Below, piece by piece: positions 1-64,000 of a stretch of DNA of 64,000 nucleotides. The notes beneath the pieces are model-generated. The model ran no database searches. It saw nothing but the letters and a program-made list of their open reading frames with translations, and was not told the DNA's origin. Numbering within the stretch: the first letter of the stretch is position 1; each line of letters starts with the position of its first letter. The translations under genes and the position numbers were made by a program. The stretch comes from Acidobacteriota bacterium (GTDB taxonomy: Bacteria > Acidobacteriota > Terriglobia > Terriglobales > Acidobacteriaceae), in assembly GCA_021790995.1 (NCBI GenBank), contig JAJYFA010000004.1:1-64000 (forward strand). The letters run 5' to 3'.

Positions 1-2
1 CC

Positions 3-296
3 ATCTTCTGCTTCAACGACATTGCGGCGATGGGCGCCATTCGCGCCATTCGCGATGCCGGTCTCGACGTGCCAGGCGACATCTCGGTGGTGGGCTTTGA
101 CGACATCACCTCCGCGGCGTTTTCGGCCCCATCGCTCACCACCGTGCATCAGCCGCTCTTCGAGATGGGTCAGAAGGGCGCACAGCTCCTGCTGGAGCGA
201 ATCGCCAACCCAAAGAAGCAGTTTCCTGCCGAAATCGAAATGATCCCGGAGCTGGTTGTGCGGGAATCGACAGGACCGGCAAAAGCCCGGCCGTGA
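3..296 (+). CDS. LacI-family transcriptional regulator, C-terminal fragment (truncated by window start)
   Basis: Frame open from the window edge; IFCFNDIAAMGAIRAIRDAGLDVPGDISVVGFDDI...LTTVHQPLFEMGQKGAQLLLERI is typical of a LacI effector domain. Confidence 0.85.
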   Translation: MFCFNDIAAMGAIRAIRDAGLDVPGDISVVGFDDITSAAFSAPSLTTVHQPLFEMGQKGAQLLLERIANPKKQFPAEIEMIPELVVRESTGPAKARP

Positions 297-535
297 AAAT
301 GATGGCTCGGGATTGGAGCGAGCGAAACCGGCCCGTACATCGATGACCTGAGAACCACTCCGCATCCCGCGCCGCCGTCTACTGCGCGGAATGAAAAGGC
401 GCGGGCTTCGCTCTGCCCTTCAGGTCTCGACATGGCTGGACGATGCTTCGGTCTTCTGCCAAAAATGCCTCAAGTGACAAGCCCGCTCACGCAAAGCCGC
501 TCTCTCGCACAGAAACGTTCACCCGTGGGATCGGC

Positions 536-1222
536 TCATCTTGCGATAATGGAATACTCCGTACACAACAGCCGCGCAGGCGGTTCGTCTTCCACGATCT
601 CCGGGTAACGAGGAAGCGGGTCTTTGAAGTGGTTGTCCGCGTCATCGTCATTGACCGAGGAAACCTCGCCAATTAAGCCGTCACCTTCCACCGCATAGAA
701 CATGTGATAGAGATATGGCGTTAAGGTGATGGATTCGCCGGAGCCAAGAGTGACGATTGTTCCGGCTTCGACCGTGCGTCGAATTCCATCGCAGACCACG
801 GAAACAGGCGTCTGCGCGAATCCACCATCTTCATCGGAGTTATAGAGCTGCACAGCCAGGCGTCCAGCCCGCATTCCACCTCTGTTAATGATGTCTTCAG
901 TCTTTCGCGCGTGATAATGGAATGGCGTAACCTGACCTTGCCGCACAAACATTATCTTTTCGGCATATGTCTTCGATGCCCCTTGGCCAGCCGGAAATCC
1001 GTTACGCAGCGTAAAGAGTGTGAGACCAATCGATTTGAACTCTCCGGAGTTGAAGTCTGTAACATCCCACCCCAGCCGGCTTGCAAGCAGTTCACTCACT
1101 TCGCTGCCGCACCTGGACCAGTCCCGTGGCGTCCAATCGGCAAACGGCGGCAGAATAAAGTGATTCCGCGCAAAGAAGTCGCGCGCTTCTGCAATGTACT
1201 GGTTAATCGCGGATCTTTTCAT
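536..1222 (-). CDS. D-lyxose ketol-isomerase family protein
   Basis: 228 aa cupin-like protein; VTPFHYHARKTEDIINRGG and LTPYLYHMFYAVEGDGLIGEVSSVNDDDADN resemble the D-lyxose isomerase family. Confidence 0.75.
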   Translation of the reverse strand: MKRSAINQYIAEARDFFARNHFILPPFADWTPRDWSRCGSEVSELLASRLGWDVTDFNSGEFKSIGLTLFTLRNGFPAGQGASKTYAEKIMFVRQGQVTPFHYHARKTEDIINRGGMRAGRLAVQLYNSDEDGGFAQTPVSVVCDGIRRTVEAGTIVTLGSGESITLTPYLYHMFYAVEGDGLIGEVSSVNDDDADNHFKDPLPRYPEIVEDEPPARLLCTEYSIIAR

Positions 1223-1846
1223 CGCACCTTGTTCCTTTCAAACAGTCGCACGTCGTGAACTTGCCAGCGCAGGGCCTCGCTCTCATGTCGGATGCGCAAC
1301 GCAAACTGAACGGGCTCTTGCTGCTCTTGAGAACTGCGTTCTCGCAATACCGGAACCCACTTGCCCATCATTCTAGAAACAGCTTCAGCAAGCTCAAATG
1401 GAAAATTCGCAATTCCTTGAGTGTTTCATTCGCCAAAACGAAGACATCAAGATCGATCCAGCTCAGAGCTTACGCAAACTGCGCTGCCCGCTTGTCCACG
1501 CGCGCAGAGATCGGGCGATTGATCCGCGCGCAACAACACAATCGCTCTTTAAATCACGTAGATTTCAGCAAGACACAAGCCCGCCAGATTTCACAAGGCG
1601 AACCCTGGGCGCGGGTATACTAGAGAGAAACGCGCCTGCGAGCGGTCAAAAGCGTATTGGGGCAACATCTGCAAGTTGACGCCGCCATGGTGACCGGGCA
1701 GGTTGGCGTCTTTCATGCGCGGTAGACCGGCGAAACCGGCGGTGGCCTGATGAAAGCAGACGAAGCCGCGAATCTGCCCCAGCGCAGCAAGTTATTTGCC
1801 CGGGGATCTCCCTTGGACACCCGGCTATTCCCGGGAAAGGACGAAC

Positions 1847-3733
1847 ATGGGAACACTGCTGGAGTCCATCAACTCTCCCGCCGATGTTAAGCGCCTGAGC
1901 CCTGTGCAACTCGTCGAACTGGCCCAGGAGATTCGCGACTTCCTCATCCAATCTCTCGCCAGAACAGGCGGCCACCTCGGCCCCAATCTCGGCGTGGTTG
2001 AACTCACTCTGGCTCTCCATGCGGTCTTCAACACGCCCGAGGACAAGATCCTCTTCGACGTCAGCCACCAGGCCTACATCCACAAGATTCTCACCGGGCG
2101 CCGCGAGCGGTTTGAGACCATCCGCCAGCCGGGTGGCCTGAATGGCTTCATGCTGCGCACGGAGAGCGAACACGACTGCTACGGAGCAGGCCACGCCGGA
2201 ACCGCGCTCTCGGCCGCGCTCGGAATGGCCGTGGCGCGCGACCTTGCTGGAGGGCGCGAGAACATCGTTGCCGTCGCCGGCGACGCCGCCTTCACCAACG
2301 GCATCACCTTCGAGGCGCTGAACAACATCGCCGCGCAAACCAAACGCATGATCGTTGTGCTCAACGACAACGAGTGGTCCATCGATCGCAACGTCGGCGC
2401 CATCGCCCGTTACTTCCATCGCATCGTCACCAACGAACGCTACCAGTACCTGCACGACAGGGCCACACGCCTGATCGAGCGATTCGGCGGCAAAACCGCA
2501 GTGAAGGTTGTGCGCCGCGCCGAAGAGGCCGCCAAAAGCATGTTGTGGCCCTCCATCCTCTTCGAGGAGTTCGGCCTCGACTATTATGGCCCCATCGACG
2601 GCCATAACATTCCGCTGCTGATCGAGACCTTCAAATTTCTCAAGGCCCTCGATCACCCGGTACTGCTGCACATCCTGACGCAAAAGGGACGCGGCTTCCA
2701 GCCGGCGCTCGACGGGCAAAAAAAATTCCACGGCCTGGGGCCTTACGATCCCGAGACGGGCCACACACCCAACGGCTTGACCACCTACGCCGAGGTCTTC
2801 GCCAAAACGCTCGCCGATCTTGCCAATCAAGACGCGCGCATCGTCGCAATCACAGCGGCCATGCCGAACGGTACAGGACTCGATCACTTCCGGCCGCAAC
2901 ACCCCACACGCTACTTCGACGTTGGCATCGCCGAAGAACACGCTGTTGTGTTCGCCGCCGGCATGGCCACGCGCGGCTTCCGCCCCGTGTGCGCCATCTA
3001 TTCCACGTTTTTGCAGCGCGCCTTCGATCCTGTCGTGCACGACGTGTGCCTGCAAAAGCTGCCTGTTCTTTTCTGCATGGATCGCGCGGGCCTCTCTGGC
3101 GACGACGGCCCCACGCATCACGGCCTCTTCGACATCGCCTACCTGCGCGGCATTCCCGAGATCGTGCTCATGTCGCCAAAAGATGAAGACGAATTGGCCG
3201 ACATGATGAAGACCGCGATTGAACTGCAGTCGCCGAGCGCCATCCGCTATCCGCGGGGCGCGGTCGTTGGTGTTCCGCGCAAGCCAGAGCCGCAGACAAT
3301 TCCCCTGGGAAAAGCTGAGGTGCTTATCGACGGTTCTGACGTCGCCATTCTCGGTCTCGGCCCCATGACCTCGCTTGCGAAGGAGTTGGCCGCGACACTC
3401 ACGCGCGACGGCTACTCCGCCGCGGTCATCAATCCCCGCTTCGTCAAGCCGCTTGATCGAGAATTGCTGGATCGCTATGCCAAACGTGTGGCCGCCTTTG
3501 TTACCTTCGAAGATCATGTAAAGATGGGCGGCTTCGGCACCGCTGTAGTCGAAGCGCTCGAAGAGATGGACCTCGCGATTCCCGTGGTGCGCATCGGCTG
3601 GCCGGATCGGTTCATCGAGCACGGCAAGGTCGACGAACTCCGCGCACGCTACGGCCTCACCGCAGAAGCAGCATACGCACAGGTGCTGCCGCTGCTTAAA
3701 GGCCGCCGCCGCGCAACAATGGTGGCAAGCTGA
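1847..3733 (+). CDS. dxs: 1-deoxy-D-xylulose-5-phosphate synthase
   Basis: DVSHQAYIHKILTGR, NDNEWSI, YYGPIDGHN, FDVGIAEEHAV, DRAGLSGDDGPTHHGLFD; ATG at 1847 preferred over 1796. Confidence 0.88.
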   Translation: MGTLLESINSPADVKRLSPVQLVELAQEIRDFLIQSLARTGGHLGPNLGVVELTLALHAVFNTPEDKILFDVSHQAYIHKILTGRRERFETIRQPGGLNGFMLRTESEHDCYGAGHAGTALSAALGMAVARDLAGGRENIVAVAGDAAFTNGITFEALNNIAAQTKRMIVVLNDNEWSIDRNVGAIARYFHRIVTNERYQYLHDRATRLIERFGGKTAVKVVRRAEEAAKSMLWPSILFEEFGLDYYGPIDGHNIPLLIETFKFLKALDHPVLLHILTQKGRGFQPALDGQKKFHGLGPYDPETGHTPNGLTTYAEVFAKTLADLANQDARIVAITAAMPNGTGLDHFRPQHPTRYFDVGIAEEHAVVFAAGMATRGFRPVCAIYSTFLQRAFDPVVHDVCLQKLPVLFCMDRAGLSGDDGPTHHGLFDIAYLRGIPEIVLMSPKDEDELADMMKTAIELQSPSAIRYPRGAVVGVPRKPEPQTIPLGKAEVLIDGSDVAILGLGPMTSLAKELAATLTRDGYSAAVINPRFVKPLDRELLDRYAKRVAAFVTFEDHVKMGGFGTAVVEALEEMDLAIPVVRIGWPDRFIEHGKVDELRARYGLTAEAAYAQVLPLLKGRRRATMVAS

Positions 3734-3989
3734 AAATGGCGGATCGCCACGATGCGAGAAACCGCGTCAGACCGAATTGACGATGCGAATGGTATATAGT
3801 CTCTTTATCTTTTGGGCTCCACGCCGGCGTCCCCGGCCCATCGGCGATAAAACCGCCAACTCGTCAGCCTGCAACGTACGGCGCTGCAGTCGCCAGCACG
3901 CTGCTTTTGTCCTGCAAAGTACCCTCCACAACTTGAAGTCCCGTTTCTTTCGATTCCTCCATCAATTTCTCCAACCCTCTCCGAACGAA

Positions 3990-5471
3990 ATGCATGTACC
4001 CATTCGCAGCCGCTCCAGCTTCGCTAACCCCGCTTGCTTCTTTCTAGTCTGCGCAATGGCCTTCAGCTCCATTACTGCCTACTCACAGGGCGCGCAGGCC
4101 ACGCCGCTGGTTTTGGCTGGCGGTACGGTCATTGATGTTTCCAACTGGGGGAATTCGGCGCGCGACATTGCCAACGCTATCGTCGTCATCCAGGGCAACA
4201 AAATCACTGCGGTTGGCCTTGCCGGCCAGGTCCCCGTGCCCAAAGGCGCGCGCATCGTCGACTGCACAGGCAAATATCTCGTTCCCGGTCTCATCGATGG
4301 CTACGCCGGCATGAACTCGCAGGCTCAGGCCAACGCCAACCTTTATATGGGCGTCACCACGGTGGTTGCGCGCGCCGACAATCAGCGCGGTTTTATCGAT
4401 CGCGACGCCCGCCCCACGCCCCACATCTATCCCGTCGACAGCATCGGCGTAACCGACAACTGGAGCCTGCTGGCGCGGCAGCCCGAGTGGGTTTCAAAGC
4501 TGCGCGAAGGCCCGCATACCACGGAACTGAGCCCGCAGGATACGGCGCGTCAGATGGCCGATACTGCGCGGCTGGGAACGCGTGTGCTCCTGCTGTCGTC
4601 TCACGTCACTGCCGCCAATTCCCAGTGGATCATCGCCCGCGCGCACCAGATGGGCCTCATCACCTACGGTATCTTTGCCGCTACGCCGTATCGTGTCGGA
4701 GTCGAAGCGGGCGTGGACGCCCTGCCGCGGATGGACCGCTACATTCTCGGCTCCATCCCCGATGAGCTCCAGCAACCGCTCAGCGACGATCCAGACGGCT
4801 CCGCTACCGCCACCGCATATGACTACGCTGAGCACGTTTCGCCCACCGACCGGCGCCTGCAAAACTACGCCCGGATTCTTGCCGCGCACCACTCCGCGCT
4901 GATGCCGGCCCTCAGCCTGTACTACGCCAATCTGCCGGAGCATCGTAACCTGTGGAAAGAGCCAGCCGCGGCGCTTCTCGATCCCAGCCGCATGTATCGT
5001 CCTACAAATCCCGCCACAGGGAGCATGGATTATCCGCTCCCAAGCTGGTCCCATCACCTGCCCGCAACAGCGCAGCGGTGGATGGAGGAGAACCTCCAGA
5101 AGAAAGCCGCAACTTCGGCCCTTCGACTTTGGCGCATCAATGAAACCATCTTTGCCGATATGCCGCACTACCTGGCAGCATCGGGCGCCGACGTGATGGG
5201 TACAATGCCCGGCATCTCGTTGCAAACCGAACTGGAACTCCTCGTGCGCATGGGACTTTCACCACGCGAGGCCCTGGCTGCTGCCACCAATAATTATGCG
5301 CTGCAGTTTGGCTGGAACGAGCTTGGCCTCATCGCCGCCGGCCGCCGCGCCGATATCCTCGTCCTCGACGCCGATCCCACTGCCAACATCTGGAACGTGC
5401 ACCGCATCTCCTCCATCGTCCTCGATGGCGAAATCCTCGGCCGCCAGGCCCTTCTAAATACAAGAAAATAG
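3990..5471 (+). CDS. exported amidohydrolase-fold protein, probable pseudoenzyme
   Basis: LVPGLIDG and AAGRRADILVLDADPTANIWNV show the amidohydrolase scaffold; metal-ligand motifs are absent; internal ATG at 3990 precedes a signal peptide. Confidence 0.75.
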   Translation: MHVPIRSRSSFANPACFFLVCAMAFSSITAYSQGAQATPLVLAGGTVIDVSNWGNSARDIANAIVVIQGNKITAVGLAGQVPVPKGARIVDCTGKYLVPGLIDGYAGMNSQAQANANLYMGVTTVVARADNQRGFIDRDARPTPHIYPVDSIGVTDNWSLLARQPEWVSKLREGPHTTELSPQDTARQMADTARLGTRVLLLSSHVTAANSQWIIARAHQMGLITYGIFAATPYRVGVEAGVDALPRMDRYILGSIPDELQQPLSDDPDGSATATAYDYAEHVSPTDRRLQNYARILAAHHSALMPALSLYYANLPEHRNLWKEPAAALLDPSRMYRPTNPATGSMDYPLPSWSHHLPATAQRWMEENLQKKAATSALRLWRINETIFADMPHYLAASGADVMGTMPGISLQTELELLVRMGLSPREALAAATNNYALQFGWNELGLIAAGRRADILVLDADPTANIWNVHRISSIVLDGEILGRQALLNTRK

Positions 5472-5859
5472 GCACGGCGCTGCTTTTGAAATGGCAAGAT
5501 TTCAATCCGGCCGATAAAGCCTGCAGAATGAGTGGAGCTTCAGCCGCAGAGCCATGCATTCGGCAATTTTCCGCACTTCGTTAGCCATTGCTCGTCCTTG
5601 CCCCACGATCTTCGTTGTTCCCTGAACTTCTTCCACGCCGATTCACCTCCCTACCCTTGCCTGTCTCCATCCCGTCAGAGCTACTTTCGTAGCCTCTGAG
5701 GCCGTCCCTTTCAAGACAAATATCTGCTTCTCACTGCTATTTTTTCCCCGGCACACAACCCAAATTTCCGACCGCAACAATTTTGCACAGTAAAACGCCA
5801 TTCCTTATGTAAAATTATTTCAACACTGACCATCCGAGAATTCATTGGAGTTTCACGCG

Positions 5860-8376
5860 ATGCCAAATCCTCTATCTGATCGCGTCTGCCAACCGGCACT
5901 GGCGGTCACTTTTGTCCTTGCCCTGGTTGCAGGCTGTTCCAGCTCTGGCTCTGGCAGCTCGACAACTCCCGCGCCTACGGTTGGCTCTCTCAGCATCACC
6001 AGTTCTCTCAGCTTTCAGACTTCCACCACCGCGGCCAGCAACGCGCAGGTCGCCACCGTTACCAACACCGGCCAAAGCTCTGTACAGATCGCATCAATCG
6101 GCATCGGCGGCGCCAATGCGGCCGACTTCTCCGAGAGCAGCAACTGCATCGGCACGCTGGCCCCTGGGGCCTCCTGCCAAGTGAACGTGACGTTTGATTC
6201 GACCACTGCCGGAAGCTTTTCCGCCGAGCTTGCGGTGAACAGCAGCACAACGCTCACGGCTCCCGCACAGACCAGCCTCACCGGAACGGCCACGGCACCC
6301 AACTCCCCCATCTCCATCAACACCACCGACGCCACCGACTGGAAGATCTCAAATAGCGCCCTCAACATCGACTTCGACACCACGGCCGGCAACATCTTCA
6401 GCATGACCCCAACCGGGTCTACCGATCAGCTTGTCGATACCACCACTCTCGGCGGCAATGGGCGCCCCAAAGGCTTCTATATGGACAATGCGGGCTTGGG
6501 CAGCGCCACGGGAACGCCCGGCTACGCAAATGTCGCGGCCAGCGGCAAGATGCCCGCCTACATTGACTGGTGGATCACGTATCCCTCCAGCGCCGCCAAT
6601 GCCTATACCTACACCGAGCATTGGGTTCTCGTTGCCAACGACCCCGGCATTCACGTCTACTTCGTCGCCAATCACGCTGCCACCGACATCGCCGGCAGCA
6701 TCGGCCAGGTGCAGTGGGCCTTCCGTGGCTCGCTCAGTGAATTCACTACCACCTACTCGGTCGATCCCTCGGTGAACAGCCCCGGCGTCACCACCGTACC
6801 GCTGCCGCCAGCCAGCGACGACTTCTCCACCGACCCCGGCCGCCAAGTGCAGGACGCGACAGTCGACCTCCACGGACTCACGCTGCCCAGCGGCTTCACG
6901 CGTCAGTTCTACACCAAATACGATTACGCCGGTTATGAGTATTTACACCGCGCCCATGGTGTCTACGGCGCCACCTATGGCATGTGGACCGTTTTGCCCA
7001 GATCCGAATCGCTTGCCGGCGGACCAACCAAGCAGGATCTCTACTTCACCGGAAATCTGTTGATGATCGAGGCCTATTCGAACCATCTCGACAACCAGAT
7101 GACGCTGGCCACGCCTGCCGGCGCCGCCAGTTCGCGCCTCTTCGGCCCGTTCTACATCCGCTTCAATAAGCTGGGCAGCACGGGCGCCTCCGGCAGCACC
7201 CTCTCCACCGCCGCCGATCTCTACGCCGATGCTCTCCAGGCCGGCGCCGGCTTCGGCAGCTTCTACGACAACGAGTCGCAACTGCTCAGCGCCGGCTACA
7301 TCCCCTCGAGCGGACGAGGCGCCGTCAGCGTGCAAATCAACGGCGTCACCGGCATCGGCTCAACCGCAACCAAATCCGCCTGGGCCGTGCTCAGCGATTC
7401 GGGCAAAAACTTCCAGCTATCAAGTGCCGGCGCCGAGTACTGGGCCGACATCTCCTCGACCGGCTCAGCCACCTTCAACAACGTCATCCCTGGCACCTAT
7501 CGTCTCTCCGTCTTTGTGCTCGGCCAGTTCGGCGAGCTTCGCATCGACGGCATCACCGTAAAAGCCGGCGCCACCACCACCGTTCCCACAGAGACCTTTG
7601 TGCCCGAAAACTTCGGCGCCATGGTCTTCGCCATCGGCACTCCCGACCGCTCCTCGCACGAATTTCTCCACGGCCACGACAGCAACGGCTTCGATGATAA
7701 GGAATATTGGGGCGCGTGGAATTACTGGCAGGACTACGCCGCCAACAAGGGCGCGGTCGTTTACAACGCTACCGCCGGCCCCGCTGGCCCGGCCACCAAC
7801 GACCTCAACCAGTGGAACGATAACCACTGGGGCGTCTTCAATCCCGGTCTATACGACGCCACGAACGACACCACGGACAACTACACGCACACCATCCCCA
7901 GCTACGTGGCCGCGCTTTCCGGCGCCAGCGGTGTCAACGGCGTGAGCACACGCACCCCCGTCTGGATCGTCCATTTCGCAACGCCCGGCAACGCCTCCAG
8001 CTACGCCTACACCGTGCTCTCAGTCGGCCTCGCCTGCGACTACGGCTCTTACGTCGTCACCCTCAACGGCACGCAGCGCACCTGGGCCTATCGAACCGCC
8101 GTTGCCTCAGACTGTGCAGTACGCAGCGGACTCTCCGGTTACTACCAGTGGATCGCCTTCGAATTTCCCGCCAGCGATCTGATGCCTGCGGGAGCCGACA
8201 ACGTGCTGACCATCGGCGTCAGTCAGACCTACGGCGCTATGGATGACGCATTGCGCCTCGAACTCACCAACACATCAGCTGCACCTTCGACAACAGGCTG
8301 GAACGACTACGAGTACGTCAGCACCTCCAGCAGCGGCGACAACGTGCCGGCCAATGACGCTGCTTCCAACCCGTAG
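5860..8376 (+). CDS. rhamnogalacturonan lyase-like (PL4-type) lipoprotein with N-terminal choice-of-anchor/ASH domain
   Basis: Lipobox LVAGC; ADFSESSNCIGTLAPGASCQVNVTF (choice-of-anchor D type); then PL4-like sequence with a carbohydrate-binding C-terminus. Confidence 0.7.
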   Translation: MPNPLSDRVCQPALAVTFVLALVAGCSSSGSGSSTTPAPTVGSLSITSSLSFQTSTTAASNAQVATVTNTGQSSVQIASIGIGGANAADFSESSNCIGTLAPGASCQVNVTFDSTTAGSFSAELAVNSSTTLTAPAQTSLTGTATAPNSPISINTTDATDWKISNSALNIDFDTTAGNIFSMTPTGSTDQLVDTTTLGGNGRPKGFYMDNAGLGSATGTPGYANVAASGKMPAYIDWWITYPSSAANAYTYTEHWVLVANDPGIHVYFVANHAATDIAGSIGQVQWAFRGSLSEFTTTYSVDPSVNSPGVTTVPLPPASDDFSTDPGRQVQDATVDLHGLTLPSGFTRQFYTKYDYAGYEYLHRAHGVYGATYGMWTVLPRSESLAGGPTKQDLYFTGNLLMIEAYSNHLDNQMTLATPAGAASSRLFGPFYIRFNKLGSTGASGSTLSTAADLYADALQAGAGFGSFYDNESQLLSAGYIPSSGRGAVSVQINGVTGIGSTATKSAWAVLSDSGKNFQLSSAGAEYWADISSTGSATFNNVIPGTYRLSVFVLGQFGELRIDGITVKAGATTTVPTETFVPENFGAMVFAIGTPDRSSHEFLHGHDSNGFDDKEYWGAWNYWQDYAANKGAVVYNATAGPAGPATNDLNQWNDNHWGVFNPGLYDATNDTTDNYTHTIPSYVAALSGASGVNGVSTRTPVWIVHFATPGNASSYAYTVLSVGLACDYGSYVVTLNGTQRTWAYRTAVASDCAVRSGLSGYYQWIAFEFPASDLMPAGADNVLTIGVSQTYGAMDDALRLELTNTSAAPSTTGWNDYEYVSTSSSGDNVPANDAASNP

Positions 8377-8670
8377 CCGCCACTGGCCCGGCAAGAAATA
8401 CTGCTCCCGTGCTCCATCCTTTTTCCGCGCCCCTTGCGGAACAGGGTGAGAGACCACGCGACCATTTATCTGCCAGAACAACAGGCCCGTACAACAGCCC
8501 ACAAAGACTTTGCCTCTCAGAGCTTCCCGTCTGCGACGTTACGTCGCTTTCTCCCCGCGAGTTAAGCCGGCAAGATTCGAAACAGAATCTCTTTCATTAA
8601 AGAAATGCTGAGTTTATTATGAAGATAAGCGGCTATAAGTATATTTATATCAATGTATTTACTTAATTTC

Positions 8671-8700
8671 TTGACAGACTTAAATAAACTGATTCATAAT
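8671..8700 (+). promoter_or_regulatory. sigma70-like promoter
   Basis: TTGACA (8671-8676), 18-bp spacer, CATAAT (8695-8700), in an AT-rich patch 35 bp before an ATG with AAGGAG. Confidence 0.55.
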
Positions 8701-8735
8701 TGTGATGGTCACTATATTCGCTAAGGAGATTTCTG

Positions 8736-9125
8736 ATGCGCAATCTACTCGTAGCCAGCTTTCTACTCTCCTCTCTTTGTCTTCCAGTAGCGGTCAAAGC
8801 CAGCACGCCTGCCGACGATATGACCGCCCCAACCCCCATCCGCGTTAGCACCGGCGTCACCGCTCCGGTTCTCGTCAGTTCCCCCGTGATCACCCTCCCC
8901 GATACCATCACGTTTGACCTCATTCCGCAGAGCGCCCAGGTCGAGCTATCGATGACCATCGACGAAAAGGGACATCCCGAAAACATCAAGGTGGTCAAGT
9001 CGTTCAACCCGTTCGTCGACGGGCGCGTGGTTGATGCTGTTAGCAACTTCCATTTTCATCCCAGCACGATTGACCATAAGCCCACCGCTGTGAATATGGA
9101 CCTGACCGTTACGGTCACCCACTAA
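8736..9125 (+). CDS. small secreted TonB C-terminal-like protein
   Basis: Signal peptide; VELSMTIDEKGHPENIKVVKSFNPFVDGRVVDAVSNFHFHPSTIDHKPTAVNMDLTVTV resembles a TonB C-terminal domain. Confidence 0.65.
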   Translation: MRNLLVASFLLSSLCLPVAVKASTPADDMTAPTPIRVSTGVTAPVLVSSPVITLPDTITFDLIPQSAQVELSMTIDEKGHPENIKVVKSFNPFVDGRVVDAVSNFHFHPSTIDHKPTAVNMDLTVTVTH

Positions 9126-9154
9126 TCTGCTTCTCTGCCCTGTCCTCCGAACCG

Positions 9155-9187
9155 TGGGATGCTGTGCCTGCCGGGCATAGCATCCCA
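9155..9187 (+). terminator. stem-loop downstream of the TonB_C-like gene
   Basis: TGGGATGCT...AGCATCCCA 9-bp perfect stem; no strong T-tract. Confidence 0.45.
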
Positions 9188-9253
9188 TCCACACGACAGT
9201 GCAGTCGGCAGTGCATGACTTTCTTCTCGCCGTGTATTTAGGCGCAGTTGCTA

Positions 9254-9519
9254 GGGCCTGTCATCAAATTCTCAGGGCGATAGCGACGGGAGCCGATTTT
9301 TTCGAGTTCCAGGAGCGAGGAGTGAACTGTAATGGGTTACTGGAACGACGAGCGACAACGAAATCGGAAAAAACGGCCCCGTCCCTTCGGGTTGCGGCAA
9401 AAATCGGGCCATACTTCGTTGTCGTCCTCGCCTTGGAATCACCAAAGCCTTCGTCCTCCGCCGCGTCTGGCCCGATTTTCGCTCGCAACGCTACGCCCTG
9501 AGAATTTGATGACAGGCCC
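9254..9519. mobile_element. MITE-like non-autonomous element (266 bp) with about 29-bp terminal inverted repeats and TA target duplication
   Basis: Left end GGGCCTGTCATCAAATTCTCAGGGCG; right end CGCCCTGAGAATTTGATGACAGGCCC; flanked by TA at 9252-9253 and 9520-9521; no transposase ORF. Confidence 0.75.
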
Positions 9520-9530
9520 TAAGCCGCTAC

Positions 9531-10346
9531 TCACGCTCTCGATGCTCGCAGAGCCTCCAGCAGCTTGCGGTCCTCGGCGCTCAACGCTGCGCGATCGAGC
9601 AGATCCGGACGGTTCTTGAGAGTCTTCTTGAGTTGCTGTTCGCGCCGCCAGCGCCGGATCTGCGCGTGATCGCCGTTCAGCAGCACATCGGGCGCGCGCA
9701 ATCCGCCAAACTCCGCGGGCCGCGTGTAGTGCGGATAGTCGAGTAACCCTCCGGCGCCGTGCTGTGAACGCGGAACCCCCTCCACATCCGCGTCGATCTC
9801 CGCGTCGGCCACGCCAAAGCTCTCGAATTCGCCCGAAGCCTCGTTGCCGAGCACGCCCGGGACCAGCCGCATGGCCGCGTCCACCACAACCGCCGCCGCA
9901 GGCTCGCCTCCGCTCAGCACGTAATCGCCGATTGACAGCTCCATGTCGCAGTAAAGTTCGTTGATGCGCTCGTCCACGCCTTCGTAGCGCCCGCAGATCA
10001 GAACCACGCGCTCCAGCTTCGCCAACTCCCGAGCCACCGCCTGCGAAAACACTCGTCCCTGGGCAGAAAGCAGAATCACGCGCGTACCGCGTCTTTTCTC
10101 GCTCCTCTGCCTTGCCTCGACTCCCAGCGTCTGTAGCGCCGCGGCTAACGGTTCCGGCTTCAGCACCATCCCTTCGCCGCCGCCAAACGGACGGTCGTCC
10201 ACGGTGCGGTGACGGTCATGCGTGAACTCTCGCAGATCGTGCAGCCGAATTTCGATCAGCCCTTCGGACTGCGCCCGGCGCACGATCCCCTGCGCAAACA
10301 CGCTCTCAAAGTACCCCGGGAAAATAGTGACGATATCGAAGCGCAT
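9531..10346 (-). CDS. trmD: tRNA (guanine(37)-N1)-methyltransferase
   Basis: MRFDIVTIFPGYFESVFAQGIVRRA, DDRPFGGGEGMVLKPEP, LICGRYEGVDERI, SIGDYVLSGGE. Confidence 0.97.
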   Translation of the reverse strand: MRFDIVTIFPGYFESVFAQGIVRRAQSEGLIEIRLHDLREFTHDRHRTVDDRPFGGGEGMVLKPEPLAAALQTLGVEARQRSEKRRGTRVILLSAQGRVFSQAVARELAKLERVVLICGRYEGVDERINELYCDMELSIGDYVLSGGEPAAAVVVDAAMRLVPGVLGNEASGEFESFGVADAEIDADVEGVPRSQHGAGGLLDYPHYTRPAEFGGLRAPDVLLNGDHAQIRRWRREQQLKKTLKNRPDLLDRAALSAEDRKLLEALRASRA

Positions 10347-10380
10347 ACTTTCCGATAATAAAAGCGTGGCCTGCCATGGA

Positions 10381-10890
10381 TCAGTACTCCTGCGCCCTGA
10401 TCCTTTGCCTCGCGCGACTGACAACCAGCCTTAGCAGATAGAGAAGAACCAGAATGTTGATTGCAAGCAGGCCGGCGCGGAACGCAGTGAGCCTGCGGAA
10501 GATCTCGTAGATCTCCCATGGAAGGAATGAGGCGGTGATGGCGATGGTCAGAAACTCTCCCCATGCTTTCTCGAGGTAGAGACCGATGCCTTCGATCAGC
10601 ATCACCGTTGAGTAGCTGTAGGCGACAAATCCAATCCGCCGCAGTAGAGGATCGTTGATGAGCGCGGCCTTCTCAAGAATGACGTTGACCAGACGCGACT
10701 CCGGATCGAAACGAAGATAGCGCGCAAGAGTGTCAATTTCATCGGCAATATCCTTGTGAAGCAGGTGCTGCGCGCCAATCCCTATGGCAAAAAACAACAG
10801 CGCATGAAGAAATTTGTAGAAGGCGATCAGCAGTAACAGCCGATTGCGGCTCTGAGGTTCAGTACGAACTGGCAGGGGGACGAGGGCCAT
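10381..10890 (-). CDS. DUF2127-like small membrane protein
   Basis: 169 aa, several hydrophobic helices, FYKFLHALLFFAIGIGAQHLL. Confidence 0.6.
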   Translation of the reverse strand: MALVPLPVRTEPQSRNRLLLLIAFYKFLHALLFFAIGIGAQHLLHKDIADEIDTLARYLRFDPESRLVNVILEKAALINDPLLRRIGFVAYSYSTVMLIEGIGLYLEKAWGEFLTIAITASFLPWEIYEIFRRLTAFRAGLLAINILVLLYLLRLVVSRARQRIRAQEY

Positions 10891-11188
10891 GGCGGCTGGA
10901 GTCGATCGCTATCTTCAAGGGTACATGACGCGAGTCCCCGCCGGTGTTTCCGACCCCCAAGCATGAAACCGCCATCTCTCCAACCTGCCCCATCCGCCGC
11001 AGCAGGCGCCAACCTGCCGCTTTTGTCTTTCAACGTATTTTCAACTACTTGCAGATCTGTTTCTCCCCATGTCTCTGGCCGCTAGATTTTGCAACATCGT
11101 GGGGTGCAGGTGCTCCCATCTCCGCCAGGGTGGGATTCCACTGTGCAGAAGATTCAAGTTCACGCGGTCAGCGAACGAATGGCCCGAC

Positions 11189-12472
11189 CTACTTCCGAAC
11201 CACTCGTGCGTTTTCAAGCAGCGTGAACGGCTCTCCCGTTTTGACGGTTACATTCAGGTCGTGCGCCGTCACGGTAGCGTTGCGCACGATCATTCCCTTC
11301 TGCGCGGCGATCTCAACGTGATCGAGCGTGAGGCTGGCGATGGGGCTTTCCGGCAGACCAAGAACGATGCCCGCTTCCTTCGCGCCGGTCGCCTTCAGGT
11401 GGCTGATGCGGATGTCGTGAAAGCGCGGCGTGAGGCGCGTGACAGGCTGCGCAGTGTCGTGCTTCGGAATACGCGGGTAATATTCGGTGATCTGAATCGG
11501 CGTGCCGACGCCGTCCATAGTCAGGTCGCGGAAATCGAAGTTGCCGATGTCGCCTCCGCGGTCGCGTCCGGACTTGATGCGCACGCCATTGCCGGTGTGC
11601 TCGAAGTGAATACGGCGCGCGCGTACACGCTCGACGCCGCCGGCAATCTCGCTGCCCATCGACATGCCGTGGCCGTGGAGAAACGTGCAGTCGGTCATTG
11701 TGATATCGGTTGAAGGCGAATCGGGACCGGGCGACCCGGGCTGGCCGGATTTGATGGCCACATTGTCGTCACCGACGTCAATCGTCATGTGCGAGATCCT
11801 GACGTGGCTCGACGAAAAAGGATCGATGCCATCCGTGTTGGGCGAACGCGCAGGCGCCAGGATTCTGCCGTTGCGGATGACGACGTCGTCCGAGTCATAA
11901 GGCACAACCTGCCACGAAGCGGAATTCTGGATGGTCATGTCCTCAATGAGAATGTGCTTGCAGCGATCGAAAAAAACAAGGCGGGGACGCATGGCCGGGA
12001 TAAAATTCGCGCCTGCGCGATGCGCATAGACTGCGTCCCACCAGGGCTTGCCGTTGCCATCGATCGTGCCGCCGCCGCGGATCGCGATGTGTTCGGCGTT
12101 GGCTGCGCTTACCAGCGCCTGCAAGGCAGGCTCGCGCAGTTCCTCAACCTTGGGATAGTCACTTTTGTCCTGGCTGCCGAGCAGAGTCGCTCCCGAGTCG
12201 ACTTCGAGCGTGATGTGGCTCTTGAGCACGATGGGCCCGGTCAAAAATCTTCCCGCCGCCAGACGCACCGTGCCGCCGCCTTTCGCCGCGCAGGCATCGA
12301 TGGCGTTTTGAATGGCGCGCGTATTTTTCGTCACGCCATCGCCCTTGGCGCCGTAGTCGGTTACATTGCATACGCGCGCCGCATGGGCTGGAGCGATGCA
12401 AAGTACGAGCGCCGCGAAAGAAATCGCGCCCTGAAGAATACGCGAAACGATTCGCGCGTTGAAAAATTTCAT
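11189..12472 (-). CDS. exported glycoside hydrolase family 28 (polygalacturonase-like)
   Basis: NVTDYGAKGDGVTKNTRAIQNAIDAC, NTDGIDPFSS, GDDNVAIKSG, GHGMSMGSE, RIKSGRDRGG; ATG at 12472 gives a signal peptide (ORF opens at 12565). Confidence 0.88.
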   Translation of the reverse strand: MKFFNARIVSRILQGAISFAALVLCIAPAHAARVCNVTDYGAKGDGVTKNTRAIQNAIDACAAKGGGTVRLAAGRFLTGPIVLKSHITLEVDSGATLLGSQDKSDYPKVEELREPALQALVSAANAEHIAIRGGGTIDGNGKPWWDAVYAHRAGANFIPAMRPRLVFFDRCKHILIEDMTIQNSASWQVVPYDSDDVVIRNGRILAPARSPNTDGIDPFSSSHVRISHMTIDVGDDNVAIKSGQPGSPGPDSPSTDITMTDCTFLHGHGMSMGSEIAGGVERVRARRIHFEHTGNGVRIKSGRDRGGDIGNFDFRDLTMDGVGTPIQITEYYPRIPKHDTAQPVTRLTPRFHDIRISHLKATGAKEAGIVLGLPESPIASLTLDHVEIAAQKGMIVRNATVTAHDLNVTVKTGEPFTLLENARVVRK

Positions 12473-12576
12473 ATGCTGCGCCATCCAGTGCTCCATCTTC
12501 CGCATGAGTTGCTTGTGCATCTGCTGTGTATCCTTACGAAGGATGCTTCTACTATGGCAGGGCATGTGAGATCAAT

Positions 12577-13893
12577 ATGAATCTTCAAGCGAGCGGTCGA
12601 GAGCGCCGTTGTACATGCCGCGCAAGAACCGAATGGAGACACGCCGCGATTCTGGCGCTGGCCGCGATGGCGGCCATGCCGCTTGCGGCGCAGATGAGCA
12701 ACGCCACGGCGATGCAGCTTCGTGAGAAGATTCGCGCGGCGCTGTTCGTGCCGAATCCCCTGCCAGTGCTCGACGCAAAAAACTACGGCAGCTTCTCGCC
12801 AGAACCAGGAGTGATTGCCGAGCGCGTGACCTACGCAACCGAGTACGGAATGCGTGTGCCGGCGATCGTCTACCGTCCGGAGAAGATGCGCGGCAAGATT
12901 CCAGGCATCGTGGTGGTCAACGGCCACGGCGCCGACAAGACAAGCTGGTACTCCTATTACACAGGCATCGAGTACGCGCGCGCCGGGGCCATGGTGCTCA
13001 CATACGACCCGATTGGCGAGGGCGAACGCAACGACAACCACAAGGACGCGACGGGCGAACACGATCGCCTCATCGATGTGCCGGGCGTACCCCAGCGCAT
13101 GGGCGGCCTGATGCTGACCGACGTCATGCAGGCGGTTTCGTATCTCCGCAGTCGGCCTGAAGTCAACCCCAGACGCATCGCAGTGCTGGGATTTTCGATG
13201 GGCTCGTTTGTGGTCTCAATCGCCGGCGCGGTGGACGACCGCATTCATGCGGTGCTGCTCACCGGCGGCGGCGATCTGGATGGGCCGGGCGGCTACTGGG
13301 ACTCAAGCCATGCGGTGATGTGCCAGGCGGGGCCTTACCATGCGCTCAGGTTTCTGGGAGACCGGCCGGCGGTTTTGTTCGCGCTTCAGGCCAAGCGCGG
13401 CCCCACGTTCATCATCAACGGAACCCGCGATACAGTGGTCGCCATTCCGCAACACGGACCGGAGTTCTTCGGCGATCTGCGCCAGAGAACGATTGCCGTG
13501 AACGGCTCGGCGAAGAATGTCTTCACCACCTTCTTCGATCCGGGAGCGAGCCATCGGCCGGCGTGGGTTACGAAGATCGCAGCCCTTTGGCTCGCCCGCC
13601 AACTGCACTTTGCCAACTGGAAGAGCCGCCAGATCGCGTCACTGCCAACGATCCGAATCGGCGACTGGGCAAAAAGGAACGGCGTCCGCTTCAACAGGAG
13701 CGCGCTGCGCGAAGACCGCGACTCCGGCCTCATGGCGATCGACGTCAATGTGCCGAAGCTTACGCCTGAGCAACTGAACGTACTGCCGATGGCGGAATGG
13801 GAGAAGCAGCGCGAACAGTTTGTCTACTCCACATGGGCGCGCGACGCGATGGCTGCCGCGAAAGAAACAAACGCGACAGCGCAGAAGCAGTGA
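12577..13893 (+). CDS. alpha/beta hydrolase (acetyl-xylan-esterase-like)
   Basis: Nucleophile LGFSMGS, GTRDTVV and GASHRP catalytic context; PGIVVVNGHG. Confidence 0.75.
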   Translation: MNLQASGRERRCTCRARTEWRHAAILALAAMAAMPLAAQMSNATAMQLREKIRAALFVPNPLPVLDAKNYGSFSPEPGVIAERVTYATEYGMRVPAIVYRPEKMRGKIPGIVVVNGHGADKTSWYSYYTGIEYARAGAMVLTYDPIGEGERNDNHKDATGEHDRLIDVPGVPQRMGGLMLTDVMQAVSYLRSRPEVNPRRIAVLGFSMGSFVVSIAGAVDDRIHAVLLTGGGDLDGPGGYWDSSHAVMCQAGPYHALRFLGDRPAVLFALQAKRGPTFIINGTRDTVVAIPQHGPEFFGDLRQRTIAVNGSAKNVFTTFFDPGASHRPAWVTKIAALWLARQLHFANWKSRQIASLPTIRIGDWAKRNGVRFNRSALREDRDSGLMAIDVNVPKLTPEQLNVLPMAEWEKQREQFVYSTWARDAMAAAKETNATAQKQ

Positions 13894-14058
13894 AGACCGC
13901 GGATCTCAGGCTCGCATTCCCCAATCCTGAGAAGCGAGACCCTGGATACACGCAATCATCGCTATCATCCCGAACGCAGTGAGGACATGGAAACTAGCAG
14001 TCGTCCGCAAATCACCCTGGAATACGATCAACCTCAAATTCATTCGCGCCGTAGTCGT

Positions 14059-14087
14059 TTGCAATCCCGGGGCCAATCCTTTATGAT
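14059..14087 (+). promoter_or_regulatory. putative promoter of the rplA operon
   Basis: TTGCAA (14059-14064), 17-bp spacer, TATGAT (14082-14087), about 120 bp before rplA. Confidence 0.5.
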
Positions 14088-14210
14088 CCATTTATGTGCG
14101 CAGGGGGGTTTCTGCGCCGTCAAATGCACCACGGCTTTTGAGCGTACGCCCTTGAGGGCAATCGCTTCCGCGACAGCGGGCTGGCAAAGGCGGTGGGAGA
14201 CGAGGAAACG

Positions 14211-14918
14211 ATGGCCAAGACTGGCAAGAATATTGCGAAGGCGCGTGCCGCTATCACCAAGCCGGCGTATCCGCTGCCCGAAGCAGTCAATCTCCTGAAG
14301 CAAGTGAAGTTTGCGAAGTTCGACGAGACCGTCGATCTGACGATGCGTCTAGGCGTCGACACGCGCCACGCCGATCAAATGGTGCGCGGCACTGTTGTGC
14401 TGCCGCACGGCCTGGGCAAGAGCAAGACCGTGGCCGTCATCGCCACCGGCGACCGCCAGAAGGAAGCCAAGGAAGCGGGCGCGGAGTTTGTCGGCGGTGA
14501 AGAGATGGTCGAGAAGATCCAGAAAGAAGGCTGGACCGACTTCGACGCGCTCATCGCGACGCCCGACATGATGAAGGTCGTAGGCCGCCTGGGCAAGGTG
14601 CTGGGACCGAAGGGCCTGATGCCGAATCCCAAGACCGGAACCGTGACCATGGACGTGGCCGCGGCGGTCAAAGAGATCAAGGCCGGCAAGGTGGAGTTCC
14701 GCGCCGACAAGACGAGCCTCGTGCACGTGCCCGTGGGCAAGCTGAGTTTCGAGCCGCAGAAGCTGATCGAGAACGCGACCACCGTCATTACGTCGGTCGT
14801 GCGCGCCAAGCCTGCAGCCGCCAAGGGCAAGTACATCAAGAGCGTCACGCTGAGCTCGACGATGGGCCCCGGCGTACCTCTCGATTCGCAGGTCGCCGAA
14901 GCGGCGGGCAAGCACTAA
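14211..14918 (+). CDS. rplA: 50S ribosomal protein L1
   Basis: [45 protein letters not shown]. Confidence 0.97.
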
Positions 14919-15121
14919 AGACAGGGATCGGAGATAGGGGATCGCCGATCAGTTGGCCGGCGGGGCGGCGGGCATCGTGCCGGGCATAAAAGTGCGGAAG
15001 TGAAATTGGAATCATCGCCCGCATTCGGGGCGAGAGAAAGGGTCGGGAGCGCAGGAGATCGAGTGGGGGCAGGAAATCCGGCCACTGATCACTGACCACT
15101 GACCACTGTGCGGAGCACACA

Positions 15122-15658
15122 ATGGCAATTTCAAAGGCAAAGAAGACAGAGAAGGTCAAGGTGCTGGCTGCAGAGCTGGAGTCCTCGACAACAGCGATTA
15201 TCGGCACCTTCAGCAAGCTCACCGTGGCGAAGGATTACGAACTGCGCAAGGTGATCCGCGAAGCCGGCGGCAAGTACCGCGTGGTGAAGAACAAGCTGGC
15301 TGCGATTTCCGGATCGGGCACGCAGGTTGAGGCCGCCCTCAAGGGACTGAAGGGCGTCAACTCGGTGGCCTTCACCTCGGGCGATCCTGTGGCGCTGGCC
15401 AAGGTCTTCGCCAAGTGGGCTGGCGAGAACCAGGCAGAGTTTCAGTTCAAGCTGGGCATTGTCGACGGCAAGTTGTTGACCGTCGACGATGTGAAGGCTC
15501 TGGCCACGATGCCGGGCAAGGAAGAGATCTTCTCGAAGCTGCTCTTCCTCATCAATGCTCCGGCGCAGCGCCTGGCGACGGTCATCAATGCCACCGGCCG
15601 CGATCTGGCCGTGGTGCTGAACCAGGGCGTCGAGAAAGAGAAGTTTGCAGCGGCGTAG
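15122..15658 (+). CDS. rplJ: 50S ribosomal protein L10
   Basis: L10 family sequence and operon position; KYRVVKNKLAAIS. Confidence 0.95.
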   Translation: MAISKAKKTEKVKVLAAELESSTTAIIGTFSKLTVAKDYELRKVIREAGGKYRVVKNKLAAISGSGTQVEAALKGLKGVNSVAFTSGDPVALAKVFAKWAGENQAEFQFKLGIVDGKLLTVDDVKALATMPGKEEIFSKLLFLINAPAQRLATVINATGRDLAVVLNQGVEKEKFAAA

Positions 15659-15671
15659 CTGCGCAAGTAGG

Positions 15672-15736
15672 TTTTCAGTCTTCAGTTGTCAGCGAACCGG
15701 CCAAACGGGCGCCTGCTGAAAACTGACCACTGAAAA
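15672..15736. repeat. 22-bp imperfect inverted repeat between rplJ and rplL
   Basis: TTTTCAGTCTTCAGTTGTCAGC (15672-15693) against GCTGAAAACTGACCACTGAAAA (15715-15736), 19/22 paired. Confidence 0.7.
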
Positions 15737-15852
15737 GGGTTTTGGCCCCCCATCGTGCGGAAAGGGCGCATGTCTGGCGCATCGGAAACTTTCCTCGCAT
15801 GACTCGGGTGGCCGGGGTAATACGAATTCAATCGGATTGAATGGAGACAAAA

Positions 15853-16233
15853 ATGGCGGATATCGCGCAGTTGGAAGAGCAAATTGTGAGTCTGAGCCTG
15901 CTGGAAGCGGCAGCTCTGGTGAAGAAGCTGGAAGAGCGTCTTGGCGTTTCGGCGGCGGCAGCGGCCCCGGTTATGGTGGCTGGCGCGGCAGGTGCAGGCG
16001 CAGCAGCTCCCGCAGCCGAGGAAAAGACCGAATTCCAGGTCATTCTGAAGGATGCCGGCGCCAACAAGATCAGCACCATCAAGGCCGTGCGCGAAGTCAC
16101 TTCGCTCGGCCTGAAGGAAGCCAAGGACCTGGTCGATGGCGCTCCCAAGCCGCTCAAGGAAAATGCGACCAAGGAAGAGGCCGAAGCCATCAAGAAGAAG
16201 TTCGAGGGCGTTGCAACCATCGAAGTCAAGTAA
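15853..16233 (+). CDS. rplL: 50S ribosomal protein L7/L12
   Basis: [48 protein letters not shown]. Confidence 0.97.
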
Positions 16234-16567
16234 ACGGCACGAGACTTGCAAGGGGCGTCGGGACGCGCTAATATTAATTTGTGCGTCTCTGCGCCTTCCT
16301 TTCGGGTTGTCGCTGGTGGGTGGGCAGAACGCTGCAGCATGTTGCGAAAACTCCACACCAGTGTTTGCAGCCGGGGCGTTAAAGGTTTCTCCCGGCACCG
16401 TAACTTGATTTCGTCAAGTCCTTTTTAGGTCAACAGTTAACCTTGAAGTCAGGCGGGGTGACTGTTGAAGTTGGATAGGCTAGCTGGCAATTCGCGGCGG
16501 AAGCGGATTTTGCGATCGGCGAGGGCAATGGAAGAAAATTCGAATGGGAGCACAGGCATCGAGCTGC

Positions 16568-16600
16568 GCTCGTGAGGGATTGTGTCCTCACGGGCTTTTC
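16568..16600 (+). terminator. terminator/attenuator-like hairpin between rplL and rpoB
   Basis: GCTCGTGAGG-loop-CCTCACGGGC, 10-bp stem with one wobble, then TTTT. Confidence 0.55.
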
Positions 16601-17002
16601 GTGTCTTCCCACGATCCTGCATGGAGAACTATGGTTCGTCCCGCAGGCTGAAGCGCACAACCTTCCTTTACGGTTTGACCAAGATTCTGAAGTCAGCCGC
16701 TGTGTTCGCTTCTTCCATTTGTGCGCAGTCTAGCGCACTGGCATCGAGCGCGCAAGATCGGCCGCGAACTTTGACAGAGATTTCACGGAGACCCACCTGA
16801 CTAGGGCTCATTCCGGTACCCGCGGAAGCAAGCTTCCAGAGGCGCCGGCAACGCAGGAGTGGGACTGGGACCTCAAATCCCACTCGCCGGATTCTTCGAT
16901 TTCTATCGGTATCTTGCTGGCGCCACCGAGGCTCGGGCGCCGGCCTGGCGCGGCCACTGAAACACAGGGTAGACGCCAGAACGACGAGACTCAGGAGTGA
17001 TC

Positions 17003-21484
<4,482 letters not shown>

Positions 21485-21553
21485 ACAGCAGCTTCTAGCT
21501 CCGGGCCTCTAGCTTGTTCGAAGCGGGGCCGGGGCCGAGAGGATGCAAAGTTT

Positions 21554-21593
21554 GCGAAATGTGCGGGCTGATTTTAACGCGCGCACATTTCGC
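21554..21593 (+). repeat. 12-bp perfect hairpin between rpoB and rpoC
   Basis: GCGAAATGTGCG (21554-21565) and CGCACATTTCGC (21582-21593). Confidence 0.75.
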
Positions 21594-21680
21594 CGGAAAA
21601 CGAATAGCTTCCCGAACCTGGGAAGCCAAAAGCTAGTAGCTAGAAGCTAGTGGCTAGCAGCCAGAAACTGGAGGGTCACC

Positions 21681-25871
<4,191 letters not shown>

Positions 25872-25891
25872 CAAGTGCCAGAAACCACGAC

Positions 25892-27082
25892 TCAACAGGC
25901 CCGGCGCAAGCCGGGCCTGTTTACGTTCAGTGCTGTTTTCAGCCGCACGGCGGCTTCATCCGCCACTTCCATCGCCCACTCCGCACCTTGCCGCGTGTTT
26001 TTACGGATATACATCGCGGAGTCGGCTGCACTCAACAGGCTGTCGACTGAGTCGCCATCCTCCGGATAAAGAGCAATCCCCACACTGGCCGTGCCGCGCA
26101 GTTCGTACTCCTCGATGAGAATCGGCTCCTCAAAACAGGATTCCAGGCGCAACACAATCTCTTCCACCCCTTCACGTGCACGTACTTCGGGGAGCAGCAC
26201 AGCGAACTCGTCTCCACCCAGCCGCGCCAGTGTGTCACTGGCGCGCAACTGATATTTCATACGCTTGGCCACTTCCTGCAGGTAACGATCGCCCACCATG
26301 TGCCCATAAGCGTCGTTCACGTTTTTGAAGTCATCCAAGTCGATATAAATCAAGCCGAAGACGCTCGCCGATTGGCGCGCGGTCTCAATCATCGCCTTCA
26401 GTCTCTTCTCCAGGACAAATCGATTCTGCACATCAGTGAGCAGGTCGAACTCAGCGCGGTACACGAGATCGGCGAAGAGCCGCGAAGTCTCGATGGCCAG
26501 CGTAGCCAGTGAGGCTGCCATAGCCAGAGCTTCCTGCTCCGCGGGGCTGGGCCACGTGCGCGCATCGAATGCCGCAAACAACGAACCCAGCGACACCCCG
26601 GATCGCGAGGGAATTGGGAATTCGATAGTACGCAGGGACGAGGCAGAAAGCCTGGCTGGCCGATTCCCCAACGTTGCGCCTTCCGCAACCTGACACCAGC
26701 ACGCAGCTCCGTTCAACCGCACCGAAGCCAGCTCGGTAATTTTCTCCAGAATCCCCGCCAAAGGCTTGGATTGATTGATCTCCTCTAAAATGCGTGCCCG
26801 TCGTTGCTCCACGTACGCCAAAGAGGCGATCTTGCGCCGGTTCTTGCGCTCCAGATACCATCCACGTGCACCCAGCACAAACACCAGCAGAAGCAGGACC
26901 GACAAGGGCACAACTAAGCTATGGCCCTGCGGAAATCCGGTGACAGAGATCACCGCAACATCGCTGGCGGTGGGCAGCAGAATCCCATTGTGTGAATCAG
27001 TCCAGGGAGCCAGTGGCGTTGCTCTCGCATTCAGGGTGCACACAAGAACAGCGACAGCCGCGGCGCTCATTCGTTTCGTCAA
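25892..27082 (-). CDS. GAF-GGDEF diguanylate cyclase (membrane)
   Basis: LARLGGDEFAVLLPE; N-terminal TM region; GAF-like middle region. Confidence 0.88.
   Translation of the reverse strand: MTKRMSAAAVAVLVCTLNARATPLAPWTDSHNGILLPTASDVAVISVTGFPQGHSLVVPLSVLLLLVFVLGARGWYLERKNRRKIASLAYVEQRRARILEEINQSKPLAGILEKITELASVRLNGAACWCQVAEGATLGNRPARLSASSLRTIEFPIPSRSGVSLGSLFAAFDARTWPSPAEQEALAMAASLATLAIETSRLFADLVYRAEFDLLTDVQNRFVLEKRLKAMIETARQSASVFGLIYIDLDDFKNVNDAYGHMVGDRYLQEVAKRMKYQLRASDTLARLGGDEFAVLLPEVRAREGVEEIVLRLESCFEEPILIEEYELRGTASVGIALYPEDGDSVDSLLSAADSAMYIRKNTRQGAEWAMEVADEAAVRLKTALNVNRPGLRRAC
25894..25922 (+). terminator. rpoC terminator hairpin
   Basis: AACAGGCCCGGC-gcaa-GCCGGGCCTGTT, 12-bp perfect stem, short T-tail. 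Confidence 0.75.
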
Positions 27083-27507
27083 CTCTATCTACGCCCCCTT
27101 CCGCGTTTTGGCCGCTCTTTTAGGCAAATCTCCCCTTTCTATTGTCCTCGCAAGTTTCACAGCCAACTGGAATGGAAAATACGACGAGGACAAGCAACAC
27201 TGGGGGAACACTTGACTACCTATGTTAACCGGATCGGAATTATTGGAAATAGCACTTTGGTGTCTCAGACTGAAGCGTTGGTGCCTGTGCATCCGGCTTA
27301 TCGACTTTGATGACAACGATATCCGGAGTCGGCAAAAACGGCCGAATCCGTCGACAGTCCGATAAACGCTGCGTCGAAGCCTCCCCCTCCCCAATCCAAA
27401 CCGAAGAGATCCGCCGCTGGAACAGGGACTACACTGGAATGAGCCTGAGCCGGGTCCATGCCTGGCCTTTGAATCGTCAGGCCGCCTGTGCTCCGGGGAG
27501 CAATTCA

Positions 27508-28503
27508 ATGTCGAACGAAAGTAGAATAGCCTCTGCCAATGTGCCGATCGCAACAGACAAACCTTCAACAGACCACCCACTGAACACGCACGCCCGCCGC
27601 ATTCGCGTAATTGGCGTTCCTCTCGACCTCGGGGCCAGCCGCCGCGGAGTCGACATGGGCCCTTCGGCGGTTCGCGTCGCCGGCCTTGCAGCCCGCCTTG
27701 AAGCCCTCGGCCATCAGGTGACAGACGGCGGTAACATCCGTGTCGAGATTGCGGAAACCCAGAAGCCTGGCAACAAGAACGCGCATTACCTGAAAGAGAT
27801 TGCCGCCACCTGCGCGCGCACCGGCGAAGCCGTCCTGAACGCGCTGGAACAGGGGATGACTCCGCTGATCCTGGGCGGCGACCACTCCGTCGCGGCCGGA
27901 TCGGTCGCCGGCGCTGCCGAGTTCTATCGCCGCCAAGAGAAGAAGATCGGCCTTCTCTGGATCGACGCTCACTCCGACATCAATACGCCGGAGACCTCGC
28001 CCTCGGGTAACGTCCACGGCATGCCGCTGGCCGCCCTGCTTGGCCTGGGCCCCGAACCGCTGGGCAACCTCTTTGGCTATGCGCCCAAGATCGCTCCCGA
28101 AAACGCCGTCCTCATCGGCGTCCGCGATATCGATCCGCCCGAGCGCGAGAATCTGCGCCGCGCAGGCATCGGCCGCGTCTATACCATGCGCGACATCGAC
28201 GAGCGCGGCATGAGAACCGTCATGGAGGAGGCGCTCCAGGCCGCCGGAAACGGCACGGCCGGCTATCACGTCTCCGTTGACATGGACTGGATCGATCCCG
28301 AAGAGGCGCCCGGCGTCGGCACGCCCGTGCGCGGCGGCGCCACCTATCGCGAAGCCCACCTCGCCATGGAGATCGTCGCCGACGACGGCCGCCTCATCAG
28401 CTTCGAGGTCGTCGAGGTCAACCCCGTTATCGACGAGCACAACCGCACCGCCGATCTGGCCGTCGAACTCGCCTGCTCGGCATTCGGGAAGAAGATCCTC
28501 TGA
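27508..28503 (+). CDS. rocF: arginase family protein
   Basis: GGDHSVAAG, WIDAHSDINTPETSPSGNVHGMP, SVDMDWIDPEEAPGVGTP. Confidence 0.9.
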   Translation: MSNESRIASANVPIATDKPSTDHPLNTHARRIRVIGVPLDLGASRRGVDMGPSAVRVAGLAARLEALGHQVTDGGNIRVEIAETQKPGNKNAHYLKEIAATCARTGEAVLNALEQGMTPLILGGDHSVAAGSVAGAAEFYRRQEKKIGLLWIDAHSDINTPETSPSGNVHGMPLAALLGLGPEPLGNLFGYAPKIAPENAVLIGVRDIDPPERENLRRAGIGRVYTMRDIDERGMRTVMEEALQAAGNGTAGYHVSVDMDWIDPEEAPGVGTPVRGGATYREAHLAMEIVADDGRLISFEVVEVNPVIDEHNRTADLAVELACSAFGKKIL

Positions 28504-28515
28504 GCGGCGGCGATC

Positions 28516-28547
28516 ACTCAGATGGGCTCCGAGTATCCCATCTGAGT
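28516..28547 (+). terminator. stem-loop after the arginase gene
   Basis: ACTCAGATGGG/CCCATCTGAGT 11-bp perfect stem, no T-tract. Confidence 0.5.
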
Positions 28548-28848
28548 CGCAAGTCGCTTTACTCCGGCCAGAAATACCTGAAAGCTCCTCGAAGTGTTCG
28601 ATTCCGCCGAAAGGCATCGCGCCATTCGCCTGGCGCCGGAAAGCTTTTGAAAGTCTGCGAGGAGTTTTTGGAGAGCGCCGGATGGTCTATCGATTGCATC
28701 GGGATTCTGGAACTTTTTTCTGGATGCGCGGTGCAGCAGCGACGGTTCCTTGTACTCATTCGCAATCGCAGCCAGATCGCCAAGCTACGCAATCTGGATT
28801 CCAAGGCAGCAATCGGCAGATTTGTCCTCGCAGGAAGAAAAGACGAAA

Positions 28849-30009
28849 ATGAGACAAATGGCAAAAAAACTTCGTGTAGGCATACTTTTTGGCGGCCGCA
28901 GCGGCGAACATGAGGTTTCGCTGCTCTCGGCCGCTTCGGTTCTCAAAGCCATCGACCGCAGTAAATTCGATGTGATCCCCATCGGCATCACCAAAGAGGG
29001 CCGATGGCTGGCCGCGTCCGGTGCCAACCAGTTGCTCAATGGCGACCTGAGCACCGTGGCGCGGCAATTGCGTGCTGGCGACCCCGAAGCCACACCCGGC
29101 GCAAAGCTCCTCCACGAAGGCATTCCCACGCTGCTCGCGCCTGTCCCAGGCCCGCAAGGCCCTGCGGGCAAGGCCATCGATGTCGTCTTTCCCGTTCTCC
29201 ACGGCACCTTCGGCGAGGACGGCACCATCCAGGGACTCTTCGAGCTTGCCGGCATCGCCTACGTCGGCTCCGGCGTGCTGGGCTCAGCGGCTGGCATGGA
29301 CAAGGATGTGATGAAGCGCCTCTTCGTCCAGGCAGGTCTGCCCATCGTCAGGCACGTCACGCTGCTGCGCGCCGACTGGGAAAGGAACCCGCGCAAATCC
29401 GTCGCCGCCGTCGAGCGCGCTCTCCGCTATCCGCTCTTCGTCAAGCCCGCGAACCTCGGCTCCTCGGTCGGCATCAGCAAAGCGCGCGACCGCAGGGAGC
29501 TCGGCCCCGCGCTTGCGCTCGCCGCCAAATACGATCGCAAGCTCATCGTCGAAGAGGGCGTCGGCGGCAAGAAATCCCGTGCCCGCGAGTTCGAGGTCGC
29601 CGTACTCGGCAACAACACCCCAAAGGCGAGTGTTGCCGGGGAGATCGTTCCCGGCAAGGAGTTCTACGACTACGAGGCGAAGTATCTCGCCGAAGGCTCT
29701 GTGCCCATTGTCCCGGCGAAGATCGCCCGCGCCGAATCCAAGAAGATCCGCGAGATGGCTGTCGCCGCATTTCGCGCCTGCGACCTGGCGGGTCTCGCTC
29801 GCGTCGACTTCCTCATGGAGCCAGCAGGCAAACGCCGCATCTACGTCAACGAAGTCAATACCATGCCGGGTTTCACGCAGATCAGCATGTACCCCAAGCT
29901 ATGGGAAGCATCCGGCCTCGCCTACACCGATCTCATCACGCGTCTCATCGAGCTCGCCATCGAGCGCCACGCGGAAAAGGACAAGACGGCGTACTCGCGC
30001 GAAGAATGA
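28849..30009 (+). CDS. ddl: D-alanine--D-alanine ligase
   Basis: [46 protein letters not shown]. Confidence 0.96.
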
Positions 30010-30134
30010 TTGCCATGCTTGCCGGGATCACTCGACTGAGCCACAAAACCCGCACCTGCCCCAGATCACGCAAACAACGCGTCAGTTGTCCCGATGACCG
30101 CTGCACAAAGCTGAAGGTCCCGAACTGCGCAAAG

Positions 30135-31211
30135 TCAATGTCTTGCCCGCGTGGTCAGATGATTCAGCACGAACTCACGGATCAAATTGCCCACCATATT
30201 GCCCCCCAAGTCGCCAAATCCGTTGATGAGCACAAGGCTGCCGCCTCGTTCACTGGCCGGAAAGTAAGCATTGGAGAGCGCCGCCGCCGAAAAGTCGCCC
30301 AGAATCTCGGGGAAGTTCACTTTTCGAGATCCATCGTCGCCGCGCGTCACGAAAGTGGAGGCGATGGCATGATACGCGCGCGCTTTGGTGCTGCCTTTGC
30401 CCATGATGAAGTACCGCGGATCGGCATGAAAGATGGACGGGAAAACTGCTTCGGTCAGCAATGCTCCGGAAGCATGGGTTGCATAAAAGGCGCCATAACG
30501 CTTGGCGTATCCATCCCACCCGCTTCCAAAACTCGGAAAGACGTTTCGGTACTGCTCTGCTCCCGCGACCGCTCCCGTGGTCAAAAACGTAACCGGATCT
30601 ACGAGCGAGCGCAATGCCAGGCGGTACTTCTGTTTTGGCAGCATAGGCGGCGCATTCCAGTCGAAGCTCGAATAGAAATTCGGGAAGACCTTGAACACAC
30701 GCTGCTGCTCCGCGATTTCGACCTGCTCGATCGAAGCCGTGTGTTCGTCCATCACGACCACGCTCGTCGCTGCTGCCGAAACACGAAGCACCACATCCGG
30801 CACGATCACCGCAGCAACAGGCCGCAGTGCGATCGGCTTCGACACGAAAGTTGTCATCCCTTTGCGGGAGACCGTGACGACGTACGTGCCGGGTTCAAGA
30901 TTCGCAAAATCAAACTGCCCCATCGCGCCCGAACTCAACTGGCGCAGGGTCTCCGGCGAGCCAGGCTCCGACAACTGAACGCTGGCGCCTTCGATGACAT
31001 CGCCGTTTGTGTCCAGCACTGTGCCCGAGATCTCCGCAGTTGCACTCGATGATGCGCTCTGATTTTGAGTGACCGTAGATAGCTGATCCGCCGCTTGAGC
31101 GTGAGCTGAAATGCACGGCAAAAACGCTGCTGCGGTGCACCCCAACAACAGGAACCATCTGCGGATGCGAGCCAATCCATTCACCTCCCAATGGAAATTG
31201 GTGCCTCCCAT
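30135..31211 (-). CDS. exported carboxypeptidase-regulatory-like domain protein
   Basis: ISGTVLDTNGDVIEGASVQLSEPG...GQFDFANLEPGTYVVTVSRKGM; signal peptide. Confidence 0.7.
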   Translation of the reverse strand: MGGTNFHWEVNGLARIRRWFLLLGCTAAAFLPCISAHAQAADQLSTVTQNQSASSSATAEISGTVLDTNGDVIEGASVQLSEPGSPETLRQLSSGAMGQFDFANLEPGTYVVTVSRKGMTTFVSKPIALRPVAAVIVPDVVLRVSAAATSVVVMDEHTASIEQVEIAEQQRVFKVFPNFYSSFDWNAPPMLPKQKYRLALRSLVDPVTFLTTGAVAGAEQYRNVFPSFGSGWDGYAKRYGAFYATHASGALLTEAVFPSIFHADPRYFIMGKGSTKARAYHAIASTFVTRGDDGSRKVNFPEILGDFSAAALSNAYFPASERGGSLVLINGFGDLGGNMVGNLIREFVLNHLTTRARH

Positions 31212-31528
31212 AGAGACGCACGGATCGCGTAAGCGTAAGCCCCTCAGACGCTCTCACTGCGTATTCGAAGCCGGCCGTAAATATGCACAGCGCGCACGGA
31301 TGGATTCAGTCTGTCTTCAGCTTCAGTTCGTCAAACTATCTGCTATGATTCGGGACATGTTCGGAGGGGAAAGCTGAACCGGGCTGATCTGTTCGAACGA
31401 ATCTTTGCGCCCTGGGCTCAATCGCCGCGTTCCACAATTCCGGGATCGGACGCTGTTCCGTTGGGCTGCGCCACAACTGGGTGCAGGCTTTTCTCTGGTC
31501 TTTTTGGACCGTTCGAATCGGGATTCCA

Positions 31529-32212
31529 GTGCATATTTTAGTCATCGAAGACGAAGAGCGGCTGGCGAAGAACCTCGCAACCGCTATCCTGCGTAATGCA
31601 GGTTTTGCGGTCGATATCGCGCTGAATGGCGAAGATGGGCTGCATCTGGCCCAGTCCAATGTTTTCGACTGCATCATTCTCGATCTCATGCTGCCGGGCC
31701 GATCCGGGCGCGAGGTGCTGCGCGCGCTGCGTTCAAGCGGGAACAAAACTCCCGTACTCGTGCTCACCGCGCGGGACGAGAAAGCGTCCATCGTGGAATT
31801 GCTCAGCGAGGGTGCGGACGATTATCTGGCAAAGCCCTTCGACCTCGGCGAATTGCTGGCGCGAATGAAGGCGCTGATCCGGCGCAGCAGCGGACATGCC
31901 AGCGCCCAGCTTGTGGTCGGCGACCTTGTGCTCGATACAAACAGCCGGACGGTGTCGCGCGCCGGGAAGCGAATCGACCTGACGCCCATGGAATACCGGA
32001 CCCTGGCCTATCTGATGACGCATCACGGAAAAGTGATCTCGAAGGAGACGCTTCTTGAACATCTGTACGATTACAACTGGGAGAAGTTCAGCAACGTGAT
32101 CGAGGTTTACATCTCCGCGCTACGGCGCAAGATCGACGCGAACTCATCCGAACGGCTCATCCACACGCTCCGGGGACATGGGTACGTCATCCGAAACGAG
32201 GAAGCGTCATAA
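31529..32212 (+). CDS. OmpR-family response regulator (GTG start)
   Basis: VHILVIEDEERLAKNLATAIL...LDLMLPGRSG...SNVIEVYISALRRKID. Confidence 0.92.
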   Translation: MHILVIEDEERLAKNLATAILRNAGFAVDIALNGEDGLHLAQSNVFDCIILDLMLPGRSGREVLRALRSSGNKTPVLVLTARDEKASIVELLSEGADDYLAKPFDLGELLARMKALIRRSSGHASAQLVVGDLVLDTNSRTVSRAGKRIDLTPMEYRTLAYLMTHHGKVISKETLLEHLYDYNWEKFSNVIEVYISALRRKIDANSSERLIHTLRGHGYVIRNEEAS

Positions 32213-32238
32213 TCGTCTCATCCATCCGCGGACGCGTT

Positions 32239-33684
32239 GTGCTGCTCGCCCTCGGCGCGCAGATCCTGGCGATCGGCTGCGCTGTAGGCATCTCCGTGGC
32301 CTATATTCATCGGGCACTCTGGTCGAGCGCCGATGCGCGTCTGCAATCGCGCATGATCAAGCTGCTCGCACTCGTGGGCGAAGACGACAACAATCCAAGC
32401 CGCCTGGAATTCGATGCCAATCAGGCAAATGTGCCGCCGGGCGATTTGTATTACATCGAAGATGAACAGGGACGCACGATTGCGGGGAGCCCCTCGTGGA
32501 TCGGGCCGATCAGAGAACATCTACGCAAGCGGGGAAAGCCGTGGAACCGCAGGCTGGATGGCAGGGAATTACGGGTCGCAGTCATGTGGAACGCCGCTAT
32601 CTTCGATCAGGAAGACATACGCATTCCGCAACTGCACGCCACGTTGTTCTACGCCATGCCCGTCGACGGCACTGCGACGCAGATTGCCAGGGCGTCGCAA
32701 GTCGCGGTTTTGGTGGGACTGCTGTCGGTGCTGCTTTCCGCGCTCCTGACCTGGTGGGCTGTGGGGCGTGGAATCGAGCCGCTCACCGACTTTGCGCGGT
32801 ACGCCGACCGGATCGAGGTCGACAGAACCGAGTTCAGCGAGCCAGGCAACATCGCCAGAAACTCCGAACTGATTCCACTTGCCCGGGCGCTGGCTTCACT
32901 GCAGGAGCGCGTGCAGCAGGCATTTCAGCGCGAGCGGCAGTTCTTGAGCGATGCCGCGCATGAACTGAAGACCGCCGTAGCGATTCAGAAGTCTACCCTG
33001 CAATTGCTGGAACAAAGGCAACTCAACGAGAATGAGTACCGCGAAGGCGTCAGCCAGGCGCTTGAAGATACGGGCCGCATCGAGCACCTGGTACGCAACA
33101 TGCTTCTGCTTTCGTCTCTGGAGCACGCGCGGCAGTCGGCGCGCGACACACCGTCTTCAGTCCGGATTGGCGATACAATTGTCAGCGCCATCGAGCAGCT
33201 CTCGCCAGTTGCGCAGATTCGTTCCGTACAGTGCATCTTCGAGTGCCAATCCGATGCGCAGATTCGAGGCAATGAATCGGACCTGACACTGCTTTGGACC
33301 AACTTGATCGAGAATGCGGTCCGGCACTCCGATCCGGGAACCGAAGTCCGAATCGAATTGGAAGACAAGGAAAGCGCATCTACGGTGCGTATCGTCGATC
33401 GAGGCAGCGGAATCTCCAGCGTCGATCTTCCGCACGTCTTTGAGCGCTTTTACCGTTCGGATGTCTCGCGTTCGCGCTCGACAGGTGGTTTTGGACTCGG
33501 CCTGTCCATCGCAAGAGCCATCGTCGAAAACCTCGACGGAAGCATTCAAATCTCCAGCGATCCAGAAGCGGGAACGACGGTCGAAGTGACCTTGCCTCAC
33601 ACCGAAGTTACCCTCCGAGAAACTGCAAGCACGGAGCCACACGGCGGCGCGCAACACTCTGCACAAAATTCCTATCCCGCTTAA
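32239..33684 (+). CDS. sensor histidine kinase
   Basis: FLSDAAHELKTAVA H-box, NLIENAVRHS N-box, GFGLGLSIARAI; start uncertain. Confidence 0.9.
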   Translation: MLLALGAQILAIGCAVGISVAYIHRALWSSADARLQSRMIKLLALVGEDDNNPSRLEFDANQANVPPGDLYYIEDEQGRTIAGSPSWIGPIREHLRKRGKPWNRRLDGRELRVAVMWNAAIFDQEDIRIPQLHATLFYAMPVDGTATQIARASQVAVLVGLLSVLLSALLTWWAVGRGIEPLTDFARYADRIEVDRTEFSEPGNIARNSELIPLARALASLQERVQQAFQRERQFLSDAAHELKTAVAIQKSTLQLLEQRQLNENEYREGVSQALEDTGRIEHLVRNMLLLSSLEHARQSARDTPSSVRIGDTIVSAIEQLSPVAQIRSVQCIFECQSDAQIRGNESDLTLLWTNLIENAVRHSDPGTEVRIELEDKESASTVRIVDRGSGISSVDLPHVFERFYRSDVSRSRSTGGFGLGLSIARAIVENLDGSIQISSDPEAGTTVEVTLPHTEVTLRETASTEPHGGAQHSAQNSYPA

Positions 33685-33749
33685 GCCGCTCTTCAGGAGT
33701 ACATCCGCAGACTTACATTCAGGTGCAACCAGCACCTGGAGGATGTTCG

Positions 33750-34217
33750 ATGAACACCGTGTATAGCAAGATTTTCTTTGGCGTCTTCTGCATTGGAATT
33801 GGCACAGTATGCTATGCAGCAGAAAAGCCCGTTCCACGCGCAGAGTTGCCTGCGGCCGTTCAGAAGACGGCGGATGCACAGAGTAAGGGCGCGGTCGTCA
33901 ATCGCTACGTGAAGGACAACGAGGATGGCCAGCTTGAGTATGAAGTGGAGATGACGGTGAACGGCCATTCCAAGGACGTCGGCATCGCTCCCGATGGACG
34001 GCTGCTGGAAGTTGAAGAGCAAGTGGAGTTCAATCAGCTTCCTGCCGCAGTGCAGCAGGGCCTGAAAGACAAGGCGGGAACAGGAAACATCACGAAGGTC
34101 GAGTCGATCACGAAGAAGGGAATGATCGTTGCGTACGAGGCGCAGGTGCGCACAAACGGACGACATTCCGAAATTCAAGTCGGGCCCAACGGCCAGCAGC
34201 TCTCGCACGAAGAATAA
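33750..34217 (+). CDS. secreted PepSY-like domain protein
   Basis: Signal peptide, tandem LPAAVQ...YEVE / YEAQ PepSY-like units; downstream of RR/HK. Confidence 0.65.
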   Translation: MNTVYSKIFFGVFCIGIGTVCYAAEKPVPRAELPAAVQKTADAQSKGAVVNRYVKDNEDGQLEYEVEMTVNGHSKDVGIAPDGRLLEVEEQVEFNQLPAAVQQGLKDKAGTGNITKVESITKKGMIVAYEAQVRTNGRHSEIQVGPNGQQLSHEE

Positions 34218-34556
34218 TTGAACGGCCGAATTGCATGTGGCTCAGGCCTGCTGAACGGGCAAGGAAGGGACAGCCTTGACGGGATAGCGATTTCTCAAGA
34301 ATGAATTCCCTTCCCTGCTCCTGCTGCCTTGCGCTGGAGGCGCAATGGAAATTGGCGCTGCACTTTAGCTATAAGAGGACGGCAAATGTCGCCCTCGGGG
34401 CCCGGAAGGACAAAACAAAACCGTACCAGGATGCCCAACATGCCCTTCATGCGATTCTTCTGCGCATTCAGGAACCCTTAAGTTAACGCGAGTATATTTC
34501 TTGTAGCGTGGAGGACCGTCTTTCGCCGCGCCTTATTCGCTTTCAGGAGAACGCCC

Positions 34557-35579
34557 ATGCGTCTTAATCGCTTTGCACTGTTTGCCCTCTTCGTGACTCT
34601 CAACTTTGCGCCGATCCAAGCCCAGAGCCGGGCCCAGAGCTGGCACCTCGCAACCACATTTCATCCCGGTGGCGAGGGCGGCTGGGACTATGTCACCGTT
34701 GATGCTCCTCACCATCGCCTTTTCGTAACCCGCGCCACCCACACCCAGGCTATCGACACGCGCACCGGCGAGCTTTTGGCCGACATTCCCGGGCAGGTTC
34801 GCGCTCATGGCGTCGCCCTTGTACCCAAGCTCAACCGCGGCTTTATCACCGACGGCGGCGGCTCCGGCGCCATCCTGATCTTCGATCTCACAACGTATAA
34901 GGTACTCGGCAGCATCCAGACCATGCCCGATTCCGACGGCATCATCTACGATCCCGGCACCGACCTTGTCATCGCGGTTTCAGGCGACGGCAACTCGCTG
35001 ATGACCTTCCACCCGAACATCGACCCTGTTAGCGGAAAAGTCACGACCATTGCCCTTGACGGCGCGCCTGAATTCCTCGCTGCCGACGGCTCCGGCAAAG
35101 CCTATGTCAATCTCGAAAACAAGGATCTCGTCGCCGTCGTCGACCTGCATACGAACAAGGTCCTCGCTCGCTGGCCGGTCGCACCGGGTGGACATCCTGT
35201 CGGCATGGCCATCGATCCGTCCGCCCATCGCATTTTTATTGGCTGCCGCAAGCCGCAAAAGATGATTGTGATGAATACGGAGACCGGCAAGATTGAGGCT
35301 GCACTGCCCATCGGCATGGGCAACGACGCCGCTGGATTCGACCGTGGGCATGCTTTTGCCAGTTGCGGAGACGGTACCCTCACCGTGATCGGCAAGAAGG
35401 GCGGCAACTTTGAAGTTGAGCAGACCGTGAAGACTGCCCTCGGCGCCCGCACTATGGGACTCGATCGCACGACGCAGCAAATCTTTCTGCCCACCGCAGA
35501 GATGCTGCCTGGCGCTCCAGGCCAGCGCCCGCACCCCAAACCCGGCACCTTCGAGATGGTAGTTCTCAGCAGCAAATAA
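34557..35579 (+). CDS. YncE-like beta-propeller secreted protein
   Basis: WDYVTVDAPHHRLFVTRATHTQAIDTRTGELLADIPG; signal peptide. Confidence 0.8.
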   Translation: MRLNRFALFALFVTLNFAPIQAQSRAQSWHLATTFHPGGEGGWDYVTVDAPHHRLFVTRATHTQAIDTRTGELLADIPGQVRAHGVALVPKLNRGFITDGGGSGAILIFDLTTYKVLGSIQTMPDSDGIIYDPGTDLVIAVSGDGNSLMTFHPNIDPVSGKVTTIALDGAPEFLAADGSGKAYVNLENKDLVAVVDLHTNKVLARWPVAPGGHPVGMAIDPSAHRIFIGCRKPQKMIVMNTETGKIEAALPIGMGNDAAGFDRGHAFASCGDGTLTVIGKKGGNFEVEQTVKTALGARTMGLDRTTQQIFLPTAEMLPGAPGQRPHPKPGTFEMVVLSSK

Positions 35580-35587
35580 ATCCTGCC

Positions 35588-35640
35588 ATGAGGCGTGCGC
35601 CTGCCACCGCCCGCACGCCTCATTCCCTTCTTCGCACTCT
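35588..35640 (+). terminator. terminator of the YncE-like gene
   Basis: ATGAGGCGTGCG/CGCACGCCTCAT 12-bp perfect stem followed by a pyrimidine-rich tail. Confidence 0.55.
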
Positions 35641-35764
35641 TCTTCGCGGTGGAGCTGTTCGTCTCCCCGGCGACAATGGATAGACACCCTCTCCGTGCCC
35701 TGACCGCCCAACAAACGGTGGCCCGGCTTCTCACCTTTTTGCGTTGCGCCTGTCAATACAAACG

Positions 35765-37036
35765 ATGAGCGTGTCTGTTCTGAACATTCCCCTTGTCTCG
35801 TCGGTCTTGCTTGTCGCAGGTCTCGCCTTGCCTTCGCTCGCAGCCCAGTCCGTCACCATCCCCGCCGGTGTTCCGCTGCGCGTCCAGATCGACCACCGTT
35901 ACCGCGTGCGCTCCGGCGTCCGTATTGAAGGCCACCTGATTGCGCCTGTCGATTCCATCGACCACGCCGTGTTCCCTGTCAACATGCCCATCTCCGGTGT
36001 GATTCTAGGCATGAAACCCGATCCGGGTCAGAGCCGTTTCCGCGCGATGCTCGACGGCCAGTTCACTTCGCCCGCCGTCGCTGCCGTGCGATTCGATTCG
36101 CTTCGCCTTGCCAATGGCGTCACACTGCCCATCCAGACCGCCGCAACCCAGCGCGACGCAACTGTTGTCACCATGAAGGCCGGCAAGAAGTCGGGCCTGC
36201 GCGCCCAGGCGCGCGCTCTGCTCAAGGCACGCAAGCGCGATGCCGTCGAGACGCTCCATCACCCCAGGCTCGGCGATCGACTCGAGAAGCTGCTCTACGC
36301 TCAGCTCCCCTGGAGTCCGCCGACCATCTGGACCGGCGCCGAGTACGATGCCGAGCTCACTGCGCCTGTCATCGTCCCCGGCCCGCAGCCCGCGCCTCTG
36401 CCTCAAGCCACCGTGCACGGCACGCCTACGGGCCTTGTCGAGGCCCGTCTGATCACCCCGCTCAACTCCGCAACCGATCGCCGGGGTACACCCGTCAACG
36501 CTGTGCTCACGCAGCCATTGCTTACCCCCAATGGCAAACAGGTGCTCTTTCCCGAAGGCGCCCACATCACAGGATTCGTCACCGTCGCTCGTCCGGCGCG
36601 CTGGTTCGGCCGCAACGGGCAACTGCGATTCACCTTCCAAAGCATTGCGCGCGAAGACGCCGCGCCTGCGGCTATTCATGGGCAAATCGCCGCCGCCGAG
36701 GCTGCTCCCGGCGCCGATGTCAAAATCAACGACGAAGGCACGGCCAAATCCTCATCCGGCCCCGGCAAGTACCTTGCCCCGCTGGCCCTGGGCGCCCTGG
36801 CTACTTCGGCCTTCGACAGCGACGCCACCGCCAACCCCGCTCACAGTGGCTTGGACAGCAACGGATTCGGATTCGCCGCGCGCGTCGCTGTCATGACTTC
36901 AGCCAACGCCGTCCTGCTTCACACCTTCGCCGTGTACGCCGTATCGAAGTCAATCTTCTTTCGCTGGATCGCCCGCGGCCACGAGGTCGACTTCCCGAAA
37001 GACACCCGCATCCAGATCCTGCTGAACTCGCGCTGA
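35765..37036 (+). CDS. exported protein with duplicated beta-domain; unknown function
   Basis: Signal peptide; two related blocks (GVRIEGHLIAPVD... and GLVEARLITPLNSATDRRGTPVNAVLTQP...). Confidence 0.65.
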   Translation: MSVSVLNIPLVSSVLLVAGLALPSLAAQSVTIPAGVPLRVQIDHRYRVRSGVRIEGHLIAPVDSIDHAVFPVNMPISGVILGMKPDPGQSRFRAMLDGQFTSPAVAAVRFDSLRLANGVTLPIQTAATQRDATVVTMKAGKKSGLRAQARALLKARKRDAVETLHHPRLGDRLEKLLYAQLPWSPPTIWTGAEYDAELTAPVIVPGPQPAPLPQATVHGTPTGLVEARLITPLNSATDRRGTPVNAVLTQPLLTPNGKQVLFPEGAHITGFVTVARPARWFGRNGQLRFTFQSIAREDAAPAAIHGQIAAAEAAPGADVKINDEGTAKSSSGPGKYLAPLALGALATSAFDSDATANPAHSGLDSNGFGFAARVAVMTSANAVLLHTFAVYAVSKSIFFRWIARGHEVDFPKDTRIQILLNSR

Positions 37037-37116
37037 TGCCGCTAGCTCGGCATTGCCTGCTGCAATGCCCACCGCAATTCTTTGCGATCTCTCTCTAGCC
37101 CCCAACGGCGCGGCTT

Positions 37117-37578
37117 CTACACAGCAAGATGCACAATCTGAGGCTTCAACTCTCCGCCTTTGCCGATTGTCAGCAGCCCCACCGTCACTGGAAGCTCGAA
37201 CCGCCGCGGGCCGCAGGAGCCGGGATTGAAGTAGAGAACGCCCTTTTTCGTGTGGAAGTTCGGCACGTGCGTGTGCCCCGAGAGCACAGCCGCAAACCTC
37301 GCTGCTGCCGGGTCGAGATGCAGCGATTTGAGATCGTGCAGCATGTAGATATACCGGCCCTCCACCAGGACGACCTCGGTCTCGGGCAGTGTGGCGCATT
37401 GGCCTTCGCGATCCACGTTGCCGCGAACCGCGGTGACGGGCGCAATCTCCCCGAGCGCCTCAAGAACTGAAAATTTGCCCACATCTCCAAGATGAAGAAT
37501 CTGATCGACGCCGCGAAGCGCGGGAATCACTTCGGGGCGCAGCAGCCCATGTGTATCGCTGACGATGCCGAGCTTCAC
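37117..37578 (-). CDS. YfcE/MJ0936-type metallophosphoesterase
   Basis: MKLGIVSDTHGLLRPEV, LHLGDVG, VRGNVD, LSGHTHVP, NPGSCG. Confidence 0.93.
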   Translation of the reverse strand: MKLGIVSDTHGLLRPEVIPALRGVDQILHLGDVGKFSVLEALGEIAPVTAVRGNVDREGQCATLPETEVVLVEGRYIYMLHDLKSLHLDPAAARFAAVLSGHTHVPNFHTKKGVLYFNPGSCGPRRFELPVTVGLLTIGKGGELKPQIVHLAV

Positions 37579-38444
37579 AATCCCAACTCCAACCGCGTGC
37601 GCGGATCAAGCTGATCGCGCAGCGCGTCGCCGAGGAAGTTGAAGCCCAGCACCGCACCGGCAACCGCGGCGGCCGGGAACAAAACCAAATGCGGCGAATC
37701 AAACAGATGCAACCTAGCGTCGTTAATCATCGATCCCCAGCTCGGTGCGGGCGCGGGGATGCCGAGACCAAGAAATGAGAGCGTAGCCTCGGCCAGAATC
37801 ACGCCGGCCATGCCGATGGCCGCCTGCACCAGCAGCGGCTGCACAATGTTGGGCAGAATGTGCCGGAAAAAGATACGCAGCGGGCTGGCGCCCAGCGCGC
37901 GAGCCGCGTCAATATACTCGCGCTCGCGTACGGACATCACTTGTGCGCGGACCAGACGCGCGTAGCCGGCCCATCCGCCGATGGCGAGCGCAAGTACGAG
38001 ATTCGTGAATCCCGGCCCAAGAAAAGCGGCAAAAGCGATGGCCAGAAGAATGCCAGGCAGAGCCTGAAAGGTATTCATGACGAAGGTGGTCAGCGCGGTA
38101 TCTACCCAGCCGCCAACGTAGCCGGCCAGGCCGCCGATCGCCAATCCCAGCGCCGACGAAAGTGCAACCACTGTCACGGAAACCGCCAGCGAAAGCCGCG
38201 CACCCCACAAGAGCCGCGCCAGCGTGTCGCGGCCCAGCTCATCGGTTCCGGCCCAGTGCGCAACCGAGGGCCCTTCGAGCCGGTGAATCAGATCAATCGA
38301 CGCAGGATTGTAGGGCGCGATCCACGGCGCCGTCAGCCCGCACACCACAAAGATCGCGAGCAACGCCGCGCCCACCACAGCCAAAGGCTGCCGCCGCAAA
38401 CGCAGGCGAAACTGGCCCCATCTCTTGACAAGCGAAAAAGACAT
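37575..38444 (-). CDS. DppC/OppC-family ABC transporter permease
   Basis: AHWAGTDELGRDTLARLLWGARLSL, EYIDAARALGASPLRIFFRHILPN; overlaps next CDS by 4 bp. Confidence 0.92.
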   Translation of the reverse strand: MSFSLVKRWGQFRLRLRRQPLAVVGAALLAIFVVCGLTAPWIAPYNPASIDLIHRLEGPSVAHWAGTDELGRDTLARLLWGARLSLAVSVTVVALSSALGLAIGGLAGYVGGWVDTALTTFVMNTFQALPGILLAIAFAAFLGPGFTNLVLALAIGGWAGYARLVRAQVMSVREREYIDAARALGASPLRIFFRHILPNIVQPLLVQAAIGMAGVILAEATLSFLGLGIPAPAPSWGSMINDARLHLFDSPHLVLFPAAAVAGAVLGFNFLGDALRDQLDPRTRLELGL

Positions 38445-38496
38445 GCGCTAAGCCAGAATACAGCGACAACCATGCGGATTCCGGGTTGTATCGAGT

Positions 38497-39312
38497 ATGA
38501 AGCTCTTCTCTTTATTTCTGGTTGGGGCGATTGCCGCGCTCATCGTCGTGCCGCCACCGTCAGCGGCGCAGGCGCAGTCCCTTCCATCCGCCACGTCTTT
38601 GCAGAGTGGCGGCCTGCCCGATCTGCGCGGAGACGCAGAGCAGATCTTCGCGCTGGGCAACCAGGCTCGTACACAGGCGGGCGTGGCGCGTCTTGTGTGG
38701 GATCCGGATCTGGCCGAGGCCGCCCTCGAGCATTGCCGCAGAATGGCCGCAGAAGGACCACTTTCGCACCGCTACGGCGGCGAGCTGAGTCTGACCGCGC
38801 GCGCGGCCAAAGCCGGTGCATATTTCAGCCTGATCGAGGAGAACCTGGCCATCGGTCCCACGCCGGGTGCGATCCATCAGTCGTGGATGCAGTCGCCGGA
38901 ACATCGTGAAAACCTGCTGAACCCGCAGGTCAACCACGTGGGCATCGCCGTCGTCTACGCGCGGGGCGTGCTTTACGCCGTCGCCGACTTCAGCGCCGCG
39001 GTCATGAGGCTGACTCCGCAACAGATAGAGGCGCAGGTGTCGTCACTGGTGCGCGCCACTGGCGTGGCGATCCTTCCCAATACTGCCGTGGCGCGGGCGG
39101 CCTGCGCCAGCGACGACTCGTGGCTGCCACCGGCGGCCAATCAGCCGGCGTGGATGATCCGCTGGCAGAACTCCGATCTCTCCGATCTGCCGCAGCAGTT
39201 GCTGAAGCAGTTGCGATCGGGAAAGTACCGTCACGCAGCCGTGGGCGGTTGCCCCGCGCATCTGGACAACACCGCATTTACGTCGTATCGCGTTGCAGTG
39301 CTGCTCTATTGA
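38497..39312 (+). CDS. CAP/SCP (YkwD-like) secreted protein
   Basis: LSHRYGG, ENLAIG, HQSWMQSPEHRENLLNPQVNHVGIAV. Confidence 0.88.
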   Translation: MKLFSLFLVGAIAALIVVPPPSAAQAQSLPSATSLQSGGLPDLRGDAEQIFALGNQARTQAGVARLVWDPDLAEAALEHCRRMAAEGPLSHRYGGELSLTARAAKAGAYFSLIEENLAIGPTPGAIHQSWMQSPEHRENLLNPQVNHVGIAVVYARGVLYAVADFSAAVMRLTPQQIEAQVSSLVRATGVAILPNTAVARAACASDDSWLPPAANQPAWMIRWQNSDLSDLPQQLLKQLRSGKYRHAAVGGCPAHLDNTAFTSYRVAVLLY

Positions 39313-39429
39313 AGGTTGGAATCAAGAGAACGCGCCAAGCAGCAAGCGATCCGGCCGCTTACTCTACGAAGCACTTTCCCACCGTGGCAACAGAGGCATC
39401 AAAGTTGCGAGGATAGGTGCGGTCGCGCC

Positions 39430-40953
39430 TCATCCGAACCAAAGATTTTCCTTCCAGAATTCGGGCCAGGGCTCGCGTAGCGGCCCGCAAACGAAGATGT
39501 CGGGGTGATCCACGCTCTCTTCATTGCGCACGTCCTCGGAGTTGCCACCGTGCCCTGCAAGACGGCAATCGGTAAAGAGCGCATTGGCGCCCTTTGCGCT
39601 GAGACCGAGAACAATGATCGTGTTGGGTGCCGGAGCGGGATAGCCGCGCAGCCACTCCGAGTTGGTGGTGCCGATGGGCTCAGGCAGACCGTACGCATGG
39701 CCCAAAATCTCGATCGCTCCATACTCGCCATAGTTGCTGGTAAAGATGCCCATGCTGGCCTGCTGCGAGCGCGGGAGCGAATCGCGAATCTGCGCTACCG
39801 CGCGCACTAGTTCGTTCCAGCCGATCTCCTCGCGCAGGTCGCCGTTGTGCGCAAGAGCGAAGCTGCGCAACCGGCCGCCTGAGGCAAAAGGAATCAGAAC
39901 GGCCGCGCAGAGAGCGCCAAATGCGAAGAGCCCCACGAAAAATGCCGCCGCAAGCGAACGCCGCAACCATGCAGGACGAGAGCTGAGCCAGCGCCCGGCA
40001 ACGGCCGCACCCATTGCGATCATCACGGGGTAGGCCTCTGCGACGTAGTAAAAGCGGCCTTTGGCGATCCAGAAGAACAAGACGGGGACGGCGTACATCC
40101 ACGCAAAGATGCGGTAGCGGCTGCTGCGAATCGATGCGACGAGGCCGACTACCCCAAGCGGGAGGGCAAATGGGTTGATGTCGAAAAGGAATTGATACCT
40201 CCAATAGTTTTCGGCTCGCCCCTCGCTCACGTCGCGCGCATGAATGTGCTGAAGAAAGTGGTAGGAAACAAAATCATGACGCACCAGCCAGATGAAGTTG
40301 GGCAGAATCAGGAGGAAGGCGATGGCAACGCCCAACCAGAACCAGCGGCATGCGAGGTAGCGTCGCTCCTGCGTTAGCGCCAAGCCAACGAGCAGGCCGG
40401 CAACGAAGAAGACCACGGAGTATTTAGTGAGCAGCGCGAGCCCGGCGCAGGTCCCGATCGCAAGCCACCAACGCGGATTCTCCGATTTCAGCAGGCGGAT
40501 GACAAACCAGCATAGAAGGATCCACCAGAAATAGGAGAAGGACGTGTACTGAAACTCGGTGCCTTCGAACAGCGGGACCGCGGAAAACGCAACAGCAAGC
40601 GCAGCAGTGACCTGAGCCAGGCGTGAGCCGTCCAGATCGCGGGCCATGAGCCCTGCGAGAACAATGACCGCGGCTTGCGCGAGAACGGAAAAGAGCCGCA
40701 GGCCGGCCATGTTGAGGCCGAAGAGCGCAAGGCCGATGCGCTCAATGAACGGCGTAAAGGGTGGGTATGCGACAAATCCCCAGGCGAGATGCCGTGCATC
40801 GCTCAGAAACTGCAGTTCGTCGCGATGAAATCCGTAGCGTGAGTTCGTGACCAAATGAAGAAGCGCGACGGCTGCAGCGATGGAGATGAGAATTGCGACG
40901 TCGGCTCGCTGGTTGGCGATACGCGGCTCGTCCTCTGTGCGCAAGGGTTGCAA
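39430..40953 (-). CDS. glycosyltransferase family 39-like membrane protein
   Basis: GFHRDELQFLSDARHLAWGFVAYPPFTPFIERIG; multiple TMs; long ORF 5' part overlaps the HAD gene, so a TTG near 40953 is preferred. Confidence 0.8.
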   Translation of the reverse strand: MQPLRTEDEPRIANQRADVAILISIAAAVALLHLVTNSRYGFHRDELQFLSDARHLAWGFVAYPPFTPFIERIGLALFGLNMAGLRLFSVLAQAAVIVLAGLMARDLDGSRLAQVTAALAVAFSAVPLFEGTEFQYTSFSYFWWILLCWFVIRLLKSENPRWWLAIGTCAGLALLTKYSVVFFVAGLLVGLALTQERRYLACRWFWLGVAIAFLLILPNFIWLVRHDFVSYHFLQHIHARDVSEGRAENYWRYQFLFDINPFALPLGVVGLVASIRSSRYRIFAWMYAVPVLFFWIAKGRFYYVAEAYPVMIAMGAAVAGRWLSSRPAWLRRSLAAAFFVGLFAFGALCAAVLIPFASGGRLRSFALAHNGDLREEIGWNELVRAVAQIRDSLPRSQQASMGIFTSNYGEYGAIEILGHAYGLPEPIGTTNSEWLRGYPAPAPNTIIVLGLSAKGANALFTDCRLAGHGGNSEDVRNEESVDHPDIFVCGPLREPWPEFWKENLWFG

Positions 40954-40984
40954 GTTCGGCCTCCTGGGGAACTCCTGCGGTGGA

Positions 40985-41605
40985 CTACGCAGCCGTTCCT
41001 GCTCCGGTTCCGTTGCGGCGCTCAAACGGAGACGGAACACGCACCGATGCCATGCCGGCCGCCGTCGCGCCCGCAATCCCCATCGCGGTGTCTTCAAACA
41101 CAAGGCACTCCCCGGGCGCGACGCCGAGCCGTTCAGCCGCAATGAGAAAAGCATCTGGCGCCGGCTTGGAGCGCGTGTAGTCCTCGTGGCCGACAAGAAG
41201 TTCGAAACGGTCGAGCAGCCCGACCGTCGTCAGCGATTTCACAATCGAATCGCGATTGCTGCCCGAAACCACAGCAAAAGGAATTCGCCCGTGCTGCGCC
41301 TCGATGTGCTCCAGCACTTCGGGCACGGCCTTTAGTTGCGGCAGGAGCGCGTAGTAGAGATTCTCCTTGCGCTCGGCCACGGTTCCGGCCGGCATTTGGA
41401 GTCCCTGCATCTCGTTCAGGCCGGCGATAATCTCCATGGGCGGCTTGCCTCCCCACCGATAGAACAGATCTTCGTCAAAAGTGGCGCCCCACTCGCCGAG
41501 CGCTCTTGTCCAGGCGATGTAGTGCAGCGGCATCGAGTCCACGATCGTGCCGTCGCAGTCGAAAAGGTAAGCGCGAAAAGTACCGGGCGGTAATTGAAGT
41601 TTCAT
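40985..41605 (-). CDS. HAD-superfamily hydrolase (beta-phosphoglucomutase-like)
   Basis: AYLFDCDGTIVDSMPLHYIAW, VVSGSNRDSIVKSL, KPAPDAFL, VFEDTAMGI. Confidence 0.92.
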   Translation of the reverse strand: MKLQLPPGTFRAYLFDCDGTIVDSMPLHYIAWTRALGEWGATFDEDLFYRWGGKPPMEIIAGLNEMQGLQMPAGTVAERKENLYYALLPQLKAVPEVLEHIEAQHGRIPFAVVSGSNRDSIVKSLTTVGLLDRFELLVGHEDYTRSKPAPDAFLIAAERLGVAPGECLVFEDTAMGIAGATAAGMASVRVPSPFERRNGTGAGTAA

Positions 41606-41684
41606 TGTCCTCTGCGTCATGATGCATAGAGCGGGCCAGATTCACTTCCTCGTCACCCGTCTCGATCCATTATCAAGGAGAACC

Positions 41685-42092
41685 ATGGTCAATATTCAAA
41701 TCGAATATCAGGGAGACCTGCACTGCAAAGCAACCCACGGTCCCTCCGGCGTCGAGATCTCGACCGACGCCCCCAAGGACAATCAAGGCCGCGGCGAAAG
41801 CTTTTCCCCGACCGATCTGGTGGCGACAGCGCTTGGCGCCTGCATGCTCACCATCATGGGCATTGCAGCCCGAACGCTGAACCTCGACATCTCCGGGGCC
41901 ACCGCGTCGGTAGACAAGGAAATGACGGCAACGCCGCCCAGAAGAATTGCCCGCCTGACCGTTCGGGTTCATGTACCCCATTTGCCGAACCCGGTAGACA
42001 GGGAAAAGCTTGAACGCGCTGCCCACGCCTGTCCGGTCCACAAAAGCCTGCATCCAGATATCCAGATTCCCATAGAATTTACCTGGGGGTGA
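41685..42092 (+). CDS. OsmC family protein
   Basis: FSPTDLVATALGACMLTIMG, CPVHKSLHPDI. Confidence 0.92.
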   Translation: MVNIQIEYQGDLHCKATHGPSGVEISTDAPKDNQGRGESFSPTDLVATALGACMLTIMGIAARTLNLDISGATASVDKEMTATPPRRIARLTVRVHVPHLPNPVDREKLERAAHACPVHKSLHPDIQIPIEFTWG

Positions 42093-42348
42093 CGGAAAAC
42101 GCCTCCAGCCATAGACCCGAGCCCGCCATTCGTCACCTGGGGTCCGATTTCTCTATTTGGGAACCCCGGCGGCGCAGCAGCATCAATGTCCGTAGGTCAA
42201 TCTGCCGCCCACGATTGGTGCAGCGATTTGGCATCGCAAAGAAAACCGCGGATCCTTCGGCTGCGGTTGCCGGTCAAACTACCGAATCGGTCATACGCGC
42301 CTGCTTGTCACCAGGATGAGCAAAGCGAGAAAGGCTCCGCCGGGCGCC

Positions 42349-42387
42349 GTGTTCTCCCGTCCAAGCCTTGCTTGGGCGGGAGAACAC
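42349..42387. repeat. 17-bp stem hairpin in intergenic region
   Basis: GTGTTCTCCCGTCCAAG-ccttg-CTTGGGCGGGAGAACAC, one G-T wobble. Confidence 0.7.
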
Positions 42388-42522
42388 AAGCCAACTTCGC
42401 AAAAGGCTCTCATCAAGCCACCCATTCGCAAAAGGCGCTGTCTTAAAAGCGCCCGTTCACTCTGCACGCTGTACAATTCTTGCGTACCTCAGTGTGCGGA
42501 AACTGCCTGAACGTGGAGAGTC

Positions 42523-45339
42523 ATGCCCGAAACCATCCATTGGCCTTCGCAACAAAAGCCGCGGCGCCCGAACCTTGCCGTATGGATTCTCATCGCGCTC
42601 ATCGCCCTTGTTTTTTTGAGCGGCCGCACCGCCATTTCCTATTGGGTTGACCTGCTCTGGTTTGGCTCGCTCGGCTTCGCTCCCGTTTTCTGGAAGACCT
42701 TCGAGCTTCAGTGGGCAACCTTTGCGATCTTCACGCTGCTCACCTTTCTGGTGCTTTTCGGCGCTTATCTCATTTTTCGCCGCAGCCACGCCGGCACTCT
42801 GCCTGAGACGTACACCATCTATGTTGCCGGCCGTCCATTTGAGCTGCCCGTGGGAAAGACTTTGCGCGTCGTTTCCCTTGTTGCCGCAATCGTCATCTCC
42901 ATCCTGTCCGGCTTTGCCATGCAGGCGCAGTGGTCCACACTGGCGCTTTATTGGTACGCGCCTTCAGCGGTTGCCGGCCCGGCTGATCCCATCTTCGGCC
43001 GTCCGCTCGGCTTTTATCTCTTCACCCTGCCCGCGTGGGAACTCGTCGCCGGATGGCTGCTCGCAATGGCCGTTCTGGTGACGATTCTCGCCGTGTTCTT
43101 CCTGATCGCCGCAGGAGGCGAGCACTTGCGCGGCGGTCAGCTTGGCAGTATCACGTCGCCGATCCTGCGCGGCATTTCGATCGCCCTCGGCCTGTTGCTG
43201 TTCACGGTGGCGATTCGCGAGTATCTTGGCCGCTTCGATCTGCTGTTCGCCCAGCACACCATCTTCTCCGGCGTCACATACACCGACGCGCATGTCACCC
43301 TCACCGGCATGTTGTTCATCAGCGCGGCGCTTGCGCTTGGCGCGGTCATCGCGATCGCCGGCGGCCTGCTTAACCCGCGCGCCCGCTGGATGGGTGCGGC
43401 AATTGCGCCTGCGGCGTTTTGCTGGATCGTGACCATGATGGCGGCATGGTATGTGGGCACCTTCGTCGTCAATCCCAACCGGCTCAACAAAGAGCGGTCT
43501 TATATTGCGAACAACATCGCCCTCACGCGCCAGGCTTACGGACTCGACCGCTTTGCCCAGCGCGAGTTCCCTGCCGAGACAAGCGTTGCCGCCGCCGACC
43601 CCGAACAGAATCAGGCAACTCTGGACAACATCCGCCTTTGGGACGTGAATGCGCTGCAGGACACGCTGCGCCAGGTGCAGGAGATTCGCACCTATTACGA
43701 TTTTCCCGGCATCGACATCGACCGCTACAAAATCGGCGGCACGCTGCGCGAGGTTATGCTCGCCGTCCGCGAACTCAATGTGAACAAGCTTCCCGAAAGC
43801 AGCCGCAACTGGATCAACGACAAACTGATCTACACACACGGCTACGGCATCACGATGAATCCCGTGAACGGATTTTCGCCCGAGGGCCTACCTACGCTCT
43901 ATCTCTCTAATATGCCCGTGCAAAGCACCGTGCCGGATCTCAAGGTCACGCGGCCGGAGGTCTATTTCGGCGAGCTGACCAACACCGACGTGTACGTCAA
44001 GACGCGCCAGCAGGAGTTCAACTACCCGCAGGGCGGGAGCAACAATCTTTCCACCTATGAAGGTACGGGCGGCATTGTGATGGGAGGCTTTCTGCGCCGC
44101 GTGCTGCTCGCCTTCGATCGCGGCGACCTGACCAAGGTTCCCTTCAGCGACGACATCACCGCGCAGAGCCGCATGCTGATGCGCCGCAATATTCTCACGC
44201 GCGTCCAGACGCTCGCACCGTTCCTCACCTTCGATCGCGACCCCTACATCGTCGTAGGCGACGACGGGCATCTTTCCTGGATCGTCGATGGTTACACCTC
44301 TTCGTCTACGTATCCGAATTCCGTCCCCACAAATCTTGGCGGCGATTCGGTCAACTACATTCGCAACAGTGTGAAGGCGGTCGTAGATGCCTACGATGGC
44401 ACGGTCACTTTCTACGTCTTCGACTCCGCCGATCCCGTTCTCGCCGCATGGCGCCACATCTATCCGGGACTCTTCAAGCGCGCCTCGACGATGCCCACCT
44501 GGCTGCGCGCCCATGTGCGCTATCCCGAACTGCTGCTCAGCGTGCAGGCCGATGTCTACGGCCTCTACCACATGACCGATCCCGAGGTCTTCTACAACCG
44601 CGAAGATCAGTGGAGCGTAGCCACCGAAAATGGCTCCAGCCAGAGCGGCGATCAGGGCGCGCAAATCATGCAGCCGAACTTCGTGCTCATGTCGATCCCC
44701 GGCGAGTCGAGCGGCCTGGAGTTCATCGAAATTCTGCCCTTTACGCCCATCAATCGCAACAACATGATCGGCTGGATCGCGGCGCGCAGCGACGGAGCAA
44801 ACTACGGCCGAGCCGTGGTCTTTGACTTCCCGAAAACACGGCTGGTCGACGGGCCGCAGCAGATCGAGGCGCGCATCGATCAGAACGCGCAGCTCTCCGG
44901 GCAGCTCACCCTCTGGAACCAGCAGGGTTCGCACGTGATCCGCGGCAACCTGCTGGTGATTCCCTGCGGAAAGGCGCTCCTCTACGCAGAGCCCATCTAT
45001 CTGCAGGCGAGCCAAAGTCCCATGCCCGAGCTGCGGCTTGTGGTGCTGGCTCTGCAGGATCGCCTGGCCTACGGACCGAGCTTTGAGGCCGCGCTCGGCT
45101 CGCTCTTCGGATCGCAGGCCCCATCGCTCTCAGGCCCCGAAGCACAGCAATCGGCTTCAACATCCACACCCGCCGGCGCGCCGCAGACTGCCGTCAGCGT
45201 GAATGGGCTCGTCGCTCAGGCCAGCCGCGATTTCGCCGACTATCAGAGGCTGACTTCGGAGGGCAAACTCGCCGAAGCCGGCCAGAAGCTCGACGATTTG
45301 AAGCGCACGCTCGGTCAGTTGAGCGTTCATGCAAAATAG
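42523..45339 (+). CDS. UPF0182 family large membrane protein
   Basis: 938 aa, N-terminal TMs, YWVDLLWFGSLGFAPVFWKTF, PNRLNKERSYIANNIALTRQAYGL, GGDSVNYIRNSVKAVVDAYDG. Confidence 0.9.
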   Translation: MPETIHWPSQQKPRRPNLAVWILIALIALVFLSGRTAISYWVDLLWFGSLGFAPVFWKTFELQWATFAIFTLLTFLVLFGAYLIFRRSHAGTLPETYTIYVAGRPFELPVGKTLRVVSLVAAIVISILSGFAMQAQWSTLALYWYAPSAVAGPADPIFGRPLGFYLFTLPAWELVAGWLLAMAVLVTILAVFFLIAAGGEHLRGGQLGSITSPILRGISIALGLLLFTVAIREYLGRFDLLFAQHTIFSGVTYTDAHVTLTGMLFISAALALGAVIAIAGGLLNPRARWMGAAIAPAAFCWIVTMMAAWYVGTFVVNPNRLNKERSYIANNIALTRQAYGLDRFAQREFPAETSVAAADPEQNQATLDNIRLWDVNALQDTLRQVQEIRTYYDFPGIDIDRYKIGGTLREVMLAVRELNVNKLPESSRNWINDKLIYTHGYGITMNPVNGFSPEGLPTLYLSNMPVQSTVPDLKVTRPEVYFGELTNTDVYVKTRQQEFNYPQGGSNNLSTYEGTGGIVMGGFLRRVLLAFDRGDLTKVPFSDDITAQSRMLMRRNILTRVQTLAPFLTFDRDPYIVVGDDGHLSWIVDGYTSSSTYPNSVPTNLGGDSVNYIRNSVKAVVDAYDGTVTFYVFDSADPVLAAWRHIYPGLFKRASTMPTWLRAHVRYPELLLSVQADVYGLYHMTDPEVFYNREDQWSVATENGSSQSGDQGAQIMQPNFVLMSIPGESSGLEFIEILPFTPINRNNMIGWIAARSDGANYGRAVVFDFPKTRLVDGPQQIEARIDQNAQLSGQLTLWNQQGSHVIRGNLLVIPCGKALLYAEPIYLQASQSPMPELRLVVLALQDRLAYGPSFEAALGSLFGSQAPSLSGPEAQQSASTSTPAGAPQTAVSVNGLVAQASRDFADYQRLTSEGKLAEAGQKLDDLKRTLGQLSVHAK

Positions 45340-45386
45340 TTCTGGCGTCTCAACCAGGCCCTTCATCGAATGACGGAGTTTAAGCC

Positions 45387-46187
45387 ATGCCTCGTTTTGC
45401 CGCCAACCTGACCATGATGTACCAGGAGCACGCGTTCCTCGACCGCTTCGCCGCCGCTCGGCGCGACGGTTTCGCGGCGGTCGAGTTCATGTTTCCGTAT
45501 GAGCATCCGGCTGCCACAATCGCCGCGCAGCTCGATGAGCACGGCATCGCACAGATTCTGTTCAATTCGCCGGCTGGCGACTGGAAGGCGGGCGAGCGTG
45601 GCATCGCGGCGCTGCCCGGCCGCGAGAAGGAGTTCCGCGACGGCTTTTTGCTGGCCTTGGAATACGCCCAGGAATTACATTGCTCACGCGTTCACGCGAT
45701 GGCGGGAGTTGTTCCGGCTGGAGCCGATCGCGCGCATCTGCTCGGTGTTTATACGGCCAATCTTGCCTGGGCAGCGGAGCAAGCGCAGACAGCCGGCGTC
45801 GAATTGCTCATTGAGCCGATCGCGCAACGCAACATGCCGGGCTTCTTCCTGAACCAGCAGGAAGAAGCGCACGTCATAGTCGCCCAGATCGGCGCAACCA
45901 ACCTGAAGATCTTGATGGACATCTTTCATTGCCAGGTCGAGGAGGGCGATCTGGCGACCAAGATTCGCAAATATCTCGCGTACCCGAAGCAGAGCCGCGT
46001 CGGCCATCTCCAGATTGCAGGAGTGCCTGAACGCCATGAGCCCGACACCGGCGAGGTGAACTACAGCTATCTCTTCGATGTGATCGATGACCTTGGCTAT
46101 GAGGGCTGGATTGGCTGTGAGTATATTCCCGCCGGAGCCACGTCGGCAGGCTTGGGATGGTTTCAAAGATGGAAGGCTGCCAAATAG
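45387..46187 (+). CDS. hyi: hydroxypyruvate isomerase / OtnI-like TIM barrel isomerase
   Basis: [60 protein letters not shown]. Confidence 0.82.
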
Positions 46188-46311
46188 CGGAGCGATGTTT
46201 GCCCAAGCGGCGCTGCTGGCGGCTGTCACACCGCCAGCGCTCCACCAGAAATATGCGGGCCGGGAGACTCGCACGGTAGCCGGCCAGAAAGCCGACGCTA
46301 CTACATCGCTG

Positions 46312-47427
46312 CTACTTCTCTACCCCAAACGTAAACGTCGTGGTCGAGTGCATGGTCTCGCCGGGCTTCAGTTCCGTGCTCGGGAAGTTCGCGTGGTTGG
46401 GCGAGTCGGGGAAATGCTGCGTTTCCAGGCAGAAGCCGGCGTGCTTTTCGTACTTGATGCCGTGTCTGCCGGTGAAGCTGCCATTCAGGAAGTTGCCGGA
46501 GTAAAACTGCACGCCCGGCTCGGTCGTCTCCACGGTGAGCGTGCGCCCGCTCTTGGGATCAGTGACGATCGCCGCCAGGTGCAGCGTTCCCGGCTTGCCA
46601 TTGAGCACATAATTGAAGTCGTAGCCGCCGGCACGTTTCAGTTGCTCATTATCCGCGTCAATGCGCGCGCCGATTGCCTCCGGTTTGCGGAAGTCCATGG
46701 GCGTGCCGGCTACCGGCGCCAGTTCGCCCGTGGGAATCAAACCCGCGTCCACCGGCGTGTAGCGGTCGGCGTCGATTTGAATCTTCTGGTCGAGGATGTT
46801 GCCCTTGTCGTTACCGTGCAGGTTGAAGTATGCGTGGTTGGTGAGGTTCAGAATCGTGTCCTTGTCGGTCTTGGCCCAGTAGTCGATGCGCAGCGTCTTT
46901 CCTTGAAGCGTGTAGCGCACGGTCGCGGTCAGCGTGCCGGGAAATCCCATGTCTCCATCGGGGCTCACATGCGTGAATTCGACGCCGCCGGGCACTTCCT
47001 TGGATTGCCAAACGTACTTGTCGAATCCCTTCGGTCCGCCGTGCAGCGCGTTGGGACCGTTGTTGACAGGAATCTGATAGGTCTTGCCATCCAGCGTAAA
47101 CTTGCCCAACCCAATGCGATTGCCATAGCGACCGACGACGGCGCCGAGATACGGCAGGGTCTTACTCATATACGTATCGAGATTGTCGAAACCCAGCACG
47201 ACATCCGCCATTTCGCCCGTGCGGTCCGGCGCCTTCACGCTCACCAGGTGCGCGCCGTATGCTGTGACTCTTGCTTCAATCTGCCCATCGGTCAACGTGT
47301 AAATCGGGACGGCAGTTCCATCCGCGGTATGACCCCAAATCGCCATTTTCACCTCTCCCTTAGCAACGGCCGAAAAGGCCATTGCCGCTCCAATCAAAAT
47401 TGCCAAAACCCGGGTTGCGAGTTTCAC
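46312..47427 (-). CDS. galM: aldose 1-epimerase (exported)
   Basis: GAVVGRYGNRIGLGKFTLDGKTYQI, LTNHAYFNLHG, ETQHFPDSPNHANFPST; start uncertain (ORF opens at 47553). Confidence 0.9.
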   Translation of the reverse strand: MKLATRVLAILIGAAMAFSAVAKGEVKMAIWGHTADGTAVPIYTLTDGQIEARVTAYGAHLVSVKAPDRTGEMADVVLGFDNLDTYMSKTLPYLGAVVGRYGNRIGLGKFTLDGKTYQIPVNNGPNALHGGPKGFDKYVWQSKEVPGGVEFTHVSPDGDMGFPGTLTATVRYTLQGKTLRIDYWAKTDKDTILNLTNHAYFNLHGNDKGNILDQKIQIDADRYTPVDAGLIPTGELAPVAGTPMDFRKPEAIGARIDADNEQLKRAGGYDFNYVLNGKPGTLHLAAIVTDPKSGRTLTVETTEPGVQFYSGNFLNGSFTGRHGIKYEKHAGFCLETQHFPDSPNHANFPSTELKPGETMHSTTTFTFGVEK

Positions 47428-47786
47428 GATCCACCCCTTTATCTTGCCGCCTGCACTGCAATCCGCTTGCCGCCATCGTCTTTTCTTTACTGCACGAAAC
47501 ACCAGCGCAGACGCCGCCATTGTGCTTGCTGGCCCATACAGCCGATACAGCAAATAATTCCATCATATGCCCTGAATCTTCAAATTTGACCTCGGCGCTC
47601 AGTTATTCTTCCATCTACGGGACGATCCTTGATGCTCTTTGGCGCGATCACATCTTTTGCAGGTTTCTGTCTCATTCGTCACCGGCCTCCTGCTTGATCG
47701 TCCCCTCTGCAGCGCGATCGCTGCAGCTTCTGGTTTTCACTGATTCTGTCGTGTCTAGCCTTTCACTGGATGATTAAATAGGTTCA

Positions 47787-48761
47787 ATGGCGAATCTTGA
47801 GAATTTCCGCCTGGTCGTTTTTCGGACGGTTGCAAAGCAGCGAAGCTTTCGCAAAGCCGCCGAAGAGCTTTACCTGACGCAACCTGCCGTGAGCTTGCAG
47901 ATCAAGGCGCTCGAGGAAGATCTCGGTGTTCAGCTTTTCGACCGATCCGGCGCGCACGCCAGTTTGACGGCGGCGGGCACGGTGATGCTGGAGCATGCAC
48001 GCCGCGTCCACCTATTGATGGTGCAGGCAGAGCACGAGATCGGTGCGTTGAGCGGAGATCATGCCGGCAGGCTCACGCTAGGCGCATCCACAACCATCGC
48101 GCAGTATGTTCTGCCGCGCCTGCTCGGCGAATTTTGCGCAGAAAACCCTCGCGTCTTTCCCACTCTGCTGAGCGGTAATACCGAGCATATTGTTCATGCC
48201 GTTCACGAAAAACGAATCGCACTTGGATTCATTGAGGGGCCTCCGCGAATTCGCGAAGTGCACACCGAGCCTTTTCTGCGCGATGAGATTCTGCTCATCG
48301 CACCCGCAGCGCACGAGTGGACAGAGCAGCAATCGGTCGCCTGTACAGACCTTACGACGGCACAATTGCTGATGCGGGAGCGCGGATCGGGCACGCGCAG
48401 AATTACTGAGATGGCGCTTGCGCGCCATGGAATCCAGCGCCGCTCGCTTCGTATTGCGATGGAGCTCGATTCGACAGAAGCCATCAAGTCCGCCGTTGAA
48501 GCAGGCCTTGGCGTTGGCTTTGTTTCGCGCTGGGCAATTGCCAAGGACCTCCGTTTGGGGCGCAGCTTCAAGATCGTCGAAGTCAAGGGGCTGCGCATCC
48601 ACCGCGATTTTCTTCTGGTTACCGCCAAGGGCCCGCAGCCCAATGGCCTGGCACAGGAATTCCGTAGATTCCTGGCCTCGCGCGCGGGAACGAAACGGAA
48701 CTCTTCGAAGTCGCAGATAGCCAGCGCAAAGCAGATATTGAAGGCCGATAAGCAAAGCTAA
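47787..48761 (+). CDS. LysR-family transcriptional regulator
   Basis: LENFRLVVFRTVAKQRSFRKAAEELYLTQPAVSLQIKALEEDLGVQLFDRSG. Confidence 0.94.
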   Translation: MANLENFRLVVFRTVAKQRSFRKAAEELYLTQPAVSLQIKALEEDLGVQLFDRSGAHASLTAAGTVMLEHARRVHLLMVQAEHEIGALSGDHAGRLTLGASTTIAQYVLPRLLGEFCAENPRVFPTLLSGNTEHIVHAVHEKRIALGFIEGPPRIREVHTEPFLRDEILLIAPAAHEWTEQQSVACTDLTTAQLLMRERGSGTRRITEMALARHGIQRRSLRIAMELDSTEAIKSAVEAGLGVGFVSRWAIAKDLRLGRSFKIVEVKGLRIHRDFLLVTAKGPQPNGLAQEFRRFLASRAGTKRNSSKSQIASAKQILKADKQS

Positions 48762-48794
48762 TGCCCAATCATTCGTTCTGCTTGGACGCGCGCC

Positions 48795-49739
48795 ATGTTC
48801 GAACGGCACACTGAGTGTGTGTCGAGAAACCTATTCTTCCTCGGTCTGATCTTCGCAGCCACAGGTCTTGTTTCCCCGCCAGTCGCATTGGCCGGTGGCT
48901 TGGTTTACGGATTTTCTTTCGCGCATCCGTATCACTCGGAGGCCAAGCGGCTCTCCAAATTCCTGTTGCAGGCCTCTGTCATCGGCCTGGGCTTCGGCAT
49001 GAATCTCCAAGAGGTTCTTCACGCTGGCCGCTCGGGATTTGCATACACAGCTGCCAGCATCAGCATCGCCCTTTCGCTCGGATGGGCCCTCGGAAGGCTT
49101 CTCAAAGTCAACCGCGGCACATCCTTCCTCATCTCGGCGGGTACAGCCATTTGCGGCGGCAGCGCCATTGCCGCCATCGCGCCGATTACCGAAGCCGGCG
49201 AGGATGAGATCGCCGTTTCGCTGGGCACGGTCTTTGTGCTCAACTCGGTCGCGCTGCTGACCTTTCCTCTCATTGGAAGCTTGTTGCACATGTCGCAAAC
49301 TCAGTTTGGGCTGTGGTCTGCACTCGCTATTCACGATACGAGTTCCGTGGTGGGTGCAACAGCCAAGTTCGGTGCGCTGGCTCTTGCCGTGGGCACAACG
49401 GTCAAGCTGGCGCGCGCGCTGTGGATTGTTCCGGTCTCCATGGGTACGGCCGTCGCCAGAAAAAGCAAAGCGCGGGTTCAGTGGCCCTGGTTCATTCTCC
49501 TGTTTTGCCTGGCGGCCGTTGGCAACACTTACATCCACACCTTTCAGCCGGCTTACCCGGTCCTCAAGCACCTCGGCGTGGTTGGCCTTACGGTCACGCT
49601 TTATCTGATCGGTACGGGGCTTTCCATGAAGACCATTCGCGAGGTTGGCGTACGGCCGCTTCTGCAAGGTGTTCTGTTGTGGATTGTTGTTGCCGTTGGA
49701 TCGCTCGAGCTCATCCGCGGCGGCTGGATTCATCTGTAA
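48795..49739 (+). CDS. UPF0324 (YeiH-family) putative sulfate exporter
   Basis: LQASVIGLGFGMNLQEVLHAG, FLISAGTAICGGSAIAAIAP, WSALAIHDTSSVVGATAKFG. Confidence 0.88.
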   Translation: MFERHTECVSRNLFFLGLIFAATGLVSPPVALAGGLVYGFSFAHPYHSEAKRLSKFLLQASVIGLGFGMNLQEVLHAGRSGFAYTAASISIALSLGWALGRLLKVNRGTSFLISAGTAICGGSAIAAIAPITEAGEDEIAVSLGTVFVLNSVALLTFPLIGSLLHMSQTQFGLWSALAIHDTSSVVGATAKFGALALAVGTTVKLARALWIVPVSMGTAVARKSKARVQWPWFILLFCLAAVGNTYIHTFQPAYPVLKHLGVVGLTVTLYLIGTGLSMKTIREVGVRPLLQGVLLWIVVAVGSLELIRGGWIHL

Positions 49740-49791
49740 GATTCAGCGGTCAATCTCGATCTAAAAATATTGCCGGAGCTCTGCTGCAAGC

Positions 49792-49831
49792 CCGCCGCCT
49801 GCGATCCCGAAATCGGGATCGCAGGCGGCGG
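49792..49831. terminator. very strong bidirectional hairpin between convergent genes
   Basis: CCGCCGCCTGCGATCCCG-aaat-CGGGATCGCAGGCGGCGG, 18-bp perfect stem; no T-tract. Confidence 0.6.
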
Positions 49832-49865
49832 TAAACTTGCCGTGCGCAACTCCGGCAGGTTGCGT

Positions 49866-52800
49866 TTAGAAGATGATCTTGCCCACAAACTGCCAGACGC
49901 GCTGCGCGCCAACTGTCGAAGGCGAGTTGACCGTGCCCGTGCTGCTGCTGGTGGATGTAATCTGCCCGAAGGTTCCCGAGGCGCTCACCGTCGATCCCGG
50001 ATTGGCGAGATTGGTGTGATTCCATGCGTTAAAGACTTCCGCCTGGAACTGGCCATGAATGCGATGGTCGCTCAGGATGTCCTTGAAGAGCGAGAGGTCA
50101 GTGTCCTGGTAGCCGGGTCCGCGCAGAGAGTTACGCGGCACGTTACCGAAGGACTGGACATTGTTGTTGGCTGACGGAAGTGGGTTCTTCGCAAATGCAG
50201 CTTGATTGAACCACTCCGTAATCTCGGACGCGCCCGCCGGCCGTGCAGGGCTCACGCCTGTGTACACCGCGTAGTCGTTGCCGATGCCGGAAAGTGAGTT
50301 GTCCACGCCGCTGTTGAAGGTCAGCGGCAAGCCAGTCTGTGACGTGATGATGGCATTCAACTGCCAGCCGTTGACGATTGCGTTTGCCGGACCGCTAACG
50401 TTGAATCTCGGCAGCGGGTAGTTGGCCGATGCCGTGAAGCGCAACGCCTGGTCGAAGTCAGCTACGCCGCGCTGGCTGTTCAGATTGAATGGGTTGGGCG
50501 GTCCCGCCTGGCCTTCAGTGCCCGACGAGCCGTTGTCAATGGTCTTCATCCACACGACGTTGGAGAGCAGGGTCAGCCCGTGAGCCGACCGGCGCGTGAC
50601 GTTGAACTCCAATGCGTTGGTCATCTCATATTGGTAGGAGTCAGCCAGTTCCACAGCGCCGAGCCCAGGGAAGAGTCTGCGGCTGTTTTCGTTACCCACC
50701 GTGTCTGGCGGATTGTCCTTCGGATTGTAGATGGCCGGGTTGAACTGCCGGGAGGCCATCACGTGCTCGGCGTGGTTGCCCACGTAGCCTGCACTCATGG
50801 CAAAACCATGCGTCAGATCCTGTTCGATCATGAGGTTGTAGGCTTGCGTATACTCCACCTTCGAACCTGGGTTCAGCACGCCGCCAGCAAGGGGTGTCAC
50901 AAACTGATAGGTCTTGAACTGCGAAGGCGTGACGTGTCCGCGCGGGAAGGGATTGCCGCCCGGGTAGCCGGTGTAGACGTTGTCCCACTTCGGCGGGTTG
51001 GGAATGTTGAGATAGAGGTTGATGGGCTGCATGGCGTCCGTTCGCTGATACAACAGTCCCTCAGGGAACCCATAAAAGATGCCGTAGGCGCCACGAACCA
51101 CCGTCTTGCCGTTGCCGAACAGGTTATAGGCGAATCCCACGCGGGGCGCAAAGTCTTTGAAGTTGTTTTTGAAGACAGGCGCCTGCACACCGGAGTCACC
51201 GTCGAACATCAATCCCTTTGGCGCGTTCGGGGCAACCGTCGACTGGAAGCTTGGATTTGCCAGATCGAAACCCACAAGCGTTCCGTTATTGTCGATAGGC
51301 GGCATCCATGGATCCCAGCGCAGGCCAAGGTTTACCGTAAGCCTCGGCGTCATCTTCCAGTCATCCTGGAGATAGAGCGACGGACGAAGTTCGCGCAGGT
51401 ACGCTTTGCGCCCGTTGTCCTGATAGAAGCTGGATTCGTAGCCGACATAGAAATCAGCGAACGCGTTACCACTCTTCGCGAATCCGGCCGGCAGCGCTGT
51501 GCCTGAAGGCGCTTGCGTACGCTGTCCGTTAAAGGTGTTGTCGCCCGGTGTAAAGGAGTAGTCGTCCATGTCGATACGCGAGCGTTCCATGTCTCCACCC
51601 ATGGTCAGCGTGTGCCTTTGTATCAGCTTCACGACCTGGGCGTGGATATCGAATGTCGTGGCATCCTGGGTAAGAGCGCCGCCGGAGAAGAGGTTGACGT
51701 AACCCACGATGTTGTTCCGCACACCAGGAAACGGAACCAGATTTTCGTTCGGACTGCCGTAGGGCACGCCTGTTTGTCCGAGTTGATAGTCTGTCTTCAA
51801 TCCTGGCGCTACGGGAATCTGCGTACGCGCGCCGCGGAAGAAGCCAAAATACACAACGCCCGTCAGTGAGGACGAGAAGACGTGCGCTTCGCTGAGCGTC
51901 AGCGCCTGGTTGCGGAACAGATTGGCCGCATAAAAGCCGAGGGGGGCTGTAAACGGCCGCTGGAAGTTATCCTCATTGTAGAAATAGCGGCCAAAGATAT
52001 GGTCGTTTTGACCGAGGGCATAGTCAAGCCTCGTCAGATACTGCGTATTATCGATATTGTTGTTGGTGTTGGTGCTCAGCGTGTTGTAAATGCCGGCGTT
52101 TGGTCCCGTCGTGATCGGGGTTGAAGCCGCCTCTCCAGCGACAAGATACTGCTTGTTCACGGCCAGGGACAGCGGGTCCATCGGCCCATCTCCAGGCTGA
52201 CCATCGCCGGGAATGATGTCGGTGATGGTTCCGGTGCAGTTGTAACCACCCGTGCCGTTTGGCGCTGCTGTCTGCCCATAACCGCAACCAGTCACCGGGT
52301 TGTAGATCGCGATGCCCTGTGCAGCCAGCGCCGAGAAGTCGCCTGTAAGTTCAGCTGCGGTAGGCATCTGAATGGTGATAGGCGTAGGCGCGGAGCGCTG
52401 CTGGAGATCCTCGGCCGAGAAGAAGAAGAACGCCTTCCTGCTCTTGAAGACCGGGCCGCCAACCGTGCCGCCAAACTGGTTGAGCTTGAAGGGCGGTTCC
52501 GTTGGGTGATGCCAGAAGTAGTTGCGCGCATTCAGCACTGTGTTGCGGAAGTACTCCCATGCCTCGCCGTGCAGTTGATCCGTTCCAGAGCGCGTGGAGA
52601 GCTGCACCAAAGCACCAGCGCCAGCGTGATCGGCGCTGTAGTTTGAAGCCTGGATCGTGAACTCCTGCAACGCATCCGGGTTTGGCATGGTCGGCACGGA
52701 ATCAAAGAAACGGTTCACGTAAACCGTGCCATCGAGCATATATGTGTTTTGTGTTGCTCTCAGGCCGTTCACCGATAGACCGGTATTGTCTTCCTGGCCG

Positions 52801-53324
52801 CTCTCGGTGCCGGTTGTGGTCAGAACCGTGCCGGCGGTCAGTGTGGTGAGTTGCAGCGGGTTGCGGCCGTTGAGCGGCAGGTCGCGCATCTGCTGCTGGG
52901 TCACCGATTGCTCCACGGTCGAAGTGCTGGTCTCGATCTGCTGGCTCTCCGATGTGACGGTCACCTGCTGCGTCTGTGTGCCCACTGCCAGTCCGATGGG
53001 CAGATCCATCACCTGGGCGGTGATCAACGTCATACCGGTGAGATCTTTTGTCGCGAACCCTTTTGCGGAGACCTTCAGCGTGTAGCCTCCGATGGGAAGA
53101 TTCGGGAACACAAAGATGCCGCTGTCGTTGGTCATGGTGGTGCGCTTGATGCCCGTGCTGGTCGCGGTCGCCGTCACTGAGGCATTGGCTATGGCGGCAC
53201 CGCTCGGGTCAGTTACCGTGCCGCGGATGCTGCCAGTGGATTGTGCAAATGCGCTGGACGCAATGCCCAGAGCGAGGAACACTGCGAAGCTGGCGATGAG
53301 TAGTTTGCGAATTAAGTTATTCAT
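49866..53324 (-). CDS. Oar-like TonB-dependent outer-membrane receptor with N-terminal CarboxypepD_reg domain
   Basis: GSIRGTVTDPSGAAIANASVTATATSTG, RDLPLNGRNPLQLTTL, C-terminal QAEVFNAWNHTNLANPG...QRVWQFVGKIIF. Confidence 0.92.
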   Translation of the reverse strand: MNNLIRKLLIASFAVFLALGIASSAFAQSTGSIRGTVTDPSGAAIANASVTATATSTGIKRTTMTNDSGIFVFPNLPIGGYTLKVSAKGFATKDLTGMTLITAQVMDLPIGLAVGTQTQQVTVTSESQQIETSTSTVEQSVTQQQMRDLPLNGRNPLQLTTLTAGTVLTTTGTESGQEDNTGLSVNGLRATQNTYMLDGTVYVNRFFDSVPTMPNPDALQEFTIQASNYSADHAGAGALVQLSTRSGTDQLHGEAWEYFRNTVLNARNYFWHHPTEPPFKLNQFGGTVGGPVFKSRKAFFFFSAEDLQQRSAPTPITIQMPTAAELTGDFSALAAQGIAIYNPVTGCGYGQTAAPNGTGGYNCTGTITDIIPGDGQPGDGPMDPLSLAVNKQYLVAGEAASTPITTGPNAGIYNTLSTNTNNNIDNTQYLTRLDYALGQNDHIFGRYFYNEDNFQRPFTAPLGFYAANLFRNQALTLSEAHVFSSSLTGVVYFGFFRGARTQIPVAPGLKTDYQLGQTGVPYGSPNENLVPFPGVRNNIVGYVNLFSGGALTQDATTFDIHAQVVKLIQRHTLTMGGDMERSRIDMDDYSFTPGDNTFNGQRTQAPSGTALPAGFAKSGNAFADFYVGYESSFYQDNGRKAYLRELRPSLYLQDDWKMTPRLTVNLGLRWDPWMPPIDNNGTLVGFDLANPSFQSTVAPNAPKGLMFDGDSGVQAPVFKNNFKDFAPRVGFAYNLFGNGKTVVRGAYGIFYGFPEGLLYQRTDAMQPINLYLNIPNPPKWDNVYTGYPGGNPFPRGHVTPSQFKTYQFVTPLAGGVLNPGSKVEYTQAYNLMIEQDLTHGFAMSAGYVGNHAEHVMASRQFNPAIYNPKDNPPDTVGNENSRRLFPGLGAVELADSYQYEMTNALEFNVTRRSAHGLTLLSNVVWMKTIDNGSSGTEGQAGPPNPFNLNSQRGVADFDQALRFTASANYPLPRFNVSGPANAIVNGWQLNAIITSQTGLPLTFNSGVDNSLSGIGNDYAVYTGVSPARPAGASEITEWFNQAAFAKNPLPSANNNVQSFGNVPRNSLRGPGYQDTDLSLFKDILSDHRIHGQFQAEVFNAWNHTNLANPGSTVSASGTFGQITSTSSSTGTVNSPSTVGAQRVWQFVGKIIF

Positions 53325-53417
53325 CCTGTCCTTTCATGAGAGATACGCCAGTATCAGCGCACCTCAAATTGATTCGACGGTTGTTCATTCCGCAATCCGG
53401 AGAGCGGTGCGGAGCCT

Positions 53418-54611
53418 CTAAACGAGTTCTGTTTTCTTACAAAGTTCGTGCGACCAATACGACTGGAGCGCCATCATCACGGGCACACTGGCTGCCAGTC
53501 CGGCCGTGACTGGTGCGTTCACCTTGCTGCCGTTCAAAATTGCATCCACAAAGTTTTCGGTGTGCGCGCGCTCCAGGCTCTGCGTCGAGTCAAACCGGGT
53601 TGGCGCGCCGTGGTTGGGAGTGAACGTGTACCCCTCCCGGCTCAGGTCGAGAGTTCCTTCAGTTCCTTCGAAGTAAACCGAAGGATGTGGGTTACGAATG
53701 GAGAGAACCGACGATTCGAAGTTGAGGTTCCAGTTTTTGTAGCGGACGACGGCGCTCACGGTGTCCGGGTTGGTGAGATCGCCAGTGAGCTGGAAGTCGC
53801 CTCCCAGCGCAGCCGCGGTCTCCGGCTTGTCATCGTTCATCATCCACTGCGCCACGTCGGCCCAGTGCGTCAGGATGTCGGCCAGCAGTCCGTTGCCGTA
53901 GTCGTGATAGGATCGCCACGAGCTGTAGCGAGACATCTCGAAGGGCACCTTCGGCGCCGGTCCCAGAAACAGATCCCAGCGCAGTTCGGCCGGCTTCGGT
54001 ACATTCGGAATGACGCGCCGCTGCCAGGGGAAGTTGCTCCACACCGCGCGGGCAAAAATCACCTTGCCCAACTTTCCGCTGTCGAAGATCTCCTCCTTCA
54101 CCCGCTGATAGTGTGCGCCGCTGCGTTGCTGCATGCCGCACTGTAGCACCACGTTGCTGGCTTCCGCGGCCTTGATCAGCTCTTCCCGCTCGCTCCAGCG
54201 ATGCAGCGTTGGTTTCTCCAGATACGTGTTCTTGTGCGCTCCCAGCGTATCTTTGGCGATCTGAACGTGCAGGTGATCCGGAGTGGCAATCATCACCGCA
54301 TCGATGTCCTTGCGGTCCAGCATCTTCTGGTACTCGACAGAAACTTCTGCGCCGGCTACATGGTCCTTGAACCGCCTCTGAAATTCTGCTATCTGCTTGT
54401 CGTAGATGTCGGCCAGGGCCCGGATTTCGACCCTGGGATCCTGCACAAACCCGCCGCCGCAAACAACAGTTGCGCGGCGTCCTGTGCCGATGACGCCCAG
54501 GCCGACGCGGTCATTCGCTCCGGCAATTGCGGCGTACGCTCGTGCGTCCATGGCGCGTGTGGCAACCGCAGCGGCAGCGGCTCCAGTAAAAACAAATTCA
54601 CGTCGGTTCAT
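53418..54611 (-). CDS. Gfo/Idh/MocA-family oxidoreductase with Tat-like signal
   Basis: MNRREFVFTGAAAAAVATRA; GVIGTGRRATVVCGG; EKPTLHRWSEREELI; ADILTHWADVAQWMM. Confidence 0.9.
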   Translation of the reverse strand: MNRREFVFTGAAAAAVATRAMDARAYAAIAGANDRVGLGVIGTGRRATVVCGGGFVQDPRVEIRALADIYDKQIAEFQRRFKDHVAGAEVSVEYQKMLDRKDIDAVMIATPDHLHVQIAKDTLGAHKNTYLEKPTLHRWSEREELIKAAEASNVVLQCGMQQRSGAHYQRVKEEIFDSGKLGKVIFARAVWSNFPWQRRVIPNVPKPAELRWDLFLGPAPKVPFEMSRYSSWRSYHDYGNGLLADILTHWADVAQWMMNDDKPETAAALGGDFQLTGDLTNPDTVSAVVRYKNWNLNFESSVLSIRNPHPSVYFEGTEGTLDLSREGYTFTPNHGAPTRFDSTQSLERAHTENFVDAILNGSKVNAPVTAGLAASVPVMMALQSYWSHELCKKTELV

Positions 54612-55528
54612 TGCAGAAATGCCTCCCTCATGGCTTTGAAAGCTGGAGCAATCACCTTCGCACCGCCCTGCGAATGGTCGGCGCGTTCTTCTTCGTTCTC
54701 CACCCATCCCTTCCAGCCAAGCTGCTCGATGGTGGCGGCAACCTCGTGCAGCGGAAAATCGCCCGTACCGAGTTCGCAATACTGATCGTTCTTGAAGTCG
54801 CGCAGATGGAATCCAATGATGCGCTGAGAATGCGCGCGAATGAACGCGGGAACGTTGGCTCCGCCGTGGAATGCATGACCTGCGTCGAGAACAAAATGAA
54901 TCAGCTTGGGATCGGTCTCGGTGTAGAGAGCGTTAATCTCACCGATCTTCGACCGGAACTCCCACCAGTGATTGTGATAAGCAGCCGTAAGCCCGACAGA
55001 TTTGGCATAGCGTCCGGCGGTATTCAACGCTTCGATCTTGGCTTTCAGTTGACCGGTGTTTTCCGATGGGGCGCCGCTCAGGATCAGGTGCTTCGCTCCT
55101 AGCGCCACACCGCCCCGCGCTACGGGCTCGTACACTGTAGGCGCCGCAATCCGCGTCTTCTGGTCGTAAAGGTTGTCCGGGAAAAAGATATGAATGCCAA
55201 AGAAGGTCAGCCCGGTGCGCTCAATGCTCCGGCGCGCCATCTCGGGCGCGGCGAACTGCGGGCTCAGATTCCGAAAACTCGACTCGAAGCCTTGATAGCC
55301 AATCTGTTTGATCTGATCGAGGGCTGCCTCAAACGTCTCAAAACGCCTTGGGTTGATCGGGAAGGCATTCAACTGCACGCCGAACTTGATTCCAGGCGGA
55401 ACGTGGCCGCCCTCGGCGAATGACCGCGCTGACCCTAGCGAAGAGATCGTCCCTGCAGCCGCGAGAATACCCAATGCCTGAAGTACCTCCCTCCGCGTCG
55501 TTTGCTTCGCTACCTTATGAAATGTCAT
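54608..55528 (-). CDS. exported sugar phosphate isomerase/epimerase (AP-endonuclease-2 family TIM barrel)
   Basis: GYQGFESSFRNLS, AAYHNHWWEFR, HFVLDAGHAFHGG, 4-bp overlap with the Gfo/Idh gene. Confidence 0.85.
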   Translation of the reverse strand: MTFHKVAKQTTRREVLQALGILAAAGTISSLGSARSFAEGGHVPPGIKFGVQLNAFPINPRRFETFEAALDQIKQIGYQGFESSFRNLSPQFAAPEMARRSIERTGLTFFGIHIFFPDNLYDQKTRIAAPTVYEPVARGGVALGAKHLILSGAPSENTGQLKAKIEALNTAGRYAKSVGLTAAYHNHWWEFRSKIGEINALYTETDPKLIHFVLDAGHAFHGGANVPAFIRAHSQRIIGFHLRDFKNDQYCELGTGDFPLHEVAATIEQLGWKGWVENEEERADHSQGGAKVIAPAFKAMREAFLQ

Positions 55529-56082
55529 GATTCACATCCTTCGTTGTTCAATAGAAATGCCCACGACTATGCGCTCACCCAGGTCAGCGCAAATGGTTCA
55601 GATGGAATGGAAATCGGCGAATCCTGTGCAAACGGAAAAACTCGCCAAGCCTTGTTGCTGGGTGAGTTCCCAGAATTCAAAACTTACTTCAGCGATTGAC
55701 CAGAAAGACACGCTTGCATTGCGCTCAAACAGCAACGACATGACAGCACGGCGGGAGTGGGCTCGGCGCTCATTGCTTTGGGTGCGGGGGAAACCTACCC
55801 GATCGCCGACGAACACACACGGTCTGCATTCGGGTAAGGGTACTCTAGAGTCTTCGTTTGACCCCGTCAAGCGCCGCCGGTTTTTCTGCTCACATTGCTT
55901 CATGGCAATCGCGTATGGTCTGGCAAAACTCGCGCAATAGAAATCAGAATCGAAAACCGACCTGTCATCGAGCAGACAGATTGGCGACCTATTTCCAATG
56001 ACAACAAGCTTCGTCGTCCGATCTCGGGCAAGAAAAACTACGGTCTCTAATTCGGGCGAAGTATAGGCAGAGAGAATAACCT

Positions 56083-56113
56083 TTGTCAATCAATTTCAAT
56101 AGATTTTTATAAT
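56083..56113 (+). promoter_or_regulatory. putative promoter upstream of the aldolase operon
   Basis: TTGTCA (56083-56088), 19-bp spacer, TATAAT (56108-56113) in an AT-rich patch. Confidence 0.45.
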
Positions 56114-56435
56114 TACCTTTGCCATCAATGCGATACAAGCGACACCTTAACGCCGGCTGCCTCAAAAAAGCGGCCCCCTTCGATTTTCCCCGCGCCTTCC
56201 TGACTGTGCCCCGCGATTGAGAATCGCAGTGCAATAAGAACTCTGCCCTGAGTCGAAATCATTAATTATCGTTTATCATCGATTGACACCACCGAAGCCC
56301 GTCCGATATAGTTCTTTGCAATTCGCAGAATCACGAGCACATTCTCTGCTACCTTGTGATTTTGCCCTGCGCCGCTCCTCTGCGCGTTCATTGCGCGTCG
56401 ATGGCGTAGGTCGCTGTCGAAAACAGGAGAACTCA

Positions 56436-57431
56436 ATGCCGATGAAGCTGACGCCCGGAAAGATTGCCGGTTTGCAAGCCGTCGCCGATAGCCGCGGAGT
56501 TATCGCAGCCCTGGCTATGGACCAGCGAGGATTGCTCAGAGACATGCTCGCAAGAGAGCTCGGCGTCAGCGAACCGCCGCCGGAGATGATCTCGGAGTTC
56601 AAAACTCTGGTTGCGCAGACTCTGACCAGGGAAGCCTCGTCGATACTCCTCGACATCCAGTACGGCCTTGAAGCCACACAGCACATCAACGGCAAGGGTC
56701 TGCTGCTTGCCTACGAGCACGCCGGATACAGCCCTGACAAGCCGGAACGGCTGCCGTCGCTCTACGAGGGATGGTCGGCCCTGCGCATCAAGGAAGCCGG
56801 CGCCAACGCCGTCAAGATTCTTGTTTACTACAATCCGTTTGAAAAAGAGTGGGTCAACGACCGCAAGAAGGCGTGGATTGAACGCATTGGAGCCGAATGC
56901 AGGGCCGTCGATATTCCATTCTTCCTCGAATTCCTGCCCTATGACGTACACGGCCAGGGCGAGATCGAATATGCGCGCAGGAAGCCCGAGATCATTCTGA
57001 AGTCCATGGAAGAATTCGCCAGGGATCGCTACGGCGCCGATGTATTCAAGATTGAAGTCCCCATGCAGATGGCGCACGTCGAAGGGACGCGCGCTTTCAA
57101 GGGGCACAAGCTGCACACGCGCGCCGAAGCGATGGAACTGATCCGCGCAGAAGCGGCGCTCACCGACAAGCCGATTATTTACCTCTCGGCTGGAGTCAGC
57201 ACCCCGATCTTTCTTGAAACCCTGGAACTCGCTGTCTTGAGCGGCACGCATTTTCACGGCGTGCTCGCAGGACGAGCCACCTGGCAGGATGGCGTTCCCG
57301 TCTTTGTCAAAGGCGGTGCATCCGCGCTAGAACAATGGCTGAACACTAAGGGACTGCAAAACGTCAGAGACATCAATCAAATCCTCAAGTCCGCGCATCC
57401 TTGGCATGAGGCCCGCGGAATGCAAGTGTAA
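56436..57431 (+). CDS. class I aldolase of the LacD/YihT (tagatose-1,6-bisphosphate / sulfofructose-phosphate aldolase) family
   Basis: ALAMDQRGLLRDML, AVKILVYYNP, YGADVFKIEVPMQ (Schiff-base Lys context), IIYLSAGVSTPIF. Confidence 0.85.
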   Translation: MPMKLTPGKIAGLQAVADSRGVIAALAMDQRGLLRDMLARELGVSEPPPEMISEFKTLVAQTLTREASSILLDIQYGLEATQHINGKGLLLAYEHAGYSPDKPERLPSLYEGWSALRIKEAGANAVKILVYYNPFEKEWVNDRKKAWIERIGAECRAVDIPFFLEFLPYDVHGQGEIEYARRKPEIILKSMEEFARDRYGADVFKIEVPMQMAHVEGTRAFKGHKLHTRAEAMELIRAEAALTDKPIIYLSAGVSTPIFLETLELAVLSGTHFHGVLAGRATWQDGVPVFVKGGASALEQWLNTKGLQNVRDINQILKSAHPWHEARGMQV

Positions 57432-57519
57432 GGCCGCTTCGCATCCTACTCTTGCCAGACAGAACTGAAACCTTGATGCCGGCGTCCCCCCACACGGCGG
57501 CCTCGCTCAGGGAGGAAGT

Positions 57520-58791
57520 TTGCCGAACGTTGAAGAGATACGCGGGACTGAAAGCGGGCTGGCCATCGAGCACCGCAACAGCGGGCGCGCATGGCTGATT
57601 CTCTGCTTCCTGTTCTTTCTCACTGTGATTATGTTCATCGGCCGCCAAGCATTGTCTGTCATGGCCCCGGTGCTGCGAACGACCTTTCACCTTTCCAACG
57701 CGGCCTACGGAAGGATTGTTTCCGCTCTCGGCTTCGGTATGATGACGGGCGAGTTCCCCATGGGCTACCTCATGGATCGGCTGGGCGCGCGACTGGGGCT
57801 TACAGCCGCCATCTGCTGGTGGTCGACCGCATCAGCCTCGTTCGCTCTTGCAGGCTCCGGCCTTTCGCTGGGGTTGTCGCAATTCTGGAAAGGCACCGGC
57901 GAATGCGCCGCCTACTCGGGCGGCGTCAAAACCGTGACGCGGCTCTTTGAGAAGAAAGATCGCACGCTGGCCATCGGTATCTTCAATGGCGGCAGCGTCA
58001 TCGGCGCCACGCTCGCGGTTCCCGTGATTGTTTATCTGCTCGAACATTACGGATTTCGCACCGCATTCCTGGTGCCCGCGGTAGCCGGGTTCCTGTGGAT
58101 TCCTGCGTGGTGGTTCATGTACGGCAAGGAAGCCAAGAGGTCCGCTCAATCGGCCCAGCCAGCAATTTCCGCCCGGGAGCTGCTCGGCAACTCATCCGCC
58201 TGGGCTGTCATGCTTTGCCGCTTCTTTATTGGGCCAGTGATGCAGTTTTACTGGTACTGGACGCCCAGCTATCTCTTTAGCGCCCGCCACATGACCATGG
58301 CTCAGATTGGATTCCTCGCCTGGATTCCTTTCCTGATGGGCGATGTGGGCGGCATTGCGGGGGGATGGGCAGCCGGCGTACTTATACGCCACGGATTTTC
58401 CGTTCTCAACACGCGACGCATCCTGATGTACGGCAGCGCGATCATCTGCCTTCTGAGCTTTGCCATACCTTATCTGCATGCCACGGCCGCCGTCATGGCG
58501 TTGCTCTGCCTGACCATTGCTGCTGACAACTTCCTTTCCGCGCACATGTTCGCCGCCGTCACGGATCTCTTCCCCGAGCACCAGGTAGGCCGCGCCACGG
58601 GGCTGACGGGCATTGCAGGGGGACTGTCCGGGATGCTGTTTCCACTGCTCACCGGCATTCTCGTCGATAAGATCTCCTACACACCGGTCTTTGTGCTGGT
58701 TGGGCTGATGCCGCTGGTCGGCACCGTCGCACTTTTCACCGCCGGCCGCAAATACCGCCTTCTCGACAAGCCTCAGATTGCCGCATCATAA
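57520..58791 (+). CDS. MFS transporter (anion:cation symporter / hexuronate-like)
   Basis: 12-TM-type sequence; FHLSNAAYGRIVSALGFGMMTGEFPMGYLMDRLGAR; GTGECAAYSGGVKTVTRLF; TTG start after GGAGG. Confidence 0.88.
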   Translation: MPNVEEIRGTESGLAIEHRNSGRAWLILCFLFFLTVIMFIGRQALSVMAPVLRTTFHLSNAAYGRIVSALGFGMMTGEFPMGYLMDRLGARLGLTAAICWWSTASASFALAGSGLSLGLSQFWKGTGECAAYSGGVKTVTRLFEKKDRTLAIGIFNGGSVIGATLAVPVIVYLLEHYGFRTAFLVPAVAGFLWIPAWWFMYGKEAKRSAQSAQPAISARELLGNSSAWAVMLCRFFIGPVMQFYWYWTPSYLFSARHMTMAQIGFLAWIPFLMGDVGGIAGGWAAGVLIRHGFSVLNTRRILMYGSAIICLLSFAIPYLHATAAVMALLCLTIAADNFLSAHMFAAVTDLFPEHQVGRATGLTGIAGGLSGMLFPLLTGILVDKISYTPVFVLVGLMPLVGTVALFTAGRKYRLLDKPQIAAS

Positions 58792-58812
58792 TCTTCGCGC
58801 GAAAGGAATCCC

Positions 58813-60306
58813 ATGCTTACACTCACACGCCGCGATGCTCTGGCGTTGCTGCTGGCTGCTCCTGCAGCAGTTCGTTCCCTACCCGCCCAATCCGCCGATT
58901 CGATTGCCCTCTTTGACGGCACTTCGTTGCGCGGCTGGCGCGCTCGCGGAGATGCAGCGGCCTTCAGGACCAATGGCGGGCAGCTATGCGCCCAAGGCAG
59001 CAACTCTCGCCTCTTCTATGCTGGTCCTTCCGGTGATGCGGACTTCAAGAACTTTGAGTTGAACGCAGAAATTTCCCTGCAGCCCGGCGCCGAATCCGCG
59101 CTCTGTTTCCATACCGCCGACCGGTCTTCCGCCGCACCTGCTCCCGGATTCGAGGTGCTGCTGGCCAACGATGCGCGCGGCCCCAACGGATTTATCCAGC
59201 GCAGAAAGACCGGCTCTCTCCAGGGCGTGCGCCACGTCTGGAAGCAGTTCATTGCCAACAACGAGTGGTTCACGCTTAACATTCTCGTCCGTCAGAAGCA
59301 GGTGCAGATCCGCCTCAACGGCATGCTGGTGGTCGACTACATCGAACCGGCCGATGCGTTCTCCGCCAACCCGGATTTCGAGTGCCGTATCGGCCACGGA
59401 ACCATTGCCATCGAAGCGCTCAGCCCGCAAAGCGTCGCACTCTTTCGCAATCTCCGTGTTCATCGGCTCCCCGACTCAATCCCGCAACTCTCAGACGAGA
59501 ACCCGCAGGTCGACGAAGTTTATCGCGATATCATCCGCCTTGGTTCGGCCAACATCCCCGTCGTCGACTATCACGCGCACCTCAAGGGCGGCCTGACACT
59601 CGAACAGGCTCTCAATAACTCGCGCCGCGTCGGTATTGGCTACGGAATCGCCATTAACTGCGGGCTCAGCTTCCCTGTGCACAGCGACGCCAGCATTCTG
59701 GCCTATCTCCAAAGCATGAAGGGGCAGCCCTGCTACGTTGCGATGCAGGCCGAAGGACGCGAATGGCAGACTCTTGTCTCGCCGGAGGCCGTGGCGCGCT
59801 TCGACTACGTCTTCACCGACGCGATGACCTTCACCGACGACCACGGCAAGCGCATGAGGATCTGGATTCCGGAGGAGATCGGCGTCATCACCGACAGTCA
59901 GGCATTTATGGAGATGTACGTGAAACGCATCGAGAGCGTGATGCGCGAACCGATCGACATCTATGCCAACGCAACGTATCTGCCCGACCAGATCGTCGCG
60001 CATTACGACGAGCTTTGGACGCCGCAGCGGATGCGGCGCGTGATCGACGCCACTCTCCACCACAATGTCGCGATTGAAATCAACAACCGCCGCAGGATTC
60101 CCAGCCGTACGTTTATCCAGATGGCGAAAGCGGCCGGTTGCACATTTTCCTTCGGCACCAACAATGCAGAAGCTGAGCTCGGCCGCCTTGAATACCCGAT
60201 ACAGATGACCAAAGAGTGCGGTCTGGTCTGGGAGGAAATCTTCGTCCCCAAACCGGACGGCCAGAAGCCGATCCAGATCAGGAAGAAACACGCCTCGCTG
60301 GCGTAG
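58813..60306 (+). CDS. exported DUF1080 (3-keto-disaccharide hydrolase-like) + PHP-like metal-dependent domain fusion
   Basis: N-term SIALFDGTSLRGWRARGD...NEWFTLNILVRQKQVQIRLNGMLVVDYIEP (DUF1080); C-term VVDYHAHLKGGLT...FGTNNAEAELG. Confidence 0.75.
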   Translation: MLTLTRRDALALLLAAPAAVRSLPAQSADSIALFDGTSLRGWRARGDAAAFRTNGGQLCAQGSNSRLFYAGPSGDADFKNFELNAEISLQPGAESALCFHTADRSSAAPAPGFEVLLANDARGPNGFIQRRKTGSLQGVRHVWKQFIANNEWFTLNILVRQKQVQIRLNGMLVVDYIEPADAFSANPDFECRIGHGTIAIEALSPQSVALFRNLRVHRLPDSIPQLSDENPQVDEVYRDIIRLGSANIPVVDYHAHLKGGLTLEQALNNSRRVGIGYGIAINCGLSFPVHSDASILAYLQSMKGQPCYVAMQAEGREWQTLVSPEAVARFDYVFTDAMTFTDDHGKRMRIWIPEEIGVITDSQAFMEMYVKRIESVMREPIDIYANATYLPDQIVAHYDELWTPQRMRRVIDATLHHNVAIEINNRRRIPSRTFIQMAKAAGCTFSFGTNNAEAELGRLEYPIQMTKECGLVWEEIFVPKPDGQKPIQIRKKHASLA

Positions 60307-61261
60307 TCCGTCTCACCGCGTTCACCGCTGGTCTGCCATCAAGCACGCGTCCTACGTCCTCGCACACGGCCATGGTCACGCGCGTCTGCGCTTCGCGCGT
60401 AAAGGCCGCGATGTGCGGTGTAAGGATCACGTTCGGCATAGCCTCAAGTTCGCCGGTCTGCGGAGGCTCTTTACCGCGCACATCGAGCGCCGCGCCGGCC
60501 AGCTTGCCGGACTTCAGCGCCTCCACCAGATCCGCCTCTACAACCACCTTGCCGCGCGACGTATTGATGAAGAACGCGCCCTGCTTCATCCTTGCGAACC
60601 GTTCGTGATTCAGCAGGCCCACCGTTTGCGGTGTTGCCGGCAGGTGGCACGAGAGCACGTCCGCCTGCGCCAGCAGTTCGTCCAGTTCCACCAGCTCGGC
60701 CTGCAACTCGCTCAGCAGAATGTTGTCCCGGCTCAGAAAAGGATCATAGGCCAGAACCTTCATGCCGAAGGCCTTCGCGCGGCAGGCCGTCAGAAATCCG
60801 GTCTTTCCCGCGCCCACGATGCCCAGCGTCTTGCCGTAGAGTTCCGTCCCGACGTAGCGCTGCCTGTTCCAGTTGCCCTTCTTCGTGTCCGCGTCGGCGA
60901 CCGCGATGAATCGCGCCAGCGACAGCATCATGCCCATGACAATCTCGGCCACGCTGATCGCGTTCTGGTCGGGCGTAAACGAGACTACAATGCCGGCCTT
61001 TTCGGCGTGCTTGTAGTCGACGTTGTCGAGGCCGACGCCGGCTCTGCCGATCACATGCAGATTCTGCGCGGTATCGATGAGCGATGCCGTCACAGGCGTC
61101 TGATTGCGCACAATCAGCGCCCGGCAGCTCTTCACCTTCTCGGCAAGCTTCTCCGGATCCTTCCACAAATCTGGCTCAAAAGAGACGCGAAAGCGCTCAC
61201 TGAGCGCATCGACAGCAGCGCCCCGTATATTTTCGGAGATCAAAATGTCCACGTTGCTCAT
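60278..61261 (-). CDS. D-3-phosphoglycerate-dehydrogenase-family 2-hydroxyacid dehydrogenase; candidate (S)-sulfolactate dehydrogenase
   Basis: CRALIVRNQTPVTASLIDTAQNLHVIGRAGVGLDNVD, KTLGIVGAGKTG, NTSRGKVVVEADL, DVRGKEPP; function from context. Confidence 0.85.
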   Translation of the reverse strand: MSNVDILISENIRGAAVDALSERFRVSFEPDLWKDPEKLAEKVKSCRALIVRNQTPVTASLIDTAQNLHVIGRAGVGLDNVDYKHAEKAGIVVSFTPDQNAISVAEIVMGMMLSLARFIAVADADTKKGNWNRQRYVGTELYGKTLGIVGAGKTGFLTACRAKAFGMKVLAYDPFLSRDNILLSELQAELVELDELLAQADVLSCHLPATPQTVGLLNHERFARMKQGAFFINTSRGKVVVEADLVEALKSGKLAGAALDVRGKEPPQTGELEAMPNVILTPHIAAFTREAQTRVTMAVCEDVGRVLDGRPAVNAVRRTTPARRVSS

Positions 61262-62319
61262 GGCTGGCCAACCACCTCATGGTTGAATGCTACGTTCAGG
61301 CGGGAGCACCATTGCTCGATCTCCGCCACGGTCTCGGGTGAAACAGGAATGCCCTGTGCGTTGTTGAGAGCGGCCTTGCGCGCGGATCGCTCGCCGGGGA
61401 CTAGAATCTCGTCCACGCCGGGACGCTTCTTTGAAGCCTTGATGCGATCGATGGTCGCGTCGATGCGGCCCAGATATTCGCTGTAATCGAGAAACGCCTT
61501 TACGTCGAAGAGACAGAAGAAGTGGCCCACATCCTGCTTGCGATCGAGGTTCTTGTACATCGAGCCGATATCTGGGCCAATCGCCGAGCCTGAAAGCACG
61601 CCGCTGAACAGTTCCACCATCAGCGCCAGCGCGTAGCCTTTGTGGCCAGCCATGGTCAACACCGTGCCGAGCAGCGCCTTTGCTGCATCGGTCGTCGGGT
61701 TTCCTTCAGGATCGAGCGCCCAGCCCAGCGGAATCGGCTGGCCTTTCTTTTGCGCCGCGATGATGTTGCCGCGCGCCACGCCCGATGTTGCCAGATCGAT
61801 CTTGACGGGAAATCCCTTGCCCGTAGGGAACGAAGCCGCGATGGGATTGGTGCCGAAGAACGGTTCGTATCCGCCTCCGGGCGACATGGCCGGTTCGCAA
61901 TTCGTCATGGCCAGCAGGACCATTTCGTGGCTCGCGGCATAATTGCAGTACCAGGAGAGCGCGCCGAAGTGTTGCGAGTTGCGGATGGTGGCCACGGCCA
62001 CGCCATTCTGACGAGCCATCGGGATAAGAAGATCGAGAGCCTTGCGTGCCTGCACCTGGCCCAGGCCGTTGCCGGCGTCGAGCACCAGCACACTGCCTGA
62101 CTGCCGGTCGATCTGGAGTGCCGCTTTGGGATCGATCAGCCCCAGCTCGATACGCTTGAGATAAATGTTCAACCGCGAAACGCCATGGGTCGAGACGCCG
62201 TTTAGATCGGCATCGACCAGCACCTCGGCAAAAAGCGCCGCGTCCTCAGCCGGCACGCCCATTGCGGCAGCCAGTTGCGACACAACGTTAACGAGCACCT
62301 CTTTGGGATAAGAATTCAT
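61258..62319 (-). CDS. Ldh_2/malate-lactate dehydrogenase family oxidoreductase; candidate (R)-sulfolactate dehydrogenase (ComC-like)
   Basis: DADLNGVSTHGVSRLNIYLKRIELG, VATIRNSQHFGALSWYCNYA, FFGTNPIAASFPTG, GHKGYALALMVELFSGVLSG. Confidence 0.85.
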   Translation of the reverse strand: MNSYPKEVLVNVVSQLAAAMGVPAEDAALFAEVLVDADLNGVSTHGVSRLNIYLKRIELGLIDPKAALQIDRQSGSVLVLDAGNGLGQVQARKALDLLIPMARQNGVAVATIRNSQHFGALSWYCNYAASHEMVLLAMTNCEPAMSPGGGYEPFFGTNPIAASFPTGKGFPVKIDLATSGVARGNIIAAQKKGQPIPLGWALDPEGNPTTDAAKALLGTVLTMAGHKGYALALMVELFSGVLSGSAIGPDIGSMYKNLDRKQDVGHFFCLFDVKAFLDYSEYLGRIDATIDRIKASKKRPGVDEILVPGERSARKAALNNAQGIPVSPETVAEIEQWCSRLNVAFNHEVVGQP

Positions 62320-62393
62320 AAAGGCCTCAACACAACATCGATGGGCGCTCCGGGCCTGCGAACAGAACCCGGAGCGGAAGAAACGCACTGGAG

Positions 62394-63557
62394 TTACGCG
62401 CTGCGATAGAGCTTGGTCATCACAAACTCGCGATGGCCCAGCGCCTCTGCCGCGGTGAGACGGCCGTTCGCCGTGCGCACGATGGTTTCGATCAGCAATT
62501 CGCCGGCCTGGTCGATCGTCATTTCTCCCTGCAGAATCGGCGACACATCCACGTCGACATGCTCGGACATCCCTTTCACGGTTTTAGGATTCCCTGAGAG
62601 CTTGATGACGGGCTCGATTGGATTGCCGATGATGTTGCCCTGGCCGGTGGGGAACAGATGTACCACCGCGCCCGAGGCAGCCCACAATGTAACTGCTTCT
62701 GCCGCGGCGCTCGACGTGTCCATGAACCAGAGGCCCTTGTCGGCAGGAGCTTCGGCAGGCTTCAGACAGCCGACAAACTTCGTCTTCTTGCCGATCTTTT
62801 CCACGTTGCCGAGAGCCTTCTCCTCGATGGTGGTCAAACCGCCGGCGATGTTGCCTTTGGTTGGTTGCGACTCGGAGAGATCGTCGGTCTTCTCGCCAAA
62901 GACCAGCTTCTGGTAGTCGTCGAACATGGCCTGGAACTGCTGGCGCACCGTATCGTTAATGGCTTTGGCGGCTACGATGTGCTCGGCGCCGGTCAACTCC
63001 GTGGTTTCGCCGAAGGAAGCCACACCGCCGTTCGCGCAATGCTTGTCAAACACATTACCGACCGCCGGGCAGCTCGCCAGTCCAGTGGTGGTGTCGCTCT
63101 CACCGCACTTCGCGCTGATGTACAGCTCACTGAACTTGCACTCGGTGCGCTGCAACTCAGTGGCCCACTGCACAAACTCCTTGGCTTTTCTTGAGGCCTG
63201 TGCAATGCAGGCGATGTCGCCCTGGCCCTCGATCGAGAAGCCCGCCACCGGCTTTCCGGTCTTTGCGATTCCGTCCACGATCTTCTGCGTCCAGCCCGGC
63301 TCGATGCCGATAACAATGACCGCAGCCACGTTGGGATTGGAGCCGGTCCCGATCATGGTGCGGAAGAAAAGCTCCAGATCCTCGCCGAACTGCAGGCGGC
63401 CATAGGCGTGCGGCAGAGCCAGTGTTCCCTTGATGTTGTTGGCCACGGCTTCGCACGCGGCATTCGAAATGTCGTCCACGGGCAGAATAACCACGTGATT
63501 GCGGATGCCGACGCGCCCGTTTTCACGCCGATATGCGTAAATTGTCAGATCCTTCAT
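62394..63557 (-). CDS. UxaA-family large subunit; candidate (2R)-sulfolactate sulfo-lyase beta subunit (SuyB-like)
   Basis: [93 protein letters not shown]. Confidence 0.78.
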
Positions 63558-63838
63558 TATGCCCACCTCTTCGTCTTCAGATTGTGCACGTGCACGTGCT
63601 GGCCGGCCTTGATTGGTTGCACCACTTTGCCGATGTCGCAGCCGTACTTGATCACCGTATCGCCCACGGCGAAATCCTTGAGCGCCAGTTTGTGCCCCAG
63701 CGGAATATCCTGCACTGCCTTGACCGCCAGCGGCCTGTTGGTTGAGAGATCACGGCCGGTACATTCCGTTCCGGCCGCAATATCCACGACGGCCACGCCT
63801 ACCGTGTCCGCTGAATCGTGAACAAGAAAGTGAATCAT
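63557..63838 (-). CDS. UxaA-family SAF-domain small subunit; candidate sulfolactate sulfo-lyase alpha subunit (SuyA-like)
   Basis: 93 aa, [23 protein letters not shown]...[22 protein letters not shown]...[19 protein letters not shown] coupling to the large subunit. Confidence 0.78.
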
Positions 63839-63874
63839 CGTATTTGCTCCTTCATCCGTCCTTCCGTAAAAATG

Positions 63875-64000
63875 TCACATTCCGCCAAAGGAGACATGCT
63901 TCGTCTCCAGGAAGGCATCCAGACCTTCGATGCCCAGCTCGCGTCCCCATCCGCTCTGCTTCACGCCGCCGAAGGGGCAATTACTCGTGGTCGGCGCACC
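63875..64000 (-). CDS. aldehyde dehydrogenase, C-terminal fragment (truncated by window end)
   Basis: Reverse-strand translation [41 protein letters not shown] matches ALDH C-termini. Confidence 0.85.

Follow-up and report, generated by a model that had tools for sequence, protein, structure and literature searches.

A probable extended sulfo-EMP pathway with a LacD-type class I aldolase in Acidobacteriaceae

We propose that a gene cluster of a soil acidobacterium probably encodes an extended sulfo-EMP pathway, which converts sulfoquinovose (SQ) into DHAP, pyruvate and sulfite and in which the sulfosugar is cleaved by a LacD-type class I aldolase. SQ, the sugar of the plant sulfolipid, ranks among the most abundant organosulfur compounds; degraders have been described from Proteobacteria, Actinobacteria, Firmicutes and a few other groups. 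Acidobacteriota are one of the phyla that dominate acidic soils and peat. The analysed stretch of DNA (hereafter the window) comprises bases 1-64000 of contig C213, which runs to 65,629, in a genome of 4.15 Mb. The named relatives of the cluster are found in Terracidiphilus, Granulicella and other Acidobacteriaceae MAGs, and the contigs compared are mostly metagenome assemblies. The genes, their families, the operon structure, the conserved linkage and the co-occurrence described below are direct observations.

According to the proposed scheme, SQ would enter through a TonB receptor and then an MFS transporter, an SqvD/SftI-type isomerase would convert it into 6-deoxy-6-sulfofructose, and a PfkA-family kinase would phosphorylate this product at C1. 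The LacD-type aldolase would then split sulfofructose-1-phosphate (SFP) into DHAP and sulfolactaldehyde, and an aldehyde dehydrogenase (ALDH) would turn the latter into (S)-sulfolactate. SlcC and ComC would interconvert the enantiomers, leading through sulfopyruvate to (R)-sulfolactate, from which SuyAB would produce pyruvate and sulfite. Control and sulfite export may be served by GntR (in relatives), LysR and YeiH. We infer every substrate in this scheme, as well as the phosphoryl donor (ATP or PPi), the import and the regulation.

The aldolase and the sulfolactate genes in the window

The proposed 6-deoxy-6-sulfofructose-1-phosphate aldolase is encoded on the plus strand at 56436-57431 (331 aa, ATG to stop). 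It matches the Pfam DeoC/LacD family PF01791 with an E-value of 5e-34 (118 bits, cut-off 23.8) and the NCBIfam model PRK12858, “tagatose 1,6-diphosphate aldolase”, with 389 bits (cut-off 184); on the LacD equivalog TIGR01232 it scores 302 bits, below the curated cut-off of 432. Membership in the class I DeoC/LacD family is marked by the Schiff-base lysine K205, D29-Q30-R31, K127, E165, a conserved Ser and G279-R280-A281-x-W283. The catalytic lysine (K205 aligns with YihT K193) and the DQR, K, E and GRA-x-W positions are common to this enzyme and YihT. The first-pass annotation had assigned the aldolase to a LacD-type family that also holds YihT; this stands at the level of the class I DeoC/LacD Pfam family, common to both, but the aldolase itself is nearer to LacD (E 8e-85 against the structure PDB 3iv3) than to YihT (E about 1e-8). 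A YihT-type label was therefore rejected on sequence, the LacD structures being far closer relatives. We know of no solved LacD that binds a sulfosugar.

Phylogenetically, 21 of the 22 sulfo-linked aldolases group in a single clade (SH-aLRT 99), and the remaining one is G057's second copy. All 21 clade members carry Ile, Val or Leu at the active-site loop position that follows the conserved Asp (I74 in the window's enzyme), and YihT carries Gln, whereas the same position is occupied by Pro in both LacD structures and in 24 of 24 other aldolases. Generic paralogues (identity about 50%) occur widely across the class, and some aldolase match occurs in 90 of the 199 genomes. The best reading of the genomic context is that the LacD-type class I enzyme would cleave SFP to DHAP and sulfolactaldehyde. 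If so, we predict a substrate switching within the LacD aldolase family that is marked by the loop change.

The first-pass annotation had described an aldolase and an MFS gene facing the sulfolactate genes, and we confirmed the gene positions and strands. The MFS transporter gene (57520-58791, plus strand) forms one unit with the aldolase gene and adjoins it in most linked relatives; its product, a candidate sulfosugar importer, has the D-galactonate transporter TIGR00893 as its best NCBIfam match, below the cut-off. It is followed by the gene of a protein that has a 3-keto-disaccharide hydrolase (DUF1080) domain and, at its C-terminus, a weak resemblance to PHP (58813-60306, plus strand), which is present only in this cluster and those of G041 and G034.

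Divergently from the aldolase lie three minus-strand genes encoding a xylose-isomerase-like TIM-barrel protein (54608-55528), a Gfo/Idh/MocA oxidoreductase resembling glycoside 3-dehydrogenases (53418-54614) and a TonB-dependent receptor-like outer-membrane protein, which was called from sequence appearance and conservation (49866-53324). The first two carry TAT-like leaders, and all three are conserved neighbours: in more than 10 of the acidobacterial loci examined, the TonB receptor and the oxidoreductase, often with the TIM-barrel protein, adjoin either the aldolase or the remaining cluster genes. Further along, on the plus strand, a LysR regulator (47787-48761; YeiE-like among the matches, below cut-offs) is paired with a YeiH-family putative sulfate/sulfite exporter (48795-49739), and aldolase genes neighbour YeiH in G041, G069 and G034 too (in the last at a paralogue locus). 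Between the aldolase and the TIM-barrel/oxidoreductase/TonB unit, two promoter-like sites are located back to back: TTGACA-N18-TATAGT upstream of the aldolase (56283-56312, plus strand) and TTGACA-N18-TATACT upstream of the divergent unit (56060-56089, minus strand). At no more than one mismatch, TTGACA-N18-TATA[G/C]T has only these 2 matches in the 64 kb against 0.06 expected, the pattern having been picked after the sites were sighted.

The sulfolactate genes occupy the minus strand at the end of the window. They encode an SlcC-like (S)-sulfolactate dehydrogenase of the 2-hydroxyacid dehydrogenase type (60278-61261), a ComC-like (R)-sulfolactate dehydrogenase (61258-62322) whose best NCBIfam match is L-sulfolactate dehydrogenase, below the cut-off, the SuyB-like large subunit (62394-63560) and the SuyA-like small subunit (63557-63838) of (R)-sulfolactate sulfo-lyase, and a SlaB/GabD-like ALDH, of which the 3' end lies in the window (63875-64000; the whole gene spans 63875-65314 on the contig). 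The predicted sulfo-lyase is thus split into UxaA-type small and large subunits and accompanied by ComC and SlcC. In the peat acidobacterium SbA5, the orthologues are annotated as suyAB and slcC (PMC6018796), and SuyB is 90% identical to the SbA5 protein. No SuyB model was present among the NCBIfam matches of SuyB, and its sole PDB match is galactarate dehydratase (E 1.5e-33). A predicted (R)-sulfolactate sulfo-lyase is the best reading of this gene pair.

ALDH, like ComC, scores under its nearest equivalog cut-off. Its second-best PDB match is 8c54, which we take to be RlGabD. It carries the Arg pair and the WNF tripeptide of RlGabD (WNFP at 152, GIRK at 159, FRNTGQSC at 278), residues that would equally fit succinate semialdehyde dehydrogenases. 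In the Rhizobium SLA dehydrogenase, the WNF tripeptide and two Arg were proposed as sulfonate ligands (PMC10599462).

Isomerase and kinase beyond the window

Neither a kinase nor an isomerase is visible inside the 64 kb, as the first-pass annotation had correctly stated, and reading past position 64000, as it had advised, revealed both in the same operon as ALDH and SuyAB. Contig C213 stops at 65,629 just within the isomerase gene, the C-terminus of which is present beyond ALDH, while the end of another contig of the same genome, C97, carries a transaldolase, a PfkA-family kinase and the full isomerase, with the transaldolase preceding the kinase. The final 540 bp of C97 and the start of the reverse-complemented C213 show 98% identity. 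Since a genome search detected a single close SuyB and a single complete copy of the cluster's isomerase, a single operon split by the assembly is the simplest reading, and the join of C97 to C213 appears supported by this overlap together with synteny. The enzyme types are other than those anticipated: the kinase is not of the PfkB/YihV type but belongs to the PfkA family (PF00365, SqiK-like), and the isomerase is not of the YihS type but of the SqvD/SftI type (FucI/AraI-like).

The only strong family match of the isomerase is NF048012, sulfoquinovose isomerase SftI (E 2e-42, positions 9-439 of 443). We rejected this match alone as a proof of SQ isomerase function, since two FucI-like paralogues of the same genome match the model as well (86 and 102 bits); because of these paralogues, and with 146 bits of the isomerase set against a curated cut-off of 700, its name rests on context too. 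A scan of the genome collection yielded 53 loci with the isomerase, and it occurs in a sulfoglycolytic neighbourhood in independent lineages. Locus L245 (labelled Silvanigrella) combines it with both transketolase halves, an RpiB-like isomerase, a transporter and a YihQ-like GH31 protein, which is the layout of a sulfo-TK pathway. In the planctomycete loci L248, L249, L251 and L252, the isomerase is accompanied by SuyA, SuyB, ComC, SlcC, a TalC-like transaldolase and ALDH, the SuyB of L248 being 79% identical to that of the window; here, TalC apparently stands in for the kinase and the LacD aldolase. The isomerase is narrowly distributed: among 396 genomes from across the phylum, 5 possess it, all from the same family, and a plasmid search for it returned distant fucose-isomerase-like matches only.

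For the kinase, the orthologue in G039 matches PF00365 with an E-value of 3e-51 and PRK14072 with 382 bits (cut-off 273). The kinase of the studied genome is 62% identical to this orthologue and occupies the operon position, so that a PF00365 kinase is present in a cluster of the sulfo-EMP2 type; sulfo-EMP2 uses an SqvD (FucI-like) isomerase and an SqiK (PF00365) kinase (PMC9594981). Its GGNG and PKTVDND motifs do not distinguish between ATP and PPi.

The same operon, including its SuyAB end, could also be read as serving sulfofucose (6-deoxy-6-sulfo-D-galactose): the isomerase would then form sulfotagatose, and the aldolase would cut the 4-epimer sulfotagatose-1-phosphate. A tagatose-bisphosphate aldolase ancestry, implied by the LacD family, suits 4-epimer intermediates; LacD aldolases tolerate either C4 configuration, and therefore this ancestry does not strongly favour sulfofucose. 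The PDB relatives of the isomerase are L-arabinose isomerases, which also accept D-galactose, and an alpha-galactosidase is located near the kinase and isomerase on C97. However, the isomerase family adjoins the YihQ-like sulfoquinovosidase in L245, and sulfofucose is rare while SQ is abundant. A sulfotagatose-1-phosphate route was considered for Paracoccus, but this organism did not use it, neither isomerase activity nor sulfotagatose being detected (PMC12421959). We suppose that sulfofucose is an unlikely substrate of the pathway.

Another improbable explanation assigns the first cleavage to the transaldolase (sulfo-TAL), which would move C1-C3 of sulfofructose to GAP to give F6P and sulfolactaldehyde, while the kinase and the LacD protein, acting as an FBP aldolase, would process F6P via FBP to DHAP and GAP. 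The kinase is indeed PPi-PFK-like, the planctomycete relatives use TalC, and G000, G034, G041, G043 and G069 have a TalAB-type transaldolase gene immediately before that of the kinase. However, most acidobacterial clusters (e.g. G039, G040, G045, G023, G022, G050, G015, G063 and G324) have no transaldolase in the operon, yet retain the kinase and aldolase; the transaldolase, located beside the kinase in only five genomes, is an optional member, and this speaks against a common route through a transaldolase. In addition, a second transaldolase and a single class II FBP aldolase (on C87) were found elsewhere in the genome, and therefore a dedicated FBP aldolase would be unneeded. As this sole class II aldolase lies away from the cluster, no class II aldolase corresponding to SqiA of sulfo-EMP2 was found in it.

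Linkage in relatives, SQ release and the fate of sulfite

The sulfo-EMP reading with a LacD-type aldolase draws on the conservation of the whole set. It is complete on single contigs in G041, G034, G039, G063 and G324, and in the last two genomes the genes follow one direction in the order aldolase, MFS, kinase, isomerase, (GntR, in G324), ALDH, SuyA, SuyB, ComC and SlcC. The aldolase clade was detected in 15 of the 199 genomes searched, and all 15 also possess the isomerase, the kinase and a close SuyB. The isomerase itself occurs in 16 of the 199, that is, in one of the 184 genomes without the aldolase clade, this one, with the isomerase at comparable identity, being 70% complete; the overlap of 15 corresponds to a Fisher value of 1e-21 for the 199 genomes, uncorrected for kinship. 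Four genomes of the same genus with a close SuyB but without the isomerase (G016, G053, G062 and G078) have no aldolase of the clade; in G062, the end of a contig holds part of a more distantly related aldolase gene beside SlcC. Single-contig linkage, co-occurrence, joint absence, the separate clade and the loop change lead us to conclude that the aldolase belongs to the cluster.

The sulfosugar route suggested by the first-pass annotation thus gains support, since the aldolase clade co-occurs and co-localises with the kinase, isomerase, ALDH and SuyAB in relatives; the tagatose or galactose pathway in the flanks, which it had named as part of the opposite outcome, was not found, with no LacABC recognised in the cluster. 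It is very unlikely that the aldolase and MFS serve an ordinary sugar (tagatose or fructose bisphosphate, or a sugar acid) as chance neighbours of the sulfolactate operon, which could be supposed from the family name, from tagatose 1,6-bisphosphate aldolases as the best structural relatives and from the wide spread of generic paralogues, but is contradicted by the clade with its altered loop, by G063 and G324, where one co-directional run holds the aldolase, isomerase and kinase, by the absence of the clade from SuyB-only genomes and by the lack of recognised LacA/B/C in the clusters.

A YihQ-type sulfoquinovosidase was not found in the genome: its two GH31 proteins were rejected as candidates because the YihQ triad Q288/R301/W304 is missing in both. 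DUF4867 (SqvB) gave no match in a search run without a positive control. The oxidoreductase at 53418-54614 shows an E-value of 8e-5 to the GH188 enzyme SqgA (8qc2), with 8tdf and 8tdh matching better and glycoside 3-dehydrogenases being its best matches. Since GH188 sulfoquinovosidases also act through transient C3 oxidation (PMC10755693), the oxidoreductase and TIM-barrel pair is, by analogy, a candidate for the release of SQ from its glycoside.

Searching the studied genome for DsrAB yielded a single 620-aa protein, which has two NIR_SIR domains, and sulfite respiration is therefore not claimed for this organism. A wider scenario, rather doubtful as a whole, is that peat and soil Acidobacteriaceae possess a self-contained sulfolipid pathway with a third type of SFP aldolase (LacD, besides YihT and SqiA) and SQ release by the oxidoreductase/TIM-barrel pair, and that SbA5, for which sulfite-reduction genes were reported, uses the sulfite as an electron acceptor. 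If this were true, one organism would turn the plant sulfolipid into sulfide.

Relation to known sulfoglycolytic systems

The chemistry of each step is already known. As far as the searched literature shows, the novelty lies in the use of a LacD-type aldolase for the cleavage, in its combination with a PfkA-type kinase and an SqvD-type isomerase, and in the phylum: a literature search for sulfoquinovose and Acidobacteria found no description of sulfoglycolysis in Acidobacteriota.

The E. coli sulfo-EMP pathway (YihS, YihV and YihT) shares with our scheme a class I aldolase of the DeoC/LacD Pfam family for which the same reaction is proposed, but the isomerase and kinase are non-orthologous, and sulfolactaldehyde is reduced in E. 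coli, while here it would be oxidised. Closer in its upper part is sulfo-EMP2 of Firmicutes (SqvD, SqiK and SqiA; PMC9594981, PMC12890257), which has an SqvD-type isomerase, a PfkA-family kinase, the same intermediates and a SlaB-like ALDH. The acidobacterial cluster differs from it by having a LacD-type class I aldolase in place of class II SqiA, by the continuation to SuyAB and by the fact that no YihQ or SqvB was found.

Extended sulfo-TAL clusters with SuyAB (Thermotogae and Chloroflexi, PMC9594981; planctomycete loci L248, L249, L251 and L252) resemble the cluster in the SqvD-type isomerase, ALDH, SuyAB, ComC and SlcC, but they cleave the C–C bond by a TalC-like transaldolase, whereas the kinase and LacD aldolase would do so here. 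The tandem sulfofucolytic-sulfolactate sulfolyase pathway of Paracoccus wurundjeri (PMC12421959) similarly leads in one organism from a sulfosugar through sulfolactaldehyde and SlcC/ComC/SuyAB to sulfite and pyruvate; its upper part, however, is of the Entner-Doudoroff type, and no GabD/SlaB-type ALDH was found there.

The nearest published cluster is the actinobacterial “Y160” cluster of IMCC26103, which Backlund and Higgins (2024, PMC11465081) proposed, in the available part of their paper, as a possible new sulfoglycolytic pathway. It is listed there with an SLA dehydrogenase, a phosphoglycerate-dehydrogenase-like (SlcC-like) protein, both sulfo-lyase subunits, an SFP aldolase, an SF kinase and a fucose-isomerase-type enzyme. 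Y160 has ABC transporters and a GH188 sulfoquinovosidase and comes from Actinobacteria, while the acidobacterial cluster has MFS/TonB and ComC, with no YihQ or GH188 recognised. In that part of the description, the Y160 aldolase and kinase are listed without their families.

The same locus is present in the peat acidobacterium SbA5 (OKRB01000086.1, L211; Hausmann et al. 2018, PMC6018796), its content being equal to that of contig C158 of G034. The accessible portion of that publication lists suyAB, comC and slcC as a source of sulfite, states that the importer SlcHFG is absent, and leaves the upstream isomerase, kinase, ALDH and aldolase unmentioned. The cluster would supply the sulfolactate lyase genes of SbA5 with an internal source of sulfolactate, the known importer being missing, and it makes the source of sulfite for respiration in low-sulfate peat a testable question.

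Genes flanking the aldolase and its partners

Close to the sulfosugar cluster, the window carries a LysR and YeiH gene pair (47787-49739). The same pair adjoins aldolase genes in genomes G041, G069 and G034 (contig C18) and likewise lies close to the cluster in genome G494 (locus L272); this recurrence suggests that sensing and export of sulfite are linked to the proposed sulfoquinovose pathway. A diverged second aldolase (52-53% identity) occurs in three genomes that have the main aldolase too, namely G057 (contig C121, L073), where it adjoins SlcC, G034 (C18, L079), where it adjoins LysR/YeiH, and G040 (C24, L085).

Downstream of the MFS gene lies a DUF1080 (3-keto-disaccharide hydrolase) domain protein (58813-60306) with a weakly PHP-domain-like C-terminus, and in other genomes this slot is occupied by an M24-peptidase-like protein (L069, 10076-11203). 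Divergent from the kinase operon is a TIM-barrel protein (PF01261) with a TAT-like leader (L187, 11659-12525, minus strand; likewise L108, L126 and L078), which is kept in at least five clusters.

Putative glycosidases near the isomerase cluster

On contig C97 of the window's genome, a secreted alpha-galactosidase (Melibiase_2; L187, 10367-11560) lies close to the isomerase cluster, an arrangement that recurs across several genomes (loci L107, L110, L081, L218 and L230), and L081 and L082 have beta-galactosidase-type enzymes (GH42, GH2). Since galactolipids accompany sulfolipid in thylakoids, this region may serve the use of plant membrane lipid. A candidate glycosidase for sulfoquinovose release is the DUF5054 protein, which has a TAT-like leader at L270 (15209-17293) and L271 (16545-18710) and is also near the cluster at L223, L194/L250, L230 and L218; present in several other genomes, it was not found in the loci of the window's genome.

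Transaldolase-bearing loci of Planctomycetota

Four Planctomycetota/Phycisphaerales loci (L248, L249, L251 and L252) combine SuyA, SuyB, ComC, SlcC and ALDH with a TalC-like transaldolase and an SqvD-type isomerase, L248 having a class II aldolase in addition, and apparently represent an extended sulfo-TAL pathway.
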